Origin: a virus
DNA length: 54,059 nucleotides
Direction: 5' to 3' (one strand)
IMG/VR virus record: IMGVR_UViG_3300042292_001176
Span: 1-54,059 of that record
A model generated the notes under the pieces. The model ran no database searches and was not told where the DNA came from. It saw only the letters and a program-made list of their open reading frames with translations. This document shows, in pieces, positions 1-54,059 of the stretch. Each line of letters opens with the position of its first letter. Position 1 is the first letter of the stretch. Both the position numbers and the translations under genes were made by a program.

Positions 1-90
1 GAAGATGGCGGGAGAGGGGCAGTCCTCGGCCAGGTACGGATACCCAGAGGTGTAGTGGGCGAGGAGTTCGGTGCTGTTCTTCTGGTCCAT
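1..90 (-). CDS. 5' part of a small hypothetical gene that crosses the window ends
   Basis: ATG at 90 reads leftward for exactly 30 codons (MDQKNSTELLAHYTSG...) to base 1 without a stop. The upstream sequence gives a GGAGACAG ribosome-binding site, the same type used by its neighbours. If the ends are joined, the frame continues at 54059 and stops at 53991, making a 52-residue protein ending PPADNN. No family is recognised; it is acidic with no membrane segment. The same strand, the uninterrupted frame and the normal gene length support the junction. Confidence 0.7.
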   Translation of the reverse strand, partial: MDQKNSTELLAHYTSGYPYLAEDCPSPAIF

Positions 91-170
91 TGTCGGCTGT
101 CTCCGCAGGGATGATTTGGATGGTGTGTCATGCTCCCTGCAAGGACATGAAACACCGAGTGAAAGAGAAA

Positions 171-201
171 CCCTCCGCTCCCCCGTTAAGGGGAGGGAGG
201 G
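171..201 (-). terminator. Hairpin terminator downstream of the 222-413 gene
   Basis: Stem of CCCTCC plus CTCCCC (one bulged G at 177) pairing with GGGGAG plus GGAGGG at 190-201. On the minus strand it is followed by TTTCTCTTTC (170-161). It lies between the stop of the leftward gene at 222 and the next leftward start at 90. Confidence 0.7.
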
Positions 202-221
202 CGTGGGGGAAAAGATGCTGG

Positions 222-413
222 TCAACGGCGGCTGCGCTCGATGAGCGCAAGACGTTCGTCCTGCTCGGCGTCCTTGGCGAGCTTGTCCTCGCGGGCCTTG
301 CTGCGGCGGTAGCTCCAGTCCTGGATGGACTGGATGCCGAACCCGATGGCGAAGACCAAACCGGTGGCGAGGATGGCGGAGCAGACGATGATGATCAGGG
401 TGTGCTTGTCCAT
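222..413 (-). CDS. Small membrane protein, function unknown
   Basis: 63 residues beginning MDKHTLIIIV. One strong transmembrane segment spans about residues 5-27, followed by a highly charged tail (SYRRSKAREDKLAKDAEQ) that probably forms a cytoplasmic helix. The start at 413 is chosen because the membrane segment follows at once and GAGACAAACA lies just upstream, resembling the leaders of neighbouring small genes. It is flanked by hairpin terminators at 171-201 and 489-519, so it behaves as a separate cassette of the leftward arm. No family recognised. Confidence 0.75.
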   Translation of the reverse strand: MDKHTLIIIVCSAILATGLVFAIGFGIQSIQDWSYRRSKAREDKLAKDAEQDERLALIERSRR

Positions 414-488
414 TGTTTGTCTCTGCACGGGTTTGATTGTGGGTTGGGCTGACACCGTGCAGTCAGCCCAACGTGGGTCGCAAAGAAA

Positions 489-519
489 CCCCTCACCCCG
501 CCGTCAAGCGGGGGAGGGG
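489..519 (-). terminator. Hairpin terminator downstream of the 539-931 gene
   Basis: CCCCTC and CCCCGC (489-501, one bulged A at 495) pair with GCGGGG and GAGGGG (508-519) across a six-base loop. On the minus strand TTTCTTTG (488-481) follows. A near-match of the genome-wide decamer, CAGTGGGGGG, starts at 520, directly against the stem. Confidence 0.7.
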
Positions 520-538
520 CAGTGGGGGGGGGGATCGG

Positions 539-931
539 TCAGAAGTGGTCGGCGGCCAGGTCGGGCGGCGGCGGGGCGTACTTGAACCCGTCGTCGACCC
601 AGTTGGTGTCGGCGGGGACACCGTCGAACGGATCGAGTCCGAGTGCCGAGTCCGACTCCTTCACCACGGGTTCGGTCGCCACGTTGTGGGTGGTGACCGC
701 CTTCAGGGTCTCGATCTCGAACACGACCACGGCGACCTTGCTGCCAGCTGGTTGGACGGGGTGGTCCTTGGCCAACAGTTCGGCGATGCGGTTGGCGTCG
801 CTCCACCATCGGGCGAAGGCGATGGGGGTGATGAGCTGCGTCACCCGCATCAGGCGGAACGGGTTCTCCGCCGAGAAGGTGCTGCTCGTGGTCTCGACGA
901 CCGAGGCGATCATGTAGTTCATTTCCGTCAT
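539..931 (-). CDS. Hypothetical protein, early leftward arm
   Basis: 130 residues (MTEMNYMIASVVETTSSTFS...). The start at 931 has a well-placed AGGAGA. A longer reading upstream would run through the intergenic leader and is unlikely. The sequence has no membrane segment or known motif. It has a compact alpha/beta-like core with FARWWSDANRIAELL and VAVVVFEIETLKAV stretches, and an acidic tail ending PPPPDLAADHF. It is followed by a terminator at 489-519 and preceded by one at 1022-1053, so it is another self-contained cassette. Function unknown. Confidence 0.8.
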   Translation of the reverse strand: MTEMNYMIASVVETTSSTFSAENPFRLMRVTQLITPIAFARWWSDANRIAELLAKDHPVQPAGSKVAVVVFEIETLKAVTTHNVATEPVVKESDSALGLDPFDGVPADTNWVDDGFKYAPPPPDLAADHF

Positions 932-1021
932 GTTGTCTCCTGAGTTCGTGCCGCACCACGATGGTGGGTTGGGTGGGTGGTGACGGGGTGCGGTTCCGTC
1001 ACCGTCTGGAGGTGACAAAAA

Positions 1022-1053
1022 AAGGGACACGGCTCCGTAGAACCGTGTCCCTT
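1022..1053 (-). terminator. Strong intrinsic terminator downstream of the 1059-1322 gene
   Basis: Perfect 11-bp stem AAGGGACACGG (1022-1032) with CCGTGTCCCTT (1043-1053), ten-base loop. On the minus strand a run of seven T (1023-1017) follows, the best terminator of the leftward small-gene region. Confidence 0.85.
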
Positions 1054-1058
1054 GTGGG

Positions 1059-1322
1059 TCACTTCTTCAGGTCGGCGAGCGCCTTCGCCACTGCTGCCGC
1101 CACGATGGCGGACAGGTCGGCGGTCATGTCGCCCTTGGGCGCCGACTTGCTGTTGCGGTCGACGATGGCGAAGGCACGACCGTCGCCCGTCAACTCCTTG
1201 GCGACCTCGCTGGGCAGCTGCTCGGCGGCGAAGCCCTCAGGCATCACCAGGATGGCGCAGATGCGGCTGCCGCTCTTGGTGCGGCGGGTCGTCTCAACGG
1301 TCTTGATCGTGAACTGGTCCAT
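1059..1322 (-). CDS. Hypothetical small protein next to the candidate origin
   Basis: 87 residues (MDQFTIKTVETTRRTKSGSR...). Start 1322 has GGAGAG seven bases upstream; an ATG 15 bases earlier is less well placed. The N-terminal half has alternating hydrophobic residues suggesting a beta-sheet (ICAILVMP), and the C-terminus is an amphipathic Ala/Lys helix (LSAIVAAAVAKALADLKK). No family recognised. It is the first gene after the 455-base non-coding stretch in the leftward direction and ends in the strong terminator at 1022-1053. Confidence 0.78.
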   Translation of the reverse strand: MDQFTIKTVETTRRTKSGSRICAILVMPEGFAAEQLPSEVAKELTGDGRAFAIVDRNSKSAPKGDMTADLSAIVAAAVAKALADLKK

Positions 1323-1777
1323 GTGCGTACTCTCCAATTTCTTAGCCGTCCCTATCCCAGGGGAACTCCCCCTGACGACAGGACTCCCTCACCCCATGCA
1401 GCAACGCGACCCCCGCCAAACCGCGGCTTTCCCGCGGCTTCGACCCGCACTACCCACGCTGTAAGCCGCCATACGCACCCGTACAGACACCGAACAGACC
1501 CCCCCAAGCCCCCGCGCGGGCGTGTCACTCGACGGGGGAAAGACCATTTTTGTCTGGCAATTTGTGGTCAAATCCCCCCACTGACAGGTCCAAGCCAAGT
1601 GGACTGACAGGTTCCCGAAACCGCCCCGGGAACCCGATCCCGCGCCACGAGCTCCAAACGGCCCTTTCTCTCTCTTCTTCCTCCTACTGACAAGACTGAC
1701 AGATATAGAGAGAGAGATAGGGGTAAGAGATATATAGAGAGATAGTTGTGGCCGAAAGCTGTCAGTCCGGTTTCCTG
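1323..1777. other. Non-coding region with iteron-like repeats; candidate replication origin
   Basis: No convincing gene lies in these 455 bases. ACTGACAG occurs at 1580-1587, 1603-1610 and 1695-1702 on plus and at 1759-1766 on minus, with partial copies ACTGACA at 1686-1692 and CTGACAG (minus) at 1775-1781. A purine and AT-rich tract at 1701-1745 contains two related blocks, AGATATAGAGAG and AGATATATAGAGAG, in an otherwise GC-rich genome. A near-copy of the genome decamer (CCCCCCACTG, 1574-1583) overlaps the first iteron. Its place beside the SF3 helicase gene fits an origin of the kind recognised by P4 alpha-like proteins. This is inference; a promoter region for the leftward small genes is the alternative. 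Confidence 0.5.
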
Positions 1778-3205
1778 TCAGCCCAGATCGTCCTCTTGGT
1801 CCTTCTTCAGCGAAAGTCCCCCCAACGCCCGCGTACCTTCGGCACCTTTCCTGATCCTGCTGAGATCCCAGCTGCTCTCCGCCACAATTTTCATCATCAG
1901 CTGGTTGTCAGCCACGTGCATCTTCACGTTATTGGCCCTGCACCAGTCCTTCCACTCCCGCCGCACCAAATCATTTGCGACCGCCCCCTCCTTGTTCCGG
2001 ACGAACCGGGCCTCCAGGAAGTAATCGAACGGGTTGTTCGCCAGGTGATAGTCCTTGACCACCCGCATCCCGCCATCAGTGGGGGTGAACTTCTCTCCGT
2101 CCGGAGCCGCCTCCAGCTTGATCGCCCCCCGGAGGGCCCAGTACGCGATCCCCGCCAGCTCACCCTTCAGCACGTCCATCAGGTTGTGCTGCTCCTTGCC
2201 CTCGAAGCTCCGGTCGAACGGCAGCACCAGCATCTTCCCGCTCAGACCACGGCCCTTGTTCGGCAGCTGAGGGATCTCGTTCGACTGGACCCACGGCGCC
2301 GCGTTCACGACCACGTTCCGCATCTGCCGCTTGTACTTCGCATTGATCGAGATCGGGTCCCTTCCGAGCACGTTCTTCAGGACCCGCACCGCCACCTCGC
2401 CCTCCCGGGAATCGAGTTCACTGACCTCCGAGATGCACAACACCCTCGCGAACTCCAGCCCATCCAGCCCGAAGTTCCCCGCGATCTCGTCCAAGCTCGT
2501 GCCCACGAACCCGGTCCCGCCCACCAACCACCGCATCACCGTGCTGATCGTTCCCTTGCCAGCCCTGATCTTCCCGTGAAACAGCATCCACTTCGCGTAC
2601 CTTCGATGACTCATCATCGAGTAGCCCATCCACCGCTGCAGCAGCTCTTTCCAGAGCGTATCTCCGCCGCTCCACTCCTCTACGCACTTTGTCCACCGCG
2701 GACACTCCACAAACGGATCGAGATCCACGTCCACGACGCACGGATCGAACCACTCCGGCGTCCGGGGCACACACACCAGAGCCCCCGTCTCCGCACTCGC
2801 CTTCACGTCCACGATCACGTCCCGGAACGACACGGAACAGTGGGGGTCGCTCAACCGGTCCCGGTAATCCGGGCACAGCCACTGCGGAACCTCCGCCCCC
2901 GCGACCCGGCACAAGGCCTGCATCGCCCTCACAATCCCGTTCACCTTGAACTCCGTCGGCCCGTACCGCTCCACCACGAGCCCGTTCGGGTCGTCGCTCA
3001 CGTGCAGATCCTCGGTCCAGCGCCAGACCGCGTCCTCTAGCCACTGCTGGTCCCGCTGCACCCACTTGCCGCCGTACCACTCGAACAGCCGGCCCTGCAC
3101 TTCCTTCAGCCCCATGCCGTCCTCGAAGCACACCTTGAGCATCGCTCTCGCGACCTTCATTGGTTCCGTCGTTCTCAACGGGTTTTGTTGTGTACCCAGT
3201 GTCAT
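1778..3205 (-). CDS. Superfamily 3 (D5/P4-type) replicative helicase
   Basis: 475 residues. Walker A is GKIRAGKGTI (211-220), Walker B lies near RVLCISEVSEL (254-264), and the SF3 motif C with its sensor asparagine lies near NVVVNAAPWVQSNE (297-310). The block before Walker A (LLQRWMGYSMMSHRRYAKWM) matches the D5 N-terminal helicase signature of virus and phage primase-helicases. The N-terminal 180 residues do not look like a full prim-pol or TOPRIM primase, so only helicase activity is supported. It should unwind DNA at the origin. The start at 3205 has GGAAGGAT upstream; ATG at 3160 is an alternative. It is the first gene of the leftward arm, divergent from 3233, and carries two plus-oriented copies of the genome decamer (2077, 2838). 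Confidence 0.88.
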   Translation of the reverse strand: MTLGTQQNPLRTTEPMKVARAMLKVCFEDGMGLKEVQGRLFEWYGGKWVQRDQQWLEDAVWRWTEDLHVSDDPNGLVVERYGPTEFKVNGIVRAMQALCRVAGAEVPQWLCPDYRDRLSDPHCSVSFRDVIVDVKASAETGALVCVPRTPEWFDPCVVDVDLDPFVECPRWTKCVEEWSGGDTLWKELLQRWMGYSMMSHRRYAKWMLFHGKIRAGKGTISTVMRWLVGGTGFVGTSLDEIAGNFGLDGLEFARVLCISEVSELDSREGEVAVRVLKNVLGRDPISINAKYKRQMRNVVVNAAPWVQSNEIPQLPNKGRGLSGKMLVLPFDRSFEGKEQHNLMDVLKGELAGIAYWALRGAIKLEAAPDGEKFTPTDGGMRVVKDYHLANNPFDYFLEARFVRNKEGAVANDLVRREWKDWCRANNVKMHVADNQLMMKIVAESSWDLSRIRKGAEGTRALGGLSLKKDQEDDLG

Positions 3206-3213
3206 CTGATTAT
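3185..3213 (+). promoter_or_regulatory. Possible sigma70-like promoter for the rightward arm
   Basis: TTGTTG (3185-3190), 17-base spacer, GATTAT (3208-3213), 20 bases ahead of the first rightward start at 3233. It lies in the 27-base divergent gap and the first codons of the helicase gene. The match is moderate, and a phage-modified specificity could differ. Confidence 0.3.
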
Positions 3214-3232
3214 CCTTCCAGCAGGAGATACC

Positions 3233-5545
3233 ATGGCCCAGCCGCTTCGCAGCATGAACCCTTCCACTCCCTTTGGTCGCGAGAAGAACGCTCTTCTTCA
3301 GACCGACCTCCGGGATCCGAACGCCTTCCTGGGCCAGTTGATCGCCCGGAACGCCGCTGTTTCCGCGCCGGCAGCCCCGAAGCCCAAGAAGGCCGAGCCC
3401 CAGCAGCAGGCACAGCCTGCCACGCCACCTGCGACTCCTACTTCTCCGACTCCGCAGCCTCCCCAGTCGCGCCCGACCCCTCAGCTCGCCACGTCCTTCG
3501 ACGCTCAGCGCAAGGCTGCCCGCGACGCATACGACGCCGAACTGGCCGGCTTCTCGCAGCGTTCACAACAAGGCAACCAAGTCACCCCGCTCGAGCAGAA
3601 GCGCGCACTGGAGCGCTACAACAACCAGCTCGGCCGGATCAATGCCATCGAAAACAAGGGGATCAGGAAGAAGCGCGGCGAACAGCTGCGGAGCGAACGA
3701 CTTGCACGTGAGAACTACGCCGACGAACGAGCTGGTGCGATCTTAGACGAATCGACAAAGCGCTTGACTTCGTTGTTCGATTCTACACCAAAGCCTCCGG
3801 CTGTCAACATCCCGGGCCCCGCAGATCGCGCCGCGATGGCCGAACAGATGGCCGCGAACGACGCACAGCGCGCAGCCGCCGACCGTCTTCCGACTCCCAC
3901 CACGCCAGCTCCTACCCAGCCTAGCTGGCTGGACACCGCCATCTTGCGTACGATCGACCTGCTTCAGGCGGGTATGGCTCGTACCCCCACTGCTCAGCTC
4001 TCCGCTGTCGCCGCCCCAGCCGCAGCACCCCAGACCAGTGGGGGTGGCATGCCTGAACCGCCCCAGCGCTACGGTCTGGATCCCGGCGTCAACAAGGTCA
4101 TCTCCAACCTTTACTCCGGCAACGTCGCCCCGGGCAACCTGGGCATCGACCAGCTCGGCGAACTCATGCGCGGCGCCACCCCGCAGCAGCTTGCTTCGCT
4201 TTACGACGGGCTGCAAGCGCTTCCGCCCGAGCAGCAGAAGGCTGCGCTCCAGAAGATGATCGAGCAGAACCAGCAGCTGAACGTCAATCTGGGTCAGCCT
4301 CCGAAGGTCACCCCGGAACAGGCTGCGGAGATCGACCGGCTGAATCCTCCGGCGTCGTTCTTCTCCATGGACGGCTTCAACAACCTGGCCCAGGGATTCA
4401 CCGACCTGACCCAGAACCCAGTGCTTCAGACGATCGCTGGCCCCGGCGGCCTTCTCGGTACCAGCCTGCCGGCCGACGCCATCGCCCGTGAGCGAGCCAT
4501 GGCAACCACCCCGGAACAGCTCCGCATGATCCAGGCCCGCGAGGCTCAGGCCGGGATGCAGGGCGCGCTCCTCGACGCCCTTGGTGCTGGCGCCGCCATG
4601 CGGGGCAGTGCCGCCCCCAACATGACGGCCCCCGGCACCCGCGTCATCGACAACCCCACCCTCCGCGGCCAGACCCCGCCGACGTTCCGTGGACCTGGCG
4701 CAATGAACCCCAACGTGATGGATGTCACCCCAGGCCGTCCCGCCAAGCCTGTGACAGTGATCCCTGGAAACCCTGGCCAGGTCATGGACATGCCGGCGCC
4801 TCAGGCCATGCCGGGCGTCACGCCCCGCGATCTGCCGACAAACACCGGTGGACCCCGCCAGGGACCAATGCGCCCCATCGGCCCTGTGCAGACGGCCGAC
4901 GAAAGCTTCACGGCTCCGACCGTCAGGGTCAAGAATGTTCCGGGGGACATCAACAACCCCACGGCCCAGCGCCGCACTGAGCAAGGCGGTCGTGTTCCGG
5001 CGTCTCCCACCGGAAGAGAGCAGGGCCCAGGCACTGCCGCAGCCGAGGGCCAGATGCGTGTCCGTAGGTCAGACGCCCGTGTTCGCGAGCTCCGGGAACA
5101 GGATCGAGTCACCGACATCATCAACAACCTGATCGATCGCGGTGTTCTCCAGCCCAACCAGCCTGCCACCAGCACCCCCGAAGCCAAGCCCGCTACCGCC
5201 CCGGCTCCGGCCACCGAAACGGCTCTTGCTCAAGTTGCCAAGCCGGCAACACCGAAACCGGCAGCTGAAGCTCCGATCCCGCTCGCTGAACCCAGCGGCA
5301 CCACGGTCGGCCGCAACACGGTACAGGCCACCACGGTCAAACCACGCGCTACCCCGGCTCCTGGCCAGAAGGCCCAGTCCCGCAAGTCCGTCACCGAGGC
5401 CCTCAAGGCCTACGGAACCAAGGTCGTCGAGGATACCCGTGCACTCCTTGCCAAGGACCGCAAGGGCCAGGTCACCGACTCCGACGTTCTTGAGTACCTG
5501 CAGGGCCTGCTCCCCACCAAGGAATCCAAGGCAAACCCTCAGTAG
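3233..5545 (+). CDS. Large Pro/Ala/Gln-rich protein, probably virion-associated
   Basis: 770 residues. Start ATG 3233 has GGAG six to nine bases upstream. Residues about 60-85 are rich in Pro, Thr and Gln, and 90-180 look helical and charged (KAARDAYDAELAGF, RALERYNNQLGRI). Long Pro/Ala/Thr linkers fill the middle and C-terminal third, and the last 50 residues form a more compact helical end (DSDVLEYLQGLLP). No enzymatic motif is seen. It opens the rightward virion arm, and composition and place suggest a structural or ejected protein, but no family is recognised. It contains an inverted pair of the genome decamer (3983 minus, 4036 plus). Confidence 0.82.
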   Translation: MAQPLRSMNPSTPFGREKNALLQTDLRDPNAFLGQLIARNAAVSAPAAPKPKKAEPQQQAQPATPPATPTSPTPQPPQSRPTPQLATSFDAQRKAARDAYDAELAGFSQRSQQGNQVTPLEQKRALERYNNQLGRINAIENKGIRKKRGEQLRSERLARENYADERAGAILDESTKRLTSLFDSTPKPPAVNIPGPADRAAMAEQMAANDAQRAAADRLPTPTTPAPTQPSWLDTAILRTIDLLQAGMARTPTAQLSAVAAPAAAPQTSGGGMPEPPQRYGLDPGVNKVISNLYSGNVAPGNLGIDQLGELMRGATPQQLASLYDGLQALPPEQQKAALQKMIEQNQQLNVNLGQPPKVTPEQAAEIDRLNPPASFFSMDGFNNLAQGFTDLTQNPVLQTIAGPGGLLGTSLPADAIARERAMATTPEQLRMIQAREAQAGMQGALLDALGAGAAMRGSAAPNMTAPGTRVIDNPTLRGQTPPTFRGPGAMNPNVMDVTPGRPAKPVTVIPGNPGQVMDMPAPQAMPGVTPRDLPTNTGGPRQGPMRPIGPVQTADESFTAPTVRVKNVPGDINNPTAQRRTEQGGRVPASPTGREQGPGTAAAEGQMRVRRSDARVRELREQDRVTDIINNLIDRGVLQPNQPATSTPEAKPATAPAPATETALAQVAKPATPKPAAEAPIPLAEPSGTTVGRNTVQATTVKPRATPAPGQKAQSRKSVTEALKAYGTKVVEDTRALLAKDRKGQVTDSDVLEYLQGLLPTKESKANPQ

Positions 5546-5570
5546 GGGCTGGGTCCAACAGCCCAGCCCC
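5545..5570 (+). terminator. Perfect hairpin after the first rightward gene
   Basis: GGGGCTGGG (5545-5553) pairs with CCCAGCCCC (5562-5570) around an eight-base loop, starting at the last base of the stop codon. There is no T-run, so it may slow transcription or protect an mRNA end rather than terminate fully. Confidence 0.45.
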
Positions 5571-5598
5571 CGTACCTAAGGAAGCCTCCCAGATACCT

Positions 5599-5997
5599 TT
5601 GACCATCCCGCTTCCGCAAGGTTTCAAAGCGGTTCGCATGATGGGTACGCCGGAAGCCCGTGCCGAAGGAATGCTGGCTTACGGTGTCGTCAATCCAGAG
5701 ACCGGAAAAATGGGGGGGCAGATTGTTTTTGTGTGGAACCCAGCCAACAGGATGTACCAGCCTTCTTGGCCAGGGGTGAACCTGTACCATTACGAACAGA
5801 ACAAAGGTCTTTACCCGGCATTCTTGAAGGAGGTCTCCAAGTATGTCGACATCGGATCCTCGGGGACATCCAAGGAAGCAGGGTCCATGCCGAACGCACT
5901 CAAGGTCTGGCGCAAGCTCGGTGCTGTTGAAGAGCAGGTGGTAGAGAATGAGTCCCTGAGTGGTCCACGAGCCTTTGTGCTGCGGAGGAAGAAGTGA
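5599..5997 (+). CDS. Hypothetical protein, weak acetyltransferase-like look
   Basis: 132 residues from a TTG start at 5599; ATG at 5638 is the alternative, and neither has a clear ribosome-binding site. The body reads as alpha/beta (GKMGGQIVFVWN, LYHYEQNKGLYPAFLKEVSKY) and ends with PNALKVWRKLGAVEE, which resembles the C-terminal end of GNAT acetyltransferases. That similarity is only impressionistic because no clear acetyl-CoA motif is seen. Its stop overlaps the GTG start of the next gene (GTGA), so the two are translationally coupled. Confidence 0.7.
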   Translation: MTIPLPQGFKAVRMMGTPEARAEGMLAYGVVNPETGKMGGQIVFVWNPANRMYQPSWPGVNLYHYEQNKGLYPAFLKEVSKYVDIGSSGTSKEAGSMPNALKVWRKLGAVEEQVVENESLSGPRAFVLRRKK

Positions 5998-6437
5998 GCA
6001 AGAAGCGCAAGGGCATGTCCTTCAGCCTCGGCGGCGGACTCCGGTGGGTCCATGAGTCTCGGTTCTGTGACGAGCTCCAGATGACTCCGAAGGGGTTCCG
6101 TCGCCTGTGCCGGCAGCTGGGCGTACCCATGCTGCACATCCACGAGGACTGGCTCGTGAACCTCCACATGTTCCGGATCGGCATGTGGGCCGCTTGCCGC
6201 TTCGGCCAACCGGACTTCCTCGTGCCGGGCTGCGAGCAGATCTCGAAGGGCCGAAAGCCCGCCCGTCACCAGGCAACTTCCGTGACCCGCGAGTACATCG
6301 AGAAGAATCTCCCGATGCTTATCGAGGAGATCAACAAGGCCCGCGTCATGGACGGCATCGAACTCGAGCAGCGCACCATCGACGAGTCCCGTGACGCCGC
6401 CCGCCGTATGCTCAACCTCCTCAACCCCAGGACCTGA
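5994..6437 (+). CDS. Hypothetical basic protein with HTH-like segment
   Basis: 147 residues from GTG 5994, overlapping the preceding stop as GTGA, with GGAGGAAGAA ahead. The region FCDELQMTPKGFRRLCRQLG (residues 24-43) looks like a helix-turn-helix, and the following VPMLHIHEDWLVN like the start of a wing. The C-terminal third is helical and charged. A DNA-binding or regulatory role is possible. It sits upstream of a run of small conserved phage proteins and the terminase. Confidence 0.75.
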   Translation: MSKKRKGMSFSLGGGLRWVHESRFCDELQMTPKGFRRLCRQLGVPMLHIHEDWLVNLHMFRIGMWAACRFGQPDFLVPGCEQISKGRKPARHQATSVTREYIEKNLPMLIEEINKARVMDGIELEQRTIDESRDAARRMLNLLNPRT

Positions 6438-6438
6438 C

Positions 6439-6570
6439 ATGCCGTTCAAGTCGAAGGCCCAGCAGGGCTACATGTTCTCGAAGATGCCGAAGACCGCCAA
6501 GAAGTGGGCGAAGGAAACGCCCAACATGAAGTCCCTCCCGAAGAAGGCCCCCAAGAAGCGGAGCAAGTGA
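6439..6570 (+). CDS. Small basic conserved phage protein (MPFKSKAQQGYM type)
   Basis: 43 residues, very lysine-rich (about one third Lys/Arg), starting MPFKSKAQQGYMFSKMPKTA and ending APKKRSK. Proteins with this opening and a following WAKETP motif recur in many tailed phages, often near the packaging and portal genes; their role is unknown. It begins one base after the preceding stop and its TGA overlaps the next ATG (TGATG). The charge suggests nucleic-acid binding. Confidence 0.82.
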   Translation: MPFKSKAQQGYMFSKMPKTAKKWAKETPNMKSLPKKAPKKRSK

Positions 6571-6824
6571 TGGCTGCAAAGAAGAAGCGGTTCGACTTCA
6601 AGGCGGTCCACAAGAACCCAAAGGGCGGGCTCAGCGAGGCCGGCCGGTCGGCCTACAACAAGGCGACCGGCGGCAACCTCAAGGCGCCGCAGCCCGAGGG
6701 CGGCCCCCGGCGCAACAGCTTCTGCGCCCGAATGCGCGGCATGAAGAAGAAGCTCACGAGCTCCAAGACCGCGAACGATCCGAACTCCCGCATCAACAAG
6801 AGCCTTCGGGCCTGGAACTGCTGA
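6570..6824 (+). CDS. DUF6321-type conserved phage protein
   Basis: 84 residues from ATG 6570 (TGATG coupling). It contains the family hallmarks: NPKGGLSEAGRSAYNKATGG (residues 15-34), LKAPQPEGG, SFCARMRGMKKKLTS and TANDPNSRINKSLRAWNC at the C-terminus. The family is widespread in tailed phages and has no proven function; its basic, Cys-containing make-up is compatible with DNA or structural binding. It lies in a run of four small basic genes just after the HTH-like protein. Confidence 0.9.
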   Translation: MAAKKKRFDFKAVHKNPKGGLSEAGRSAYNKATGGNLKAPQPEGGPRRNSFCARMRGMKKKLTSSKTANDPNSRINKSLRAWNC

Positions 6825-6825
6825 C

Positions 6826-7023
6826 ATGCTACCCCCACTGAATGCGAAGCCGAAGAAGCCTTCCAAGTACGCGCCCAAGAAGTGCCCTGAGTGCGGCGAG
6901 AAGCTGGACGAGGAGGGCGAGTGCGAGGAGTGCGGCTACGGTTGCGAGGAGTGCGAGGCCGAGAAGGAAGCCGCGAAGCAGATGGAGATCAAGTTGTCGA
7001 TCTTGCTTCCCGGCGGAGACTAG
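6826..7023 (+). CDS. Small zinc-ribbon protein
   Basis: 65 residues. Cysteines form CPECGEK (20-26), CEECGYGCEECEAE (33-46): six Cys in CxxC pairs, a zinc-ribbon or rubredoxin-like arrangement. The remainder is Lys/Glu-rich. The start at 6826 lies two bases after the preceding stop, and the first codons coincide with a minus-oriented copy of the genome decamer (6831-6840). Function unknown; perhaps a DNA- or protein-binding accessory factor. Confidence 0.78.
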   Translation: MLPPLNAKPKKPSKYAPKKCPECGEKLDEEGECEECGYGCEECEAEKEAAKQMEIKLSILLPGGD

Positions 7024-7030
7024 TTACAAT
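7003..7030 (+). promoter_or_regulatory. Likely sigma70-type promoter inside the small-gene run
   Basis: TTGCTT (7003-7008), 16-base spacer, TACAAT (7025-7030). A hairpin GTTCCGC/GCGGAAC (7042-7060) lies in the resulting leader and could stabilise the mRNA 5' end. It would drive 7077 onward, including the terminase and capsid genes. Confidence 0.5.
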
Positions 7031-7076
7031 CTGATCAACATGTTCCGCCTGTTGCGGAACCAACCAGGAGAGTGTC

Positions 7077-7193
7077 ATGAAGAACAAGATGATGATGAAG
7101 GCCGCAGCCAAGGGCAAGCCGTCCAAGGGCGCCGCCAAGAAGAACCCGTTCGCCGCCATGCGCGCCAAGGCGAAGCCCGCCCCCAAGAAGTGA
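7077..7193 (+). CDS. Very small Lys/Ala-rich basic protein
   Basis: 38 residues (MKNKMMMKAAAKGKPSKGAA...), about one third lysine, ending KAKPAPKK. It has a good AGGAG ribosome-binding site and follows a promoter and leader hairpin. Low complexity suggests nucleic-acid or acidic-partner binding, as in small histone-like tails. No family assigned. Confidence 0.7.
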   Translation: MKNKMMMKAAAKGKPSKGAAKKNPFAAMRAKAKPAPKK

Positions 7194-7202
7194 GGGTGAC
7201 CC

Positions 7203-8726
7203 ATGGCCGAACCGGATGATCTGAATCAGCTATCGCTTGATCGTCCGGTTCGGCCGGGGGAGATGTTCCTCCCCAAGGAGGGTTTCAAGTACCCCAATCC
7301 GCAGCTCCTCCGCAGGCAGGCGCGCACGAAGGCAACCACCTTGCTGCCGGAGCTGGAACAGAACTTCCAGTATGCCCTAGATGTGACGCCGATGTCCAGG
7401 TCCGGTTTCGGACAGGGCACTCGGATCAAGCTTGATCCGGACCTTCCGATCCTGGAATCGCGGATCGTCCCGTGGTTCGGGCGCGTCGACAGCCCCGAGT
7501 ACATGGACGAGTTGCGCCGCACTCAGGACAGCCTGGAGAAGGCTCGCGCGGCCATGCCAGCTCTCAAGCAGCGCCATGCCCGAGAGTTCGAGCGGCAGGT
7601 CTCGACCCTGGGTCACGCCCTGCGCCAGTTCGGAACCCAAGGACTTGGCACGACCATTCGGATGGGCCTGGCAAATCCAAACGTCGCCACCTCAGAGCTC
7701 AATGTCCGTGATGCCCACATGATCATGGCTTACCTGATGGGCCGCAATCTGCCGCCGGAATCCGCGTCCATGGACCTCACCCGCCAGGTAGCTGACCGTT
7801 CCGTCGGTCGCCACGCTGCGCGCCTGGGTCTTCAGGTGGCCCGTCCAGACCCAGCGTACGTGATGGGTGCACCACTATCCGAGCACGTCCGTGGACTTGA
7901 GCTTGGCTTTGGAACCAAGGGCCAGGGTCACTTGCTCGCCGGCCTCGGCCTCAAGAGCGACACCGACATCTTCGGGGTCCAGTTCGAGGAGCAGTTCATC
8001 AACAAGGGTCAGCCTCTCAACCCGTTCAGCCGCAAGCTGGTCGAGGGGGTGATGGCTGACCGCGAGCGTGTCGCCCAATCAGAGTTGCAACTGGCCAAGG
8101 CCACGTCTTCCAAGGCTAAGTTCCGCGAAGCATCAGTGGCTTATCGCAACGCGCTTGAAAGCTTCCTCGACGATGTCTTCAATCAGGATCCTCCGAGCCA
8201 GACTCCTGGGCTCAAGATGCCCAAGATCAATGTGCCCAAGGACGTGATCCAGGAGTCCGTGAACAACTCCTTCAAGAAGACGTTCCGCCAGGGTATGGAG
8301 CCGTTCGGAACTCGGCATCTGGACGCAGTTCGCAAGGACATTCGCGAAACGGCTCTCAGTGCGATCAAAGACGGACATCCTCGGGCGGAGTACGTTCGCC
8401 TGCGCTTCCAAGACATGAAGCGAGGCGTTGACGAATACTTGATCCAGTGGGTCCGGAGCCAGAAGACCTTCCAAGCCCCGAGACGGGCATCGAAGGCGAC
8501 GCTTGCTGCGGAGGGCGGAGTCAAGAGCGTGGTCAATCCTGTGACCAAGACCATGAGCGAGGGAGTGCCCGCGCGCGCGACGAACCTCAAGCGGCTGGAG
8601 CAGGGAACCGCTCAAGTGTTGAAGCAGCTGGGACGCACTGCGCCAAATATTCCGATGTTCCTGGTAACAGCACTGGCCGCCGGCCTTGCAGTCACCGGGT
8701 TCACGAGAGAGGATTCAGATGTCTAA
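7203..8726 (+). CDS. Hypothetical 507-residue protein with C-terminal hydrophobic helix
   Basis: Start ATG 7203 with GAGGGTG upstream. The protein is mostly helical and mixed-charge, with coiled-coil-like stretches (DSLEKARAAMPALKQRHARE about 105-125; LQLAKATSSKAKFREASVAY about 290-310). Near the C-terminus NIPMFLVTALAAGLAVTGF forms a likely membrane-spanning or membrane-inserting helix, followed by an acidic tail. Large helical proteins with one terminal hydrophobic helix are typical of ejected or internal virion proteins, but it lies before the terminase rather than in the internal-protein cluster. Overlaps the next gene by eight bases. No family recognised. Confidence 0.8.
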   Translation: MAEPDDLNQLSLDRPVRPGEMFLPKEGFKYPNPQLLRRQARTKATTLLPELEQNFQYALDVTPMSRSGFGQGTRIKLDPDLPILESRIVPWFGRVDSPEYMDELRRTQDSLEKARAAMPALKQRHAREFERQVSTLGHALRQFGTQGLGTTIRMGLANPNVATSELNVRDAHMIMAYLMGRNLPPESASMDLTRQVADRSVGRHAARLGLQVARPDPAYVMGAPLSEHVRGLELGFGTKGQGHLLAGLGLKSDTDIFGVQFEEQFINKGQPLNPFSRKLVEGVMADRERVAQSELQLAKATSSKAKFREASVAYRNALESFLDDVFNQDPPSQTPGLKMPKINVPKDVIQESVNNSFKKTFRQGMEPFGTRHLDAVRKDIRETALSAIKDGHPRAEYVRLRFQDMKRGVDEYLIQWVRSQKTFQAPRRASKATLAAEGGVKSVVNPVTKTMSEGVPARATNLKRLEQGTAQVLKQLGRTAPNIPMFLVTALAAGLAVTGFTREDSDV

Positions 8727-9135
8727 GCCCAAGGAACAGATCGAGAACGGCGAGGACGTGATCCGTTCGATGTTCTCGATCGACGGGGCGGCTGCGGCCA
8801 TCAGGCGATCGGGATTCGACATCGAGGAGGAGTTCGCGATGTACATCGACATCGCCCGCAACTCGCTCGAGGACAACACGAGACTTGCCGCCCTGCAAAG
8901 ATTGCATAGGCGTACACGAGAAATTGCGGAAGTGAACGGCATGATCTCGACCGGATCGGTTAGAATGGTATCCCATGAAGAAGACGGAACCCTCATCGAG
9001 CAGACCCGCTCAGAATCCCGGCTCCTCTCCCAGGTCCGAGGATTCAACCTCCCCGGCAATTCGGGGATCGCGAAACGGGTCCTTCCACCCGCAGACCCTG
9101 GATCATCTGGAGCAGCGCCTGCAGCAGATGCGTAA
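8719..9135 (+). CDS. Small-terminase-like hypothetical protein
   Basis: 138 residues from ATG 8719, overlapping the previous stop. The first 80 residues are helical: a short region (IDGAAAAIRRSGFDIEEEF) then YIDIARNSLEDNTRLAALQRLHRRTREIAEVNGMI, a pattern like the oligomerisation helices of some small terminase subunits. The last 50 residues are Pro/Ser/Ala-rich. With terminase large subunit four genes downstream, a small terminase role is plausible but not proven. Its 3' 161 bases overlap another candidate frame starting at 8975. Confidence 0.7.
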   Translation: MSKPKEQIENGEDVIRSMFSIDGAAAAIRRSGFDIEEEFAMYIDIARNSLEDNTRLAALQRLHRRTREIAEVNGMISTGSVRMVSHEEDGTLIEQTRSESRLLSQVRGFNLPGNSGIAKRVLPPADPGSSGAAPAADA

Positions 9136-9418
9136 CGAGGACTTCGCTTCGTGGGGGGCGATTCCGCTGGAGGACATCGGCATCATCGAGCTTGACCGCG
9201 TGGTTGGACGGGCGTCCGACTTCGGACGCGAGATCCGCAATGAACTCTGCGTCTCCGACGGGTCCCGGCTCAAGGAGAAGTGGCGCGAGGTGGCTTCCCG
9301 CCTCTGGGTCCATTCCCCCGCCGCCGTCAATCCCACCAACCTGTTTGCGGCGCTCTGCTTCCTGGCGTCATCGCAGCTCTACGCAGAGGGGGCCATCCGT
9401 GCCTCGGGCCCCCAGTAG
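8975..9418 (+). CDS. Hypothetical protein overlapping the preceding gene
   Basis: 147 residues if started at 8975. The first 50 residues (Ser/Pro/Arg-rich) lie wholly within the preceding gene and may not be translated; ATG at 9128 is a conservative alternative, eight bases before the previous stop. From HLEQRLQQM onward the sequence looks like a real helical protein (LEDIGIIELDRVVGRASDF, LKEKWREVASRLW, NPTNLFAALCFLASSQLY). No clear ribosome-binding site marks either start. Function unknown; a packaging accessory is possible from position. Confidence 0.6.
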   Translation: MKKTEPSSSRPAQNPGSSPRSEDSTSPAIRGSRNGSFHPQTLDHLEQRLQQMRNEDFASWGAIPLEDIGIIELDRVVGRASDFGREIRNELCVSDGSRLKEKWREVASRLWVHSPAAVNPTNLFAALCFLASSQLYAEGAIRASGPQ

Positions 9419-9623
9419 GACCCTGAGGGTCGACGAGCAAACCCATCGGGATCTGCGGTCGCTCTGCGCCAAGTACAGCGATTCCACCGGTCGTTACCAC
9501 AGTCTCGCCGACATGGTCCGCATCGGGCTGACACTATCAACCATTGATCTCGAGAGGAGGGAACATGCCCGTGGGAGACATCGAACACCGCCTGGAAGTG
9601 ATGAGGGAGTACTACCCGTCTGA
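9399..9623 (+). CDS. Ribbon-helix-helix DNA-binding protein
   Basis: 74 residues from GTG 9399, with AGAGGGGG at the right distance and a short overlap with the previous gene. The N-terminal RTLRVDEQTHRDLRSLCA is a typical beta-strand plus first helix of the ribbon-helix-helix fold, followed by HSLADMVRIGLTLSTIDLE as the second helix, as in Arc/CopG-type repressors. It probably acts as a dimeric repressor. The last 20 residues overlap the next gene and look less constrained. Its site just upstream of the terminase suggests control of the late operon. A CopG-like role is inference. Confidence 0.65.
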   Translation: MPRAPSRTLRVDEQTHRDLRSLCAKYSDSTGRYHSLADMVRIGLTLSTIDLERREHARGRHRTPPGSDEGVLPV

Positions 9624-9954
9624 CGACCATTCGACCATCGACGAGGCCATCGAGACGATCAAGCGTCTCCGCCAGATGATCCGAAAGGTCTCGTACGTTC
9701 CCGCCATCAAGGAAGAGATCGAGAACATCAACCCGGCCGCGATGTTCATCGACGGCATGGACGACGCCATCATCGGCTACGCGATTCAGTGGGGGTCTCC
9801 CGCCCTGGTCGTGTACGACGCCGAGCGCATCATCGAGATCCTGTCGAAGGACATGGGCTACGAGGACGCCTCCGAGTTCTTCAGCTTCAACATCGAGTGC
9901 GCCTACGTCGGCCCCGGGACTCCGCTGATCCTGTACCGGCCGGAGCCCGAGTGA
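9565..9954 (+). CDS. Conserved small phage protein before terminase
   Basis: 129 residues from ATG 9565 with an excellent AGGAGG. The N-terminus is helical (IEHRLEVMREYYP, IDEAIETIKRLRQMIRK). The C-terminal half has the arrangement MDDAIIGYAIQWGSPALVVY then DAERIIEILSKDMGYEDASE and FFSFNIECAYVGPGTPLIL, which recurs in hypothetical proteins of many phages. The compact alpha/beta fold has no known activity. It ends in a TGATG overlap with the terminase gene and carries a decamer copy (9787) read as Q-W-G. Confidence 0.82.
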   Translation: MPVGDIEHRLEVMREYYPSDDHSTIDEAIETIKRLRQMIRKVSYVPAIKEEIENINPAAMFIDGMDDAIIGYAIQWGSPALVVYDAERIIEILSKDMGYEDASEFFSFNIECAYVGPGTPLILYRPEPE

Positions 9955-11915
9955 TGGAGATCAAGCGGATCCAGAGCCGGGAGCAAGGCAACGACAACTA
10001 CCCGCTACCGCCGGACTACGACACCCTCACCAAGGATGGTCAGCGTCTGGCTCGGGTCAACGCTTGCCGCCAGTGGCTTCTTCACGAGGACGATCTCGAG
10101 GTCCGTGGCAACAACCTCGTGGCTTCCGTGTGGTGGTTCGACCGCTACTACCTCTGGCCCGATGACGACGCCGACTTCAACCCGCTCTTCTACGACGACA
10201 CGCCCCTGGAGACCCCGGACTTCCACTGGGTGCTGCTGCGGCAGTGGGCCTCGTACCGCTTGACGGCGGCCGTCGCTCCCCGTGGTTCCGCGAAATCCTA
10301 CCTGAACTGCAAGGACATGCTGCTCCGCCTGATCACGCGGCCGGCCTACTCCTTCGTGTACGCGACCTCCACGCACCCGAACGCGCGCGAGGTCGGTGAG
10401 CGCATCAAGCGCCAGCTGATTCACAACCAGCGGATCCACGACGACTTCTCACCCGAGTTCGATGGGCGCATCGTTCCACGCCGCGGCGAAGGCTCCTTCA
10501 GCACCGAGCACATGATCCTCAACAACGGGTCCTGGCTCCGGCTCCTGAGTGCCTCGTCGAAGCAGCGTGGTGGCCGTCCCCGTCGCTACCGGCTGGACGA
10601 CCCCGAGTACGATCCCAAGTCCTCGACTCCGATGTCGGTGCTCCGCGCCTACATGGACGAGCTCCTCTTCAAGATCGTGATCCCGATGGTCACGCGCCCT
10701 GACACCGGCGTGGACTGGGTCGGCACGTTCGTGTCGAAGCGCCACTACCTGTGGCATGCGATGCAGACCGAAGACACCCCCGAAGGCCTTCTTGCCAAGG
10801 ACGCCCGCTTCAACCGCTGGGCCCGTCTCGTGATCCCCGCTGCGATCGAGGACGATGGCAAGCTGATGTCGTGCTGGCCGGACATGTGGCCCACCTCCCG
10901 GGAGGAGCGTCTCGAGAAAGCCAAGACCCGCCCCCGCTTCAAGGAGGCCCTGTCGCTGGAGGAGATCCGCGAGACCATCGGTAGCTCCAACTTCGCCTCC
11001 GAGTACATGGCGTCCCCCGGCGACGGCACCGACTCGTTCTTCGGCGAACTCGACCAGCAGAAGCACGGCTGGTGGTACGAGGAGATCGACGACCATCTCG
11101 ATCAGCCGCTGTCCTCCACTACGCACATCTGCTGGTACGAGCGGAACGGCGAGAACCACGAGCTTCGGAGGATGCCGATCCAGGACTTCCTTAGGTCCTA
11201 CTGCCGCACCTTCATGACCTCGGACACCTCGCACACGTCCGGCAGCGACTCCGACTTCAAGGTCGTGTGCCTGATGGCCGTCACCCCGCAGAACGACCTG
11301 TTCGTCCTCGACCTCTGGGCCCGCCAGGGCCAGGAGTCTGAGCTGGTCCGGGCCACCTTCGAGATGGCCGACCGTTGGCGCTGCCCCACTGTACACCCCG
11401 AGGCCATCCGCCAGGGCGTCTCGCTCTACAACGCGCTCCAGTCCATCGTCTCCACCCGCGCCAACGACATGGCCGGCGTGGCCCACCTGCCCAAGATCGT
11501 CAAGCTGAACCCCGGCATGGCGGAGAAGCAGGACAAGATCGCCGGCCTCCAGTTCCGGTTCGAGCACGGCAAGATCAAGTTGCCCCTTTGGCGCCGGTCC
11601 CAGCTGCCGTGGCGCCACCTCTTCGACCAGGTGGAGTCGTTCAACCCCGAGGCCCAGGACGGCGGCCTTGAGAAGGACGACTGCATCGACGCCGTCGCCA
11701 TGTCCCAGTTCGTCCTGCGGGGCCGTCTGGCCAAGCCCCCAGGAGCCGCAGCCGACAAGAGCCTGTTCGAGCGCCTGCGGGACGGCGACTTCTTCGACAA
11801 CGGCCGGCACATCGGCGAAGGCCTCAATATCGACAGCCTGACCGCCCAGCAGATCCACGAGATCTTGGATGCACGAACCCCACACCCAACAACCACAAAG
11901 ACAAACAAGATCTGA
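9954..11915 (+). CDS. terL: Terminase large subunit (packaging ATPase-nuclease)
   Basis: 653 residues. The N-terminal ATPase has Walker A APRGSAKS (108-115) and a likely Walker B around RYRLDDPEYD (211-220). The C-terminal RNase H-like nuclease begins at TFMTSDTSH, with FKVVCLMAVTPQNDLFVLDL as its core strands and a late acidic motif KDDCIDAVAMS. It should drive DNA into the prohead through the portal and cut the concatemer. The start overlaps the previous stop (TGATG). The C-terminal tail is Thr/His/Pro-rich and not conserved. Gene order TerL, portal, scaffold, capsid fits. Cutting style (headful or site-specific) cannot be told from the sequence. Confidence 0.93.
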   Translation: MEIKRIQSREQGNDNYPLPPDYDTLTKDGQRLARVNACRQWLLHEDDLEVRGNNLVASVWWFDRYYLWPDDDADFNPLFYDDTPLETPDFHWVLLRQWASYRLTAAVAPRGSAKSYLNCKDMLLRLITRPAYSFVYATSTHPNAREVGERIKRQLIHNQRIHDDFSPEFDGRIVPRRGEGSFSTEHMILNNGSWLRLLSASSKQRGGRPRRYRLDDPEYDPKSSTPMSVLRAYMDELLFKIVIPMVTRPDTGVDWVGTFVSKRHYLWHAMQTEDTPEGLLAKDARFNRWARLVIPAAIEDDGKLMSCWPDMWPTSREERLEKAKTRPRFKEALSLEEIRETIGSSNFASEYMASPGDGTDSFFGELDQQKHGWWYEEIDDHLDQPLSSTTHICWYERNGENHELRRMPIQDFLRSYCRTFMTSDTSHTSGSDSDFKVVCLMAVTPQNDLFVLDLWARQGQESELVRATFEMADRWRCPTVHPEAIRQGVSLYNALQSIVSTRANDMAGVAHLPKIVKLNPGMAEKQDKIAGLQFRFEHGKIKLPLWRRSQLPWRHLFDQVESFNPEAQDGGLEKDDCIDAVAMSQFVLRGRLAKPPGAAADKSLFERLRDGDFFDNGRHIGEGLNIDSLTAQQIHEILDARTPHPTTTKTNKI

Positions 11916-12372
11916 GAACACGGTCTCCCAGTCCCTGTTCGACGCGATGGCCCGCTGGTACTTCGGCGCTTCCGTCGAGAAGGAACCGCCGTTGGATCGC
12001 GGGGTGGGTCAGACCGTCACAATCTCCGATTCTTGGTTAGGGATCCTCTGCCTCTCCTACTACGGCAACGGTCCCCGGCATCCCTCCGTCCAGGTCCGCC
12101 CACTCGATTCAGTGGGGGTGGACACGCCGGCCCGTGATACCGTCGTGCAGTATGTTCCCGTCAAGGAATCCGTCCGCATGATCCCTGGTGGATATGCGGC
12201 CAAGAAGGCCCAGGTAAAACATGTCAACCGACCCGATCAAGCTGACCAAAGACCCGATGATGCTGGCTCGGATCATCGACGAGCACTGCGAACGGGAGCA
12301 GAACCGCCTGTCGTACCGCCGGGCGACGTGGCTGGTGGCCCTGTACTACATGATGGGGGCCCGTCAGTTTGA
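11869..12372 (+). CDS. Doubtful gene filling the terminase-portal gap
   Basis: The 305 bases between terminase and portal contain an open frame from ATG 11869 (or ATG 11947) that runs on into the portal gene to 12372. The central part (SLFDAMARWYFGASVEKEPP, SDSWLGILCLSYYGNG) looks protein-like, while the last 50 residues, inside the portal gene, look like an out-of-frame reading. No good ribosome-binding site is present. Either a real overlapping gene or an untranslated spacer with a decamer copy (12110). Confidence 0.35.
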   Translation: MHEPHTQQPQRQTRSENTVSQSLFDAMARWYFGASVEKEPPLDRGVGQTVTISDSWLGILCLSYYGNGPRHPSVQVRPLDSVGVDTPARDTVVQYVPVKESVRMIPGGYAAKKAQVKHVNRPDQADQRPDDAGSDHRRALRTGAEPPVVPPGDVAGGPVLHDGGPSV

Positions 12373-14224
12373 TGTCTTCGATCCGGTCAGCGGCACCGTC
12401 CGCTACTCGTACCTCGACGACGAGGAGAAGATGGAGTTCCAGTCCTCGGAGCTCCTGAGCGCGGTCGACAAGATCTCCGGCCGCCTGTCTTCGCTGGACT
12501 ACAGGCCGCTGGTGCAGCGCGTCGGGTCCTCGCTGAGCTCGATCCGCCAGCGGTCGATCGCGCAGATCATGCTGGACCAGGTGGTCTCGGAGCACCAGCT
12601 CCAGCGCGTGGTCCCGCAGTTCAATCACATCTTCGCGCTCCTGGGCTCCTGCGGCATCACCGGCCACATGGTCAACCACCCCACGGTAGGCATGACCGCC
12701 GACCTTGAGGTCGTGCACCCGATGGAGTTGTTCCCGTTCCCGAGCCTGACCCAGGACTACACGAAGCAGCGCGGCCTCCTGCGCCAGCGCATGGTCTCCA
12801 TGGAGTACCTGAAGGACGTGTTCGGCCCGAAGGTGACCCGCAACAAGGACCGCCTGGAGTACTTCACGATCAAGCCGGGCGAGACCTTCGAGCAGCAGAC
12901 CGCCAACGAGTACACCATGGGTTCCAACGTGGAGTACTCCGACAGCAAGGTCGTGGGCTCGGATCCGAAGTACGACGCGATCGAGGTCGTCAAGGTCCGC
13001 GAGCTCTGGCTCAAGGGACCCCGCGACACCGTGACCCGCTACGTCGTGACGAGCGGCGAGTACGTGATCCACGACGAGGACCTGGAGGGCCGGGAGGTCT
13101 ACTGCCCGATTGGGTTCGCCAGGTTCATGGAGAACGGCACGTTCCACGGCGCCGGTGTCTTCGACCTGCTGTTCCCGCTGTGCCGCGAAGCCGAGAAGCT
13201 TCAGAAGCAGCTCTTCAAGAACGTGCACGACATCGACCGTTACGGCGTCCTCGTGCTGCCGCACGGCTCGTTCAACGCGAACACGATGCTGCGCGACGTG
13301 GGCAAGGGGCTCCGGGTGTTCCCGTGGGAACCGGATCCGATCAGCGAGGGCTTCCGTCCCTTCAACATCACGCCGTTCAACTCCGGCGACGTGCCCGGCA
13401 AGATCAGCGCATTCGCGGTCCAGCAGATCGACCGCCTCAACCCGATCCGCGATCTGATCGCGGAGAAGGGCCGCGTCGACTCCGCCACGGGCCTGCAGTT
13501 CCTGGACGAGCAGGTGAACCGCGCCATGAACACCCCCACTGCCGGTGTGCAGCAGGCGTGGGGCGATTGCTACCGGGCGGTGCTGGCCGGCACGGTGCGC
13601 GAGGTTGTGTTCAGCCCGAAGACGTTCACGGTGGACCAGCTGACCCTGGACCTCGCGGGCGTCGTGGTTGACCCCGAGACCATGGCCGTCAGCTTCGAGC
13701 AGAATCCGCTGCCGTCGCTCGGGCAGCTGTCGTTCAAGATCAAGGACATCAACCCCCGGAGCAAGGTGGCCCGCAAGCAGGAGGCCCTCCAGCTCCAGCA
13801 GCAGTTCCAGATCGACCCGGACACCTTCATGCTCTTTGCGCTGAAGGAGGGCCTGGACTTCGCGATGTGGACCGACGAGCACCAGTCGGCCTACGAGTCG
13901 GTTGTGCGGAACTGCCTGCTCCTGTACGGTGACGGCAAGAGCCCGGGGCAGGTGGTGCTGACGCCGCAGACCACGAAGCCCGAGATGCAGATCCGGGTGC
14001 TCAACTCCTTCATGGCGGGACCGACGATGGCGGTTGCATCGGCCGAGGTGCAGAACGCCTTCATCGAGTACCACAAGACGCTGATGAGCTTTATGGGCTT
14101 GGTACTTCCGAACGCCCTTCCCAATCCAGACGATATGGCTATGCTGGGGCGGCTGGATCAGCAGATGGCCCAGCTCCAGGGGATGCAGCAGCAGGCTCCT
14201 GGCCCACAGATGCAAGGGATGTAA
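12221..14224 (+). CDS. Portal protein
   Basis: 667 residues, usual size for podovirus portals. It begins with a helical N-terminus (LARIIDEHCEREQNRLSYRR) followed by WLVALYYMMGARQFDVFD, then the mixed alpha/beta wing and stem typical of portals, with AFAVQQIDRLNPIRDLIAEK and QALQLQQQFQID-like helices, and ends in a Gln/Met-rich tail (MAQLQGMQQQAPGPQMQGM). It should form the dodecameric ring at the head vertex that docks TerL and the tail. It is placed directly between terminase and scaffold. Assignment rests on length, context and general pattern rather than a catalytic motif. Confidence 0.88.
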   Translation: MSTDPIKLTKDPMMLARIIDEHCEREQNRLSYRRATWLVALYYMMGARQFDVFDPVSGTVRYSYLDDEEKMEFQSSELLSAVDKISGRLSSLDYRPLVQRVGSSLSSIRQRSIAQIMLDQVVSEHQLQRVVPQFNHIFALLGSCGITGHMVNHPTVGMTADLEVVHPMELFPFPSLTQDYTKQRGLLRQRMVSMEYLKDVFGPKVTRNKDRLEYFTIKPGETFEQQTANEYTMGSNVEYSDSKVVGSDPKYDAIEVVKVRELWLKGPRDTVTRYVVTSGEYVIHDEDLEGREVYCPIGFARFMENGTFHGAGVFDLLFPLCREAEKLQKQLFKNVHDIDRYGVLVLPHGSFNANTMLRDVGKGLRVFPWEPDPISEGFRPFNITPFNSGDVPGKISAFAVQQIDRLNPIRDLIAEKGRVDSATGLQFLDEQVNRAMNTPTAGVQQAWGDCYRAVLAGTVREVVFSPKTFTVDQLTLDLAGVVVDPETMAVSFEQNPLPSLGQLSFKIKDINPRSKVARKQEALQLQQQFQIDPDTFMLFALKEGLDFAMWTDEHQSAYESVVRNCLLLYGDGKSPGQVVLTPQTTKPEMQIRVLNSFMAGPTMAVASAEVQNAFIEYHKTLMSFMGLVLPNALPNPDDMAMLGRLDQQMAQLQGMQQQAPGPQMQGM

Positions 14225-15133
14225 ATGGACCCCACGACGAAGATCACGCTCGAAGACGGAACCGAGGTCACGCTGGCGGATCTCATGCAGAACCGGAAGG
14301 ACCTGCAGGAGGCCGTCGAGATCAACGACACCCTGCAGAAGGATCTGCAGGAGGTCGGCGTCTTGTTCCAGGCGGGCATCACCCAGGACCGCCGCGAGAA
14401 CGCAATCCGCAACGTGCTCGAGAACCTGGGCTACGAAGACGAACAGATCGGCAAGTACCTGGAGGCCACCCGCCAGGCACCCACCCCGAAACCGGAACCG
14501 GAGGAAGTCGAGGAGATCGAGCTTCCCGACCTGCCGGACGAGAACGACGACATCGAAGATTCCAGTGGGGGTGAACAAGAGGACACCATGACCGCAGAAC
14601 GTGAACAGATCCTTCGGCAGGAGCTCGAGGCCCAGCGGGCTGAGCTCCACAAGATGCGGGTGCGCGAGCTCCGCGAAAACCTGAACCGCCAACTGGATAC
14701 CGCGTTGAAAAGCAATGCGGACTTCCAGAGGCTTATCGAGAGCGCCCGCAGTACTCGGGGCGACGAAGGCGTGAAGCAGGCAGAGCAGACGCTTCGAGCA
14801 CAACTCGAGCAGCGCGCTCTGGAGCGCATGCAGGCTCGTCGTGCCACTGCGGGAACCTTCGAGGACTCATGGATGTCCGAGGAGGTCGAGAAGGCAGTAG
14901 AGCCCGTCGTGGGCACATTCCGGTCGGTAATCGGCGACATCGACAAGCTCGGTCGGTCGTCGGAAACGGTCACTGGACTCGACGCGCAGGAGATTCTGCG
15001 CTCCAAGCCAATCCCCGCTCCAGAGTACAAGGCTGGGATGTCCTTGACCGACGTTGAGTCGGATGTCAAGGCATTCGCCTCGGACACCATCAAGCGGGCC
15101 TTGGCGTCGTCTCCCGGTGAATCCGCAATCTGA
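14225..15133 (+). CDS. Scaffolding protein
   Basis: 302 residues, strongly acidic and helical, with coiled-coil runs (LMQNRKDLQEAVEINDTLQK; EQILRQELEAQRAELHKM; AEQTLRAQLEQRALERMQAR), a flexible acidic Pro/Glu linker at about 80-115, and a small C-terminal domain. Such a protein immediately before the major capsid gene is the classical scaffold position; it would assemble inside the prohead and be expelled. It begins right after the portal stop. A decamer copy (14563, read S-G-G) lies in the flexible linker. Confidence 0.85.
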   Translation: MDPTTKITLEDGTEVTLADLMQNRKDLQEAVEINDTLQKDLQEVGVLFQAGITQDRRENAIRNVLENLGYEDEQIGKYLEATRQAPTPKPEPEEVEEIELPDLPDENDDIEDSSGGEQEDTMTAEREQILRQELEAQRAELHKMRVRELRENLNRQLDTALKSNADFQRLIESARSTRGDEGVKQAEQTLRAQLEQRALERMQARRATAGTFEDSWMSEEVEKAVEPVVGTFRSVIGDIDKLGRSSETVTGLDAQEILRSKPIPAPEYKAGMSLTDVESDVKAFASDTIKRALASSPGESAI

Positions 15134-15150
15134 AATAAAGGGCAACACAC

Positions 15151-16824
15151 ATGCCATTCGCAACAACCGGCTCGATCTTCGACCGGCAGTCCAACCGCAT
15201 TCAGGAAGTCCTCAACAAGTCCCTCAAGGTGTTCCTTGCGGGCCTCGACCCGGTCTGGCGTGACAGCGTCGTCACCAGCCAGGGCGTCGGCAACTCCGGC
15301 GACATGGGACGTGACCTCAAGATCACCAAGCTCTTCATGGGCAGCCTGACCGGCGTCATCGATCCGGGTCGTCCATACGGCGAGCAGGATCTCTACGGTG
15401 ACACCACGACCTCGCTCGGCCAGCTGATGCACACCCAGAACACGAACCAGGCGTACCCGAGCCCGCGCGAGGGTCCGAACGCCACCGCGTACCGGCTTGC
15501 GATTCCGATGAAGTCGCTCGTCACCAACCTGATGATCACCCTCGGTGAGAAGCAGGCTGACGCGACCCCGGCGCTCATCGATCAGGTCGTCGCCCCGAAG
15601 CTGACGGCGTTCGCCCGCAACATGGCGCACACCCTCTGCAACTACTGGTACCTGAGCCAGAACAGCTCGTACCGGCTCTGCACCACCTCGAACGCCGAAG
15701 TGATCCGAGTCGCGAGTGCGGGAAACGTGGCGACCCACTGGAAGATCCGCTTCAATCCGGCGAACTTCGAGACCCACCGGTTCACCCGTGGCCAGCGCGT
15801 GGACCTCATCGTTCCGGCGACTGGCGTCCGCTCCAATGATTCCACCGGAACCATCGGTTCTCAGACCCGCACCAGCCGTCGTCAGCTGATCGTGGAGAAC
15901 GTGGATGCGCTGCAGAACCGCGTCACCCTTGTCACCCCCAACGATGTCTACACCGATTTCTTCGACAAGTCTGCTTCGCCGGCGGCGGTCGGCTCGGGCG
16001 CAGTTCCGACCAGCTGGACGGCAGAGACCGACTTTGACTCGATGGCGGTCGTGTACGCGAACACCACGATCAACGGCAGCAATGCCGGATCGAACACGTT
16101 CTCGGGCATCGCCGGCATCAACAGCTGGCTCAAGAACGGCAACGAGACCAATACGGACGGAGCCAAGCTGCTGGGCGCAGAGGCTGACTCGGTCGACTTC
16201 ATCGACGTGAACGAGCGTCCGGAGTTCAAGAGCTTCAAGTACGACGTGGCCGGCGTGCTCACGGAGTACAACCTCAAGCGCTACCTCCAGCGCGTTCACT
16301 CGGCGTTCGAGCCGAACGGCAACACCATCGACACGCTCATCGCCAGCGAGGGCGTGTGGACGGCGTACGAGGCGCAGAAGATCGGTCAGTACCGCATCGA
16401 CCGCACCAACCGCGCTGCCTCGATCACCAACGAGGGCCAGGCCGACGGCTTCAGCTTCAGCTTCGAGGGCAAGACCTACAAGGGTTCGACCTCGCGCTAC
16501 GTCGAGGGCGGCACCCTCTACGGCATCAAGCTGGGCGGCAAGAACTGGAAGAAGTACATCCCGCCGAGCCCGGCTGGACTGTCCAAGATGAGCCAGGCGG
16601 ACGCCTACGTTCCGTTCGAGTTCGTCGCGGGCGCCATCACCGGCACCAGCACCAACCAGCTGCCGATGTTCGCCATCAGCGGCTCTGACAACCTGGTGAC
16701 CCAGGCCAGCCAGATGCCGGGCCGCATCCGCATGCAGCTCGTCCCCGATCAGGTCAACGGCATGAAGCTCGTTGGCATCACGGAGGATCGCGTGTACATG
16801 CCGACCTCCGGCAACATCGCCTGA
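15151..16824 (+). CDS. Major capsid protein, HK97 fold
   Basis: 557 residues, larger than a minimal HK97 subunit, suggesting an inserted domain around residues 270-350 (Ser/Asn/Thr-rich). The N-arm is SIFDRQSNRIQEVLNKSLKV; an E-loop-like stretch follows near GDMGRDLKITKLF; the conserved P-domain helix and A-domain strands follow. A strong leader (AAAGGG) and a terminator after the gene point to high expression. Together with the upstream scaffold and portal, it is the capsid subunit. The gene and its flanks are free of the genome decamer between 14572 and 19005. Confidence 0.9.
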   Translation: MPFATTGSIFDRQSNRIQEVLNKSLKVFLAGLDPVWRDSVVTSQGVGNSGDMGRDLKITKLFMGSLTGVIDPGRPYGEQDLYGDTTTSLGQLMHTQNTNQAYPSPREGPNATAYRLAIPMKSLVTNLMITLGEKQADATPALIDQVVAPKLTAFARNMAHTLCNYWYLSQNSSYRLCTTSNAEVIRVASAGNVATHWKIRFNPANFETHRFTRGQRVDLIVPATGVRSNDSTGTIGSQTRTSRRQLIVENVDALQNRVTLVTPNDVYTDFFDKSASPAAVGSGAVPTSWTAETDFDSMAVVYANTTINGSNAGSNTFSGIAGINSWLKNGNETNTDGAKLLGAEADSVDFIDVNERPEFKSFKYDVAGVLTEYNLKRYLQRVHSAFEPNGNTIDTLIASEGVWTAYEAQKIGQYRIDRTNRAASITNEGQADGFSFSFEGKTYKGSTSRYVEGGTLYGIKLGGKNWKKYIPPSPAGLSKMSQADAYVPFEFVAGAITGTSTNQLPMFAISGSDNLVTQASQMPGRIRMQLVPDQVNGMKLVGITEDRVYMPTSGNIA

Positions 16825-16845
16825 TCCTGAGCCAGACGGTACAAT

Positions 16846-16881
16846 GGGGCCATCCCGTAAATGGGGTGGCCCCTATTCTTT
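16846..16881 (+). terminator. Intrinsic terminator after the capsid gene
   Basis: GGGGCCATCCC (16846-16856) pairs with GGGGTGGCCCC (16863-16873), one G-T wobble, six-base loop, followed by TATTCTTT. It probably allows partial read-through to the tail genes while boosting capsid expression. Confidence 0.85.
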
Positions 16882-16891
16882 GGAGTGAACC

Positions 16892-17443
16892 ATGTCGATG
16901 TCGGAAGCTGAGATTTCGGCGGCTCTACTGTTCGGAACCGAGATGTCGGCCGAGCGGTTCGAGTTGGTACCCCCGTGCCCCTGGCTGTCGGCCCTGAAGC
17001 AGAAGACAGGGATGGACGACCTGTTCGTGTACCGGCACCGCAAGACCGGGAAGTTCGGTCTGGCGCAGTGGTCGATCAAGCCGAAGGTGTTCGGTCAGGG
17101 AATGGCGGTGGCCACTGAGCTCTGCATCTTCTCCGGTCCTCCAGGACAGAACCCGCCGGATCTTCCGGAGATGGAGTGGCTGCTGTGGCGCTGCAAGCCG
17201 GAGGCGGAGATGATTGACGAGATGAAGCGCAACCGGCTTAAGAAGTACAGTGACAAGCAGTCGGCGCTGCTGGATCGGAAGACCATGCTGGATGACATGG
17301 AGAAGGTGCTTCGGACCAGGGGACTGGACGAGGCCGCTGACAAACTGAGTCTTGAGGATGTACCGGACGAGGGACCCGAGCTGGACCAGATGCGCGAACT
17401 GCTGACCTGGGCCGCTTCCGGCAAGATCATCTCCACGAGCTGA
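16892..17443 (+). CDS. Hypothetical protein between capsid and adaptor
   Basis: 183 residues from ATG 16892 with TTTGGAG upstream, within the leader that follows the terminator. The N-terminal half has aromatic-rich strands (FELVPPCPWLSALKQKTGMD, LFVYRHRKTGKFGLAQWSI), and the C-terminal half is a charged coiled-coil-like helix (MIDEMKRNRLKKYSDKQSAL). It resembles in layout the small head-completion proteins found downstream of podovirus capsid genes, but no family is recognised. Confidence 0.75.
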   Translation: MSMSEAEISAALLFGTEMSAERFELVPPCPWLSALKQKTGMDDLFVYRHRKTGKFGLAQWSIKPKVFGQGMAVATELCIFSGPPGQNPPDLPEMEWLLWRCKPEAEMIDEMKRNRLKKYSDKQSALLDRKTMLDDMEKVLRTRGLDEAADKLSLEDVPDEGPELDQMRELLTWAASGKIISTS

Positions 17444-17446
17444 ACC

Positions 17447-18508
17447 ATGCACTCATCAGGCTCCATCATCAAGACGTACTGCGAGAAGGTCCGGCATTAC
17501 CTCGACGATCCGGATCTCGACGCCAAGTACGACGACAACTACCTGGTGCGGTTCTTCCTGCCGAGCGCGATGACCGACGTGATGTCGCGCGTCTCGCAGA
17601 TGTCGGAAGCCCAGATCCTTTCGTCCTTCGACATCACGGTCACCCCCGGAACAACGCACTACCGGCTCCCGCCAGCGGTCGCGCAGGTCATCCGCATCGG
17701 AGTCGTGGAAGCGGTCACCGGTCTGTTCGTGGAGGACCTCCGGCCCCGAAACCAGTTCAACCTGCATGGTCCGAACTGGTCCATCCAGGGCAACGCCATC
17801 GTGTTCCAGCCGGCCATTGATTCGACCCGGACATTCACGGTGGTGTTCGTGCCGAGCGGCGACGTGATGTGCCACTACTGTTCGACGCTCACGGGTTCCC
17901 TGAACTCGAACGGCACGTTCACGATGGACACGACGCCGACGCTCGGCAGCATCGACAAGCGCCCGAACTCCTACCAGGGTTGCTACGTCCGCGTGTTCGG
18001 CAACGTGACCGACGAAATCACCATCCGCAACCACGACTCCACCCTGCAGGTGCTGACGCCCAACATCGCGTTCCTCAACGCAGCTGGCCTCTACAGCTAC
18101 GAGGTGGTTCCGTTCCTGCTGGAACCGATGATCGACGCGGTCTCAATCAGCGCGGCCATGCGCGCGGGCGTGGGCCGCAAGATCAACCAGGCCCACATGC
18201 AGTCGTTGATGCTGGCGTACAAGCAGGCGATCAAAACGTCGCACGACACGCTGGCCAACATGAATGGCCGCACCGGCAAGTACTTCGCCAGCCCGACCAT
18301 CGACACCCATCCGGCCTTCTACGTCGGACCTGCTGCCGCCACCAGCACACCCACGATCGGCGGCGGAGTCGGAGGCACTGCGGCCTGCGACTGCGAGGAC
18401 GTGGCCAGCCAGACCACCCAGGCCCAGATCCTCGCGCTCCTCGAAAGCCTCGAGACCAACGTGGAAGCTTTGGCGACCGGGGGAATCGACGGAGGAACCT
18501 GGAGCTAA
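17447..18508 (+). CDS. Head-tail adaptor / tail tube A-like protein
   Basis: 353 residues. The N-terminal helix bundle (IIKTYCEKVRHYLDDPDLDA, YLVRFFLPSAMTDVMSRVSQ) and the later helices (MQSLMLAYKQAIKTSHDTLA) bracket a beta-rich middle, as in podovirus adaptor or gatekeeper proteins that bind below the portal. Position after capsid and before the nozzle-type protein supports this. A glycine-rich loop with a CDCED motif near the end is odd. Its stop overlaps the next ATG (TAATG). A general virion structural role is secure; the exact adaptor role is inferred. Confidence 0.7.
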   Translation: MHSSGSIIKTYCEKVRHYLDDPDLDAKYDDNYLVRFFLPSAMTDVMSRVSQMSEAQILSSFDITVTPGTTHYRLPPAVAQVIRIGVVEAVTGLFVEDLRPRNQFNLHGPNWSIQGNAIVFQPAIDSTRTFTVVFVPSGDVMCHYCSTLTGSLNSNGTFTMDTTPTLGSIDKRPNSYQGCYVRVFGNVTDEITIRNHDSTLQVLTPNIAFLNAAGLYSYEVVPFLLEPMIDAVSISAAMRAGVGRKINQAHMQSLMLAYKQAIKTSHDTLANMNGRTGKYFASPTIDTHPAFYVGPAAATSTPTIGGGVGGTAACDCEDVASQTTQAQILALLESLETNVEALATGGIDGGTWS

Positions 18509-19590
18509 TGGCTCTCATCGGCTACCCATACTCGGCGGCTTCCCAGGATCTCTGGCTCTACGGGCCTGAGACCATCGTGCACAGCGGTGGCTCCACCGTG
18601 GTCGAAAGCCCGATTGCCTGGAACCCAGGATCACCGCTGTACGGCTACCGCCGGTCACTGCAGGGCATCTCTCTGCGGAAGCGATACGCCTCCAACATCA
18701 ACCTGAGCGCCTCCTACTTCCAGTACAACGACCCGAACGATCCCGCCAACAAGTGGGTCTACAACAACTGCTACCCGATGGCGTTCCTGGCCATCACCCG
18801 CAAGCACTTGTTCACCTGTGCCCACTGTTACGGCCGCACCGTGTCTGCAGTCCGCAATCCCGCACAGAAATGGTCCGGGACTGTGTGGACGCCCAACAAC
18901 CTGAACGACAAGCTGACGGCGTTCAAGTGGATGGACGCCAACAACAACATCTCCGACTCCTTCGAGACCACCCAGGTCATTGCACCGTACGGCGTCAACA
19001 CCACACCCCCACTGTCTACGGATGCGGACGTTCTCCTGTCGGAGCTCGAAGGAACCCTCTCGTTCGAGCCGCTGCAGGTCGTGGACTTCCTGAACCTGGC
19101 GCCGAACGCCACGATGTGGCTGATCGACTCCACGATGAAGATCATCAGGATGAAGACCGTTTCGTCGAGCGTCGGCTACTCCTCCGTGTCCGGGACATCC
19201 CAGGAGCGCCTTACGGTCCAGTCGATGCTGCCCGACGGATCAGCCACCGCGATCGTGCAGTTCTTCCTCCACGATTCCGGAAGCTTCCTCCTCGCCGAGA
19301 TCAGGCCTCCGTCAAGCCCTGCGGCCGGCGACGGGATCATGGGCCTGGTGGCGTCCCACGTCTACACGGGCGGATCGTTCTACTCCCCCGCCGGGTTCTA
19401 CGGAGAGCTCTCGGCACCAGGTCAGTGGGGGTCTGCACCGAACCCGATCAACATCCGCCAGTACACCGAGGCCACTGGCTTCGAGATGAAGCCGTTGGTC
19501 CACGCCAAGCGCCAGCACACCGACCTCGTCCTTGTCAACGAGATGGACCGCCTGCTCGAGCGGGTCCAGGCCATCCAGCTCCCGGAGTGA
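18508..19590 (+). CDS. Virion-module protein with trypsin-like (PA clan) protease fold
   Basis: 360 residues. LFTCAHCYG (101-109) matches the histidine motif of trypsin-like proteases with His106; TDADVLLSEL (171-180) fits the aspartate motif (Asp172 or Asp174); and HDSGSFLLAEI (255-265) fits the GDSG serine motif with Ser257 but His in place of the first Gly. Strand pattern between them agrees. It could process virion proteins, attack host surface proteins, or be a catalytically relaxed structural relative. No signal peptide. It lies in the tail gene run, and the C-terminus ends in an amphipathic helix (EMDRLLERVQAIQ). Activity is inferred. Confidence 0.72.
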   Translation: MALIGYPYSAASQDLWLYGPETIVHSGGSTVVESPIAWNPGSPLYGYRRSLQGISLRKRYASNINLSASYFQYNDPNDPANKWVYNNCYPMAFLAITRKHLFTCAHCYGRTVSAVRNPAQKWSGTVWTPNNLNDKLTAFKWMDANNNISDSFETTQVIAPYGVNTTPPLSTDADVLLSELEGTLSFEPLQVVDFLNLAPNATMWLIDSTMKIIRMKTVSSSVGYSSVSGTSQERLTVQSMLPDGSATAIVQFFLHDSGSFLLAEIRPPSSPAAGDGIMGLVASHVYTGGSFYSPAGFYGELSAPGQWGSAPNPINIRQYTEATGFEMKPLVHAKRQHTDLVLVNEMDRLLERVQAIQLPE

Positions 19591-19594
19591 CATC

Positions 19595-20644
19595 ATGACC
19601 ATCGAAGGCCCGATCATCCCCAAGAAGTTCACGCCTGCAACGACGGCTGCGCCGACCCCGACGGTCGCCTCCAGCGTTGCCGGAGAGATCATCACGTGCA
19701 CGAACACCGGCAGGATGTGGGTCAACAACCGCGACCTGACCATGGTCCCCGTCCGCCCCGAGTTCACCTTCACCAACCTCTTGAGTGAAACGGTTGGGGG
19801 AATCCGAAGCACCCTCTTTGGCACATTCCCATTCCAATCAGTGGGGGTGGAGATCTACGGGTCAGGACTTCGGGTCGGTGCCATCGATGCCACTGGGCCG
19901 ATCACCACGACCGGATCTCTGAGTTCGGCAGGTCTTTCCGTGAACTCGGCCAGCGCCATCACGGTGTCGACAACAGCGACGGCTGGAAACCCGATCAACC
20001 TGACGAGCATCAAGCCGACGATGTCGAACCAGAACCACGCGACGGGCGCCGGCCTGTACTGGTTCAGCGTCACCAAGGACCTGGGCTGCGAGTTCGGCGA
20101 CAGCGGAGGCGCGGCGAATAGCTACAGGCTCAACGCCTTGATCAGCGGAACCAAGGCTCAGTTCGAGCGAGTGGTCGAGGCCAACGACGGCGTGAAGATC
20201 ACCGATCTGCCGTCCAGCTACCTGCTGGGAACCGACGCAACAGGCCTTGTTCAAAGCACCGGTTTGACAAGAGGCCAAACGGTCCTCACGTCCCCCGTCG
20301 CATTGACGGCTAACAGCGATACAACTCTGACTGATCTCACTGCCGCTCCTGGTAGTGCGGGCACATACCTCATCACGGTTCAAGTGGTGGCCAACCACAA
20401 CGGTAATTACGCCTTGACGGCAACTCTTCGGGATCATGGTGTTGCAGGAATCTCCCACGCTAAGACGAGCGGCAACGGGTTCGTCACCCTGACGCTGACG
20501 GCCATCTATACAGCTGCCTCTGCCCCCAATTTCCGCGTGGCCTGCCTTTCGTCGCACACCGCCACTATTCAAGTCGAAACCGGGGATGGTACTTTCCCGA
20601 CGGCCGATCTGGCCACGCACCTTAGCTGGGTGCGGTTGGCGTGA
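19595..20644 (+). CDS. Fibre-like virion protein with C-terminal beta domain
   Basis: 349 residues from ATG 19595, with CCGGAG upstream. It is Ser/Thr/Gly-rich: a repetitive middle (TTGSLSSAGLSVNSASAITV) typical of beta-helical or fibre shafts and a C-terminal strand-rich domain with alternating hydrophobics (TYLITVQVVANHNGNYALTA) reminiscent of TNF- or jelly-roll-type receptor-binding heads. A GDSGG string in the middle is in the wrong setting for a protease. A role in adsorption is likely. It overlaps the next gene as GTGA. Confidence 0.7.
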   Translation: MTIEGPIIPKKFTPATTAAPTPTVASSVAGEIITCTNTGRMWVNNRDLTMVPVRPEFTFTNLLSETVGGIRSTLFGTFPFQSVGVEIYGSGLRVGAIDATGPITTTGSLSSAGLSVNSASAITVSTTATAGNPINLTSIKPTMSNQNHATGAGLYWFSVTKDLGCEFGDSGGAANSYRLNALISGTKAQFERVVEANDGVKITDLPSSYLLGTDATGLVQSTGLTRGQTVLTSPVALTANSDTTLTDLTAAPGSAGTYLITVQVVANHNGNYALTATLRDHGVAGISHAKTSGNGFVTLTLTAIYTAASAPNFRVACLSSHTATIQVETGDGTFPTADLATHLSWVRLA

Positions 20645-21408
20645 GCGGCAACCCGGAACAACTGAATGACGCGAACCGCGAGTTCGAGTTGATCCTCCCG
20701 AGCTTCGCGGGACCGGTCACGCAGCGGTTCATCGAAGGCTTCCAGGTCCGCACGGTCGTGCCGGGAATGCGGATGATCGGCGCTACGGCGTACTCGTCGC
20801 CCGGGGATGCGTCGGCACAGACCGGGCCGTCTCCTGCCACCAACACGTTCCTGATGGGCCCGAATGGACTCGGCGACCCAGGGGCGATGATCTTCAACCT
20901 GATCTCGAATCCGCCCACCCCCACTGTTCCCAATCCGGGGACCGAGCCGCCGGTTGGCCCGGAGGAGAGGCTCAGGTACTCGTGCGTGAGCGGCAAGTGC
21001 CTGCAGGATCCAAACGGCCAGTACTACGGGATCGACGAGTGCCTTGCGGATTCGTGCGGAGTCACCGAGCCTGGGGGCGGGGGCAAGGGCTGCGACTGCG
21101 GATACGGGTTGTCGCACAGCGTCTTCAAGGCGGAGATCGTGAACGCCGCTGGGCCGAGCACGGTGCCAGCCAACGGAAGAAAGTACTGGCTTTACACCTT
21201 TAACGAGGTGGGAGGGGCCGGACGGTCGGGAACGATGTACAATGAGTACGAGTTCACCGTGCCCAACAACGGCGGGAACATCGGCCCGGCGGGTGCAGTG
21301 ATCCAGAGGCTGGGAATCCCCAACCTGGAGATCGTGCCCGTGTACATCGATGAGGCAGGACTGTACTGGTTCCATGAGCAGAATCCCCTCCAGGTCACCT
21401 GTCCATGA
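20641..21408 (+). CDS. Cys-containing virion protein with YxC..GxC motif
   Basis: 255 residues from GTG 20641 (GTGA coupling). The N-terminal third is beta-like; the middle is Pro-rich; then YSCVSGKCLQDPNGQYYGID with ECLADSC forms a small disulphide or metal knot of a kind seen in several phage tail and fibre proteins, followed by a glycine-rich GCDCGYG turn. It has about seven Cys. The C-terminal 80 residues are beta-rich (YWLYTFNEVGG). Probably a tail or fibre accessory exposed outside the cell, where disulphides would be stable. Minus decamer copy at 20917. Confidence 0.68.
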   Translation: MSGNPEQLNDANREFELILPSFAGPVTQRFIEGFQVRTVVPGMRMIGATAYSSPGDASAQTGPSPATNTFLMGPNGLGDPGAMIFNLISNPPTPTVPNPGTEPPVGPEERLRYSCVSGKCLQDPNGQYYGIDECLADSCGVTEPGGGGKGCDCGYGLSHSVFKAEIVNAAGPSTVPANGRKYWLYTFNEVGGAGRSGTMYNEYEFTVPNNGGNIGPAGAVIQRLGIPNLEIVPVYIDEAGLYWFHEQNPLQVTCP

Positions 21409-22769
21409 GTAGCGGAATCGTCACGGCTGGTTGCTGCTGCGGTCCCTGTACGACGTGCTGCAGCTGGTGGTCCGCCTCGCCTGCGGGCCCGGTCGACATC
21501 GTGCTCACGTACTACCAGAACCAGACGCTGGAGATCGGGCCTGGCGGTCAGTTCATGCAGCTGGGCTACACGGCCTGGACCATCACGGCCACGCTGACCA
21601 AGAGCGGCAGCTGCTGCGACTACAACACCTGTGGTCCCACCTACGCCAACCTCACCAGGTACACGGCGGATGTCTGTGAGGTCTCGGCCACCCGGGTCTC
21701 CAACATCTACACGTACGGGTTCCCGCGCAGGAGCTGCCGCGAGGAGGACGTGGCTGCCTGTCTTGGATTACCCAACTGCTACTGCACGATTGACCCCAAG
21801 GGCTGCAACCAGATTGTGGTCGGGGGGATTACGCCTCCCCCTCTGTACACCGGTGGTAACACCTATGACGGACTGCTGAACTGCACCGTCCCCTGCACCA
21901 ACTTCAACTATCCGTATTCTGGGCTCTACCCCGCGGGTTACCAGTTGGCCGATCCGTGCAGGGGTTGGAACTGCAAGAAGTGCAACTTCATCCAAGGGCT
22001 CGGCGACTGCGAGTGCGAGTGCAAGACCGTGCCGGAGCTGCTGTGGAAGAAGATGTACGAGGAGACCCACAACTACACGGCCACCGTGTTCGGGACAGGC
22101 ACCGGTCCTGGTGCGTGTGCGTACGGAGGAAAGCCGGCACAGGCAGGTGCGAACGCGGTGATCACGGTGTACTGCGGACCCAACCCCTGCGGTGGAACTT
22201 GCTTCGTGCCGAGGCTGCTGTTTACGCCGAGGGACCAGGCACTGGTGTCTAACGTCCGGGTCTATGACGCCACGATGAACCCGTGCTGCCCCAACGGCTA
22301 CTGCCCTGGACAGAGGCCGTACCCCTCGAGCATTCCGTGGGGGTCCTGCTACTCGACCACGACCACTGTGACACCGCATTGCCTGCCGGAGTTCTCGCTC
22401 GTGGGCAAGGGTACGTCGTTCAATAGCGCCACCTTCTCGAATCCGATTCCTGCGTCCACGTTCGACATCACGCTCGGGTTCGGTATCCAGACGGGCACCG
22501 TGGAGTGGGGCATGGGGACCAACGTGACGAACGCCAATGCGTGTGAGACGGTGGACAAGACGGCTGTGTGCACCAAGTACTCTTGGGACCACAGCACCGA
22601 GCTCAACCCGTCGGGGTCCCCGTACTTCCCCGTGTACTGTGGCAACGAAAGACTCTCCCCGCTTGGCAACAACAAGGGCTGCGATACCAACGCCTCTCGT
22701 TGTTACGGGCCAAGTTGGAACGAGAGGTACTGCATGGCCACCAGGTCTCTTACTGCGACTGTCACATGA
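21405..22769 (+). CDS. Extremely cysteine-rich virion-module protein
   Basis: 454 residues with about 38 cysteines (over 8 percent), many as CC, CxC or CxxC: GCCCGPCTTCC at the N-terminus, NCKKCNF, DCECECK, NPCCPNGYC. Long beta-like stretches without Cys lie between (VDIVLTYYQNQTLEIGPGG; ASTFDITLGFGIQTGTVEWG). The balance of aromatic, Tyr and Thr residues suggests a disulphide-stabilised external structure rather than a zinc enzyme. It overlaps both neighbours by ATGA, so it is co-translated with the other two Cys-bearing proteins. No family recognised. Confidence 0.72.
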   Translation: MSSGIVTAGCCCGPCTTCCSWWSASPAGPVDIVLTYYQNQTLEIGPGGQFMQLGYTAWTITATLTKSGSCCDYNTCGPTYANLTRYTADVCEVSATRVSNIYTYGFPRRSCREEDVAACLGLPNCYCTIDPKGCNQIVVGGITPPPLYTGGNTYDGLLNCTVPCTNFNYPYSGLYPAGYQLADPCRGWNCKKCNFIQGLGDCECECKTVPELLWKKMYEETHNYTATVFGTGTGPGACAYGGKPAQAGANAVITVYCGPNPCGGTCFVPRLLFTPRDQALVSNVRVYDATMNPCCPNGYCPGQRPYPSSIPWGSCYSTTTTVTPHCLPEFSLVGKGTSFNSATFSNPIPASTFDITLGFGIQTGTVEWGMGTNVTNANACETVDKTAVCTKYSWDHSTELNPSGSPYFPVYCGNERLSPLGNNKGCDTNASRCYGPSWNERYCMATRSLTATVT

Positions 22770-23266
22770 AATGCTTCTGGGATAACAACGGTACCTGCAA
22801 GCACCCCTTGATGGGCGGCGTCGACGCCACCGAGGAGCGCTGCCGGCAATGTTCCTTCTTCTCCAGGGCCTCGAAGGAGGCCAACCAGGATCCAGCCACA
22901 CACGAGGAGATGCTGAAGAAGCAGGCCCTCTGGGAGCAGGACCAGCGGCACCAGCGGGAGGAGGAGCGCAAGCAGTCGCTGCTGGACATGGCGGCGAGCT
23001 GGGTCAAGGCGGAGGTCAGCCAGGTCATAAGGGGGCCCGTCGACGACGAGACCTACCGCATGAGGCTGGAGACCTGCAACGCCTGCTTCCGGCTCGAGCG
23101 CGCGCCCGACGCCGCCCTCGGCTTCTGCAAGGCCTGTGGCTGCGGCAACAACGCCCGGGCGGAGCTGACCGTCAAGGCCCGAATGCCGGAGGCCAAGTGC
23201 CCCATCGGGGCATGGGGCGAACCCGCTGCGCCCAGGGCTCCTTTGCCCGATACTTTCGGTAGGTGA
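22766..23266 (+). CDS. Zinc-ribbon-like phage protein (CxxC...CxxCGC...CPxGxW)
   Basis: 166 residues from ATG 22766 (ATGA). N-terminal CFWDNNGTC and RCRQC clusters, a charged helix (LKKQALWEQDQRHQREEERK), then CNACFRLERAPDAALGFCKA leading into CGCG and KCPIGAWG. The last part matches small phage zinc-ribbon proteins found near tail genes. It probably binds one or two zinc ions and may act in tail or adaptor assembly; this is inference. It precedes the nozzle gene by three bases. Confidence 0.75.
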   Translation: MKCFWDNNGTCKHPLMGGVDATEERCRQCSFFSRASKEANQDPATHEEMLKKQALWEQDQRHQREEERKQSLLDMAASWVKAEVSQVIRGPVDDETYRMRLETCNACFRLERAPDAALGFCKACGCGNNARAELTVKARMPEAKCPIGAWGEPAAPRAPLPDTFGR

Positions 23267-23269
23267 ACC

Positions 23270-26200
23270 ATGCCGGACATCAAGACAGACTGGCCGTACC
23301 CCCTGATGGAGACCACGCTGGACAAGAGGCTCGAAAGGCCTGGGGTCCAGCGTGGCTACTCTGCGGAGCTCACGGGTGTGGACGGCCGCAGCGAGGGCGG
23401 GCTCAAGCCGTTCCCCGGCTTCAAGAAGATCCATGTCCTGAACGAGCTGAAGAACCAGGCCAACCACGGCGTGGGCTCCCGGATCGTGGACTTCAAGGCG
23501 ATCGACTTCCGCATCGGCTCGGAGTACTACGGCTACGGCTTCGTGTACCGGGCCCGTCGTCCGGCAAGCAGCACCTGCGACGTGTTCATCGACTACTGGG
23601 ATTCGGTGAACCAGGCGTGGACCAGGTGCGTCAAGCTGATGGACGCCGTCAGCTTGTCCGCTCAGTTCGACGTGCAGGTCGCCGGCCGGTTCGTGTACAC
23701 GTTCGCGAGTGGTCGCTCTCCGGCCCTGTTCTACATCGAGGCCACCCGGTCCAAGACCTACGAGGCCGAGGCCGACGCATCGATCACGAGCTCGACGCCC
23801 ACCACCAACGTAGGCACGGCGCAGACCCTTGAGGTCCGCACGGTCACCAACCTTCTGCTCCGGTTCAACACGGCCGCCGAGGCCAACAAGACCGTCGAGA
23901 GCGCGCAGCTCAACTTCACGGTGTCCGGCAACGACCTGGTGTCCGCTGCCACACTCACCATCAATCCGCTCACGGATCCCGGCGCCAACGACGGCGACTG
24001 GATCGAGTCCGAGGTCACCTGGAACAACCGCAAGTCCGCCGCAGCGTGGACCACCCCAGGCGGCGACTACAACGCCGGCGTCTCCGCCACGGTACCAGTG
24101 GGGGTGGGCTTCCTCGGCAGGGTCACGGTCGACCTGAAGACCATGGTGCAGGGCGGGCTGAACTCGACGTACAACGCGAACTCCGACAAGGTCGATCTGG
24201 TGGTCCGCAGCAACCAGGTCCCCAAGGTGTACCTGGCGGCCAGGAACCAGGCCAACTTCTCGATCCGTCCGCAGCTGACGGTGACCTACGTCGACAAGGT
24301 GTTCCTGAACCAGGTGATCGTGGGCGCCTCTGGAAGCGGGACCGTGCCTGGGCCGGGCAAGCAGCCTGTGCTGACGAGCCCGGAGCGCGGCATCTCCGCA
24401 GGCACCTACACGGTTGTCGACAACGATAGGCCGGCAAGTGCACAGGTGGTGCTGGTCTCCGATGACCCCTACGCCAACGAGAACAACTTCCCGGATCAGA
24501 CCTCCGGTCTTTGCCCCCAGGACACCTTCCCGGCGGCAGGTGCGGCCGTCAACCCGGGCACCCCGGGATCGTGCCATCCGAACCCTGCGGTCGGACTTTG
24601 CAGCGCCACGCCAGACGGGAAGACCGCGGACAACCTGGTGATCCAGCTGCTCACGCCGGCGAATCGGCAGACGAGCGTCAGCGTGACGCCGAAGCTGGAC
24701 TGGACCGCGTACTACACCGACGGCGACTCGCTGTCGGCGAACATGTTGTTCGACGTGTACCTGGTGCAGGACGGCCGCGGATCCCTCGTGGAGCACCGGG
24801 TCGCCACTGACATCACCGCCAGCTCCTTCGAGCCTGCAAGCCTCTGGCCCCAGGCCCGGATGCCGTACGGCAAGAAGTTCCTGTGGAAGGTGGTCGCGCA
24901 CCGCGTCGACTGCAGCGACTTCTGCGTGTCGAGCATCGTCGGTTCCTTCACCACCGAGAACCGGTACCTGTCCCGCAAGTTCGAGCCGGGCGACTACAGC
25001 TTCAGCTACGTGCTCGTGGACTCGAAGACCGGACGAAGGAGCGCGCTGAGCTCCGTGGCCCAGGTCCGCAGCGAGGACTTCGTGGTGACGCGGACCCAGG
25101 GCGGCAACAGCATCAGCGTCAAGCAGGACCAGTACATGGGCATCGAGATCGTGTACGACTCGGGCAAGTACGACCTGCTGTATGCGTACCGCAGCGTCAA
25201 GATCCAGGATGCCGGCGGCACGATGGTGGCCGGTCTCCCGTTCCTGGACGCGGTCGTGAGGCTCGAGGATTACCACACTTGCAAGAATGGCACGGGCCGT
25301 ACCTTCGACCCGGCGACCACCTCGAACCGGCATGCGATGTACTTCTACGAACTGGAGGACAAGCAGCTGGTGTACCAGAGCCCGTACGTGGACCGCAGCG
25401 TCTTCGACGAGGACATGCCCTACGGCGGCACGGCAGCCTTCTACCAGAACACGATGCTGGTCTCGCGCATCAAGAACCCCATCGAGTCCACCAGCGACGA
25501 GGATCGCATCGACGACCCGCACCGCGGACTCGGGGAGATGCGCTGGTCGAGCCTGATGGAGATGAGCCCCGAGCTCTTCCCGCCGTTCAACCGGTACAAC
25601 CCCACGGTGCCGAGCAACGAGGTGATCTGCTTCTCCAAGGTCGGCGGCAACGTGGTCGGCATCAGCCGCGACAAGGTGTACCACCTGCGGAAGAGCGGGC
25701 CGTACGTCAAGGTCACGGAGATGCACGAGGGCTACGGCATAGTGAACCACCGTGCCGTGGACTCGGTCGGCAGCGCGGCCTTCTACGTCACGAGCCACGG
25801 ATTGAAGAGCGTGGACATGCAGGGCCAGCTTGACGAGCTGCGAAACCTGAACAGCGTGTTCGTTCGGGAGTGGCGCAACGATCTTTCCGAGGTGCAGGTT
25901 GCGTACGACCCGTTCATGAACTGCCTGTTCGTCCACAACCCGGTGCAGGAGGAGGCGTACGTCCTGTGGTTCTCGTCCGGAAAGACGACGAAGATCGAGG
26001 ATGCCAGCTTCAACCTGGTGTGCCAGGGCTCCTGGCCCATCAACTTCACCGGGGCCCAGTTTGGAAACGACCTGTGCCGCCGGGCCTTCTTCCTCCAGGA
26101 CAACCAGGAGACCCGGGCCAATGGCACAGGATTCGATCAGTTCGACGGACCCGCGATCTTCATCGTGGACCAGGCTGCGTCGCGCACGATCAGTGGGGGT

Positions 26201-26959
26201 AGCGCCTCCTGGAACGGATCGCGCCGGATCACGACGCTGGATTTCAACGGAGATTCGCGATTCGTGGCGTCTGCGGCTTGGACGAGTGATCGGATCCCCG
26301 TCTCTACTGCGACTGGTACGGTGGTGCCTGCTGATGCGTGGAAGTTCGCGTATGCGTACCTTTCATCCTCGACCGTGAACCAGGCCAACATCGGGCGCAA
26401 GTTCAAGGTGATGCACAACACGACGACCGGCGTCTACGTGGACACGGCCGTGTACCCGTGGGTCACGAGCACGGTTGCCGGCGACGTGTTCGTGGTGAGC
26501 CCGGTGCCGTTCGAGTGGGTCGGACATCCGCTCGGGCTTGCGACGGAGCAGGGCATGGTGTTCTCGAACGCCGACCTGTTCCGCATGAAGGTGGTGAGCA
26601 GCGTCGGGGCGGCGTTCACCGACGTGTCGGGACCTCCGGTCAACGACTCGATCACGGACACGAAACCGCTGGACAGGTACACCGGGCTGGTGTACTCGGG
26701 CACGGCTGCTGCGCCGGTGGCCACAGCCCAGACCAAGGATACGAATGGAAATCTCTATGCGTCTGTGGAGGATGACGAAGGCGTGGTGTACGCTGCCTTT
26801 GGATCTGATGCTTCCGACGGACGGTACGGTGTCAAGGGCACCTCGCTCAACCCGGGAATCCGGATCCTGTGTCCCGACCTGGACTTCAGGTTGCTGGGTT
26901 GCATCGTGCGGGGCAGCATTACGTCGGTGGAACGGACCACGAACATCAGAGGTAGTTGA
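23270..26959 (+). CDS. Giant tail nozzle (tail tube B-like) with DNRLRE and Fn3-like inserts
   Basis: 1229 residues. N-terminal part: conserved opening (MPDIKTDWPYPLM, GLKPFPGFKKIHVLNEL) of nozzle proteins. About 165-345: DNRLRE-type beta domain (NVGTAQTLEVRTVTNLLLRF, DWIESEVTWNNRKSAAAWTT). About 455-565: fibronectin-III-like domain (LTPANRQTSVSVTPKLDWTA ... KKFLWKVVAH). Then a beta-propeller-like nozzle body (VICFSKVGGNVVGISRDKVY; AFYVTSHGLKSVDMQGQLDE). Such proteins close the podovirus tail and open on ejection. The inserted domains are unusual and may bind cell-surface polymers. The last base overlaps the next ATG. Confidence 0.82.
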   Translation: MPDIKTDWPYPLMETTLDKRLERPGVQRGYSAELTGVDGRSEGGLKPFPGFKKIHVLNELKNQANHGVGSRIVDFKAIDFRIGSEYYGYGFVYRARRPASSTCDVFIDYWDSVNQAWTRCVKLMDAVSLSAQFDVQVAGRFVYTFASGRSPALFYIEATRSKTYEAEADASITSSTPTTNVGTAQTLEVRTVTNLLLRFNTAAEANKTVESAQLNFTVSGNDLVSAATLTINPLTDPGANDGDWIESEVTWNNRKSAAAWTTPGGDYNAGVSATVPVGVGFLGRVTVDLKTMVQGGLNSTYNANSDKVDLVVRSNQVPKVYLAARNQANFSIRPQLTVTYVDKVFLNQVIVGASGSGTVPGPGKQPVLTSPERGISAGTYTVVDNDRPASAQVVLVSDDPYANENNFPDQTSGLCPQDTFPAAGAAVNPGTPGSCHPNPAVGLCSATPDGKTADNLVIQLLTPANRQTSVSVTPKLDWTAYYTDGDSLSANMLFDVYLVQDGRGSLVEHRVATDITASSFEPASLWPQARMPYGKKFLWKVVAHRVDCSDFCVSSIVGSFTTENRYLSRKFEPGDYSFSYVLVDSKTGRRSALSSVAQVRSEDFVVTRTQGGNSISVKQDQYMGIEIVYDSGKYDLLYAYRSVKIQDAGGTMVAGLPFLDAVVRLEDYHTCKNGTGRTFDPATTSNRHAMYFYELEDKQLVYQSPYVDRSVFDEDMPYGGTAAFYQNTMLVSRIKNPIESTSDEDRIDDPHRGLGEMRWSSLMEMSPELFPPFNRYNPTVPSNEVICFSKVGGNVVGISRDKVYHLRKSGPYVKVTEMHEGYGIVNHRAVDSVGSAAFYVTSHGLKSVDMQGQLDELRNLNSVFVREWRNDLSEVQVAYDPFMNCLFVHNPVQEEAYVLWFSSGKTTKIEDASFNLVCQGSWPINFTGAQFGNDLCRRAFFLQDNQETRANGTGFDQFDGPAIFIVDQAASRTISGGSASWNGSRRITTLDFNGDSRFVASAAWTSDRIPVSTATGTVVPADAWKFAYAYLSSSTVNQANIGRKFKVMHNTTTGVYVDTAVYPWVTSTVAGDVFVVSPVPFEWVGHPLGLATEQGMVFSNADLFRMKVVSSVGAAFTDVSGPPVNDSITDTKPLDRYTGLVYSGTAAAPVATAQTKDTNGNLYASVEDDEGVVYAAFGSDASDGRYGVKGTSLNPGIRILCPDLDFRLLGCIVRGSITSVERTTNIRGS

Positions 26960-28137
26960 TGAGCCAGTTCAACGGCAACTTCGGAAACTTCGGACCCGGG
27001 TCCTACGACCCCGTGTCGTCCCTTCTCCCCAACTCCCCGATGCAGGGAGCGCAGCCTCAGCGTCAGCCCCGAAGGGCGGGCCAGCAGGTCTCGATGCAGC
27101 AGCCCCAGGGCACCAGAACCAACCGGCAGTGGCAGCCCTACACCGGCGGCATGACTGCCCAGCAGCCCGGCAATCCCTATCGCTCGTCGAACGGTCCAGC
27201 CCGTCAGATCGGCCAGAGCAGGATTGACCAGGGCTTCCTGAACTGGGACCAGGCGCTGGCTGGCGCGATGGGCCAGGACATGGCGAACCAGCAGGGCGCG
27301 ATGAACCAGCAGTTCAACCAGATGAGCGGGCAGATCGGCCAGTACGAAGACGCTCTGCAGCGCGGCATCGGGACCATGCAATCAGTGGGGGTGCAGCAGC
27401 GTGACGCGCTCCAGGGTCTCGCGGGCGGCCTTGAGCAGCAGGGCCAGAAGGGCTTCGACGAGTTCAAGGCGTTCCGCGACCAGCAGATGGGGCGGGTCGA
27501 TCAGGACATCTCGAAGGCGAACCAGTTCGCGGCCCAGGCAACCCAGAACTACGAGCAGGCCATCGGCGAGTTCAAGGACACCAGCGCCCAGGACGCGGCG
27601 AATGCGGCGTTCGGGATGCGTCGGAACGCGCAGGAGCAGATGTCGCAGATCGACATGCTCGATGTGGATCCGGGACAGAAGGCGGCGCTGAAGCAGACGA
27701 TGATGCAGGACGTGAGCAACCAGGTCACGCAGACGGTGACCGGCATCTACAGCAACATGAACCAGACCATGGCGTCGATGCGCGGGAACCTGTCGAGCCT
27801 GATGGGTGCACAGTCGCAGACGGCGATGGCCGGCGGCCAGCTCCGGGGGCAGATGGGTACCAGCTTCGGAGCCCAGACGCTGCAGTCCCAGCAGATGAAC
27901 CAGCAGATGATGGAGCTGGGGACGAACGTCCGGATGATGGGTGAGCAGGCGTACGCAAGCGCGATGCAGCAGTCGGTGGTCTTGGAGCTTCAGGGTCGGA
28001 CCACGGTGGCCCAGATGATCCAGGAGAACCCACGGCAGTTCGTCAGCATGTTCGCCGGGTTGACCGGGTACCTCGCGGGCGCGACCACGCCGGGCATCAA
28101 CCAGATCAGTGTGCCTAACTTCGGAGCCATCGCATGA
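26959..28137 (+). CDS. Gln/Met/Gly-rich internal virion protein candidate
   Basis: 392 residues from ATG 26959 (TGATG). The first 90 residues are Gln/Pro/Asn/Gly-rich and disordered; the rest is one long helical region with many Gln, Met and Ala (AMGQDMANQQGAMNQQFNQM; MNQQMMELGTNVRMMGEQAY), lacking Cys. A weakly hydrophobic C-terminal segment (FAGLTGYLAGATTPGINQI) could insert in membranes. Position directly after the nozzle matches the internal/ejection proteins of podoviruses. A decamer copy (27383) is read M-Q-S-V-G-V-Q in the helix. Confidence 0.72.
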   Translation: MSQFNGNFGNFGPGSYDPVSSLLPNSPMQGAQPQRQPRRAGQQVSMQQPQGTRTNRQWQPYTGGMTAQQPGNPYRSSNGPARQIGQSRIDQGFLNWDQALAGAMGQDMANQQGAMNQQFNQMSGQIGQYEDALQRGIGTMQSVGVQQRDALQGLAGGLEQQGQKGFDEFKAFRDQQMGRVDQDISKANQFAAQATQNYEQAIGEFKDTSAQDAANAAFGMRRNAQEQMSQIDMLDVDPGQKAALKQTMMQDVSNQVTQTVTGIYSNMNQTMASMRGNLSSLMGAQSQTAMAGGQLRGQMGTSFGAQTLQSQQMNQQMMELGTNVRMMGEQAYASAMQQSVVLELQGRTTVAQMIQENPRQFVSMFAGLTGYLAGATTPGINQISVPNFGAIA

Positions 28138-29780
28138 GTCGGATGCCGTCGAACACAGAGCAGTTCCTTGGCGGGCTCGCGGCCTCGCAGGGTTTCCTGC
28201 AGCAGGCTGGTGCGAACCAGCGGGCCAAGATGGACTACCAGCTGGCTCAGCAGCAGATGGGTCTCGAGCAGCAGAAGATGCTGCAGCAGGGCCAGCAGTT
28301 CGAGCGCGGCCTTCAGGCCGAGTCGGAGAACTACCGGAAGCTGAACGAGAGCCGGGAGCGCATGGCCCAGGCCGAGATGGCGCAGCAGGGTTCCCAGTTC
28401 GGGCAGCGCATGGAGTTCGACCGGGAGCAGGCGAACCTGGAGCGGCTGGTCGGACTGAAGATGCAGCAGCTCGAGATGGATATGCGCCGCAACGAAGCCG
28501 AGATCGCGGCGATGGTCGACAACGATCCCCGTCTTGTGGAAGCCCGGCTCCGTCGCCGCCAGATGCGCGGCGATATGGTCAACCTGGAGCAGATGCTCGG
28601 TGCCAGCGAACAGGCCCAGCAGATGGCCCGTGGCCTCAAGGACGACCGGGTGGCCGAAATCGACGCCCGGCTCAACGCATACAAGGAATCAGTGGGGGTG
28701 CGCCGATCGCAGGCCGAAGCCGCGATGAAGGCGGGACTCGACTACGCGGTGCTCAAGGATGCCCGTGAGGGCGGCTTCATCCCGGAGTTGGCCCGCGTGG
28801 CAGCCGACCAGTTCGGTCCAGGTGTCGCTGCGGGAGGGCCGGTCGGAGCAGGAGCAGCAGGAATCGCGGCCGTCCGGATCCTCGGTGACAACCTGGTGAA
28901 GTGGGCAACCGGCGTCGGAAGCCCCGAGCTGGCGGAGACCAAGGCCACCGCCTTCATGAAGAACGGTGGCGTGATGGCGGTTCAGGTTGCGAACAACGCG
29001 ATCGAACTCAACGGGGATGCGTTCGGCCTTCAGCCTGGAAAGCGCGAGGAGGCGGCACGTGTCATGTCGGACATTGTGTCTAAGGGTGCGATCCTGGCAA
29101 GCCTGGATCCGCAGGCGCGGTCGTCAAACGGTGCAAGCCAGCAGCAGCTGAAGCAGGAGATCGCGCAGGGCGTGGCTCAGCTGCGGCAGGCGGGCATGGG
29201 CGACGAGCAGATCGCGGCGGTCTTCGACGGCCTCGAGTCGATGAGCGAGAACCGGGCGGGACTCCTGCAGCAGTACGCGGAGATGGATCCGCGGTCGGCA
29301 GAAGCGGGAATCCTGGAGGAGAGCCTTGCAGGTGTCGGCAGGATCCAGGATGCGATCGAAGGCGTCGTCGGCGATCAGCAGACCATGCGTCAGTTCGGCG
29401 GCAAGCTTGTCGATCACAGCAAGTACGACTGGGTTGGAGTCAGCCGCAATGCACGGTTGGCGTACGGCATGGGCCAGAGCGCCGAGCTGCAGCAGTTGAT
29501 GGGCGACCTTGATTCGATGGGCATGACCGACGAGGAGCTGAACCAAATCGGCCGGCTCTTGACGGAAAGCGATCCGAACCTGCAGTACCTGCGTCCCGAG
29601 GACTTCACCTCGATGATGCGCGGCATCAGTGGGCGCATGGGTTCGCTGTCGTTGGGCATCGAGGACATCGGGGAAGACATCGGTCAGATCCAGGGTCAGG
29701 CAGTTGCGCGTGGACGCCTGCAGGGCTTGAACGAAGCGGACCAGCGACTGGCTGATCTCATCGGCCGGGTGGGAGGCTAA
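28134..29780 (+). CDS. Gln/Met-rich coiled-coil internal virion protein candidate
   Basis: 548 residues, ATGA-coupled to the previous gene. Residues 20-170 form a very long charged coiled coil (YQLAQQQMGLEQQKMLQQGQ; RMAQAEMAQQGSQFGQRMEF). A glycine/alanine-rich hydrophobic stretch near 225-255 (GVAAGGPVGAGAAGIAAVRI) may insert in a membrane. The remaining half is helical. It resembles podovirus proteins that leave the head before the DNA and form a channel. The decamer at 28690 is read E-S-V-G-V-R. No enzymatic motif. Confidence 0.72.
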   Translation: MSRMPSNTEQFLGGLAASQGFLQQAGANQRAKMDYQLAQQQMGLEQQKMLQQGQQFERGLQAESENYRKLNESRERMAQAEMAQQGSQFGQRMEFDREQANLERLVGLKMQQLEMDMRRNEAEIAAMVDNDPRLVEARLRRRQMRGDMVNLEQMLGASEQAQQMARGLKDDRVAEIDARLNAYKESVGVRRSQAEAAMKAGLDYAVLKDAREGGFIPELARVAADQFGPGVAAGGPVGAGAAGIAAVRILGDNLVKWATGVGSPELAETKATAFMKNGGVMAVQVANNAIELNGDAFGLQPGKREEAARVMSDIVSKGAILASLDPQARSSNGASQQQLKQEIAQGVAQLRQAGMGDEQIAAVFDGLESMSENRAGLLQQYAEMDPRSAEAGILEESLAGVGRIQDAIEGVVGDQQTMRQFGGKLVDHSKYDWVGVSRNARLAYGMGQSAELQQLMGDLDSMGMTDEELNQIGRLLTESDPNLQYLRPEDFTSMMRGISGRMGSLSLGIEDIGEDIGQIQGQAVARGRLQGLNEADQRLADLIGRVGG

Positions 29781-29782
29781 CC

Positions 29783-32683
29783 ATGGCAAAGCTTAGTTTG
29801 AAGGCTGCCAAGAATCGGCAGATCGGCCTGAAGACGAAGATCCAGGCGGTCAAGGATCCCACGCTTCGAGAGCAGTTGATGGAGATGTTGAACGAGGTCA
29901 ACCTTCGGGAGGCCGAGGATGTCGACTTCAAGGCAATCGAAGAAGGTCTGAAGGCGGCGCCGGCAATGCCCGCAGATTCTCCGGTTCCCGCGCCTGAGCG
30001 CGAGGCCACGCCCGATGATCTTGAGGCTGCGAAGAAGAATCTGGAGGGTGGCGCTGCGAAGCCGGCTCCCGCGCCCGAAGCACCGAAGAAGAGGACTCGG
30101 GGTCCCAAGACTTCGGCTGACCGCCTGACGTTCCAGCCGAACACCGAGGGTGTGTTCGCCTACGTTCGTGGTACCAGGCCTGGTAAAGACGGGAAGACTG
30201 AAGTGGTCAGCATCGTGCTCAACGGCACGGATCAGGCTGATCTGCTTCGCGTTGCTCAGGACTACATGAAGAAGGAGGGCATCAGTTCTGGCGGCGAGGT
30301 CGCTGGACAGCCCGGTGTCTTCAAGAACATCTACGTTCAGACCATTCCCAATCCGACAACTGGGAACTTCAATCCGGTTGATGCCCGCAACCTCGCGGAC
30401 TCGCACGAGGCCAACTACCGGGTGGCCCGCAACGACGCGCTGGCCAAGGTTCGTGAAGCTCGTCGGCAGGGCAAGACCGTTGAAGAGATCAAGGCGCTGG
30501 ACGATGCGGTTCCGCCGGCACTGATGACGGTTTCCGAGACGCAGGCCTACGAGGCTGCCGACGCAGCCCGCAAGGAGGCCCGTGGGACTCGCCGATCTCA
30601 GAAGGCGACCAAGGACGAGGCCAAGTCTGCACAGGGCAGGAGTGTCGAGCTGCTGGAGAAAGAAGCCAAAGATTCGCAGCGCTCTGTTGCGGACAGCTTT
30701 CTTACTCGTGGTGGCGCTAAGCCCTACTTTGAAACGACTGCCAAAGGTTCCAACCAAGTCGGGTTCATTACTGAGGACGAGACGTTCATCAGCTTTGAAC
30801 AGCGTGACCGCCTTGCGGAAAGACTGGGGTTGAGCCAGGCGGAGATCGATCAGCTCACGGAGCCGGAGAAGGCGGCTCTGGCGAAGATGAAGAACCAGCT
30901 CAGTAACGGCAACTTCAAGGAGGCGCTGCAGACGGCTTCGGCGATTCCAGCTGGGTCTGTCGAGAAGGTGATGCGCGGTGAGCGGCCGGCGAACGTGCCT
31001 GAAGAAGCGCGTCCTGGTGTCGCCAAGGATCGGTGGAGCGATCCGCCGGAGCTCGAGCAGAAGCTCAAGGCTGCTGGTCTCAAGTCGAACGCCAAGGGCG
31101 CCAAGGCCCGGGAGATCCGCGTTCGGCACATGTTCGAGACGGGCATGTTCAACGTGATGGGCGACGATCGCACCGGCTGGATCGACGACAACCCCGAGGG
31201 TTGGGCCAAGATCCGGGGCAACGCCAACGCGATGGATTACCTCGAGACCGTAGGTAAGAACCGCGACATCGCGATGACCAAGGTTACGGCGGAGGCCTTT
31301 GAGTCGGGCGTGTTGGTCCCCCTCAACGTCGGCATCGGCCGTATGGGTGAGCCTGGTGCGGATGTCACCAAGAACATCGTGACCCTGGCCGAGAGGACGA
31401 AGTCTCGAGTCTTCCGGAACGGCCAGCTCAAGAAGGGATTCGGCAACGTCGACGCGCAGGTTGGCAAGGCTGCAGCAATGCAGGACACCTTTACCCGAAG
31501 CAGAGATCAGGATCGCTTGGCGTACATGGAAAACCAGGGTTGGACCGAGGCGTCCCTGGACAAGAAGATCGGCAACTACCGCGAGGAGATGTCCAAGAAG
31601 CAGGAGAAGGGCAAGCTCGATCCTGAGGCGAAGGCCACGTATGAGCGTCGCATCCGCCAGGCTGAGGCGGACAAGGCTCTTCTTGCCGGCCGTCGTGAGC
31701 GACGAGCTGCTGTGGAGAAGGCTGCTCTTGAGGGTGGTCGTGTTCCGGCGACTCCCTATCGTGCAACCAGGCGATCCTTCGAGGAGCAGCTTGCGGCCGT
31801 GGAGACCAAGATCACCCGCCTCAGGAGTGGCTTTCATCCGGACGCCGTTTACGGTCCTGGCGCCAATGAAGGCAAGCCGAAGAAGATCCCGTACGCCAAG
31901 AAGGACAAGGAAGGCAATGTCTTCCTGACCGAAGGCTGGAAGAAGAGGCTTGCCACCTTTGAGGAAACCCGCGATAAGCTGAAGGCAAGGATCGCCGGGC
32001 AGGCATTGACCGAGGCTTCCCCCGAGGGAGTCCGCGTCGTCAATCCCACACCAACGCCTGCAGCTGTTGGCCCGGCTGCACCCTCTGCGGAAGCAACTGC
32101 GGTCGATGAAGTGCTCGGGGCTAAGGCTCCTCCGACACCTTCGGCGGCTGGTGCAACAACGGGTGCGGCGGCGCAGGCTGCGGCCGGCGGACTGCCGAAT
32201 CCGTACGGAACCAAGGGCAAGGGCAAGGGTCCTTGGAAGCCAAACCCCAATCGGGATACTGCGATGCTCAAAGAACGTGCCAAGAAGATGGGCGTCAAGG
32301 GCGCCAAGGGCATCGGCAAGGCGGCCGGGGTGATGCGGTTCCTTGGGCCGCTGGCAGCTGTGTACGGTGGCTACGAGCTGCTGAACACACTGAAGGGTGG
32401 CACGGTTGACGAGGCCGATGAGCGCCGGATCCAGGCCATCCGGGCACTGGGTGCCGTGGGCGGCGGCATGGAGCAGGACATGGCCATGAAGGAACAGATC
32501 CGCGGCATGCAGCGGATGGTGGACCTTGCGGCGATCCAGCGGCAGCAGGCCCTTGACCAGATGCGAAATCAGTACACTGGCAACCAGGCGCTGGATGCGC
32601 TGGTTCGTGGCCAGCAGGCCAGCCTGGCGGCATTGGCCCAGCCCAGCCGGCCGAGCATCGCGGAGATGATGGCGAGGATGTAA
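29783..32683 (+). CDS. Large internal virion protein candidate
   Basis: 966 residues. Lys/Ala/Glu-rich N-terminal third with Pro-Ala linkers (PAPAPEAPKKRTRGPKT); a more ordered centre (YVRGTRPGKDGKTEVVSIVL; RHMFETGMFNVMGDDRTGWI) whose WIDDNPEGWAKIRGNANAMD part looks like a folded domain; a helical charged zone (IRQAEADKALLAGRRERRAA); and near the C-terminus a short hydrophobic helix (VMRFLGPLAAVYGGYELL) between Lys-rich and Gln-rich segments. Likely ejected with the DNA. It could carry a cell-wall or processing activity but no catalytic motif is recognised. Starts three bases after its neighbour; the next ATG overlaps its stop. Confidence 0.72.
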   Translation: MAKLSLKAAKNRQIGLKTKIQAVKDPTLREQLMEMLNEVNLREAEDVDFKAIEEGLKAAPAMPADSPVPAPEREATPDDLEAAKKNLEGGAAKPAPAPEAPKKRTRGPKTSADRLTFQPNTEGVFAYVRGTRPGKDGKTEVVSIVLNGTDQADLLRVAQDYMKKEGISSGGEVAGQPGVFKNIYVQTIPNPTTGNFNPVDARNLADSHEANYRVARNDALAKVREARRQGKTVEEIKALDDAVPPALMTVSETQAYEAADAARKEARGTRRSQKATKDEAKSAQGRSVELLEKEAKDSQRSVADSFLTRGGAKPYFETTAKGSNQVGFITEDETFISFEQRDRLAERLGLSQAEIDQLTEPEKAALAKMKNQLSNGNFKEALQTASAIPAGSVEKVMRGERPANVPEEARPGVAKDRWSDPPELEQKLKAAGLKSNAKGAKAREIRVRHMFETGMFNVMGDDRTGWIDDNPEGWAKIRGNANAMDYLETVGKNRDIAMTKVTAEAFESGVLVPLNVGIGRMGEPGADVTKNIVTLAERTKSRVFRNGQLKKGFGNVDAQVGKAAAMQDTFTRSRDQDRLAYMENQGWTEASLDKKIGNYREEMSKKQEKGKLDPEAKATYERRIRQAEADKALLAGRRERRAAVEKAALEGGRVPATPYRATRRSFEEQLAAVETKITRLRSGFHPDAVYGPGANEGKPKKIPYAKKDKEGNVFLTEGWKKRLATFEETRDKLKARIAGQALTEASPEGVRVVNPTPTPAAVGPAAPSAEATAVDEVLGAKAPPTPSAAGATTGAAAQAAAGGLPNPYGTKGKGKGPWKPNPNRDTAMLKERAKKMGVKGAKGIGKAAGVMRFLGPLAAVYGGYELLNTLKGGTVDEADERRIQAIRALGAVGGGMEQDMAMKEQIRGMQRMVDLAAIQRQQALDQMRNQYTGNQALDALVRGQQASLAALAQPSRPSIAEMMARM

Positions 32684-33045
32684 TGGTTCAGATCGACGAC
32701 GTGAAGCAGCTCTCGCACGAGATCGTCGGGTCTCACAATGCCCGCGGGTTCTCCCTTGTCAAGATCACCCCCACTGATAGCGGGTCAGTGGGGGTGCTAC
32801 TGAACGTGACGAAGACGCCGCTGGTGGTCAAGGGGCGGGAGCTGAAGGCGAAGGCGGATGTGCGGCGGTTCCTGTGGGACCAGAGCCGGACCACCCGGAT
32901 GCGAAGGAAGGACCGGACGTTCGTGTGGACCCGGTACATGAAGGACGAGGACGTGAGTGTGGTGGGGCTGGCCACGGTGGTCAGTCGCGAGGTGGCTGAG
33001 CGGATGGCGCGGCTGGATTACCAGTGGATCGAGGTGCAGTCATGA
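32683..33045 (+). CDS. Small hypothetical virion-module protein
   Basis: 120 residues from ATG 32683 (TAATG). A beta-rich N-terminal half with LVKITPTDSGSVGVLLNVTK and a basic C-terminal half (FLWDQSRTTRMRRKDRTFVW). The N-terminal strand region is encoded by a perfect 12-bp-arm palindrome made from two inverted copies of the genome decamer (32766-32796), so residues T-P-T-D-S-G-S-V-G-V are dictated by the DNA signal. No family recognised. Overlaps the next gene as ATGA. Confidence 0.75.
   Translation: MVQIDDVKQLSHEIVGSHNARGFSLVKITPTDSGSVGVLLNVTKTPLVVKGRELKAKADVRRFLWDQSRTTRMRRKDRTFVWTRYMKDEDVSVVGLATVVSREVAERMARLDYQWIEVQS
32766..32796. repeat. Perfect palindrome of two decamer copies
   Basis: CACCCCCACTGA (32766-32777) and TCAGTGGGGGTG (32785-32796) are exact reverse complements with a seven-base spacer TAGCGGG. 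It could form a stable hairpin or cruciform, or bind a symmetric dimer. It lies inside a coding region with no T-run, so it is not an ordinary terminator. Confidence 0.95.
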
Positions 33046-33536
33046 GCCGATTTGCAGGAGCATTCAAGGGCTTGGCGGATCTGGTGAAGCCGGTGGCCAA
33101 GGGCGCGAAGGCGGTCGGCATGGACTTCTCGAGTCCTTCCATGGCGCTGGGCGCAGGCGTCCCGCTTGGGTTGCTGGCGGCTGGTGGTGTCCGGGAAGGG
33201 GTCAAGGCCGTGAAGGAGGAGTTCACCGGGTTCGACAAGGACCTGAAGGCCGAGGCTCGGCGGATGCGGTACCAGGCTTCGCAGCAGATGAAGGCGCAGA
33301 GACTGCAGCGGGCGATGGCGGACAACATGGTGAGGCTGGCGGCCGCGAACCCCCAGCTGTACAATCAGCTGTTGGCGGGACGACCCTTGCCCAACGGGGC
33401 AGTCGTGATCGGCGGTGGACAGAGGAGTGATTTCCTGGAGAGCGTGGCGTACCAGATGGCCACGGGTGGGTTTGGAAACCCCCAGGGAACCCCCGATTCT
33501 CCCGACGTGATGCAGTCGCTCGTCAACTCCTACTGA
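33042..33536 (+). CDS. Small helical virion-module protein with N-terminal hydrophobic segment
   Basis: 164 residues from ATG 33042 (ATGA), preceded by GAGGTG. An amphipathic N-terminus (FAGAFKGLADLVKPVAKGAK), then MALGAGVPLGLLAAGGVREG as a weak hydrophobic helix, then a long helix (DKDLKAEARRMRYQASQQMK). Layout suggests an internal, perhaps membrane-interacting, minor virion protein. No known family. Confidence 0.7.
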   Translation: MSRFAGAFKGLADLVKPVAKGAKAVGMDFSSPSMALGAGVPLGLLAAGGVREGVKAVKEEFTGFDKDLKAEARRMRYQASQQMKAQRLQRAMADNMVRLAAANPQLYNQLLAGRPLPNGAVVIGGGQRSDFLESVAYQMATGGFGNPQGTPDSPDVMQSLVNSY

Positions 33537-33544
33537 GGTGAACC

Positions 33545-33982
33545 ATGGCCGGCCAGATCCCGCTCGATACCAAGTACTACCCGTCCGATTTCCACGTGAC
33601 CAACGTGACCGTCACTCCTGGCACGACCGAGCAGTTCATCCCGATCCTGTACTTCGACCGCCTCTCGGTGGTCGACTCGATCGTGGCGTACTTCGGTGAT
33701 GCGCCGAGTGCGGACGAGACTCTCCGGTTCTGCAAGGTGACTTCGGATGCGCTGCCGACCGACGCCGGCATTCCGGCTCAGACGAACATCACGGCGGCGA
33801 AGGCGTTGGCTGCAGCGGGCACGTTCCCGGCGCGTTGGATCTCGGGAACCACCTCGGGGTTCACGATCCAGACCGCGAACAACCTGATGGAGGCCGGGTC
33901 CACGCTGTGGCTCGTGGGCGCAAGCGCGCTGGCGGGCATCAACGGATTCCAGATCCAGGTGCGCTGGCGCAGCCAGGTCTGA
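33545..33982 (+). CDS. Small beta-rich protein, possible head decoration or fibre subunit
   Basis: 145 residues from ATG 33545 with GAGGTG. It is strand-rich with few charges (FHVTNVTVTPGTTEQFIPIL; GAGINGF-like turns) and an alternating pattern ending QIQVRWRSQV, typical of small jelly-roll or immunoglobulin-like decoration proteins. It is followed at once by a strong terminator, so it closes the main virion transcript. The role is inferred from fold impression and place only. Confidence 0.7.
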   Translation: MAGQIPLDTKYYPSDFHVTNVTVTPGTTEQFIPILYFDRLSVVDSIVAYFGDAPSADETLRFCKVTSDALPTDAGIPAQTNITAAKALAAAGTFPARWISGTTSGFTIQTANNLMEAGSTLWLVGASALAGINGFQIQVRWRSQV

Positions 33983-34007
33983 TCAACAAGCATCTTTTCC
34001 CCCTGCG

Positions 34008-34041
34008 AAGGGCCACCTGTCATGGGTGGCCCTTTGTCTTT
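34008..34041 (+). terminator. Strong rightward terminator
   Basis: Perfect 10-bp stem AAGGGCCACC (34008-34017) with GGTGGCCCTT (34025-34034), seven-base loop, followed by TGTCTTT. It separates 33545-33982 from the 1144-residue gene. Confidence 0.9.
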
Positions 34042-34058
34042 GGTGATACTCTGAGTAG

Positions 34059-37000
34059 ATGAGCCAGGTACCGATGAACCTACCGTTCGAGCAGCTGGCG
34101 AGTTACGACAAGCCGCAGCTCCTGTTGACGCAGGCGTTGGACAACGAGTTGACGGTGCGTGGTGCGCTGCAGACGCTGGTGGATGTGGATGGGTTGAGCC
34201 CGAACGAACGGGACCTGTTCACCACCAGGCTGAAGGAGCGGGTCGGAAGGAACTCGGTCACTGATGCGGCCATCGATGTGCTCACGAATCCGTTCGTGCT
34301 GCTGATGGCGGTGACCAGTCCGGTGGCTGGCCAGGCGCTGAGCCGGACGGGCCGAGCGATCTTTGACATGAGCGAGCGGTTCAGTCCGTTCGTCAAGGAG
34401 CAGGGTGGGTTGCTCGGGTCGCTTGGGTTCCTGGCGCCGATGCAGCTGTTCCGGGGCACGGCGCTGACGCCGGCGGTCCAAGCGTTCACGAAGGGCGTGG
34501 ACGAGATGGAGAAGGAGATGCTGGGCAGGGTGGGCCCGGCGCTTCAGAAGGTGCTGGAGAAGCACGGGCTTGAGTCGCTGAACCCGGAGAAGGTGCAGGG
34601 TGCGGCCCTGAAGAAGAAGGCGGAGGATCTGAACGACCTGCTGTGGGCATCGTTGAGCGGTGCGGACAAGAAGACGAAGCAGGAGATGTGGCGGATCAGG
34701 ACGTACGACAAGGCGGGCAATCCGTTCAAGGGCACGAAGAAGGAGCGGCTGGAGAACGGCGTGTTCCGGCTGGAGAAGGTGAAGACCAAGGAGCAGGGCG
34801 CACTGGTGTCGGCCGACATCGAGAAGATGCTGGCGCAGAACGGGCTCACGGATCTGCGGGATGCGTACCGGGGTGCCATGGATCAGCGGCGCATGAGGTT
34901 GTTCGGGAACGAGGCGGAGAGCGCAGCCAAGGGCGTGTTCGTGGCAGACGAGCAGAAGCTGCTGCGGATGTGGGACGGGCTGCGGATGGGGCTGAGCGGC
35001 AAGGGTGCGCTGAGTGGAACTGGTGCCGAGATGGCGGCCACGCTGATGGGCCCGGAGCTGGCGGCGCAGATCGCGTCCGGCCGGGTGCCGAAGGAGGATG
35101 TGCTCAAGGCACTTCGGCAGATGGTCGAGGGTCAGGATGCGAGCTCGTACTTGCCGAGGAACCTGATCGACATGAAGGGGACCAGCGATGTGGCGCGGCT
35201 GATGGAGCAGCGCAGGAGCCGGGCGCTGGTGGCTACGGGCTCGAGCCTGAACAGAATCAGCTCGGCCGGCCGCTTCGATCCCGACGACCTGAAGCGGGTG
35301 TTCGGCAAGTACGGCGCAACCGATGAAGGGCTCAAGGTCCTGAAGGGTGCGGAGCGGAAAGTGCAGACCCTGATTGCGAAGGGCGAGACGGCGCGGGTCT
35401 ACAAGATCAACGCGCAGGAGTCGCTGGCCCGGCACTTCCGGGACACGGGCGTGACGCACTCGATGTTCGTGCGGACCACCGACCAGATGCCGAGGCTGAG
35501 CCAGGCGGTCCAGGATTCGATGCGGCTGGCGAACCCCGAGAAGCTGAAGCAGCTCGACGAATCGTTCAAGCGGACCTCGCTGATGACGGGCGGCCAGTCG
35601 CTGGCCGAGCTGTTTCACCGGCAGCACTTCCTGCTGGAGGACGATGCCGCGAAGGAAGCGCTCGAAGTGATGTTGCGCGGAGCAGTGGGGGTGCAGAAGG
35701 TCGAGCATGTGGCCACGCACATGGCGCTGATCCGGGGCAAGCAGGGGTTGAGGGCGGTGCTGGATTCACCGGTTGGTGCGGCGATGAAGGGCGCCGGCAA
35801 GTGGGGCCAGGGCATGTACGACCGGCTCGACGAGATGGCGAACGCCAAGCTCACGTTCGGCGAGGCGAAGGGCATGAGCGGCCAGCTGGCGAAGTACTTC
35901 TATGTGACGCACCTCGGCCTGAACCTGAGCAGCGTGACGATGAACCTGATGCAGCCGCTCCTGTATGCGAGCGTGTACGGCGGGCTCGGCAACGTGATGA
36001 AGGCGTACGGCTCGGCGTTCAAGGAGATGGGCGAGTACATCACGGAGCGCGTCGGGAAGTACGGGGTGCGGGCGCTGAGCGAGGATGAGCAGCAGGGCCT
36101 GATCCGGAAGCACTTCAAGTTCTCCAACATGGAGGGCGAGAACCTGGTGCAGATCGGACGGGACACGTTCTCGACGCTCGACACGATCTCGTTCCAGAGT
36201 GACAAGCTGGGTAGGGTGGGAAGGCGAGAGAGCTACTTCTTCGATTACCCGATGAAGATGTTTGAGAAGGCCGAGTGGATGAACCGCAACGTGGCGGCCC
36301 ATGCGGTCGAGAACATCTACCGGGGTGCGAAGATCGATGTGAAGCCCGGGTCGGCCGGGTACTACCGGATGATCGGGGATGTGGACGAGATGGTGAGCGC
36401 AACGCAGTTCGGCGGCAACACGCTGAACACGCCGCTGGCGTTCCAGGGGGCAGGCCCGTTCGGTCGGTTGGCAAACAACCCGCTGTTCCGCCAGTTCCTC
36501 AGCTTCCCGCTGCGGTCGGTCACGACGCTGGCGTACGACAGCCCGAGGCTCGGTGGCCGCGGTGTCTTCAAGGGAATCGGGCAGGACTTCCTGCGGGGCA
36601 TGGGCATCAGTGCGGTCTTCTACGAGATGGGGAAGAACACCTTCGGCGTGGACCTGAGCCCCGGTTTGTTCGGGGCCAGCTTGACGCAGGCGGTCGGAGG
36701 CGACCGGTTCTTCCAGGACGGGAACGAGTACGTGCCGATCCCGCCGGTGGTGGACATCCCGATGAACCTGATCCGGGGTGCGCTGGATCCTGGGCAGCGG
36801 GACCTGATCCAGAACAACCTGCCGAGGTTGGTGCCGGGTGGGATTGCGGCGGCCCGGGTGATGGGCATGATGCCGAACCTGATGGAGGGTCCGCTGTTCG
36901 GGCTGCCGGGCTCCCTGCAGAAGACCTACGTGGACTTCAAGACGAAGACAGAGGATGGGCGGGTGCCGGTGTACAAGGCGGACGGAACCCTGATCGATTA

Positions 37001-37493
37001 CCAGGGCACGGGCCAGATCTTCGCGAAGGCGCTGGGTGTCGACTTCGGTACGTTCAAGCAGACGGCGGACTTCGATGCGTTCCTGCTGAAGAACCGGGAC
37101 CAGATCGTGGAGTACCGGCGGCGGGCGATTGCGGCGCTGCTGGCGAACGAGATCCCGAAGATGCAGGGGGTCAAGCAGGAGTTCAAGCGGCGGTTCGGGA
37201 TCGAGCTGACCATCAGCAAGGACCAGCTGGACGAGGCGATGAAGAACCGGCTGGTGCCCAGGACGGAGCGCATCCTTGAGCGGATCCCCCCGGAGCTCCG
37301 AGGTCAGTTCCAGCAGCTGGCGGCCAGCAGGGCACCGGAGCTGGGTGTGTCGGCGGAGGCCATCATGGGGGCGGACACGGCCCGCCAGAGGATGCAGTCT
37401 CGTCAGATCGGGACGCTGCCGCTGACGGCAGAGCAGCAGGCTGTGATGGCACAGGAGACGGGGAAACCGTTCGAGAGCTTCGGCTCGTTCTAG
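34059..37493 (+). CDS. Very large (1144 aa) internal/ejection virion protein candidate
   Basis: Start ATG 34059 has no strong ribosome-binding site; ATG 34074 with AGG ahead is an alternative. An early hydrophobic segment (NPFVLLMAVTSPVAGQAL about 77-94) and several helical zones are seen. The centre (KYFYVTHLGLNLSSVTMNLM; YFFDYPMKMFEKAEWMNRNV) and PLFRQFLSFPLRSVTTLAYD resemble the very large ejection proteins of some podoviruses. Later a short amphipathic zone (GMGISAVFYEMGKNTFGVDL) and a Gln-rich tail follow. It probably enters the host with the DNA. It lies behind a terminator and so needs read-through or its own promoter. It ends convergently, overlapping the leftward stop at CTAG. Confidence 0.78.
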   Translation: MSQVPMNLPFEQLASYDKPQLLLTQALDNELTVRGALQTLVDVDGLSPNERDLFTTRLKERVGRNSVTDAAIDVLTNPFVLLMAVTSPVAGQALSRTGRAIFDMSERFSPFVKEQGGLLGSLGFLAPMQLFRGTALTPAVQAFTKGVDEMEKEMLGRVGPALQKVLEKHGLESLNPEKVQGAALKKKAEDLNDLLWASLSGADKKTKQEMWRIRTYDKAGNPFKGTKKERLENGVFRLEKVKTKEQGALVSADIEKMLAQNGLTDLRDAYRGAMDQRRMRLFGNEAESAAKGVFVADEQKLLRMWDGLRMGLSGKGALSGTGAEMAATLMGPELAAQIASGRVPKEDVLKALRQMVEGQDASSYLPRNLIDMKGTSDVARLMEQRRSRALVATGSSLNRISSAGRFDPDDLKRVFGKYGATDEGLKVLKGAERKVQTLIAKGETARVYKINAQESLARHFRDTGVTHSMFVRTTDQMPRLSQAVQDSMRLANPEKLKQLDESFKRTSLMTGGQSLAELFHRQHFLLEDDAAKEALEVMLRGAVGVQKVEHVATHMALIRGKQGLRAVLDSPVGAAMKGAGKWGQGMYDRLDEMANAKLTFGEAKGMSGQLAKYFYVTHLGLNLSSVTMNLMQPLLYASVYGGLGNVMKAYGSAFKEMGEYITERVGKYGVRALSEDEQQGLIRKHFKFSNMEGENLVQIGRDTFSTLDTISFQSDKLGRVGRRESYFFDYPMKMFEKAEWMNRNVAAHAVENIYRGAKIDVKPGSAGYYRMIGDVDEMVSATQFGGNTLNTPLAFQGAGPFGRLANNPLFRQFLSFPLRSVTTLAYDSPRLGGRGVFKGIGQDFLRGMGISAVFYEMGKNTFGVDLSPGLFGASLTQAVGGDRFFQDGNEYVPIPPVVDIPMNLIRGALDPGQRDLIQNNLPRLVPGGIAAARVMGMMPNLMEGPLFGLPGSLQKTYVDFKTKTEDGRVPVYKADGTLIDYQGTGQIFAKALGVDFGTFKQTADFDAFLLKNRDQIVEYRRRAIAALLANEIPKMQGVKQEFKRRFGIELTISKDQLDEAMKNRLVPRTERILERIPPELRGQFQQLAASRAPELGVSAEAIMGADTARQRMQSRQIGTLPLTAEQQAVMAQETGKPFESFGSF

Positions 37494-38029
37494 ATGGCGG
37501 CCCAGAACTGAAGGCAGCCCTGCTGGCGGTACCACCGGACGGCGCCCAGGCAGAAGCGAGGGAGCAGGCGCACCAGGATCCTGGACTCGGGCTCACGATC
37601 CAGGACCCTGGCGGCCATGCCCTTCAGGGTGGCCCTGGTGATATCGACGTTGATCATGTAGGCCTTCCCCGCAGAGGAGAAGGTCATGTGCCCCTTGCAG
37701 AGGGCCCCATCCACGCGAGTGTGGGGCGGCTCATTGGCAAACGGATCGTCGGGGATGGATCCGTCCGGCAGGGCCAACGTCGTAACCAGCCAGTGGCGTC
37801 CACCTGGGTATGTCAGCAGGTGGGGTGTTCCCAGTAACGGGAGGGTGAAACACCCAGGGTGGGTGGTGGGGGGAACGGGTGCTGTCACCCCCATCTCCTT
37901 GAACCCCGAGTGTCTCACCCTCAGCGGCACTGGAAGACTCCAGAGGCGGGGTGTCGACACCTGATCCGTCAATCGGGCGTTGGTTGTGTGTTCCTCGTAG
38001 TTGGCCGGGGGCTCGTGCAAACGATCCAT
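37490..38029 (-). CDS. Hypothetical protein at the convergence point
   Basis: Up to 179 residues from ATG 38029. GTG 37888, with AAGGAG at ideal spacing, gives 133 residues and may be the real start. The conserved-looking core is GRHWLVTTLALPDGSIPDD, KGHMTFSSAGKAYMINVDIT and RILVRLLPRFCLGAVRWYRQ, a beta-rich then basic amphipathic C-terminus. It is the last leftward gene; its stop shares the CTAG with the rightward stop at 37493. No family recognised. A lysis role cannot be excluded, as no endolysin has been found elsewhere. Confidence 0.6.
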   Translation of the reverse strand: MDRLHEPPANYEEHTTNARLTDQVSTPRLWSLPVPLRVRHSGFKEMGVTAPVPPTTHPGCFTLPLLGTPHLLTYPGGRHWLVTTLALPDGSIPDDPFANEPPHTRVDGALCKGHMTFSSAGKAYMINVDITRATLKGMAARVLDREPESRILVRLLPRFCLGAVRWYRQQGCLQFWAAI

Positions 38030-38117
38030 CGCTGCGCTTTCAAGTGGAGACAGTCACACTTGCCCGGTAAGGGAGGCGCGGATGCACCCCCGGCCACTAC
38101 GTGAGGAGGACTGTGTG

Positions 38118-38149
38118 GAGGGGGTGGAGCTTGTAGGCCCCACCCCCTC
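38118..38149 (-). terminator. Long GC hairpin after the ssDNA-binding candidate
   Basis: GAGGGGGTGG (38118-38127) pairs perfectly with CCACCCCCTC (38140-38149), 12-base loop, no clear T-run. A plus decamer copy begins three bases further (38153). Confidence 0.55.
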
Positions 38150-38152
38150 GAT

Positions 38153-38162
38153 CAGTGGGGGT
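38153..38162 (+). repeat. Intergenic decamer copy next to hairpin
   Basis: CAGTGGGGGT with T before and G after, between the hairpin 38118-38149 and the stop of the leftward gene at 38168. This copy is not coding, so codon use cannot explain it. Confidence 0.9.
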
Positions 38163-38167
38163 GCGTG

Positions 38168-38731
38168 TTAGGCGGACAGGAGCTTCTGCAGGAACTCGGT
38201 CTTGTAGACCTTGGTCGCGGCGTTGCCCTTGCCCTTGCGGTACTGGCACCGGACGGTGCACACCACCTGCTTGTCCGAGCCGAGGAGGTTGGAGACCTTC
38301 TCGATCGCGTCGGCCACGTCGAGACCATCAGCCGTTCCCACCTTGGTTCCAAGGACGGTGCTGAGATGGCCGCAGAAGCGGTTGCGCTCGATCTGCAGGC
38401 CGGTGCGACGGCCCTCTGCGGTGACGGCGCCGGCGTTGTCCGGGAAGGTGAACGGTGCGCCGCCCCAGACGAGCGGGTTGTCCGGGTTGACCTGGTCGTT
38501 CAGGAGCTGGTAGCGGAAGCGGAACTCGGTGGCCGAGAGCTCGACCTGCTGACCCTGATCGGTGGTGAACCGGTAGGTGGCCTTCTCGTTGATCTCGAGA
38601 CCGAGCACGTAGCAGTCGTGCTCACCCTCGGTGGGCCACTCGCCGAGACCGCCGACGCCGGTGTCCGGATTGGCGTCACCGAAGGCCTGCTTCTGGGCTG
38701 CGAACATTGCGCTGATCTTGCTGTTTGCCAT
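38168..38731 (-). CDS. Probable ssDNA-binding / DUF669-like protein
   Basis: 187 residues. The N-terminus (MANSKISAMFAAQKQAFGDA) is followed by a strand-rich fold (EHDCYVLGLEINEKATYRFT; EFRFRYQLLNDQVNP) resembling DUF669-type proteins, which commonly pair with Sak4-like ATPases and act as single-strand-binding proteins. The C-terminus is basic (YRKGKGNAATKVYKTEFLQK) rather than the acidic tip of bacterial SSB. Ribosome-binding site AGGAG. It lies directly after the Sak4-like gene in the leftward arm. Function by context. Confidence 0.68.
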   Translation of the reverse strand: MANSKISAMFAAQKQAFGDANPDTGVGGLGEWPTEGEHDCYVLGLEINEKATYRFTTDQGQQVELSATEFRFRYQLLNDQVNPDNPLVWGGAPFTFPDNAGAVTAEGRRTGLQIERNRFCGHLSTVLGTKVGTADGLDVADAIEKVSNLLGSDKQVVCTVRCQYRKGKGNAATKVYKTEFLQKLLSA

Positions 38732-38763
38732 GACTCTGACACTCCTGAAAGGGTTGACTGGGG

Positions 38764-39660
38764 TTACGCCCCAGCATTGGTGTTGTACTTGCGAACGAAC
38801 TCGGCCCAGCCGTACGACTCGGGCAACTCGAACTCTGCCTCCATCTTGACCCGGTGCTTCGTGATCCCCGAGAGGGTCTCGGAGTCGACGGAGAACAGGT
38901 GGCGCTTGCGCTTCTCGGTCACCACCTTGGGCTTGAGCTGAACGGTCTTGCCGTCCTTGACGATGGCGGGCTGCTGGATCTCACGCTGCTCGGTGACCCA
39001 CTCCGAGGACACGGCAGCGACCAACTCGAACAGCGGGTAGAGCCGCTTGTAGAAGCCGTCGGTGATCGTGAGCTCGGGCTTGAAGACGTACCGGTCGTCG
39101 CCCAGGGGGATCTTGGCGTTGACCACGTGACACACAATGTACACGCCGTAACCGTACCGGCGCAAGGTGAGGCACGAATCGATCACCATGTCGTAGAGCT
39201 GGTCCCACGAGCGGCGGCCGTCCATCTCGCGCCAGTCCTTCTTGTCGTTGGACCGGGTGATCCAGTCCTTGAGGACGGGGATCCACGTGCCGAGCGAGTC
39301 GAAGAACACGGTGGCCGGCCGGGGCTGGTTGTTCTTGGCGAGGTTGCAGAGCAGGTCGATCTTCGTCTGGATGGCTTCCCACGTGAGGACGAGGGGCTCT
39401 CCATTCACGTCGATCGGCTGACCCTGCGGGTTGATGCCCGGCCACACGCATGCCTGGGGATCCCCGAGCGTGGACGTGCAGTCCATGTTGCACACCCATG
39501 CGTCCGGGTGGCTCTGGATGAACTGCGACTTGCCCTCGCCGGGCAGCCCACAGATCAGGCCGAAGAGCTTCTCCGGCGGATGGACCATCTTGATGCCTTG
39601 GAATCCAAGGCCCGAGTACCGCTGCTGCGGTAGCTTTCCTGCTGCTGTCGTGACTGACAT
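38764..39660 (-). CDS. Sak4-like RecA/Rad51-family ATPase
   Basis: 298 residues. Walker A GLPGEGKS (38-45) and Walker B TVFFDSLG (117-124). Other core strands include GYGVYIVCHVV. The short single-domain RecA core without the RecA C-terminal domain matches phage Sak4-type recombinases that stimulate annealing with an SSB partner, here the next gene. GAGGAG precedes the ATG, four bases after the preceding stop. It would serve recombination-dependent replication or repair together with the RecB-like nuclease upstream. Confidence 0.82.
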   Translation of the reverse strand: MSVTTAAGKLPQQRYSGLGFQGIKMVHPPEKLFGLICGLPGEGKSQFIQSHPDAWVCNMDCTSTLGDPQACVWPGINPQGQPIDVNGEPLVLTWEAIQTKIDLLCNLAKNNQPRPATVFFDSLGTWIPVLKDWITRSNDKKDWREMDGRRSWDQLYDMVIDSCLTLRRYGYGVYIVCHVVNAKIPLGDDRYVFKPELTITDGFYKRLYPLFELVAAVSSEWVTEQREIQQPAIVKDGKTVQLKPKVVTEKRKRHLFSVDSETLSGITKHRVKMEAEFELPESYGWAEFVRKYNTNAGA

Positions 39661-39663
39661 GGC

Positions 39664-40011
39664 TTACTCCTCGAAGCCCGGCATGCGTACGTTGCTAAAG
39701 ACAGACGTAGGTGCCGGGAAGTTGAATGACTGCTGGCGGTGCACGGTCTCGAACGTGTCGTACTCGCTGCGCTGCGCGGGCACAGGCGCGGGCGCGGGCG
39801 GGCGCTTCATGTTCGGCCGGTCGATCTGCACGGTGCGGGTCACCCGGTAGCCGATGGCCTTGAGCCACTCGGTGATGCGGGACTTCGACACCTTGCACTC
39901 GAACACCTTGTTGAACTTGGCGGTGAGATCCCCGATGGACTCGACGCCGTCCTCCAGGACCAAGTCGATCTTCGGCTTGATCACGAGGCGGACGTACTCG
40001 TCCTCGAACAT
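39664..40011 (-). CDS. Hypothetical HTH-like protein between nuclease and Sak4-like ATPase
   Basis: 115 residues from ATG 40011, overlapping the preceding stop (TGATG). Residues 26-60 (IGDLTAKFNKVFECKVSKSR, ITEWLKAIGYRVTRTVQ) read as a helix-turn-helix with a wing. A Pro-rich linker (PPAPAPVPAQ) leads to a C-terminal tail. Likely DNA-binding; it could help load recombination proteins or act as a regulator. No family named. Confidence 0.7.
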   Translation of the reverse strand: MFEDEYVRLVIKPKIDLVLEDGVESIGDLTAKFNKVFECKVSKSRITEWLKAIGYRVTRTVQIDRPNMKRPPAPAPVPAQRSEYDTFETVHRQQSFNFPAPTSVFSNVRMPGFEE

Positions 40012-41435
40012 CACGTGAGGTGTTCGGGTTCGAGGCTCTCGATCATCCCGTCGAACTCGTGCGGTTCCGGTTCGCTTGGCAGTTCGCCCGCGTCCCGATG
40101 GGCGACGAGGAACTGCTGCGTCTGGACCAGCGCCGGCCAGTCCTTCGGCTCGGTCAGGTAGAACGGGCTGTAGTTCGCCAGCTTCGACCCCATCCGGATT
40201 GCGTCGATGTTCTTCAGGAAGTTGCATGGGTTCGCCTCTTGGGTTGCCAGGTTGTAGATCATGGCAACACGGGAAAGGTAGTCGATGCGCCAATCCTTGT
40301 CAAGCATCACCGACGAATGAGTGTACGAAATATTGATCGGGGGGTCGTTCACGAAATCCGGAGCCTTGTCAAGGTATTCAAGTTCACCCCGGTACCAGCG
40401 CATGCACCTGGCCATGTAGTTCGTGAGCGACGGTTCGCCCTGGTAGATCTTCTCAGGCTTCTTGCCGGTGACCTGGTGCAGCACGTTGAGGCACTCTTCC
40501 ATCGTGCCGCAGCACGGCTCCGGGCTGGGCTGGTTCTTGGTCCACTTGATCACGTACTCGCCGAACTCCTGCAGGTGGACGGGGGACCGCATGATGCGGC
40601 CGGAGACGCCGGTGCGCTTGCCGTCGGACTCCCAGTGGAAGTCGCGGTCGGACTGCCCGAACTGGATCGACGGCTTGAGAATGGCCATGTGCATCATGCC
40701 GCCGAGCTGCACGTCCTGTGCCAGGTTGTACTGCTTGTGAAGCAGACCCCGGGCAAAGAACCACTCGAGGGCGTGGAGGTAATGCATGGTCTGGAACTCC
40801 TCCTTCACCGTCGACAACCGGATCAGTGGGGGTGACGCGGTCGTCTTCGCGTCCACGATCCAGAGCTTGTTGGTCTTGCGGTTGAGCAGGAGCAGGTCGA
40901 ACTGCGCGACCTGGCGGGTCTTCGGGAACCGCTCGTCGATCCACGTGAGCCGGACCTCGGCGCCGAGCTTGACGAAGTTGTCGGAGAGGGTGTCGAGCGC
41001 GCTCTGGTTGTTGATGCAGGGCAGGTTCTCGAAGGCGTTGTACCAGGCGGAGGCGTAGGCCTGGTCGATCTGCTCGTTCTGGATCGCGTCGGCCCGGTGG
41101 GATTCGGCGATCCGCAGCTCCTTGCAGATGTTGTTGATCTCGGCAAGGCGGGCAGAGCACTGGCGCTTGAAGATCTGCCAGCGATCATCGCGGTCGTAGA
41201 GGGCGAACAGGGTGTGGAAGTAGGAGCCCCGCGACAGGGCCTCGGAGTAGGAGAGCGCGGGGATCAGGCCGAGCCGGCGGCGGATGTAGTAGCCGAAGGG
41301 ATCGGAGAGGGCGGAGCTGTAGTCGGATGAGCGGATGGAGGGAATCCGGGGCACGAGGCCTTCGGACTCGAGGTACTGCCGGGCGCTTCTGGCACGGTCA
41401 GTCGGGAGGGGGAGCGGTGTCGTTTCGGGTGGCAT
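40011..41435 (-). CDS. PD-(D/E)XK nuclease, RecB/Cas4-like
   Basis: 474 residues. RGSYFHTLF (69-77) matches the G..H motif of RecB-type nucleases; FDLLLLNRKTNKLWIVDAKT (179-198) contains catalytic Asp180 and Asp195-Ala-Lys197; a later helix carries QTMHYLHALEWF. Two CC/Cys sites (PCCGTMEEC about 308-316) may be structural. Likely a DNA exonuclease providing 3' ends for the Sak4-like ATPase. ATG 41435 overlaps the sigma-like gene by 38 bases. A decamer copy (40824) lies near the catalytic core, just after the DAKTT codons, encoding S-P-P-L-I. Confidence 0.8.
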   Translation of the reverse strand: MPPETTPLPLPTDRARSARQYLESEGLVPRIPSIRSSDYSSALSDPFGYYIRRRLGLIPALSYSEALSRGSYFHTLFALYDRDDRWQIFKRQCSARLAEINNICKELRIAESHRADAIQNEQIDQAYASAWYNAFENLPCINNQSALDTLSDNFVKLGAEVRLTWIDERFPKTRQVAQFDLLLLNRKTNKLWIVDAKTTASPPLIRLSTVKEEFQTMHYLHALEWFFARGLLHKQYNLAQDVQLGGMMHMAILKPSIQFGQSDRDFHWESDGKRTGVSGRIMRSPVHLQEFGEYVIKWTKNQPSPEPCCGTMEECLNVLHQVTGKKPEKIYQGEPSLTNYMARCMRWYRGELEYLDKAPDFVNDPPINISYTHSSVMLDKDWRIDYLSRVAMIYNLATQEANPCNFLKNIDAIRMGSKLANYSPFYLTEPKDWPALVQTQQFLVAHRDAGELPSEPEPHEFDGMIESLEPEHLT

Positions 41436-41934
41436 CTTGTTCCTGTCCTGTGAACTTGTCCCTGATCTTGACGAGTCGGTTGTACACGGATTGCGGGGAC
41501 TTCAATCCGAGGACCGATGCAATGCGGGTCATGGTGTACCCGTCATGGCGTAGACGTATGATGGTCCATTCCTCCTCGGTCAGGTCGGGGATCTCCAGAC
41601 GGTGCATCCGAACCTCGACCGAGATGTCTTCACAAAGTGTATCAGTTGTCACGGGGATCTTCAAGCGAGGTCCCGACGACGTGAACCGGAATCCGTTCGA
41701 GGTCCAGTAGCTGTAGTGGACGGCGCCCCAAAGGAACGACTTGAGGAAGGTGACGACCGTGGATTTGGATGGGTCGTAGACCGTGGCCAGGAGCCGGTCG
41801 GTATGGAGGTAGGCTTCGCTCAGGATCTCGTGCTTGTCCCAGAGGGGGAAGCGCTTCTTGCGATGGGCGTCGTAGGCCCACATCGTGAGGAAGCCCATGT
41901 GGTCCCGCGCATCCCGGCTCCGGTTGATCTCCAC
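41398..41934 (-). CDS. Sigma-factor-like protein
   Basis: 178 residues from GTG 41934 with AGGAGG six bases ahead. The C-terminal part LTEEEWTIIRLRHDGYTMTR followed by IASVLGLKSPQSVYNRLVKI has the form of sigma region 4. The N-terminal part has region-2-like aromatic helices (FLTMWAYDAHRKKRFPLWDK; FLKSFLWGAVHYSYW). It may redirect host RNA polymerase, since no phage RNA polymerase is seen. Alternative: a transcription factor with only the region-4 HTH. It sits after the lysis genes and before the nuclease. Confidence 0.68.
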   Translation of the reverse strand: MEINRSRDARDHMGFLTMWAYDAHRKKRFPLWDKHEILSEAYLHTDRLLATVYDPSKSTVVTFLKSFLWGAVHYSYWTSNGFRFTSSGPRLKIPVTTDTLCEDISVEVRMHRLEIPDLTEEEWTIIRLRHDGYTMTRIASVLGLKSPQSVYNRLVKIRDKFTGQEQDATRNDTAPPPD

Positions 41935-41943
41935 CTCATCCTC

Positions 41944-42168
41944 CTACTCCTTCACGAAGCTTGGAGGAACAAGGTACCAACCTTCTGGAATCGTGATCCG
42001 GTTCTGGGACAAGGTCCACTCACCGTTGATCCGGTGGTACACCTTGATCGCGCTGTTGGGTCCCGTCCGCATCGGAGACTCTTCCGGCACGAAGACGGTC
42101 CTGCTGCTGCATCCAGTCACGAATGCGCTGACCGCCACGAGCAAGAGTGTCCCGGTCAGGATCAGCAT
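41944..42168 (-). CDS. Outer-spanin-like lipoprotein
   Basis: 74 residues from ATG 42168. Hydrophobic signal (MLILTGTLLLVAVSAFVTGC) ending in a lipobox with Cys20, then a short periplasmic domain with TVFVPEESPMRTG, IKVYHRINGEWTL and ITIPEGWYLVPP. This C-terminal pattern recurs in phage lipoproteins of lysis cassettes. It should be lipidated and sit in the outer membrane, joining with the coiled-coil membrane protein of 42488-42757. Its first half lies in another frame of the gene 42020-42253, an overlap typical of Rz/Rz1-like pairs. Confidence 0.7.
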   Translation of the reverse strand: MLILTGTLLLVAVSAFVTGCSSRTVFVPEESPMRTGPNSAIKVYHRINGEWTLSQNRITIPEGWYLVPPSFVKE

Positions 42169-42253
42169 CAACCGCACTGTTGCCAGCTTGGATTCGACGG
42201 TCCAGCCACGAGATAAGGGCAATCGTGATCTGTGCGACGATGCGTTCGAGCAC
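42020..42253 (-). CDS. Small phage protein overlapping the spanin-like gene
   Basis: 77 residues from GTG 42253 with GGAGAA ahead. It starts LERIVAQITIALISWLDRRI, a hydrophobic-amphipathic helix, then QAGNSAVDADPDRDTLARGG and QRIRDWMQQQDRL. This AxDADPDR...R.G.R.R.W pattern recurs in small proteins of podovirus lysis regions. The last 50 residues lie in another frame of the lipoprotein gene. Function unknown; possibly membrane-associated and part of lysis. Confidence 0.65.
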   Translation of the reverse strand: MLERIVAQITIALISWLDRRIQAGNSAVDADPDRDTLARGGQRIRDWMQQQDRLRAGRVSDADGTQQRDQGVPPDQR

Positions 42254-42290
42254 GGGGAGTTCTCCGAGTACCAGTCGTCGTAACCCTGGG

Positions 42291-42491
42291 TCACTTGGCC
42301 CCCACTGCCTCGCTGCTCACGTTGTTGTCCCGGGCGAAGAACCCGATGCCAGCCACGCCAAGCGCAGCGAACACAGCCTGCAGGTTGAACACGGTCTCGG
42401 GATCGGTGTCAAGCAGGTACGAGACCTGGGTCGCGATGATGCCGATGGCGGTGAGGATTCCGACGGCGGTGGTCTTCCAGCTGCCCTTCAT
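42291..42491 (-). CDS. Holin-like small membrane protein
   Basis: 66 residues from ATG 42491 with GGAGCAAGCA. Two membrane segments (TAVGILTAIGIIATQVSYLL and LQAVFAALGVAGIGFFA) separated by a short DTDPETVFN loop, then a polar tail ARDNNVSSEAVGAK. This layout and tail occur in phage holin-type proteins. It would form the inner-membrane hole at lysis. It is ATGA-coupled to the coiled-coil membrane protein upstream. A one-mismatch decamer spans its stop region (42298). Confidence 0.7.
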   Translation of the reverse strand: MKGSWKTTAVGILTAIGIIATQVSYLLDTDPETVFNLQAVFAALGVAGIGFFARDNNVSSEAVGAK

Positions 42492-42757
42492 TGCTTGCTC
42501 CGTTCGAGGCGGTCAAGACGGGCGGCAAGGTCACGCAACCTTTCGTCCGTCTGTTGGTCTTTCATGGTACTCACGACCTGGGCCTTGGCCAAGTCCGAGA
42601 CGATGCTGCTCAGCTCCTTGACCTGCTCGGTGGTTGTCTCGAGCTGCTGATCCTTCTTCCCCATGTGGAGGAGGATGGTCCCGATGCCGATGCAGATCGC
42701 GACGAACTGTGCCCATGAGGCGACCAGTTGCGAGGATTGCTTCGTCTCCGGTGTCAT
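42488..42757 (-). CDS. Membrane-anchored coiled-coil protein, inner-spanin- or holin-like
   Basis: 89 residues from ATG 42757 (ATGA). One N-terminal membrane helix (SWAQFVAICIGIGTILLHMG about 14-33) and then a continuous coiled coil (DQQLETTTEQVKELSSIVSD; DERLRDLAARLDRLERSKQ). This is the layout of inner-membrane spanins (Rz-like), with the coiled coil in the periplasm reaching the lipoprotein encoded downstream. A class of holins has a similar layout, so the role is not certain. Confidence 0.7.
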   Translation of the reverse strand: MTPETKQSSQLVASWAQFVAICIGIGTILLHMGKKDQQLETTTEQVKELSSIVSDLAKAQVVSTMKDQQTDERLRDLAARLDRLERSKQ

Positions 42758-43152
42758 CCGAGGATCTCCCCCTTGCGCTGCTCGGTGAGGAGACCGGCGG
42801 ACACGAGGTAGTCCATGCCGGCCACGGTCTGCGGATCGTTGCTCACGATCTCCTGTGCGGCAGTGGCCAGCGTGAGGAACCGCCAGGTGATGGGGTCCGT
42901 GTTCGCCGCCGTGCGAATCCCAAGGAGCTCGGCCTCGGTGAACCGCAGCAGGAACTGGTACGCAGTCCACACGCGGGGAACAACGGGCGGCTTGAATCGG
43001 GGGGTCTCACCGGGCGCGTAGGTCCAGCCCTTGTCCGGGAACTCGTCGGCCTGAAGCTCGATCTTGTGCGGAGCCGGAGTCGGGGGGACATCGTGTTCCC
43101 GAACAAAAAGAACGACGTTCTCAGTCAGGTTGACGTATGCGTACCAACTCAT
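42754..43152 (-). CDS. Hypothetical protein between fibre and lysis genes
   Basis: 132 residues. A beta N-terminal half (WYAYVNLTENVVLFVREHDV) and an all-helical C-terminal half (VWTAYQFLLRFTEAELLGIR; PITWRFLTLATAAQEIVSND; GMDYLVSAGLLTEQRKGEIL). The C-terminal pattern recurs in phage proteins placed next to tail fibre genes; some are thought to help fibre assembly, which is unproven here. ATGA-coupled on both sides. Confidence 0.7.
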   Translation of the reverse strand: MSWYAYVNLTENVVLFVREHDVPPTPAPHKIELQADEFPDKGWTYAPGETPRFKPPVVPRVWTAYQFLLRFTEAELLGIRTAANTDPITWRFLTLATAAQEIVSNDPQTVAGMDYLVSAGLLTEQRKGEILG

Positions 43153-44048
43153 CGCGTGACCTCCGTCAAGATGCTGAGATGATCGACTTCGACTCGTCCT
43201 GCGCCACCGTTGCCGCCGGAACGGATGCAGACATGGGGCGCGAAGAAGCTAGAGGAGGTCATGTCGATGTTGTAGGTGGTCATTAGGGTTACGGTCGTAA
43301 TGGTGTGTACCGTTGCCCCACCGATCTTGATGGTGTAGGTAATCACACCCGCATTGTATTGCGTGAGGATCTGGATCGTGCGCCACGCCGCGTTCTTGAG
43401 GACACCAGTGCTGAAGTCGACGTAACTGATGGTTGACATCTCGGCATCAACCCCTGTGTATCGAACGGTCCAGTTGGAAAGATCCTTGGTCATGTAGACC
43501 GCGATGCCTGTAACTCCGTACCCAGAGACCTGAGAGTGGAAGTCGGCGCCATCTCCGAAGCAGACACCCACTTCAAATGGGTTTCCTGCTGTAGGAAGGG
43601 TAGGCACACGAACCACGGCAGTGACAGTGTTTACCAACTGCTGCGAAGCGGCGCATCGGTAGTTCATACCGTCGATGCGCGTGAAGCCGCCGAGGCTGGC
43701 GGTGTTGGTGGATGAGATTCCAAATCCACCGACAGCCGTGGCGGTAAGCCCAACGTCCAGAGCTCCGGCGCGATCAACGTACGCCCCGTAAGTCTGAGAG
43801 GTCACGGGGCGTACGTATGCAGCTCCTTGGATGTAGCTTTGGAAATCGCCGAGACCGTAGCCTTCGGTAACTGCGTATGCCTGAGTGATCGGTGGAACTC
43901 CGCCGCCGCCGCCGACCTCGACGCCGCCGGCGGTGGTGCCGTCGCCGATGTACAGCTTCTTGGTGTCGGTGGCGAAGATCGGCTCGCCCTGTAAGGGAGT
44001 AAGCGCGAGTCGATCGTTGTTGTTTCCACGACGGATCTGTAGAGGCAT
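43149..44048 (-). CDS. Tail fibre with RRG...GDGTTAGG N-terminal domain
   Basis: 299 residues. The N-terminus (LQIRRGNNNDRLALTPLQGE followed by FATDTKKLYIGDGTTAGG) is the small attachment domain found in many phage fibres and in Mtd-type receptor-binding proteins. A glycine run follows, then a beta-rich C-terminal domain (NTVTAVVRVPTLPTAGNPFE; WRTIQILTQYNAGVITYTIK) resembling a concanavalin-type lectin. Likely the receptor-binding fibre. It is encoded on the leftward arm, away from the other virion genes. Confidence 0.82.
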   Translation of the reverse strand: MPLQIRRGNNNDRLALTPLQGEPIFATDTKKLYIGDGTTAGGVEVGGGGGVPPITQAYAVTEGYGLGDFQSYIQGAAYVRPVTSQTYGAYVDRAGALDVGLTATAVGGFGISSTNTASLGGFTRIDGMNYRCAASQQLVNTVTAVVRVPTLPTAGNPFEVGVCFGDGADFHSQVSGYGVTGIAVYMTKDLSNWTVRYTGVDAEMSTISYVDFSTGVLKNAAWRTIQILTQYNAGVITYTIKIGGATVHTITTVTLMTTYNIDMTSSSFFAPHVCIRSGGNGGAGRVEVDHLSILTEVTR

Positions 44049-44057
44049 GGTTGATCC

Positions 44058-44633
44058 TTAGAGGACGTTGAAGTCTTCGTTGAAGGCAGCAGGAGAAGTG
44101 AAGGTTCCGTAATCTCGGTTGGTTCCAAGAGGATAGAAGATAAATCCGTAGTCCCAGCCCGCTGGCAACATCTGCAGCGTGAACGTGTTGAGCACGATGT
44201 TGGCATCGGAGACGTTCTGGATCTGGTAGACGTTCGCGCCAGGGACGGAAAGGTCGGCCGCGAATCCGAAGTTGTAGTTGTCCGGGACCGTGATGGTCGC
44301 GCTTGTGTTCAGCGTGAAGTTGAGAACAGTCCACGAACCTGGGTTGACCGAGTAATCCCCTGGGTTCAGGCGACCCGAGCTGATCTTGTAGTACACCGTT
44401 GCCGCAACACCAGAGGTCTGCACCAACCGGATGTCGATCGACGAATCAACACCCGTGATCTTCATCGTGTTGCTGTGCGGGTTAGTTCCCTCGTAGTACG
44501 AGAGCGTCGAGTCGGAGTAGATATAGAACGGGTCGGGTGTAAAGTCACCGACCGGAAGCGACGGCACAATCCTGGGGCGGTAGCTCCGCACCGTGATCCA
44601 CGCCATGGGCTGTGCTCGAGATCGTCGCCTCAT
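44058..44633 (-). CDS. Beta-rich tail-fibre-region protein
   Basis: 191 residues, strand-rich with many Ser/Thr/Asn/Tyr (DPFYIYSDSTLSYYEGTNPH; NFTLNTSATITVPDNYNFGF). It has no Cys and a basic N-terminal tip (MRRRSRAQ). Probably a fibre subunit or adhesin accessory, judged by composition and position between two fibre genes. No family recognised. Confidence 0.68.
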   Translation of the reverse strand: MRRRSRAQPMAWITVRSYRPRIVPSLPVGDFTPDPFYIYSDSTLSYYEGTNPHSNTMKITGVDSSIDIRLVQTSGVAATVYYKISSGRLNPGDYSVNPGSWTVLNFTLNTSATITVPDNYNFGFAADLSVPGANVYQIQNVSDANIVLNTFTLQMLPAGWDYGFIFYPLGTNRDYGTFTSPAAFNEDFNVL

Positions 44634-44636
44634 GAT

Positions 44637-45563
44637 TCACCCCAGGAAAACACCAACCAGGAAGTAGTGGATCTTGCCGCTGCCAACGGATGATGCGCCA
44701 GTCTGTGCATCCATTGTCACGACGGGCAAGTTCGTTGCCGAAGCCAAGTGGCTGACAACGATCTCTTCGCAACCCATGGTCGAGAACTCGAGGCCCGCGC
44801 CAACGAAGACCGAGCTTGCCGAATTGAGGGTTGCAGCGAAAACGCTAGCGGCGTTTGTAACGGCACTGCCTGCCGTGGTGTTGGCACCAACGGAAAGATC
44901 CGGAGGAAGTTGGTATCCGGCACCGATTCCGACTGCGCTTGCCGTGCTTCGGGGAGTGGAGACGGGGGCTCCAAAGCTACCAACCGTCGTAGCAAGAGCG
45001 TTGTTGGTGGGCCAAAAGGTCGCGTAGGGCGGAAGCGCAGTCCAGATTCCTTCGTTCGAGAAGTCCGGAGTAGTAGACGCGCTGGGGGTTTCCTTCAGGA
45101 TGAGGTCTCGAGGTAGGCAACGAATCGTGGAAGGCCCAACCGGAGAGTTGTCCTTGCTCTGCGGGAACCTACCGAACGGCATCACGATTGGAGCCGTGTA
45201 GCCGGTGGGCCAGGAGGCAGTGCTAAAGGACGTGGGAACTGATTCGCCCGACAGCACGAAGTTGGTGGTGGAAACCACGTACATCGGGAAGACGTAGAGC
45301 CGGTCGTAGGCGTTCGGAACCTTGACCGGGAAGTGGTTGTCCTGATTGCGGATGGTCCACGGTTGGAACCTCGAAGCAAGCAGGGGGGTCGTGAGCGAGG
45401 GGGCAGTGATAACTGTGGTACCGGAGGTCGAACCGTTGGTTCGAGCTTGTCCAGCGTTGCCGTAGTACAGGACGAACGGCTGCGAGGCAAGGGTGGCAAT
45501 CGCGCCGAATCCCCAGTTGGCTGGTTCAACTGCACGGAATGTCTGAATCGGGTTGTTCGGCAT
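44637..45563 (-). CDS. Tail-fibre-region protein
   Basis: 308 residues, Ala/Ser/Thr/Pro-rich and uncharged, with strand-like alternation (QPFVLYYGNAGQARTNGSTS; RLYVFPMYVVSTTNFVLSGE; KIHYFLVGVFLG at the end). It looks like an extended surface protein of the tail. ATG 45563 has GGAG ahead and overlaps the ERCC4 nuclease gene by 38 bases. Function inferred from context. Confidence 0.7.
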   Translation of the reverse strand: MPNNPIQTFRAVEPANWGFGAIATLASQPFVLYYGNAGQARTNGSTSGTTVITAPSLTTPLLASRFQPWTIRNQDNHFPVKVPNAYDRLYVFPMYVVSTTNFVLSGESVPTSFSTASWPTGYTAPIVMPFGRFPQSKDNSPVGPSTIRCLPRDLILKETPSASTTPDFSNEGIWTALPPYATFWPTNNALATTVGSFGAPVSTPRSTASAVGIGAGYQLPPDLSVGANTTAGSAVTNAASVFAATLNSASSVFVGAGLEFSTMGCEEIVVSHLASATNLPVVTMDAQTGASSVGSGKIHYFLVGVFLG

Positions 45564-46074
45564 GGGTGATGGCTCCGTTGATCAGGAGTCTTGCGACTTC
45601 TTCCCCCACTGATCTGCGCTGTTCGGGGGTGGCGGCTGGAAGGTAGAGGATCTGGATGTGGCGTTCAAGACAGATGCGGTGAAGGGCGTCGACCACCAGC
45701 CATGGGTCCACATCGAGCTGGCTTCTGGCCGTCCTGACCAGGTGGCCGATCGTCCCTTCAAGGATGAGTATCGGATGGGCGCACTCGGATCGCAGCCGGT
45801 CACAGGCCTTGACGAATCGCTCGCGACCAGTGGGGGTGAGCAGGTTCGAGAAGAGCTCGGGCAGGTGCTTCTTGCGCTCGATCAGGACCTTGGACTCGAA
45901 GCCTTCTAGGGCGTAGTCGCCGGTCTGTAATCGTTTCTTGACGACCGTAAGTGAAACGGTGCAGGACCGCTTGTCCGTAGGGACATGGGCATCGTCGAGC
46001 ATGACGATGTTGGCCGGGAAGATGAGGGGCGTCTTCTCCCGGTCGTCCTGGAGGATGGTCCAGCTGCGCTTCAA
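45526..46074 (-). CDS. ERCC4-domain nuclease
   Basis: 182 residues from TTG 46074, whose last two bases form the previous stop (TTGA), with AAGG ahead. DDREKTPL (9-16), TGDYALEG and VLIERKKHLPELFSNLL are the three catalytic blocks of the ERCC4/XPF-Mus81 nuclease family (D-R-E, G-D-Y, E-R-K). No helicase is attached. It would cut branched DNA in recombination or replication. The decamer copy at 45828 encodes part of LLTPTGRERF beside the third motif, and a near copy is at 45602. Confidence 0.85.
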   Translation of the reverse strand: MKRSWTILQDDREKTPLIFPANIVMLDDAHVPTDKRSCTVSLTVVKKRLQTGDYALEGFESKVLIERKKHLPELFSNLLTPTGRERFVKACDRLRSECAHPILILEGTIGHLVRTARSQLDVDPWLVVDALHRICLERHIQILYLPAATPEQRRSVGEEVARLLINGAITHAEQPDSDIPCS

Positions 46075-46361
46075 CCGACGACAGCCTTGGTCTCCCGGTC
46101 CACCCGGGACAGGATCTCCTTGATCCGGCACTCGGCGATGCGGAAGGCGGACGCGATCTCGGGGATGGTGAGGACCCGGGAAGCACGGACGATCTGCTTC
46201 TCGATGCGACCGCCGGGAGTGACGATCGGGTTGGTGGGTACACCGTGGCGGCGGGCCAGGTCGAAGACCCGCTTGCGGGAGAGGCCGACCTCATCGGCTA
46301 CCTCTGCTGCGTTGACTCCACGGTTGAGAAGGGCGACGACCTTGCGATGGTTGGCTTGCAT
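46071..46361 (-). CDS. Helix-turn-helix protein
   Basis: 96 residues. HRKVVALLNRGVNAAEVADE followed by VGLSRKRVFDLARRHG is a clear HTH (residues 5-40), and a second one is suggested by ASRVLTIPEIASAFRIAECR. It is Arg-rich. Probably a small DNA-binding regulator or an adaptor for the nuclease with which it is TTGA-coupled. Confidence 0.75.
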   Translation of the reverse strand: MQANHRKVVALLNRGVNAAEVADEVGLSRKRVFDLARRHGVPTNPIVTPGGRIEKQIVRASRVLTIPEIASAFRIAECRIKEILSRVDRETKAVVG

Positions 46362-46364
46362 GGT

Positions 46365-48428
46365 TCAGGTGTAGATGGTGCGTTCGTAGCGGATCGGAAC
46401 AGATCGACCCAGCAGCTGGCACAGTCTAGCCCAATATCCCTGGGTTGTCACGTAGGTGAAGGCGTCACGGAACAGGGTGTCGAGGCGGTCAACAGCGGTG
46501 TCGCTACGGCAATCGAAGTAGATGGCGTCGTACACGTTGAGGAACATGAGGATGTCAGGGGATGGTGCGTTGATGGAGGGGAGGGTGCGGTGCAGCTGGT
46601 GCTGGATGCGGAGCAGGACGTTGCCGGCCGTGCATTGGATGGGCATGTTCACGATCTCGGAGATGTCGTAGGCATCGCCACCCATGAAGCGACGGGACTG
46701 CCCGATGAGGGGGAGCGCCACGTACCCACGGGCACGGGTCTCCCGGATCAGGGTCTCTTGCCAGTGCCACAGGCCAGGGCGCGAGGCGGAGCGGGTCTTC
46801 ACGATGTTCTCGCAGATGGACATGGGCACGACGACGCCGGTCATCTTGAAGACTTGGGTCTGGAGGGTGGGCGCGCCGGCACGGAAGAGGTCGCCGAAGT
46901 TGGCACCCTTGGCGGCCTGGCGGTACACCTTCTTGAAGTCAGGGTTCTCCTTGATGTCGGGCCCGAAGACCTGGACGGCACGGCTGGTGTGCAGGTCGAG
47001 GGGTGGGTCGGCACGGAAGGCAGCGAGGAGGTCGGCGTCACCGGATAAGAGGCCGGCCACGACCATCTCGATCTGAGACAGGTCGTACCCGACGATGTGG
47101 CCCCGGGTCCAACGGCTCCGGTAGAACTTCTTGATCTCGTCGGGGTCGGTCTGATGCCGGAAGTTCTTGCAGGTGATGCGGCCCTGCAGGGTACCACCCT
47201 CGCCGCCGGCCCCGTCCTTCGAGGCAGTGGGGGTGACGAACCACGTGGGATAGGAGACCCCCACTGGACTGTTGGGCCGGGCCACGAGGCGGGAGGATTT
47301 GTTGGTGGGGTCCATCCGCTGGTGACGGAGCAGCGGGTAGAGGTAGGAGGAGAGGAGCTTCTGGTGGGAGGAGTAGGTGCCGAGCAGGTTGAGCTGGTCC
47401 GCGAGATCAGTGGGGGGCTGGAAGCTGAGGAAGAGCTGGCGGTTCACGTCGTTGACCGCGATCTCCTTCTTGGTTTCGGTGAGCTGGAACAGGGGGTGGG
47501 ATCGGATGGCCGGGTCACGGTTGTGCTCGATCCAGGTGCAGGCCGATTGCATCAGGGCCAGTTTGGACTTGGCACTTCCTGGCCCGGTGAGTACGAGTCC
47601 GAGGGAGGCAGCGGCATCTTCAGCATCCCGCATCCGGGACACCACGGATTGCTCGAGTTCGGATAGGCCCGCCCGGTCCATAGGCACTCCTGATTCCGAC
47701 ATGCGGACCACTGTCCAGATGGTGTCGGAGTAGTGGGTGATGCACTCGGGCGAGAGCTTGTCGGTGTCGGGGTAGTCGGTGCGGATCCGGCGGCCGAGTT
47801 CGGTGCAGGCAAGCAGGGTGTTGTGGGTGTCGGCTGCGTTGTACCGGTGGAGTTCGGGGTCACGGGCGTCGTGGTATTTCTTGTCACGGTCGAGTTGCTC
47901 CTTGGGGTAGGCGTGGGTTCCGAGGATGGGACCGAGGGCTTTGAGTGAGCGCTCGGGCCGGAGCTCGGAGTGCAGGTAGTTGAGGACCGAGAGGTCGATC
48001 AGGGTTTGGTGTTCGAGGTGGAAGCGGAGGTCGGGCTGGGATCGGAGGTACAGGAGGTCGAACTGCAGGTTCATTCCGAGGATGGTTCGGGAGTGGGCGA
48101 GCCATCGGGCGAGGTGCTTGCGGTGGGCGGGGATGTGAAGCTGGAAGACGAAGGTGGGACCGGGACGGAGGTGGGCCAGGTCACCATCACGATCGGCAAC
48201 GGTGACGGAAACGGTTTGAACCAGATCGCGGATGGGGCATCCGTCCACGTCGACGGATCGAGCGGGGTGGAAGACGGACTGGGTGGGGAGGAGTCGGCCG
48301 GCTGCGGTGAATCGGGTGATGCCATAGGTCTCGATGTCCAGGCTAATGGTGCGGGGGTCGGGGCGGCTGGATGTCGGGGTCGGTGGGGACAGGGGCGCAG
48401 CCACGGATGGTGGAGGAGAGGAGTTCAA
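46365..48428 (-). CDS. Family A DNA polymerase with 3'-5' exonuclease
   Basis: 687 residues. Exo I DIETYG (31-36), Exo II NLQFD (120-124), Exo III YNAAD (196-200). Polymerase motif A YDLSQIE (448-454), motif B RQAAKGANFG (503-512), NMPIQ (594-598), motif C NVYDAIYFD (631-639), in which Tyr and Ala replace the usual His and Glu while the catalytic Asp634 is kept. It starts at TTG 48428 with GAGG, overlapping the UDG gene by 86 bases; the first 26 residues are Ser/Pro-rich. Replicates the phage genome with the SF3 helicase. An inverted decamer pair (47225, 47257) sits in a Gly-rich loop at about 388-405. Confidence 0.92.
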   Translation of the reverse strand: MNSSPPPSVAAPLSPPTPTSSRPDPRTISLDIETYGITRFTAAGRLLPTQSVFHPARSVDVDGCPIRDLVQTVSVTVADRDGDLAHLRPGPTFVFQLHIPAHRKHLARWLAHSRTILGMNLQFDLLYLRSQPDLRFHLEHQTLIDLSVLNYLHSELRPERSLKALGPILGTHAYPKEQLDRDKKYHDARDPELHRYNAADTHNTLLACTELGRRIRTDYPDTDKLSPECITHYSDTIWTVVRMSESGVPMDRAGLSELEQSVVSRMRDAEDAAASLGLVLTGPGSAKSKLALMQSACTWIEHNRDPAIRSHPLFQLTETKKEIAVNDVNRQLFLSFQPPTDLADQLNLLGTYSSHQKLLSSYLYPLLRHQRMDPTNKSSRLVARPNSPVGVSYPTWFVTPTASKDGAGGEGGTLQGRITCKNFRHQTDPDEIKKFYRSRWTRGHIVGYDLSQIEMVVAGLLSGDADLLAAFRADPPLDLHTSRAVQVFGPDIKENPDFKKVYRQAAKGANFGDLFRAGAPTLQTQVFKMTGVVVPMSICENIVKTRSASRPGLWHWQETLIRETRARGYVALPLIGQSRRFMGGDAYDISEIVNMPIQCTAGNVLLRIQHQLHRTLPSINAPSPDILMFLNVYDAIYFDCRSDTAVDRLDTLFRDAFTYVTTQGYWARLCQLLGRSVPIRYERTIYT
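47225..47266. repeat. Inverted decamer pair in the polymerase gene
   Basis: CAGTGGGGGT (47225-47234) and ACCCCCACTG (47257-47266), 22-base spacer. They encode the loops N-S-P-V-G-V-S and V-T-P-T-A-S of the polymerase, in a poorly conserved stretch before motif A. Confidence 0.92.
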
Positions 48429-49002
48429 TGTGGTCCTCGACGGTGTAGATCAGGGAGTTGTTGCGGAGGATGGCGGCCGGGTGCAGGGTGGTGAAGACCG
48501 GGATGGTGCGGCCCGCGATTTGGTGTGGCTTCCCGTTGCGGGCGATCGCGTCTTTATGAGAGCAACGGGAGCCCAGGTGGAGACGATGGAACTGGGCAGC
48601 AGCGTCGGACCCAAGCAGTAGCACATGGATTTGAGAACCTGGGTGGGCGTCGAGGATGGAGCGGAAGTCGGAGTCATGAAAAGAAAAGCAAGCCTTGTAG
48701 TCGCGCGCCTTGGCGTCGGGCTCGGGTCCGCAGCGGGCGAGGTAGGTGCCGTAGATGGTACACAGAGTGGAGAGGTCGGCAAGCAGGATGTCACGGAGCA
48801 GGCGGCCGGGCTTGCCGACGAACGGCTCGGAGTGGACGTGCTCGTGGTAGCCCGGGGTCGGGCCGATCACGATGAGGACGGGGGCATCCGGTCCCGGCAA
48901 TCCCCACCTGGTGGTGGGGACGCCGGGGTTCCGGGGCGCCTGCTCCCAGCGGAGGCAGGCACGGCAGTCAGGCTGCGGGGGCAGCAGGGTTAGCGGGATC
49001 AA
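48343..49002 (-). CDS. Family 4-like uracil-DNA glycosylase
   Basis: 219 residues from TTG 49002, with GAGG six bases ahead. CRAC (13-16) plus Cys91 and Cys105 in ARCGPEPDAKARDYKACF give the four ligands of the iron-sulphur cluster seen in family 4 UDGs. GPTPGYHEHVHSEPFVGKPG (47-66) is the catalytic/uracil-binding block and TLHPAAILR (172-180) the HP(S) motif. It would remove uracil or help replication. The first Cys block follows the start closely, as in the family. Confidence 0.82.
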   Translation of the reverse strand: MIPLTLLPPQPDCRACLRWEQAPRNPGVPTTRWGLPGPDAPVLIVIGPTPGYHEHVHSEPFVGKPGRLLRDILLADLSTLCTIYGTYLARCGPEPDAKARDYKACFSFHDSDFRSILDAHPGSQIHVLLLGSDAAAQFHRLHLGSRCSHKDAIARNGKPHQIAGRTIPVFTTLHPAAILRNNSLIYTVEDHIELLSSTIRGCAPVPTDPDIQPPRPPHH

Positions 49003-49339
49003 AGGAGTCCTCGTGGTGCGGGTTGTCGATCTCGTAGGCTTGGATCTCTTTGCCGACGGCTTCGCCGAGGAGTCGGTCGATGTCGTCGTACTTGCCCTCG
49101 ATGCGGCAGAGCCATGCGTCACCGACCACCATGTCGATGTGCCAGTCGATGATGCCCTCGAGTTCCTCGACTCGGGCTCGGAGCTTCTGGTTCTGCTCCT
49201 CGAGTTCGACGGTGGTGCGGCGCAGGGTGTTGAGTTCCTCAATGGCGAGGCTGATGGAGTGGCGGACGCTGGGGTTGTGGTTGCTCCGGTGCGCCTTGTA
49301 GAGGTCGTTGATGTCGGTGCGTGGGGTGTCAGGGTTCAT
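48968..49339 (-). CDS. Coiled-coil hypothetical protein
   Basis: 123 residues from ATG 49339. A helix NDLYKAHRSNHNPSVRHSIS leads to a heptad coiled coil (IEELNTLRRTTVELEEQNQK; LRARVEELEGIIDWHIDMVV) and an acidic end (PHHEDSFDPANPAAPAA). No known family. It overlaps the UDG start by 35 bases and the previous gene by 11. Confidence 0.75.
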   Translation of the reverse strand: MNPDTPRTDINDLYKAHRSNHNPSVRHSISLAIEELNTLRRTTVELEEQNQKLRARVEELEGIIDWHIDMVVGDAWLCRIEGKYDDIDRLLGEAVGKEIQAYEIDNPHHEDSFDPANPAAPAA

Positions 49340-49631
49340 TGTCGAGTTCCGGGGTGCGGGCGCCACGGTTGGCGCAGTTGATGCAGGCAGTGGGCGTGTC
49401 GATGTTGTCCCAGTCGGAGTTCGCCCGGTAGAACCCGGTGTACGAGGGCTCCGAGGGGAGGTCGTGCTTGGCGAGAAGGGCGCGGAGGTCCTTGTCGAAG
49501 GCGACGAGGGCGGCGTGGTGACGCTCGTCGGTGGACGGGGGGAAGGCGAGGCGCAGGAGCTGGACGTTGTGCGACCAGCGGGGCATGTCCTTGCGCCACG
49601 GGTGGTTCTTCTTGGGTTGATGGGCTGTCAC
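49329..49631 (-). CDS. Hypothetical small protein with CxxC
   Basis: 100 residues from GTG 49631, whose GTGA overlaps the stop of the small membrane gene, with CGGAGGTG ahead. N-terminal basic part (KKNHPWRKDMPRW), helical middle (ERHHAALVAFDKDLRALLAK), and a C-terminal PTACINCANRG with CxxC. No family recognised. Confidence 0.75.
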   Translation of the reverse strand: MTAHQPKKNHPWRKDMPRWSHNVQLLRLAFPPSTDERHHAALVAFDKDLRALLAKHDLPSEPSYTGFYRANSDWDNIDTPTACINCANRGARTPELDNEP

Positions 49632-49744
49632 TTGGCACCTCCGATGACAACGCCGAGGAGGAAGAAGGCAAGGCCCCAGCCGGTGATGGCAAGGACCACG
49701 AAGGCTTCGTGACGGAAGCGGGAGACTGTGATGTCGTCGTTCAT
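49628..49744 (-). CDS. 38-residue single-span membrane protein
   Basis: MNDDITVSRFRHEAFVV then LAITGWGLAFFLLGVVIGGA as a single membrane helix, ending Lys-stop. The start codon lies five bases from a plus-oriented decamer copy (49750-49759), which occupies the place of the ribosome-binding site on the opposite strand; no good Shine-Dalgarno is visible. GTGA coupling with the next gene supports translation. Confidence 0.68.
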   Translation of the reverse strand: MNDDITVSRFRHEAFVVLAITGWGLAFFLLGVVIGGAK

Positions 49745-49749
49745 GGGAT

Positions 49750-49759
49750 CAGTGGGGGT
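49750..49759 (+). repeat. Intergenic decamer copy between hairpin and start codon
   Basis: CAGTGGGGGT, T before and G after, non-coding, four bases from the hairpin 49764-49787 and five from the leftward ATG at 49744. Confidence 0.9.
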
Positions 49760-49763
49760 GGGA

Positions 49764-49787
49764 GAGGGGCGGTCGCATCGCCCCCTC
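49764..49787 (-). terminator. Hairpin after the 49795-50349 gene
   Basis: GAGGGGCG (49764-49771) with CGCCCCCTC (49779-49787, one bulged C), loop GTCGCAT, identical to the loop of the hairpin at 52017-52039. No T-run follows, so termination is uncertain. Confidence 0.45.
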
Positions 49788-49794
49788 GGTGCGG

Positions 49795-50349
49795 TCAGAC
49801 GCTGGGCGTGATGGAGATGGAGATGGAATCGATGACGCGCTTGGTCACCGAGCGGAGGTTGTCGTCGTCGTCGAAGTAGTCGGACACCTTGTCGGCGATG
49901 TCGGTGTCGAGGTCGAGGTCGTCGGAGACCTTGTCCTTGACGATGTTGGCGATCTCGTCGGTGTCGATGGTGTTCTCGACGGCGTTCTCGACGGCACGGA
50001 TGAAGTAGCGGGGCTCGGACCCGAGCTCCTCGCGGATGAAGTCACGGGCGCTGTCCTCGTTGAGGAGGTTGCGGGTGGACTCCTCGATGTCCTTGCGGAT
50101 CACGTCACCGAGGATGTCGGAGAAGCGGGACTGGGCGTCGGTGTACGGGTGCGTGAGGGCGGAGGAAACGGTGCTGAGGATGTGGTCTGCCAGGAGACGG
50201 CGCATGAACTCGGCGGAGACAGCCTCGGTGACTGCCTTGTTGATCGAGGGCTGCAGCACGGCGATGATGGCCGGCGAGGTGAGGAAGGTGCGGAGTGCGG
50301 AGGCGATGGCGATGTCGTCGGTGAGATCGTTGTTGATGTGGTCGGACAT
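49795..50349 (-). CDS. Acidic hypothetical protein
   Basis: 184 residues. Helical N-terminal half (IAIASALRTFLTSPAIIAVL; AVTEAVSAEFMRRLLADHIL) and a strongly acidic second half (VENTIDTDEIANIVKDKVSD; LDLDTDIADKVSDYFDDDDN) ending in SISISITPSV. The acidity suggests a DNA mimic or protein-binding role, but nothing is proven. ATG 50349. Confidence 0.76.
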   Translation of the reverse strand: MSDHINNDLTDDIAIASALRTFLTSPAIIAVLQPSINKAVTEAVSAEFMRRLLADHILSTVSSALTHPYTDAQSRFSDILGDVIRKDIEESTRNLLNEDSARDFIREELGSEPRYFIRAVENAVENTIDTDEIANIVKDKVSDDLDLDTDIADKVSDYFDDDDNLRSVTKRVIDSISISITPSV

Positions 50350-50370
50350 GGTCTATCTCAATGGGTGGTG

Positions 50371-50469
50371 TCACGATGCGAGGATCGTGACGAGTAGGTA
50401 GAGGATGAGGAAGATGTAGAACGTGGTTGGGTTGATGTAGCGGGTGGGGTCGGGGTCACGGTCGGACAA
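50371..50469 (-). CDS. 32-residue membrane protein with TTG start
   Basis: TTG 50469 follows the previous stop directly (TGATTG) with AAGGAGG nine bases ahead. MSDRDPDPTRYINPTTFYIF then LILYLLVTILAS forms one C-terminal membrane helix. Too short for standard gene calls but supported by the ribosome-binding site and hydrophobic pattern. Confidence 0.6.
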   Translation of the reverse strand: MSDRDPDPTRYINPTTFYIFLILYLLVTILAS

Positions 50470-50829
50470 TCAAAGGTCCCTCCTTTCGTCCTGGCGTTCC
50501 TTCCACTCCTTCACGCCGTCGTCCTCGATGGGGAGGGGACGGCGGTCGGGATCGTCGTTGAGCCACTGCTCGGTGACGTAGATGAGATGGAAGTCAGCCT
50601 TGAGACGGCGAACGATGACGGCGTAGATGATGGACGGGAGCATGGACTCGAGGTCGTTGCCTTCCCGGTCGGTGATGGAGTCAACGTCGATGACGATGTC
50701 GTTGTAGAGATCGCGCTCGAAGCCGACGGTGACGAAGAGGGGGGCGGGATCGAGGAGGTACTCGCAGCGGAACACGACGTGCTCCTTGTTGGTCCAGTCC
50801 TCGATGACAAGTGGCAGGGGATCAGGCAT
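50470..50829 (-). CDS. Hypothetical protein
   Basis: 119 residues from ATG 50829, with GGAG seven bases ahead, overlapping the previous gene by eight bases. An alpha/beta look: VVFRCEYLLDPAPLFVTVGF, YNDIVIDVDSIT, SIIYAVIVRRLKADFHLIYV, acidic C-terminus (DDGVKEWKERQDERRDL). No family recognised. Confidence 0.78.
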   Translation of the reverse strand: MPDPLPLVIEDWTNKEHVVFRCEYLLDPAPLFVTVGFERDLYNDIVIDVDSITDREGNDLESMLPSIIYAVIVRRLKADFHLIYVTEQWLNDDPDRRPLPIEDDGVKEWKERQDERRDL

Positions 50830-51532
50830 TGGTGGCTCCGATGGTGAGGAGGACACGGCGCTCTGCGTCAGAGACAGCGTGTCCATGGGGCAGGTAGTTG
50901 ACGTAGTCGGTGTCGTCCCAGCAGGTGCGGCAATCGTGATCGGCACAGGAGCCACCGGATACGGTCTTGGGGCAGGTGCGAATGCCGGGCAGGGACTGGT
51001 GCATGGAGACGGTGCCGTGCCCGAGACCGGGGATCACGGGCGGTTCGTCGCCGAAGGAGAGGGCGGACGGACGGACACAGGCGTTGGGCTTGCGATGGAG
51101 CTTGCGAAGGGCGGGCCTCCAGTTGGGGAAGAGGTAGGTGCGAGTGGGGAACCAGAAGCGGGTGGCAGGGCAGCGGTCCACGATGGACTGCCACAGGTGG
51201 ATGGCGGACAGAGAGTGGAAGTCACCGCTGTCGTGGACACGGAACCAGAGGGGTGACTCCAGGTGGAGGAAGCGGACGAGCATGTCGGCGAAGGCGGTGG
51301 GCTGTGACTTGAGGAAGTCGAAGCGGGCCCACTGGGTGTCGCGGACATTGCGGAACAGGTAGTTGCCCTGCTGGGCGTAGCAGGAGGAGCAGATGGAGTT
51401 GGGTGCACGGTGCTCGGCGGGGCAGGCAGCGTGCTTGCCGGCTGGCAGGGACCACGACCAGCACGACATGGCCGATGTCCATGTGAGCAGGGCGTAGGAC
51501 TTGCCGTTGTGGTTGAAGCGGGGTGAGTTCAT
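50822..51532 (-). CDS. GP88-like protein (Cys-rich N-terminus, HDSGDF motif)
   Basis: 236 residues. AACPAEHRAPNSICSSCYAQ (35-54) and FRVHDSGDFHS (97-107), then FWFPTRTYL, match the gene-product-88 family first named in mycobacteriophages: a Cys cluster, a CYA.QG.Y segment and a conserved H-D-S-G-D-F. A later cluster GGSCADHDCRTCWDD adds more Cys. Probably a metal-binding protein of unknown function. Frequent in phage early regions. Confidence 0.82.
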   Translation of the reverse strand: MNSPRFNHNGKSYALLTWTSAMSCWSWSLPAGKHAACPAEHRAPNSICSSCYAQQGNYLFRNVRDTQWARFDFLKSQPTAFADMLVRFLHLESPLWFRVHDSGDFHSLSAIHLWQSIVDRCPATRFWFPTRTYLFPNWRPALRKLHRKPNACVRPSALSFGDEPPVIPGLGHGTVSMHQSLPGIRTCPKTVSGGSCADHDCRTCWDDTDYVNYLPHGHAVSDAERRVLLTIGATNA

Positions 51533-51535
51533 GGG

Positions 51536-51985
51536 TTAGTCCTCGGGGTAGGTGATGACGGCGTCGATGACACGGAGCTCGCCGTTCTTGATGAGCCACT
51601 TCCACTGGGCGCCGCACTCGCCGGACCAGAAGAGTTCGGTGGTGCCCGTCATGGCGGGGGCCATGGCGTCGAAGAGTTCCTCCTCGTTGCCGGTCTTGCT
51701 GTCGTAGCAGAGGTCGACGATGGCACCGTCGTTGTCGTGCATCACGTCGAAGTCGAAGTCCTCGAGCACAGCGGAGAGGTCGTTGGACTTGAGGTGCTTC
51801 TCGAGTGCGGCCATGTCGACCCACGAGTACCACCGCTTACCGTCGTCGGGACCACCGTAACAACCGCCGCTCATGGAGTCGGTGTTGGTGAGGAACCCGG
51901 TGGTGAGGAGGTGCTGGCAGATGCGGGGGAAGTCGGACTCGGGGATGCGGATCTTGCAGGAGTTGAGAGTGACGTAGTAACCCAT
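51536..51985 (-). CDS. Hypothetical protein, early region
   Basis: 149 residues from ATG 51985 (leader GAGACAGCAC). MGYYVTLNSCKIRIPESDFP begins a ferredoxin-like alpha/beta fold; middle RWYSWVDMAALEKHLKSNDL; C-terminal ELFWSGECGAQWKWLIKNGE and VIDAVITYPED. Many phages and plasmids carry similar acidic proteins of unknown role. It follows a hairpin terminator (52017-52039). Confidence 0.78.
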   Translation of the reverse strand: MGYYVTLNSCKIRIPESDFPRICQHLLTTGFLTNTDSMSGGCYGGPDDGKRWYSWVDMAALEKHLKSNDLSAVLEDFDFDVMHDNDGAIVDLCYDSKTGNEEELFDAMAPAMTGTTELFWSGECGAQWKWLIKNGELRVIDAVITYPED

Positions 51986-52016
51986 GTGCTGTCTCGTGAA
52001 GGGGGTGAGAAAGAAA

Positions 52017-52039
52017 CCCCGCCGGTCGCATCGGCGGGG
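52017..52039 (-). terminator. Hairpin terminator after the 52065-52928 gene
   Basis: CCCCGCCG (52017-52024) pairs with CGGCGGGG (52032-52039), loop GTCGCAT; on the minus strand TTTCTTTCTC (52016-52007) follows. Confidence 0.75.
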
Positions 52040-52049
52040 AGCGAGTGAT

Positions 52050-52059
52050 CAGTGGGGGT
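52050..52059 (+). repeat. Intergenic decamer copy next to hairpin
   Basis: CAGTGGGGGT with AT... before and G after, between the stop at 52065 and the hairpin ending 52039. Non-coding. Confidence 0.9.
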
Positions 52060-52064
52060 GCAGG

Positions 52065-52928
52065 TCAGGAGTTGAGGTAGCGCTGGTAGGACTCGTCGTT
52101 GATGAGTTCGCCCGTGCCGCTCCAGTAGCGGTCCTCGATCTCGTCCTCGCGGGCATCGTCGATGGCATGGCAGATGCCGTCGAGCATGGTGGAGAGACGG
52201 GCGGTGCGACGCTGCGACTCGGCGGGAGAGTCGGTGGTCTTCTCGACCTCGGTGAAGGCGTTGAAGAGGGACCACAGGTTGCTGCCCTTGAGGGAGTTGT
52301 GTCCGCCGGGTCCGTCCTCACGGTTGAACTCGTGCCAGACACGGGGCAAGAGACGACCGTTGGTGGCGCCCTTGGTGAGGGCGGTCATGCACAGGTCGGC
52401 AGCGGTACGGCGGACCTCGACGGGTTCAGTGCCGAGGATCGTGGTCTTCCACCGATCGATCTGCCGCTCGGTGTCGGCGAAGTAACCGGGCAGCTCGGCG
52501 ACCTTGTCGATGCACAGGCGGGGGAAGTCACGGAGGATGAACGTGGTGTGCTTGCGGGAGAACTTGACCACGGCATCCGAAGCACGGAAGGCCAGGTTGT
52601 CGCAGACGAAGACGCGGGAACCGAGGGCGGCTTGGGCTGCGAAGCGGTGGCGGTGGGAGTTGCGGAGACCGAGGACGTGGGTGAAGTCACCGGTGGGGGA
52701 GACGCGGTCGAGGGTGATGACACCGAAGTAGTCCTCGCCAGCCTTGCCCATGAGACCGTGCTTCTGGTCGGTCACGGTGTACCCGTGGTAGGCCAGGGCC
52801 TCGAGCACCTGCTCGAGGAAGTAACGGTGCGAGATGGGCACGTGGGTGGCGGTGGGCTTGGGGGTCACGACGTTGGTGATGTCGGCGAGAGAGGCGGAGT
52901 AACCGCCGGCGTGGAGCATGAGGCTCAT
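52065..52928 (-). CDS. DUF932-like conserved protein
   Basis: 287 residues. HVPISHRYFLEQVLEALAYH, YFGVITLDRVS, HVLGLRNSHRHRFAAQAALG then RVFVCDNLAF and FSRKHTTFILRDFP form the layout of DUF932-type proteins, common in phages and plasmids and of unproven function. An acidic C-terminal helix follows. ATG 52928 has GGAGACAGCAA and an ATGA overlap with the preceding gene. Confidence 0.72.
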   Translation of the reverse strand: MSLMLHAGGYSASLADITNVVTPKPTATHVPISHRYFLEQVLEALAYHGYTVTDQKHGLMGKAGEDYFGVITLDRVSPTGDFTHVLGLRNSHRHRFAAQAALGSRVFVCDNLAFRASDAVVKFSRKHTTFILRDFPRLCIDKVAELPGYFADTERQIDRWKTTILGTEPVEVRRTAADLCMTALTKGATNGRLLPRVWHEFNREDGPGGHNSLKGSNLWSLFNAFTEVEKTTDSPAESQRRTARLSTMLDGICHAIDDAREDEIEDRYWSGTGELINDESYQRYLNS

Positions 52929-53179
52929 GAGTTGCTGTCTCCGAAGGGCGATTCGTTGGGAAGCCAGACCCGCTGCCCCTTCTTTGCAGCGGAGATGGCG
53001 ATGGCCTCGCAGAGAGCGCGAGAACCAGAGAGGAGGATCTCGAAGTCGAAGTTGTCACCCTTGTCCTCGAGAACAGAGACAAGGTAGAAGGCGGTCGGTG
53101 GCATGTCCGGGTCACGGAGCAGCCCCGCCTTGTGCGGGGTGAAGATGACGAAGTCTGTGGGATTGAACGACGGTTGCAC
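52925..53179 (-). CDS. Hypothetical 84-residue protein
   Basis: Start GTG 53179 with GGAGGACA directly ahead. VQPSFNPTDFVIFTPHKAGL, AFYLVSVLEDKGDNFDFEIL, GSRALCEAIAISAAKKGQRV: an alpha/beta domain resembling WGR- or DUF-type small folds, ending in NESPFGDSNS. The longer upstream frame is Ser/Pro-rich noise and is left out. ATGA coupling with the DUF932-like gene. Confidence 0.72.
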   Translation of the reverse strand: MQPSFNPTDFVIFTPHKAGLLRDPDMPPTAFYLVSVLEDKGDNFDFEILLSGSRALCEAIAISAAKKGQRVWLPNESPFGDSNS

Positions 53180-53231
53180 TGTCCTCCATGGTATACGGGT
53201 TGGAGAGATTGTAAAGCCTGACTCGGGGGAA

Positions 53232-53567
53232 TCAGGCGGGAAGATGGAGCGGACCCCAGCGGCGGGACCACCAGTCGGGGATGACACGGACGATCTCGTC
53301 GCGGTCATTGAGGGTGTCCGAGGAGAAGCGGGAATCGCGGCGGGGCAGGAGGATGAAGACGGGGTGATGGCCGGCGGTGATGCCGATGCGACCACGCCGA
53401 GTGTGGGTGGTGCCGTCGGGGTAGGTGGTGCGGACCTCAACGCGGGGTCCGTTGTAGTAGGGTCGGAACTGCGGGGCAAGTCCGACCTCGGAGAGGCGGT
53501 CTCCGTGGATTACACGGAGCAGACGGAGCGATCCGTCGAGGGTTACTTGATTGGTTCGGCGGTCCAT
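53232..53567 (-). CDS. Basic hypothetical protein
   Basis: 111 residues from ATG 53567 with AAAGGGAGG. Mixed beta/turn and Arg-rich (LDGSLRLLRVIHGDRLSEVG; VRTTYPDGTTHTRRGRIGIT; VIPDWWSRRWGPLHLPA). No recognised family. A 52-base gap follows, containing an imperfect hairpin and a TTTACAAT box that might be a -10 element for 52925-53179. Confidence 0.72.
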   Translation of the reverse strand: MDRRTNQVTLDGSLRLLRVIHGDRLSEVGLAPQFRPYYNGPRVEVRTTYPDGTTHTRRGRIGITAGHHPVFILLPRRDSRFSSDTLNDRDEIVRVIPDWWSRRWGPLHLPA

Positions 53568-53923
53568 GCGTCCTCCCTTTCTGAGCCGAGGTACTCGTCG
53601 GTCATGGGTTCGATGATGAGGTCGGTGGTTGAGTCGTAGCGTTGGGCGGCGAAGTCGATGGCCTGCTGCTCGTTCTCAGCGTCGACCTCGAAGACGAGAC
53701 GACGGTGTTCGGTCGAGACGCAGGTGACACGGTAGGTGATGGCGAGAGGTGCGTCGAGGTTGAGGAGGGTGAAGGTCCCGAGGTTCCAGTTGTCGGCGAA
53801 GACTCTTGGTTTCCCATCGCCAGGGTCCAGGCCTGTGCGGATGGAGATGCCTGCCTTGGCGCAGAGCGAGTGGATGACGGTGATGAGTTGGGGTTTGTCG
53901 AGTTGGAGGAGGATGTGGTTCAT
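53543..53923 (-). CDS. Hypothetical protein near the window end
   Basis: 126 residues. MNHILLQLDKPQLITVIHSL begins a helical N-terminus, then strands (GTFTLLNLDAPLAITYRVTC; RRLVFEVDAENEQQAIDFAA). The second half resembles proteins with a beta-alpha WYL- or DUF-like repeat, but not clearly. ATG 53923 lies after the terminator 53942-53972, and the gene overlaps the next by 25 bases. Confidence 0.75.
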   Translation of the reverse strand: MNHILLQLDKPQLITVIHSLCAKAGISIRTGLDPGDGKPRVFADNWNLGTFTLLNLDAPLAITYRVTCVSTEHRRLVFEVDAENEQQAIDFAAQRYDSTTDLIIEPMTDEYLGSEREDAWTAEPIK

Positions 53924-53941
53924 GGTGGGTCCAAAGAGAAA

Positions 53942-53972
53942 CCCCCTGCACCAAACGACTCGGTGCAGGGGG
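53942..53972 (-). terminator. Terminator after the gene that crosses the ends
   Basis: Perfect 11-bp stem CCCCCTGCACC (53942-53952) with GGTGCAGGGGG (53962-53972), nine-base loop; TTTCTCTTTGG follows on the minus strand. Confidence 0.82.
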
Positions 53973-53990
53973 CGGAGACAAATGGCGGGG

Positions 53991-54059
53991 TCAGTTGTTG
54001 TCGGCGGGCGGGAAGAGGCCGTTGAGTTGGGCGACGAAGGCGTCCACGTTGCACTCCTG
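53991..54059 (-). CDS. 3' part of the small gene that crosses the window ends
   Basis: From 54059 leftward the frame reads QECNVDAFVAQLNGLFPPAD then NN-stop (TGA 53993-53991), 22 codons plus stop. Read from ATG 90 through base 1 to 54059 it forms one 52-residue protein. Its terminator follows at 53942-53972. Function unknown. Confidence 0.7.
   Translation of the reverse strand, partial: QECNVDAFVAQLNGLFPPADNN

Follow-up and report, generated by a model that had tools for sequence, protein, structure and literature searches.

The window analysed here, which is the whole of virus record IMGVR_UViG_3300042292_001176 and measures 54,059 bp, is very probably a nearly complete metagenome contig of a circular map of about 54.55 kb, interrupted by one assembly gap of about 0.49 kb within a single gene. 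Related viral contigs set its two ends side by side on one strand, identify them as the two tails of the same gene, and carry the core of that gene between them, as 492 bp in the closest relative (G001) and at the equivalent place in all eight relatives that span the join. The full genome would amount to about 54,551 bp, of which the window would represent about 99%.

Judged from its genes for a terminase, a primase, a family A DNA polymerase, a PD-(D/E)XK-type exonuclease and a Sak4-like ATPase, the window is a tailed phage. The large terminase subunit, used as the criterion for Caudoviricetes, is encoded at 9954..11915 on the plus strand (phrog_38, E=3.8e-37 for the frame 9789-11915), and in a PHROGs scan of eight large plus-strand frames the terminase alone matched at E<=0.001. 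The minus strand bears a primase/helicase-like gene (1778..3205; phrog_6088 DNA primase, E=1.5e-45; Pfam DUF5906, E=4.4e-8), the family A DNA polymerase gene (46365..48428; phrog_17, E=1.7e-46; Pfam DNA_pol_A, E=9.4e-18) and a conserved gene of unknown function (52065..52928). The primase, matched by 13 viral contigs at 84-100% identity, served as the left anchor for finding relatives across the join. The conserved gene (66-99% identity by tblastn in all eight join-spanning contigs) was the right anchor, and the polymerase the second right anchor.

The gene cut at the ends of the window

The primase and the polymerase, used as queries against viral contigs, hit 13 and 19 loci, which come from 27 contigs (G001-G027), and both ends of each contig were mapped onto the window. 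Eight contigs cross the join (G001, G004, G005, G009, G010, G011, G020 and G023). By their mapped ends the other 19 stop short of it, including G026, whose far end is unmatched and which was judged by its 729 bp upstream of the polymerase. All eight spanning contigs lead, in one orientation, from left-side DNA into the right-arm genes. On the left side, G001, G004, G005, G010 and G011 contribute the primase itself, G020 and G023 DNA matching window 167-228 and 95-220, respectively, and G009 the non-coding region next to the primase; G009 and G020, both of which are cut in that region, reach their primase over their end repeats. Seven further contigs bearing the core (L071, L072, L075-L079) were left out of the spanning count, as the fetched flanks held the core without the primase of the window or its 52065-52928 gene, L078 matching the small gene at 222-410 weakly (32%). 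The cut gene may be an accessory gene common to several phage groups.

The closest relative, G001 (IMGVR_UViG_3300043464_002133, 27,910 bp), follows the gene order of the window from 36.3 kb through the ends to 9.8 kb, and its matched pieces are 93-99% identical in DNA on both sides of the join. The alignment runs from window position 528 to 1, continues with 492 bp of G001's own and resumes exactly at 54059 downward; the stretches touching the join are 97.9% and 95.8% identical to the window. Unlike the window, G001 possesses in these 492 bp the core of a gene, and they unite both tails into one open frame of 216 codons. On the minus strand, window 1..90, with the ATG at 88-90, corresponds to the first 30 codons (88/90 nt identical to G001 codons 1-30), and 53991..54059 to the last 22 codons and the TGA (69/69 nt identical to the 3' end of the G001 gene). 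The window thus keeps codons 1-30 and 195-216 and is without codons 31-194 (164 codons, about 492 nt) between 54059 and 1. A search for the core elsewhere in the window did not find it (best tblastn match E 0.62). The original prediction had held that the genome is complete at about 54,059 bp and continuous through the ends, and had itself named extra sequence in a relative as the result that would speak against this; G001 carries exactly such sequence, and the claim of a gap-free join is not supported. Apart from the join, a few spots vary between the two genomes: window 529-928 has no close match in G001, window 5531-5991 is absent from it, and near window 48,985 it is G001 that is longer, by about 0.2 kb.

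The missing 164 codons would encode the conserved, predicted folded core of the gene. Nine residues are invariant in an alignment of eight homologous proteins, and all of them except Met1 map to the missing part. AlphaFold modelling of the G001 protein assigns residues 31-160 mean pLDDT values of 80-97 per ten-residue block, with pLDDT <50 at residues 1-29, 167-198 and 210-216. The 216-codon protein of G001 belongs to no Pfam family, a fold search of the PDB with the cut-gene protein gave nothing at E<=0.001, and PHROGs searches with eight members of the cut-gene family yielded one weak match for one member (phrog_1629, E=0.079), which we did not use. An intein or mobile insert was considered as the missing piece and rejected, as the core is present in all eight spanning relatives and it is the tails that vary in length and sequence.

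The frame that drew attention to the join is real. On the minus strand it reads from the ATG (88-90) to the TGA (53991-53993), 159 nt or 52 codons plus stop, with 30 codons from the ATG to base 1 and 22 codons and the TGA from 54059 to 53991, and it codes for MDQKNSTELLAHYTSGYPYLAEDCPSPAIF/QECNVDAFVAQLNGLFPPADNN (30-codon part/22-codon part). The perfect terminator announced behind it was likewise found: just downstream, at 53933..53972 on the minus strand, we read by eye a terminator-like hairpin with a perfect 11-bp stem (arms 53942-53952 and 53962-53972), a 9-base loop and a T-rich tail, TTTCTCTTT following on the minus strand. G001 retains this hairpin, and DNA matching it lies behind the core-bearing gene in G023 (L047:1738-1802, window 53981-53920) and in G009 (1899-1962, window 53980-53921). 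The product, in contrast, is not the normal protein it was taken for. Compared with the relatives, the small 52-codon "gene" across the join reads as two tails of one larger gene, the first 30 and last 22 codons of 216, and it should not be annotated.

Nor does the frame, taken alone, say much about closure. The prediction had put the chance of keeping strand and frame as modest, and such joins prove to be common. In a simulation that removed a random 1-1000 bp from the minus arm (4000 trials), an ATG-started frame crossed the scar in 92% of trials, and in 60% the longest such frame had at least 29 codons before and at least 22 after the scar; the corresponding values for the plus arm, with frames sought on the minus strand, were 71% and 32%. 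Indeed, another and longer frame, of about 44 + 171 codons, also crosses the window's own join. If only the true gene frame is counted, the chance would be one in three. In a G+C-rich genome, an in-frame join of contig ends is therefore weak evidence of closure, for 60-92% of random minus-arm excisions would pass, and relatives or reads are needed to establish it.

The cut gene also has a leader hairpin, an inverted repeat at 105..140 on the minus strand (134-140 paired with 105-111) that lies immediately before GGAGACA and the ATG. Such leaders precede small genes located in the primase-to-join interval (leaders at window 105-140, at about 425-465 and at 951-993, all on the minus strand), and similar hairpins stand upstream of the cut gene's homologues in relatives (L005, L006, L011, L012, L017, L043 and L047). 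They typically consist of a GCAnGG...CCnTGC stem enclosing a C/A-rich loop (CCAACCCAAAC) and followed by (G)GAGACA and the ATG, and in many cases a terminator lies ahead of them. Ten leaders, two of them from this window, were aligned; at the fourth stem position the pair is C-G (5), U-A (4) or G-C (1) and 100% of counted cells pair, figures to be read with five of the six pairs invariant and the stems picked for pairing; the third window leader (951-993) uses other arms and lies outside the alignment. A stem of this kind was present at 36 of 105 GAGAC..ATG sites, pooled and related to one another, vs 10 after shuffling. Rfam gave no family at gathering score for the leaders. A different inverted repeat, GAAGGG...CCCTTC at window 52943-52982 (minus), ends within one base of the GGAGAC before gene 52065-52928. 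It recurs at the equivalent place in L005, L006, L012, L017, L035, L043 and L047, and in L006 and L017 its arms differ yet stay complementary.

A circular map with one probable gap

The original prediction had called the genome circular or circularly permuted. The circular map stands, although the frame argument is not what supports it: all eight spanning contigs bridge the ends, and all four full-length relatives (>50 kb) close on themselves by terminal direct repeats of 99-248 bp. G009 (IMGVR_UViG_3300043786_001648, 52,795 bp; repeat 161/162 bp) and G020 (IMGVR_UViG_3300031787_000166, 53,104 bp; repeat 246/248 bp) are both cut in the non-coding region near window 1.4 kb. G010 (IMGVR_UViG_3300044613_003454, 52,813 bp; repeat 190/191 bp) is cut near 12 kb, just past the terminase 3' end (about 11.9-12.1 kb), where its 191-bp repeat closes it, and G011 (IMGVR_UViG_3300020205_001870, 50,796 bp; exact repeat of 99 bp) is cut near 32 kb. 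Full-length relatives that are cut at different places, three in all on the map, and that close by terminal repeats point to a circular map on which the two ends of the window are neighbours. By the same token, the leftward arm does run through the ends as had been proposed, a claim upheld by the eight spanning contigs and not by the frame. GC skew keeps its sign over the ends of the window (500-bp bins: 0.29 and 0.28 for the final two full ones, 0.18 and 0.18 for the opening two).

These four relatives resemble the window in their circular gene order and in having the core-bearing gene at the equivalent place, and they measure 50.7-52.9 kb without the end repeat. They differ from it in their terminal repeats (162, 191, 99 and 248 bp for G009, G010, G011 and G020), whereas the window has none. 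No exact end-to-end repeat of 8-399 bp was found, and blastn between the two 1.5-kb ends of the window gave no match >25 bp, the longest being 25 bp at 80% and not terminal. The completeness rule described for CheckV looks for a repeat of at least 20 bp at both ends (PMC8116208), and the window does not pass it. According to the part of that paper dealing with such repeats, including the legend of Extended Data Fig. 3, assemblers appear to break circular templates at random, leaving repeats of k-mer length, e.g. 55, 77 or 99 bp (PMC8116208).

We favour an assembly gap as the explanation of these ends. The assembler would have stopped inside one gene, leaving about 0.49 kb, the coding sequence of the folded core, unrecovered, and the contig ends would then be map neighbours each bearing one tail of that gene. 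The gap size is taken from one close relative, and that the window's own virus also has the core is what we infer. Among the causes of broken contigs, the description of COBRA includes simulations of repeats, of regions shared between genomes and of within-population variation (PMC10914622). In an assembly gap the tails would stay in frame by chance, because 492 = 3 x 164. This multiple-of-three length is a point that speaks against the gap, as it has a one-in-three chance for a random gap and is expected for a selected in-frame deletion.

Such a deletion would make the window a gap-free circle of 54,059 bp, from a virus in which an in-frame deletion had truly removed 164 codons, leaving a remnant product of 52 residues. 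The join preserves both frame and stop codon and is flanked by the leader hairpin and the terminator, yet in-frame joins are common after random excision, all eight spanning relatives retain the core, and the remnant would consist mostly of the low-confidence tails of the AlphaFold model. A contig end lying exactly on the deletion scar would moreover be a coincidence, and the window does not have the end repeat present in the four full-length relatives. We therefore consider a true deletion improbable. Far less probable still is that the ends are unrelated ends of a linear fragment that agree in strand and frame by chance. Although the window has no end repeat and in-frame joins arise easily by chance, eight of eight spanning contigs set both ends adjacent, and the alignment with G001, with only 492 bp between them, already refutes this possibility. 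An exact 25-base search of viral_contigs for the window's own junction gave no match, which is neutral between the explanations. On the preferred reading of an assembly gap, the record is best handled as a circular map about 99% complete, with a single gap.

The non-coding region beside the primase

Between the stop of the primase (1778) and the ATG of the next gene (1322) lies a non-coding region, 1323..1777, that we tentatively put forward, at somewhat less than even chances, as a replication or packaging pivot of this phage group, that is, as a candidate iteron origin or fixed genome end. All five RCTGACAG sites of the window fall within 1580-1782 (203 bp), the last overlapping the primase stop, split three to two between the strands and grouped around a TATATAGAGAG-like AT/TC-rich tract. 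Their number is at chance level (5 vs 4.8 expected in the whole window), and it is the clustering in 203 bp that matters. Sites with the seven-base core CTGACAG in the matching region account for 4/4 of those in G009, 2/2 in G010, 4/4 in G011 and 1/3 in G020. A conserved 22-bp block, AGACAAAAATGGTCTTTCCCCC (1534-1555, minus), is kept with small changes in relatives.

The detrended cumulative GC skew of the window peaks at 1,026 and has its trough at 27,215, 48% of the 54.55-kb circle apart, with a range of 1907 vs a largest value of 1020 in 500 block shuffles (window only). In all five genomes the peak lies about 0.55-0.85 kb from the CTGACAG sites (the skew of G011 being weak), in the relatives at about 0.65-0.85 kb and on the same side. 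The trough lies about half a genome from the peak in three of the five: its distance round the circle is 51% in G010, 52% in G020, 59% in G009 and 19% in G011, the last with a weak range of 689. The cumulative GC skew of the window turns at about 1.0 kb and 27.2 kb, not at the gene-strand switches near 3.2 and 37.5 kb; AT skew roughly tracks the gene strand across the window. Were the region an origin, continuous synthesis would produce the C-rich strand, contrary to the pattern usually seen in bacteria; were it a genome end, replication would begin around mid-map.

Contig ends gather in the same region. Of the 13 contigs with a primase, six have an end in the 900 bp behind that gene, vs 0.43 expected (Poisson P 6e-6), and at one conserved block the starts of G009, G020 and G023 lie no more than about 30 bp apart; the start of G009 was placed inside the non-coding region by direct alignment, the extrapolated position of 1819 being poor. 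A stable DNA hairpin at this cluster of ends was unsupported (z = 0.62). These ends, together with the fact that both ends of G009 and G020 lie in or just past the region and that the cumulative GC skew peaks within 1 kb, would fit linear virion DNA without circular permutation whose fixed ends lie at about window 1.3-1.6 kb, the ends of the window then being an unrelated assembly break. This bears on the physical form of the DNA only and is compatible with the assembly-gap explanation. We regard fixed ends as possible and rather doubtful. The spot was picked after the ends were seen, and there are other accumulations of contig ends at 37.8-39.4 kb (7) and 46.7-48.7 kb (9), in part due to the use of the polymerase as query. 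Moreover, the window and G001, G004, G005, G010 and G011 run unbroken through the region, G002 and G003 continue for about 0.4 kb beyond it before ending, and the homopolymers and repeats there could break assemblies. The region at 1.3-1.8 kb may thus serve as an origin or a packaging end, or may just be difficult for assemblers.

Comparison with known phages

Isolated phages in INPHARED gave no DNA match in "near" mode (window 1-24000 and 34000-54059 searched), and the terminase had no tblastn match among them. A host search in genome_contigs brought up 20 candidate stretches for the terminase and six for the primase, none of them a relative. What INPHARED phages share with the window is a distant family A polymerase only, at 21.6-25.7% identity in five records that include two Vibrio and two Rhizobium phages. 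In the BFVD, one uncharacterised phage protein, A0A6J5S1Z0, resembles the product of the cut gene in fold (E=3.6e-10).
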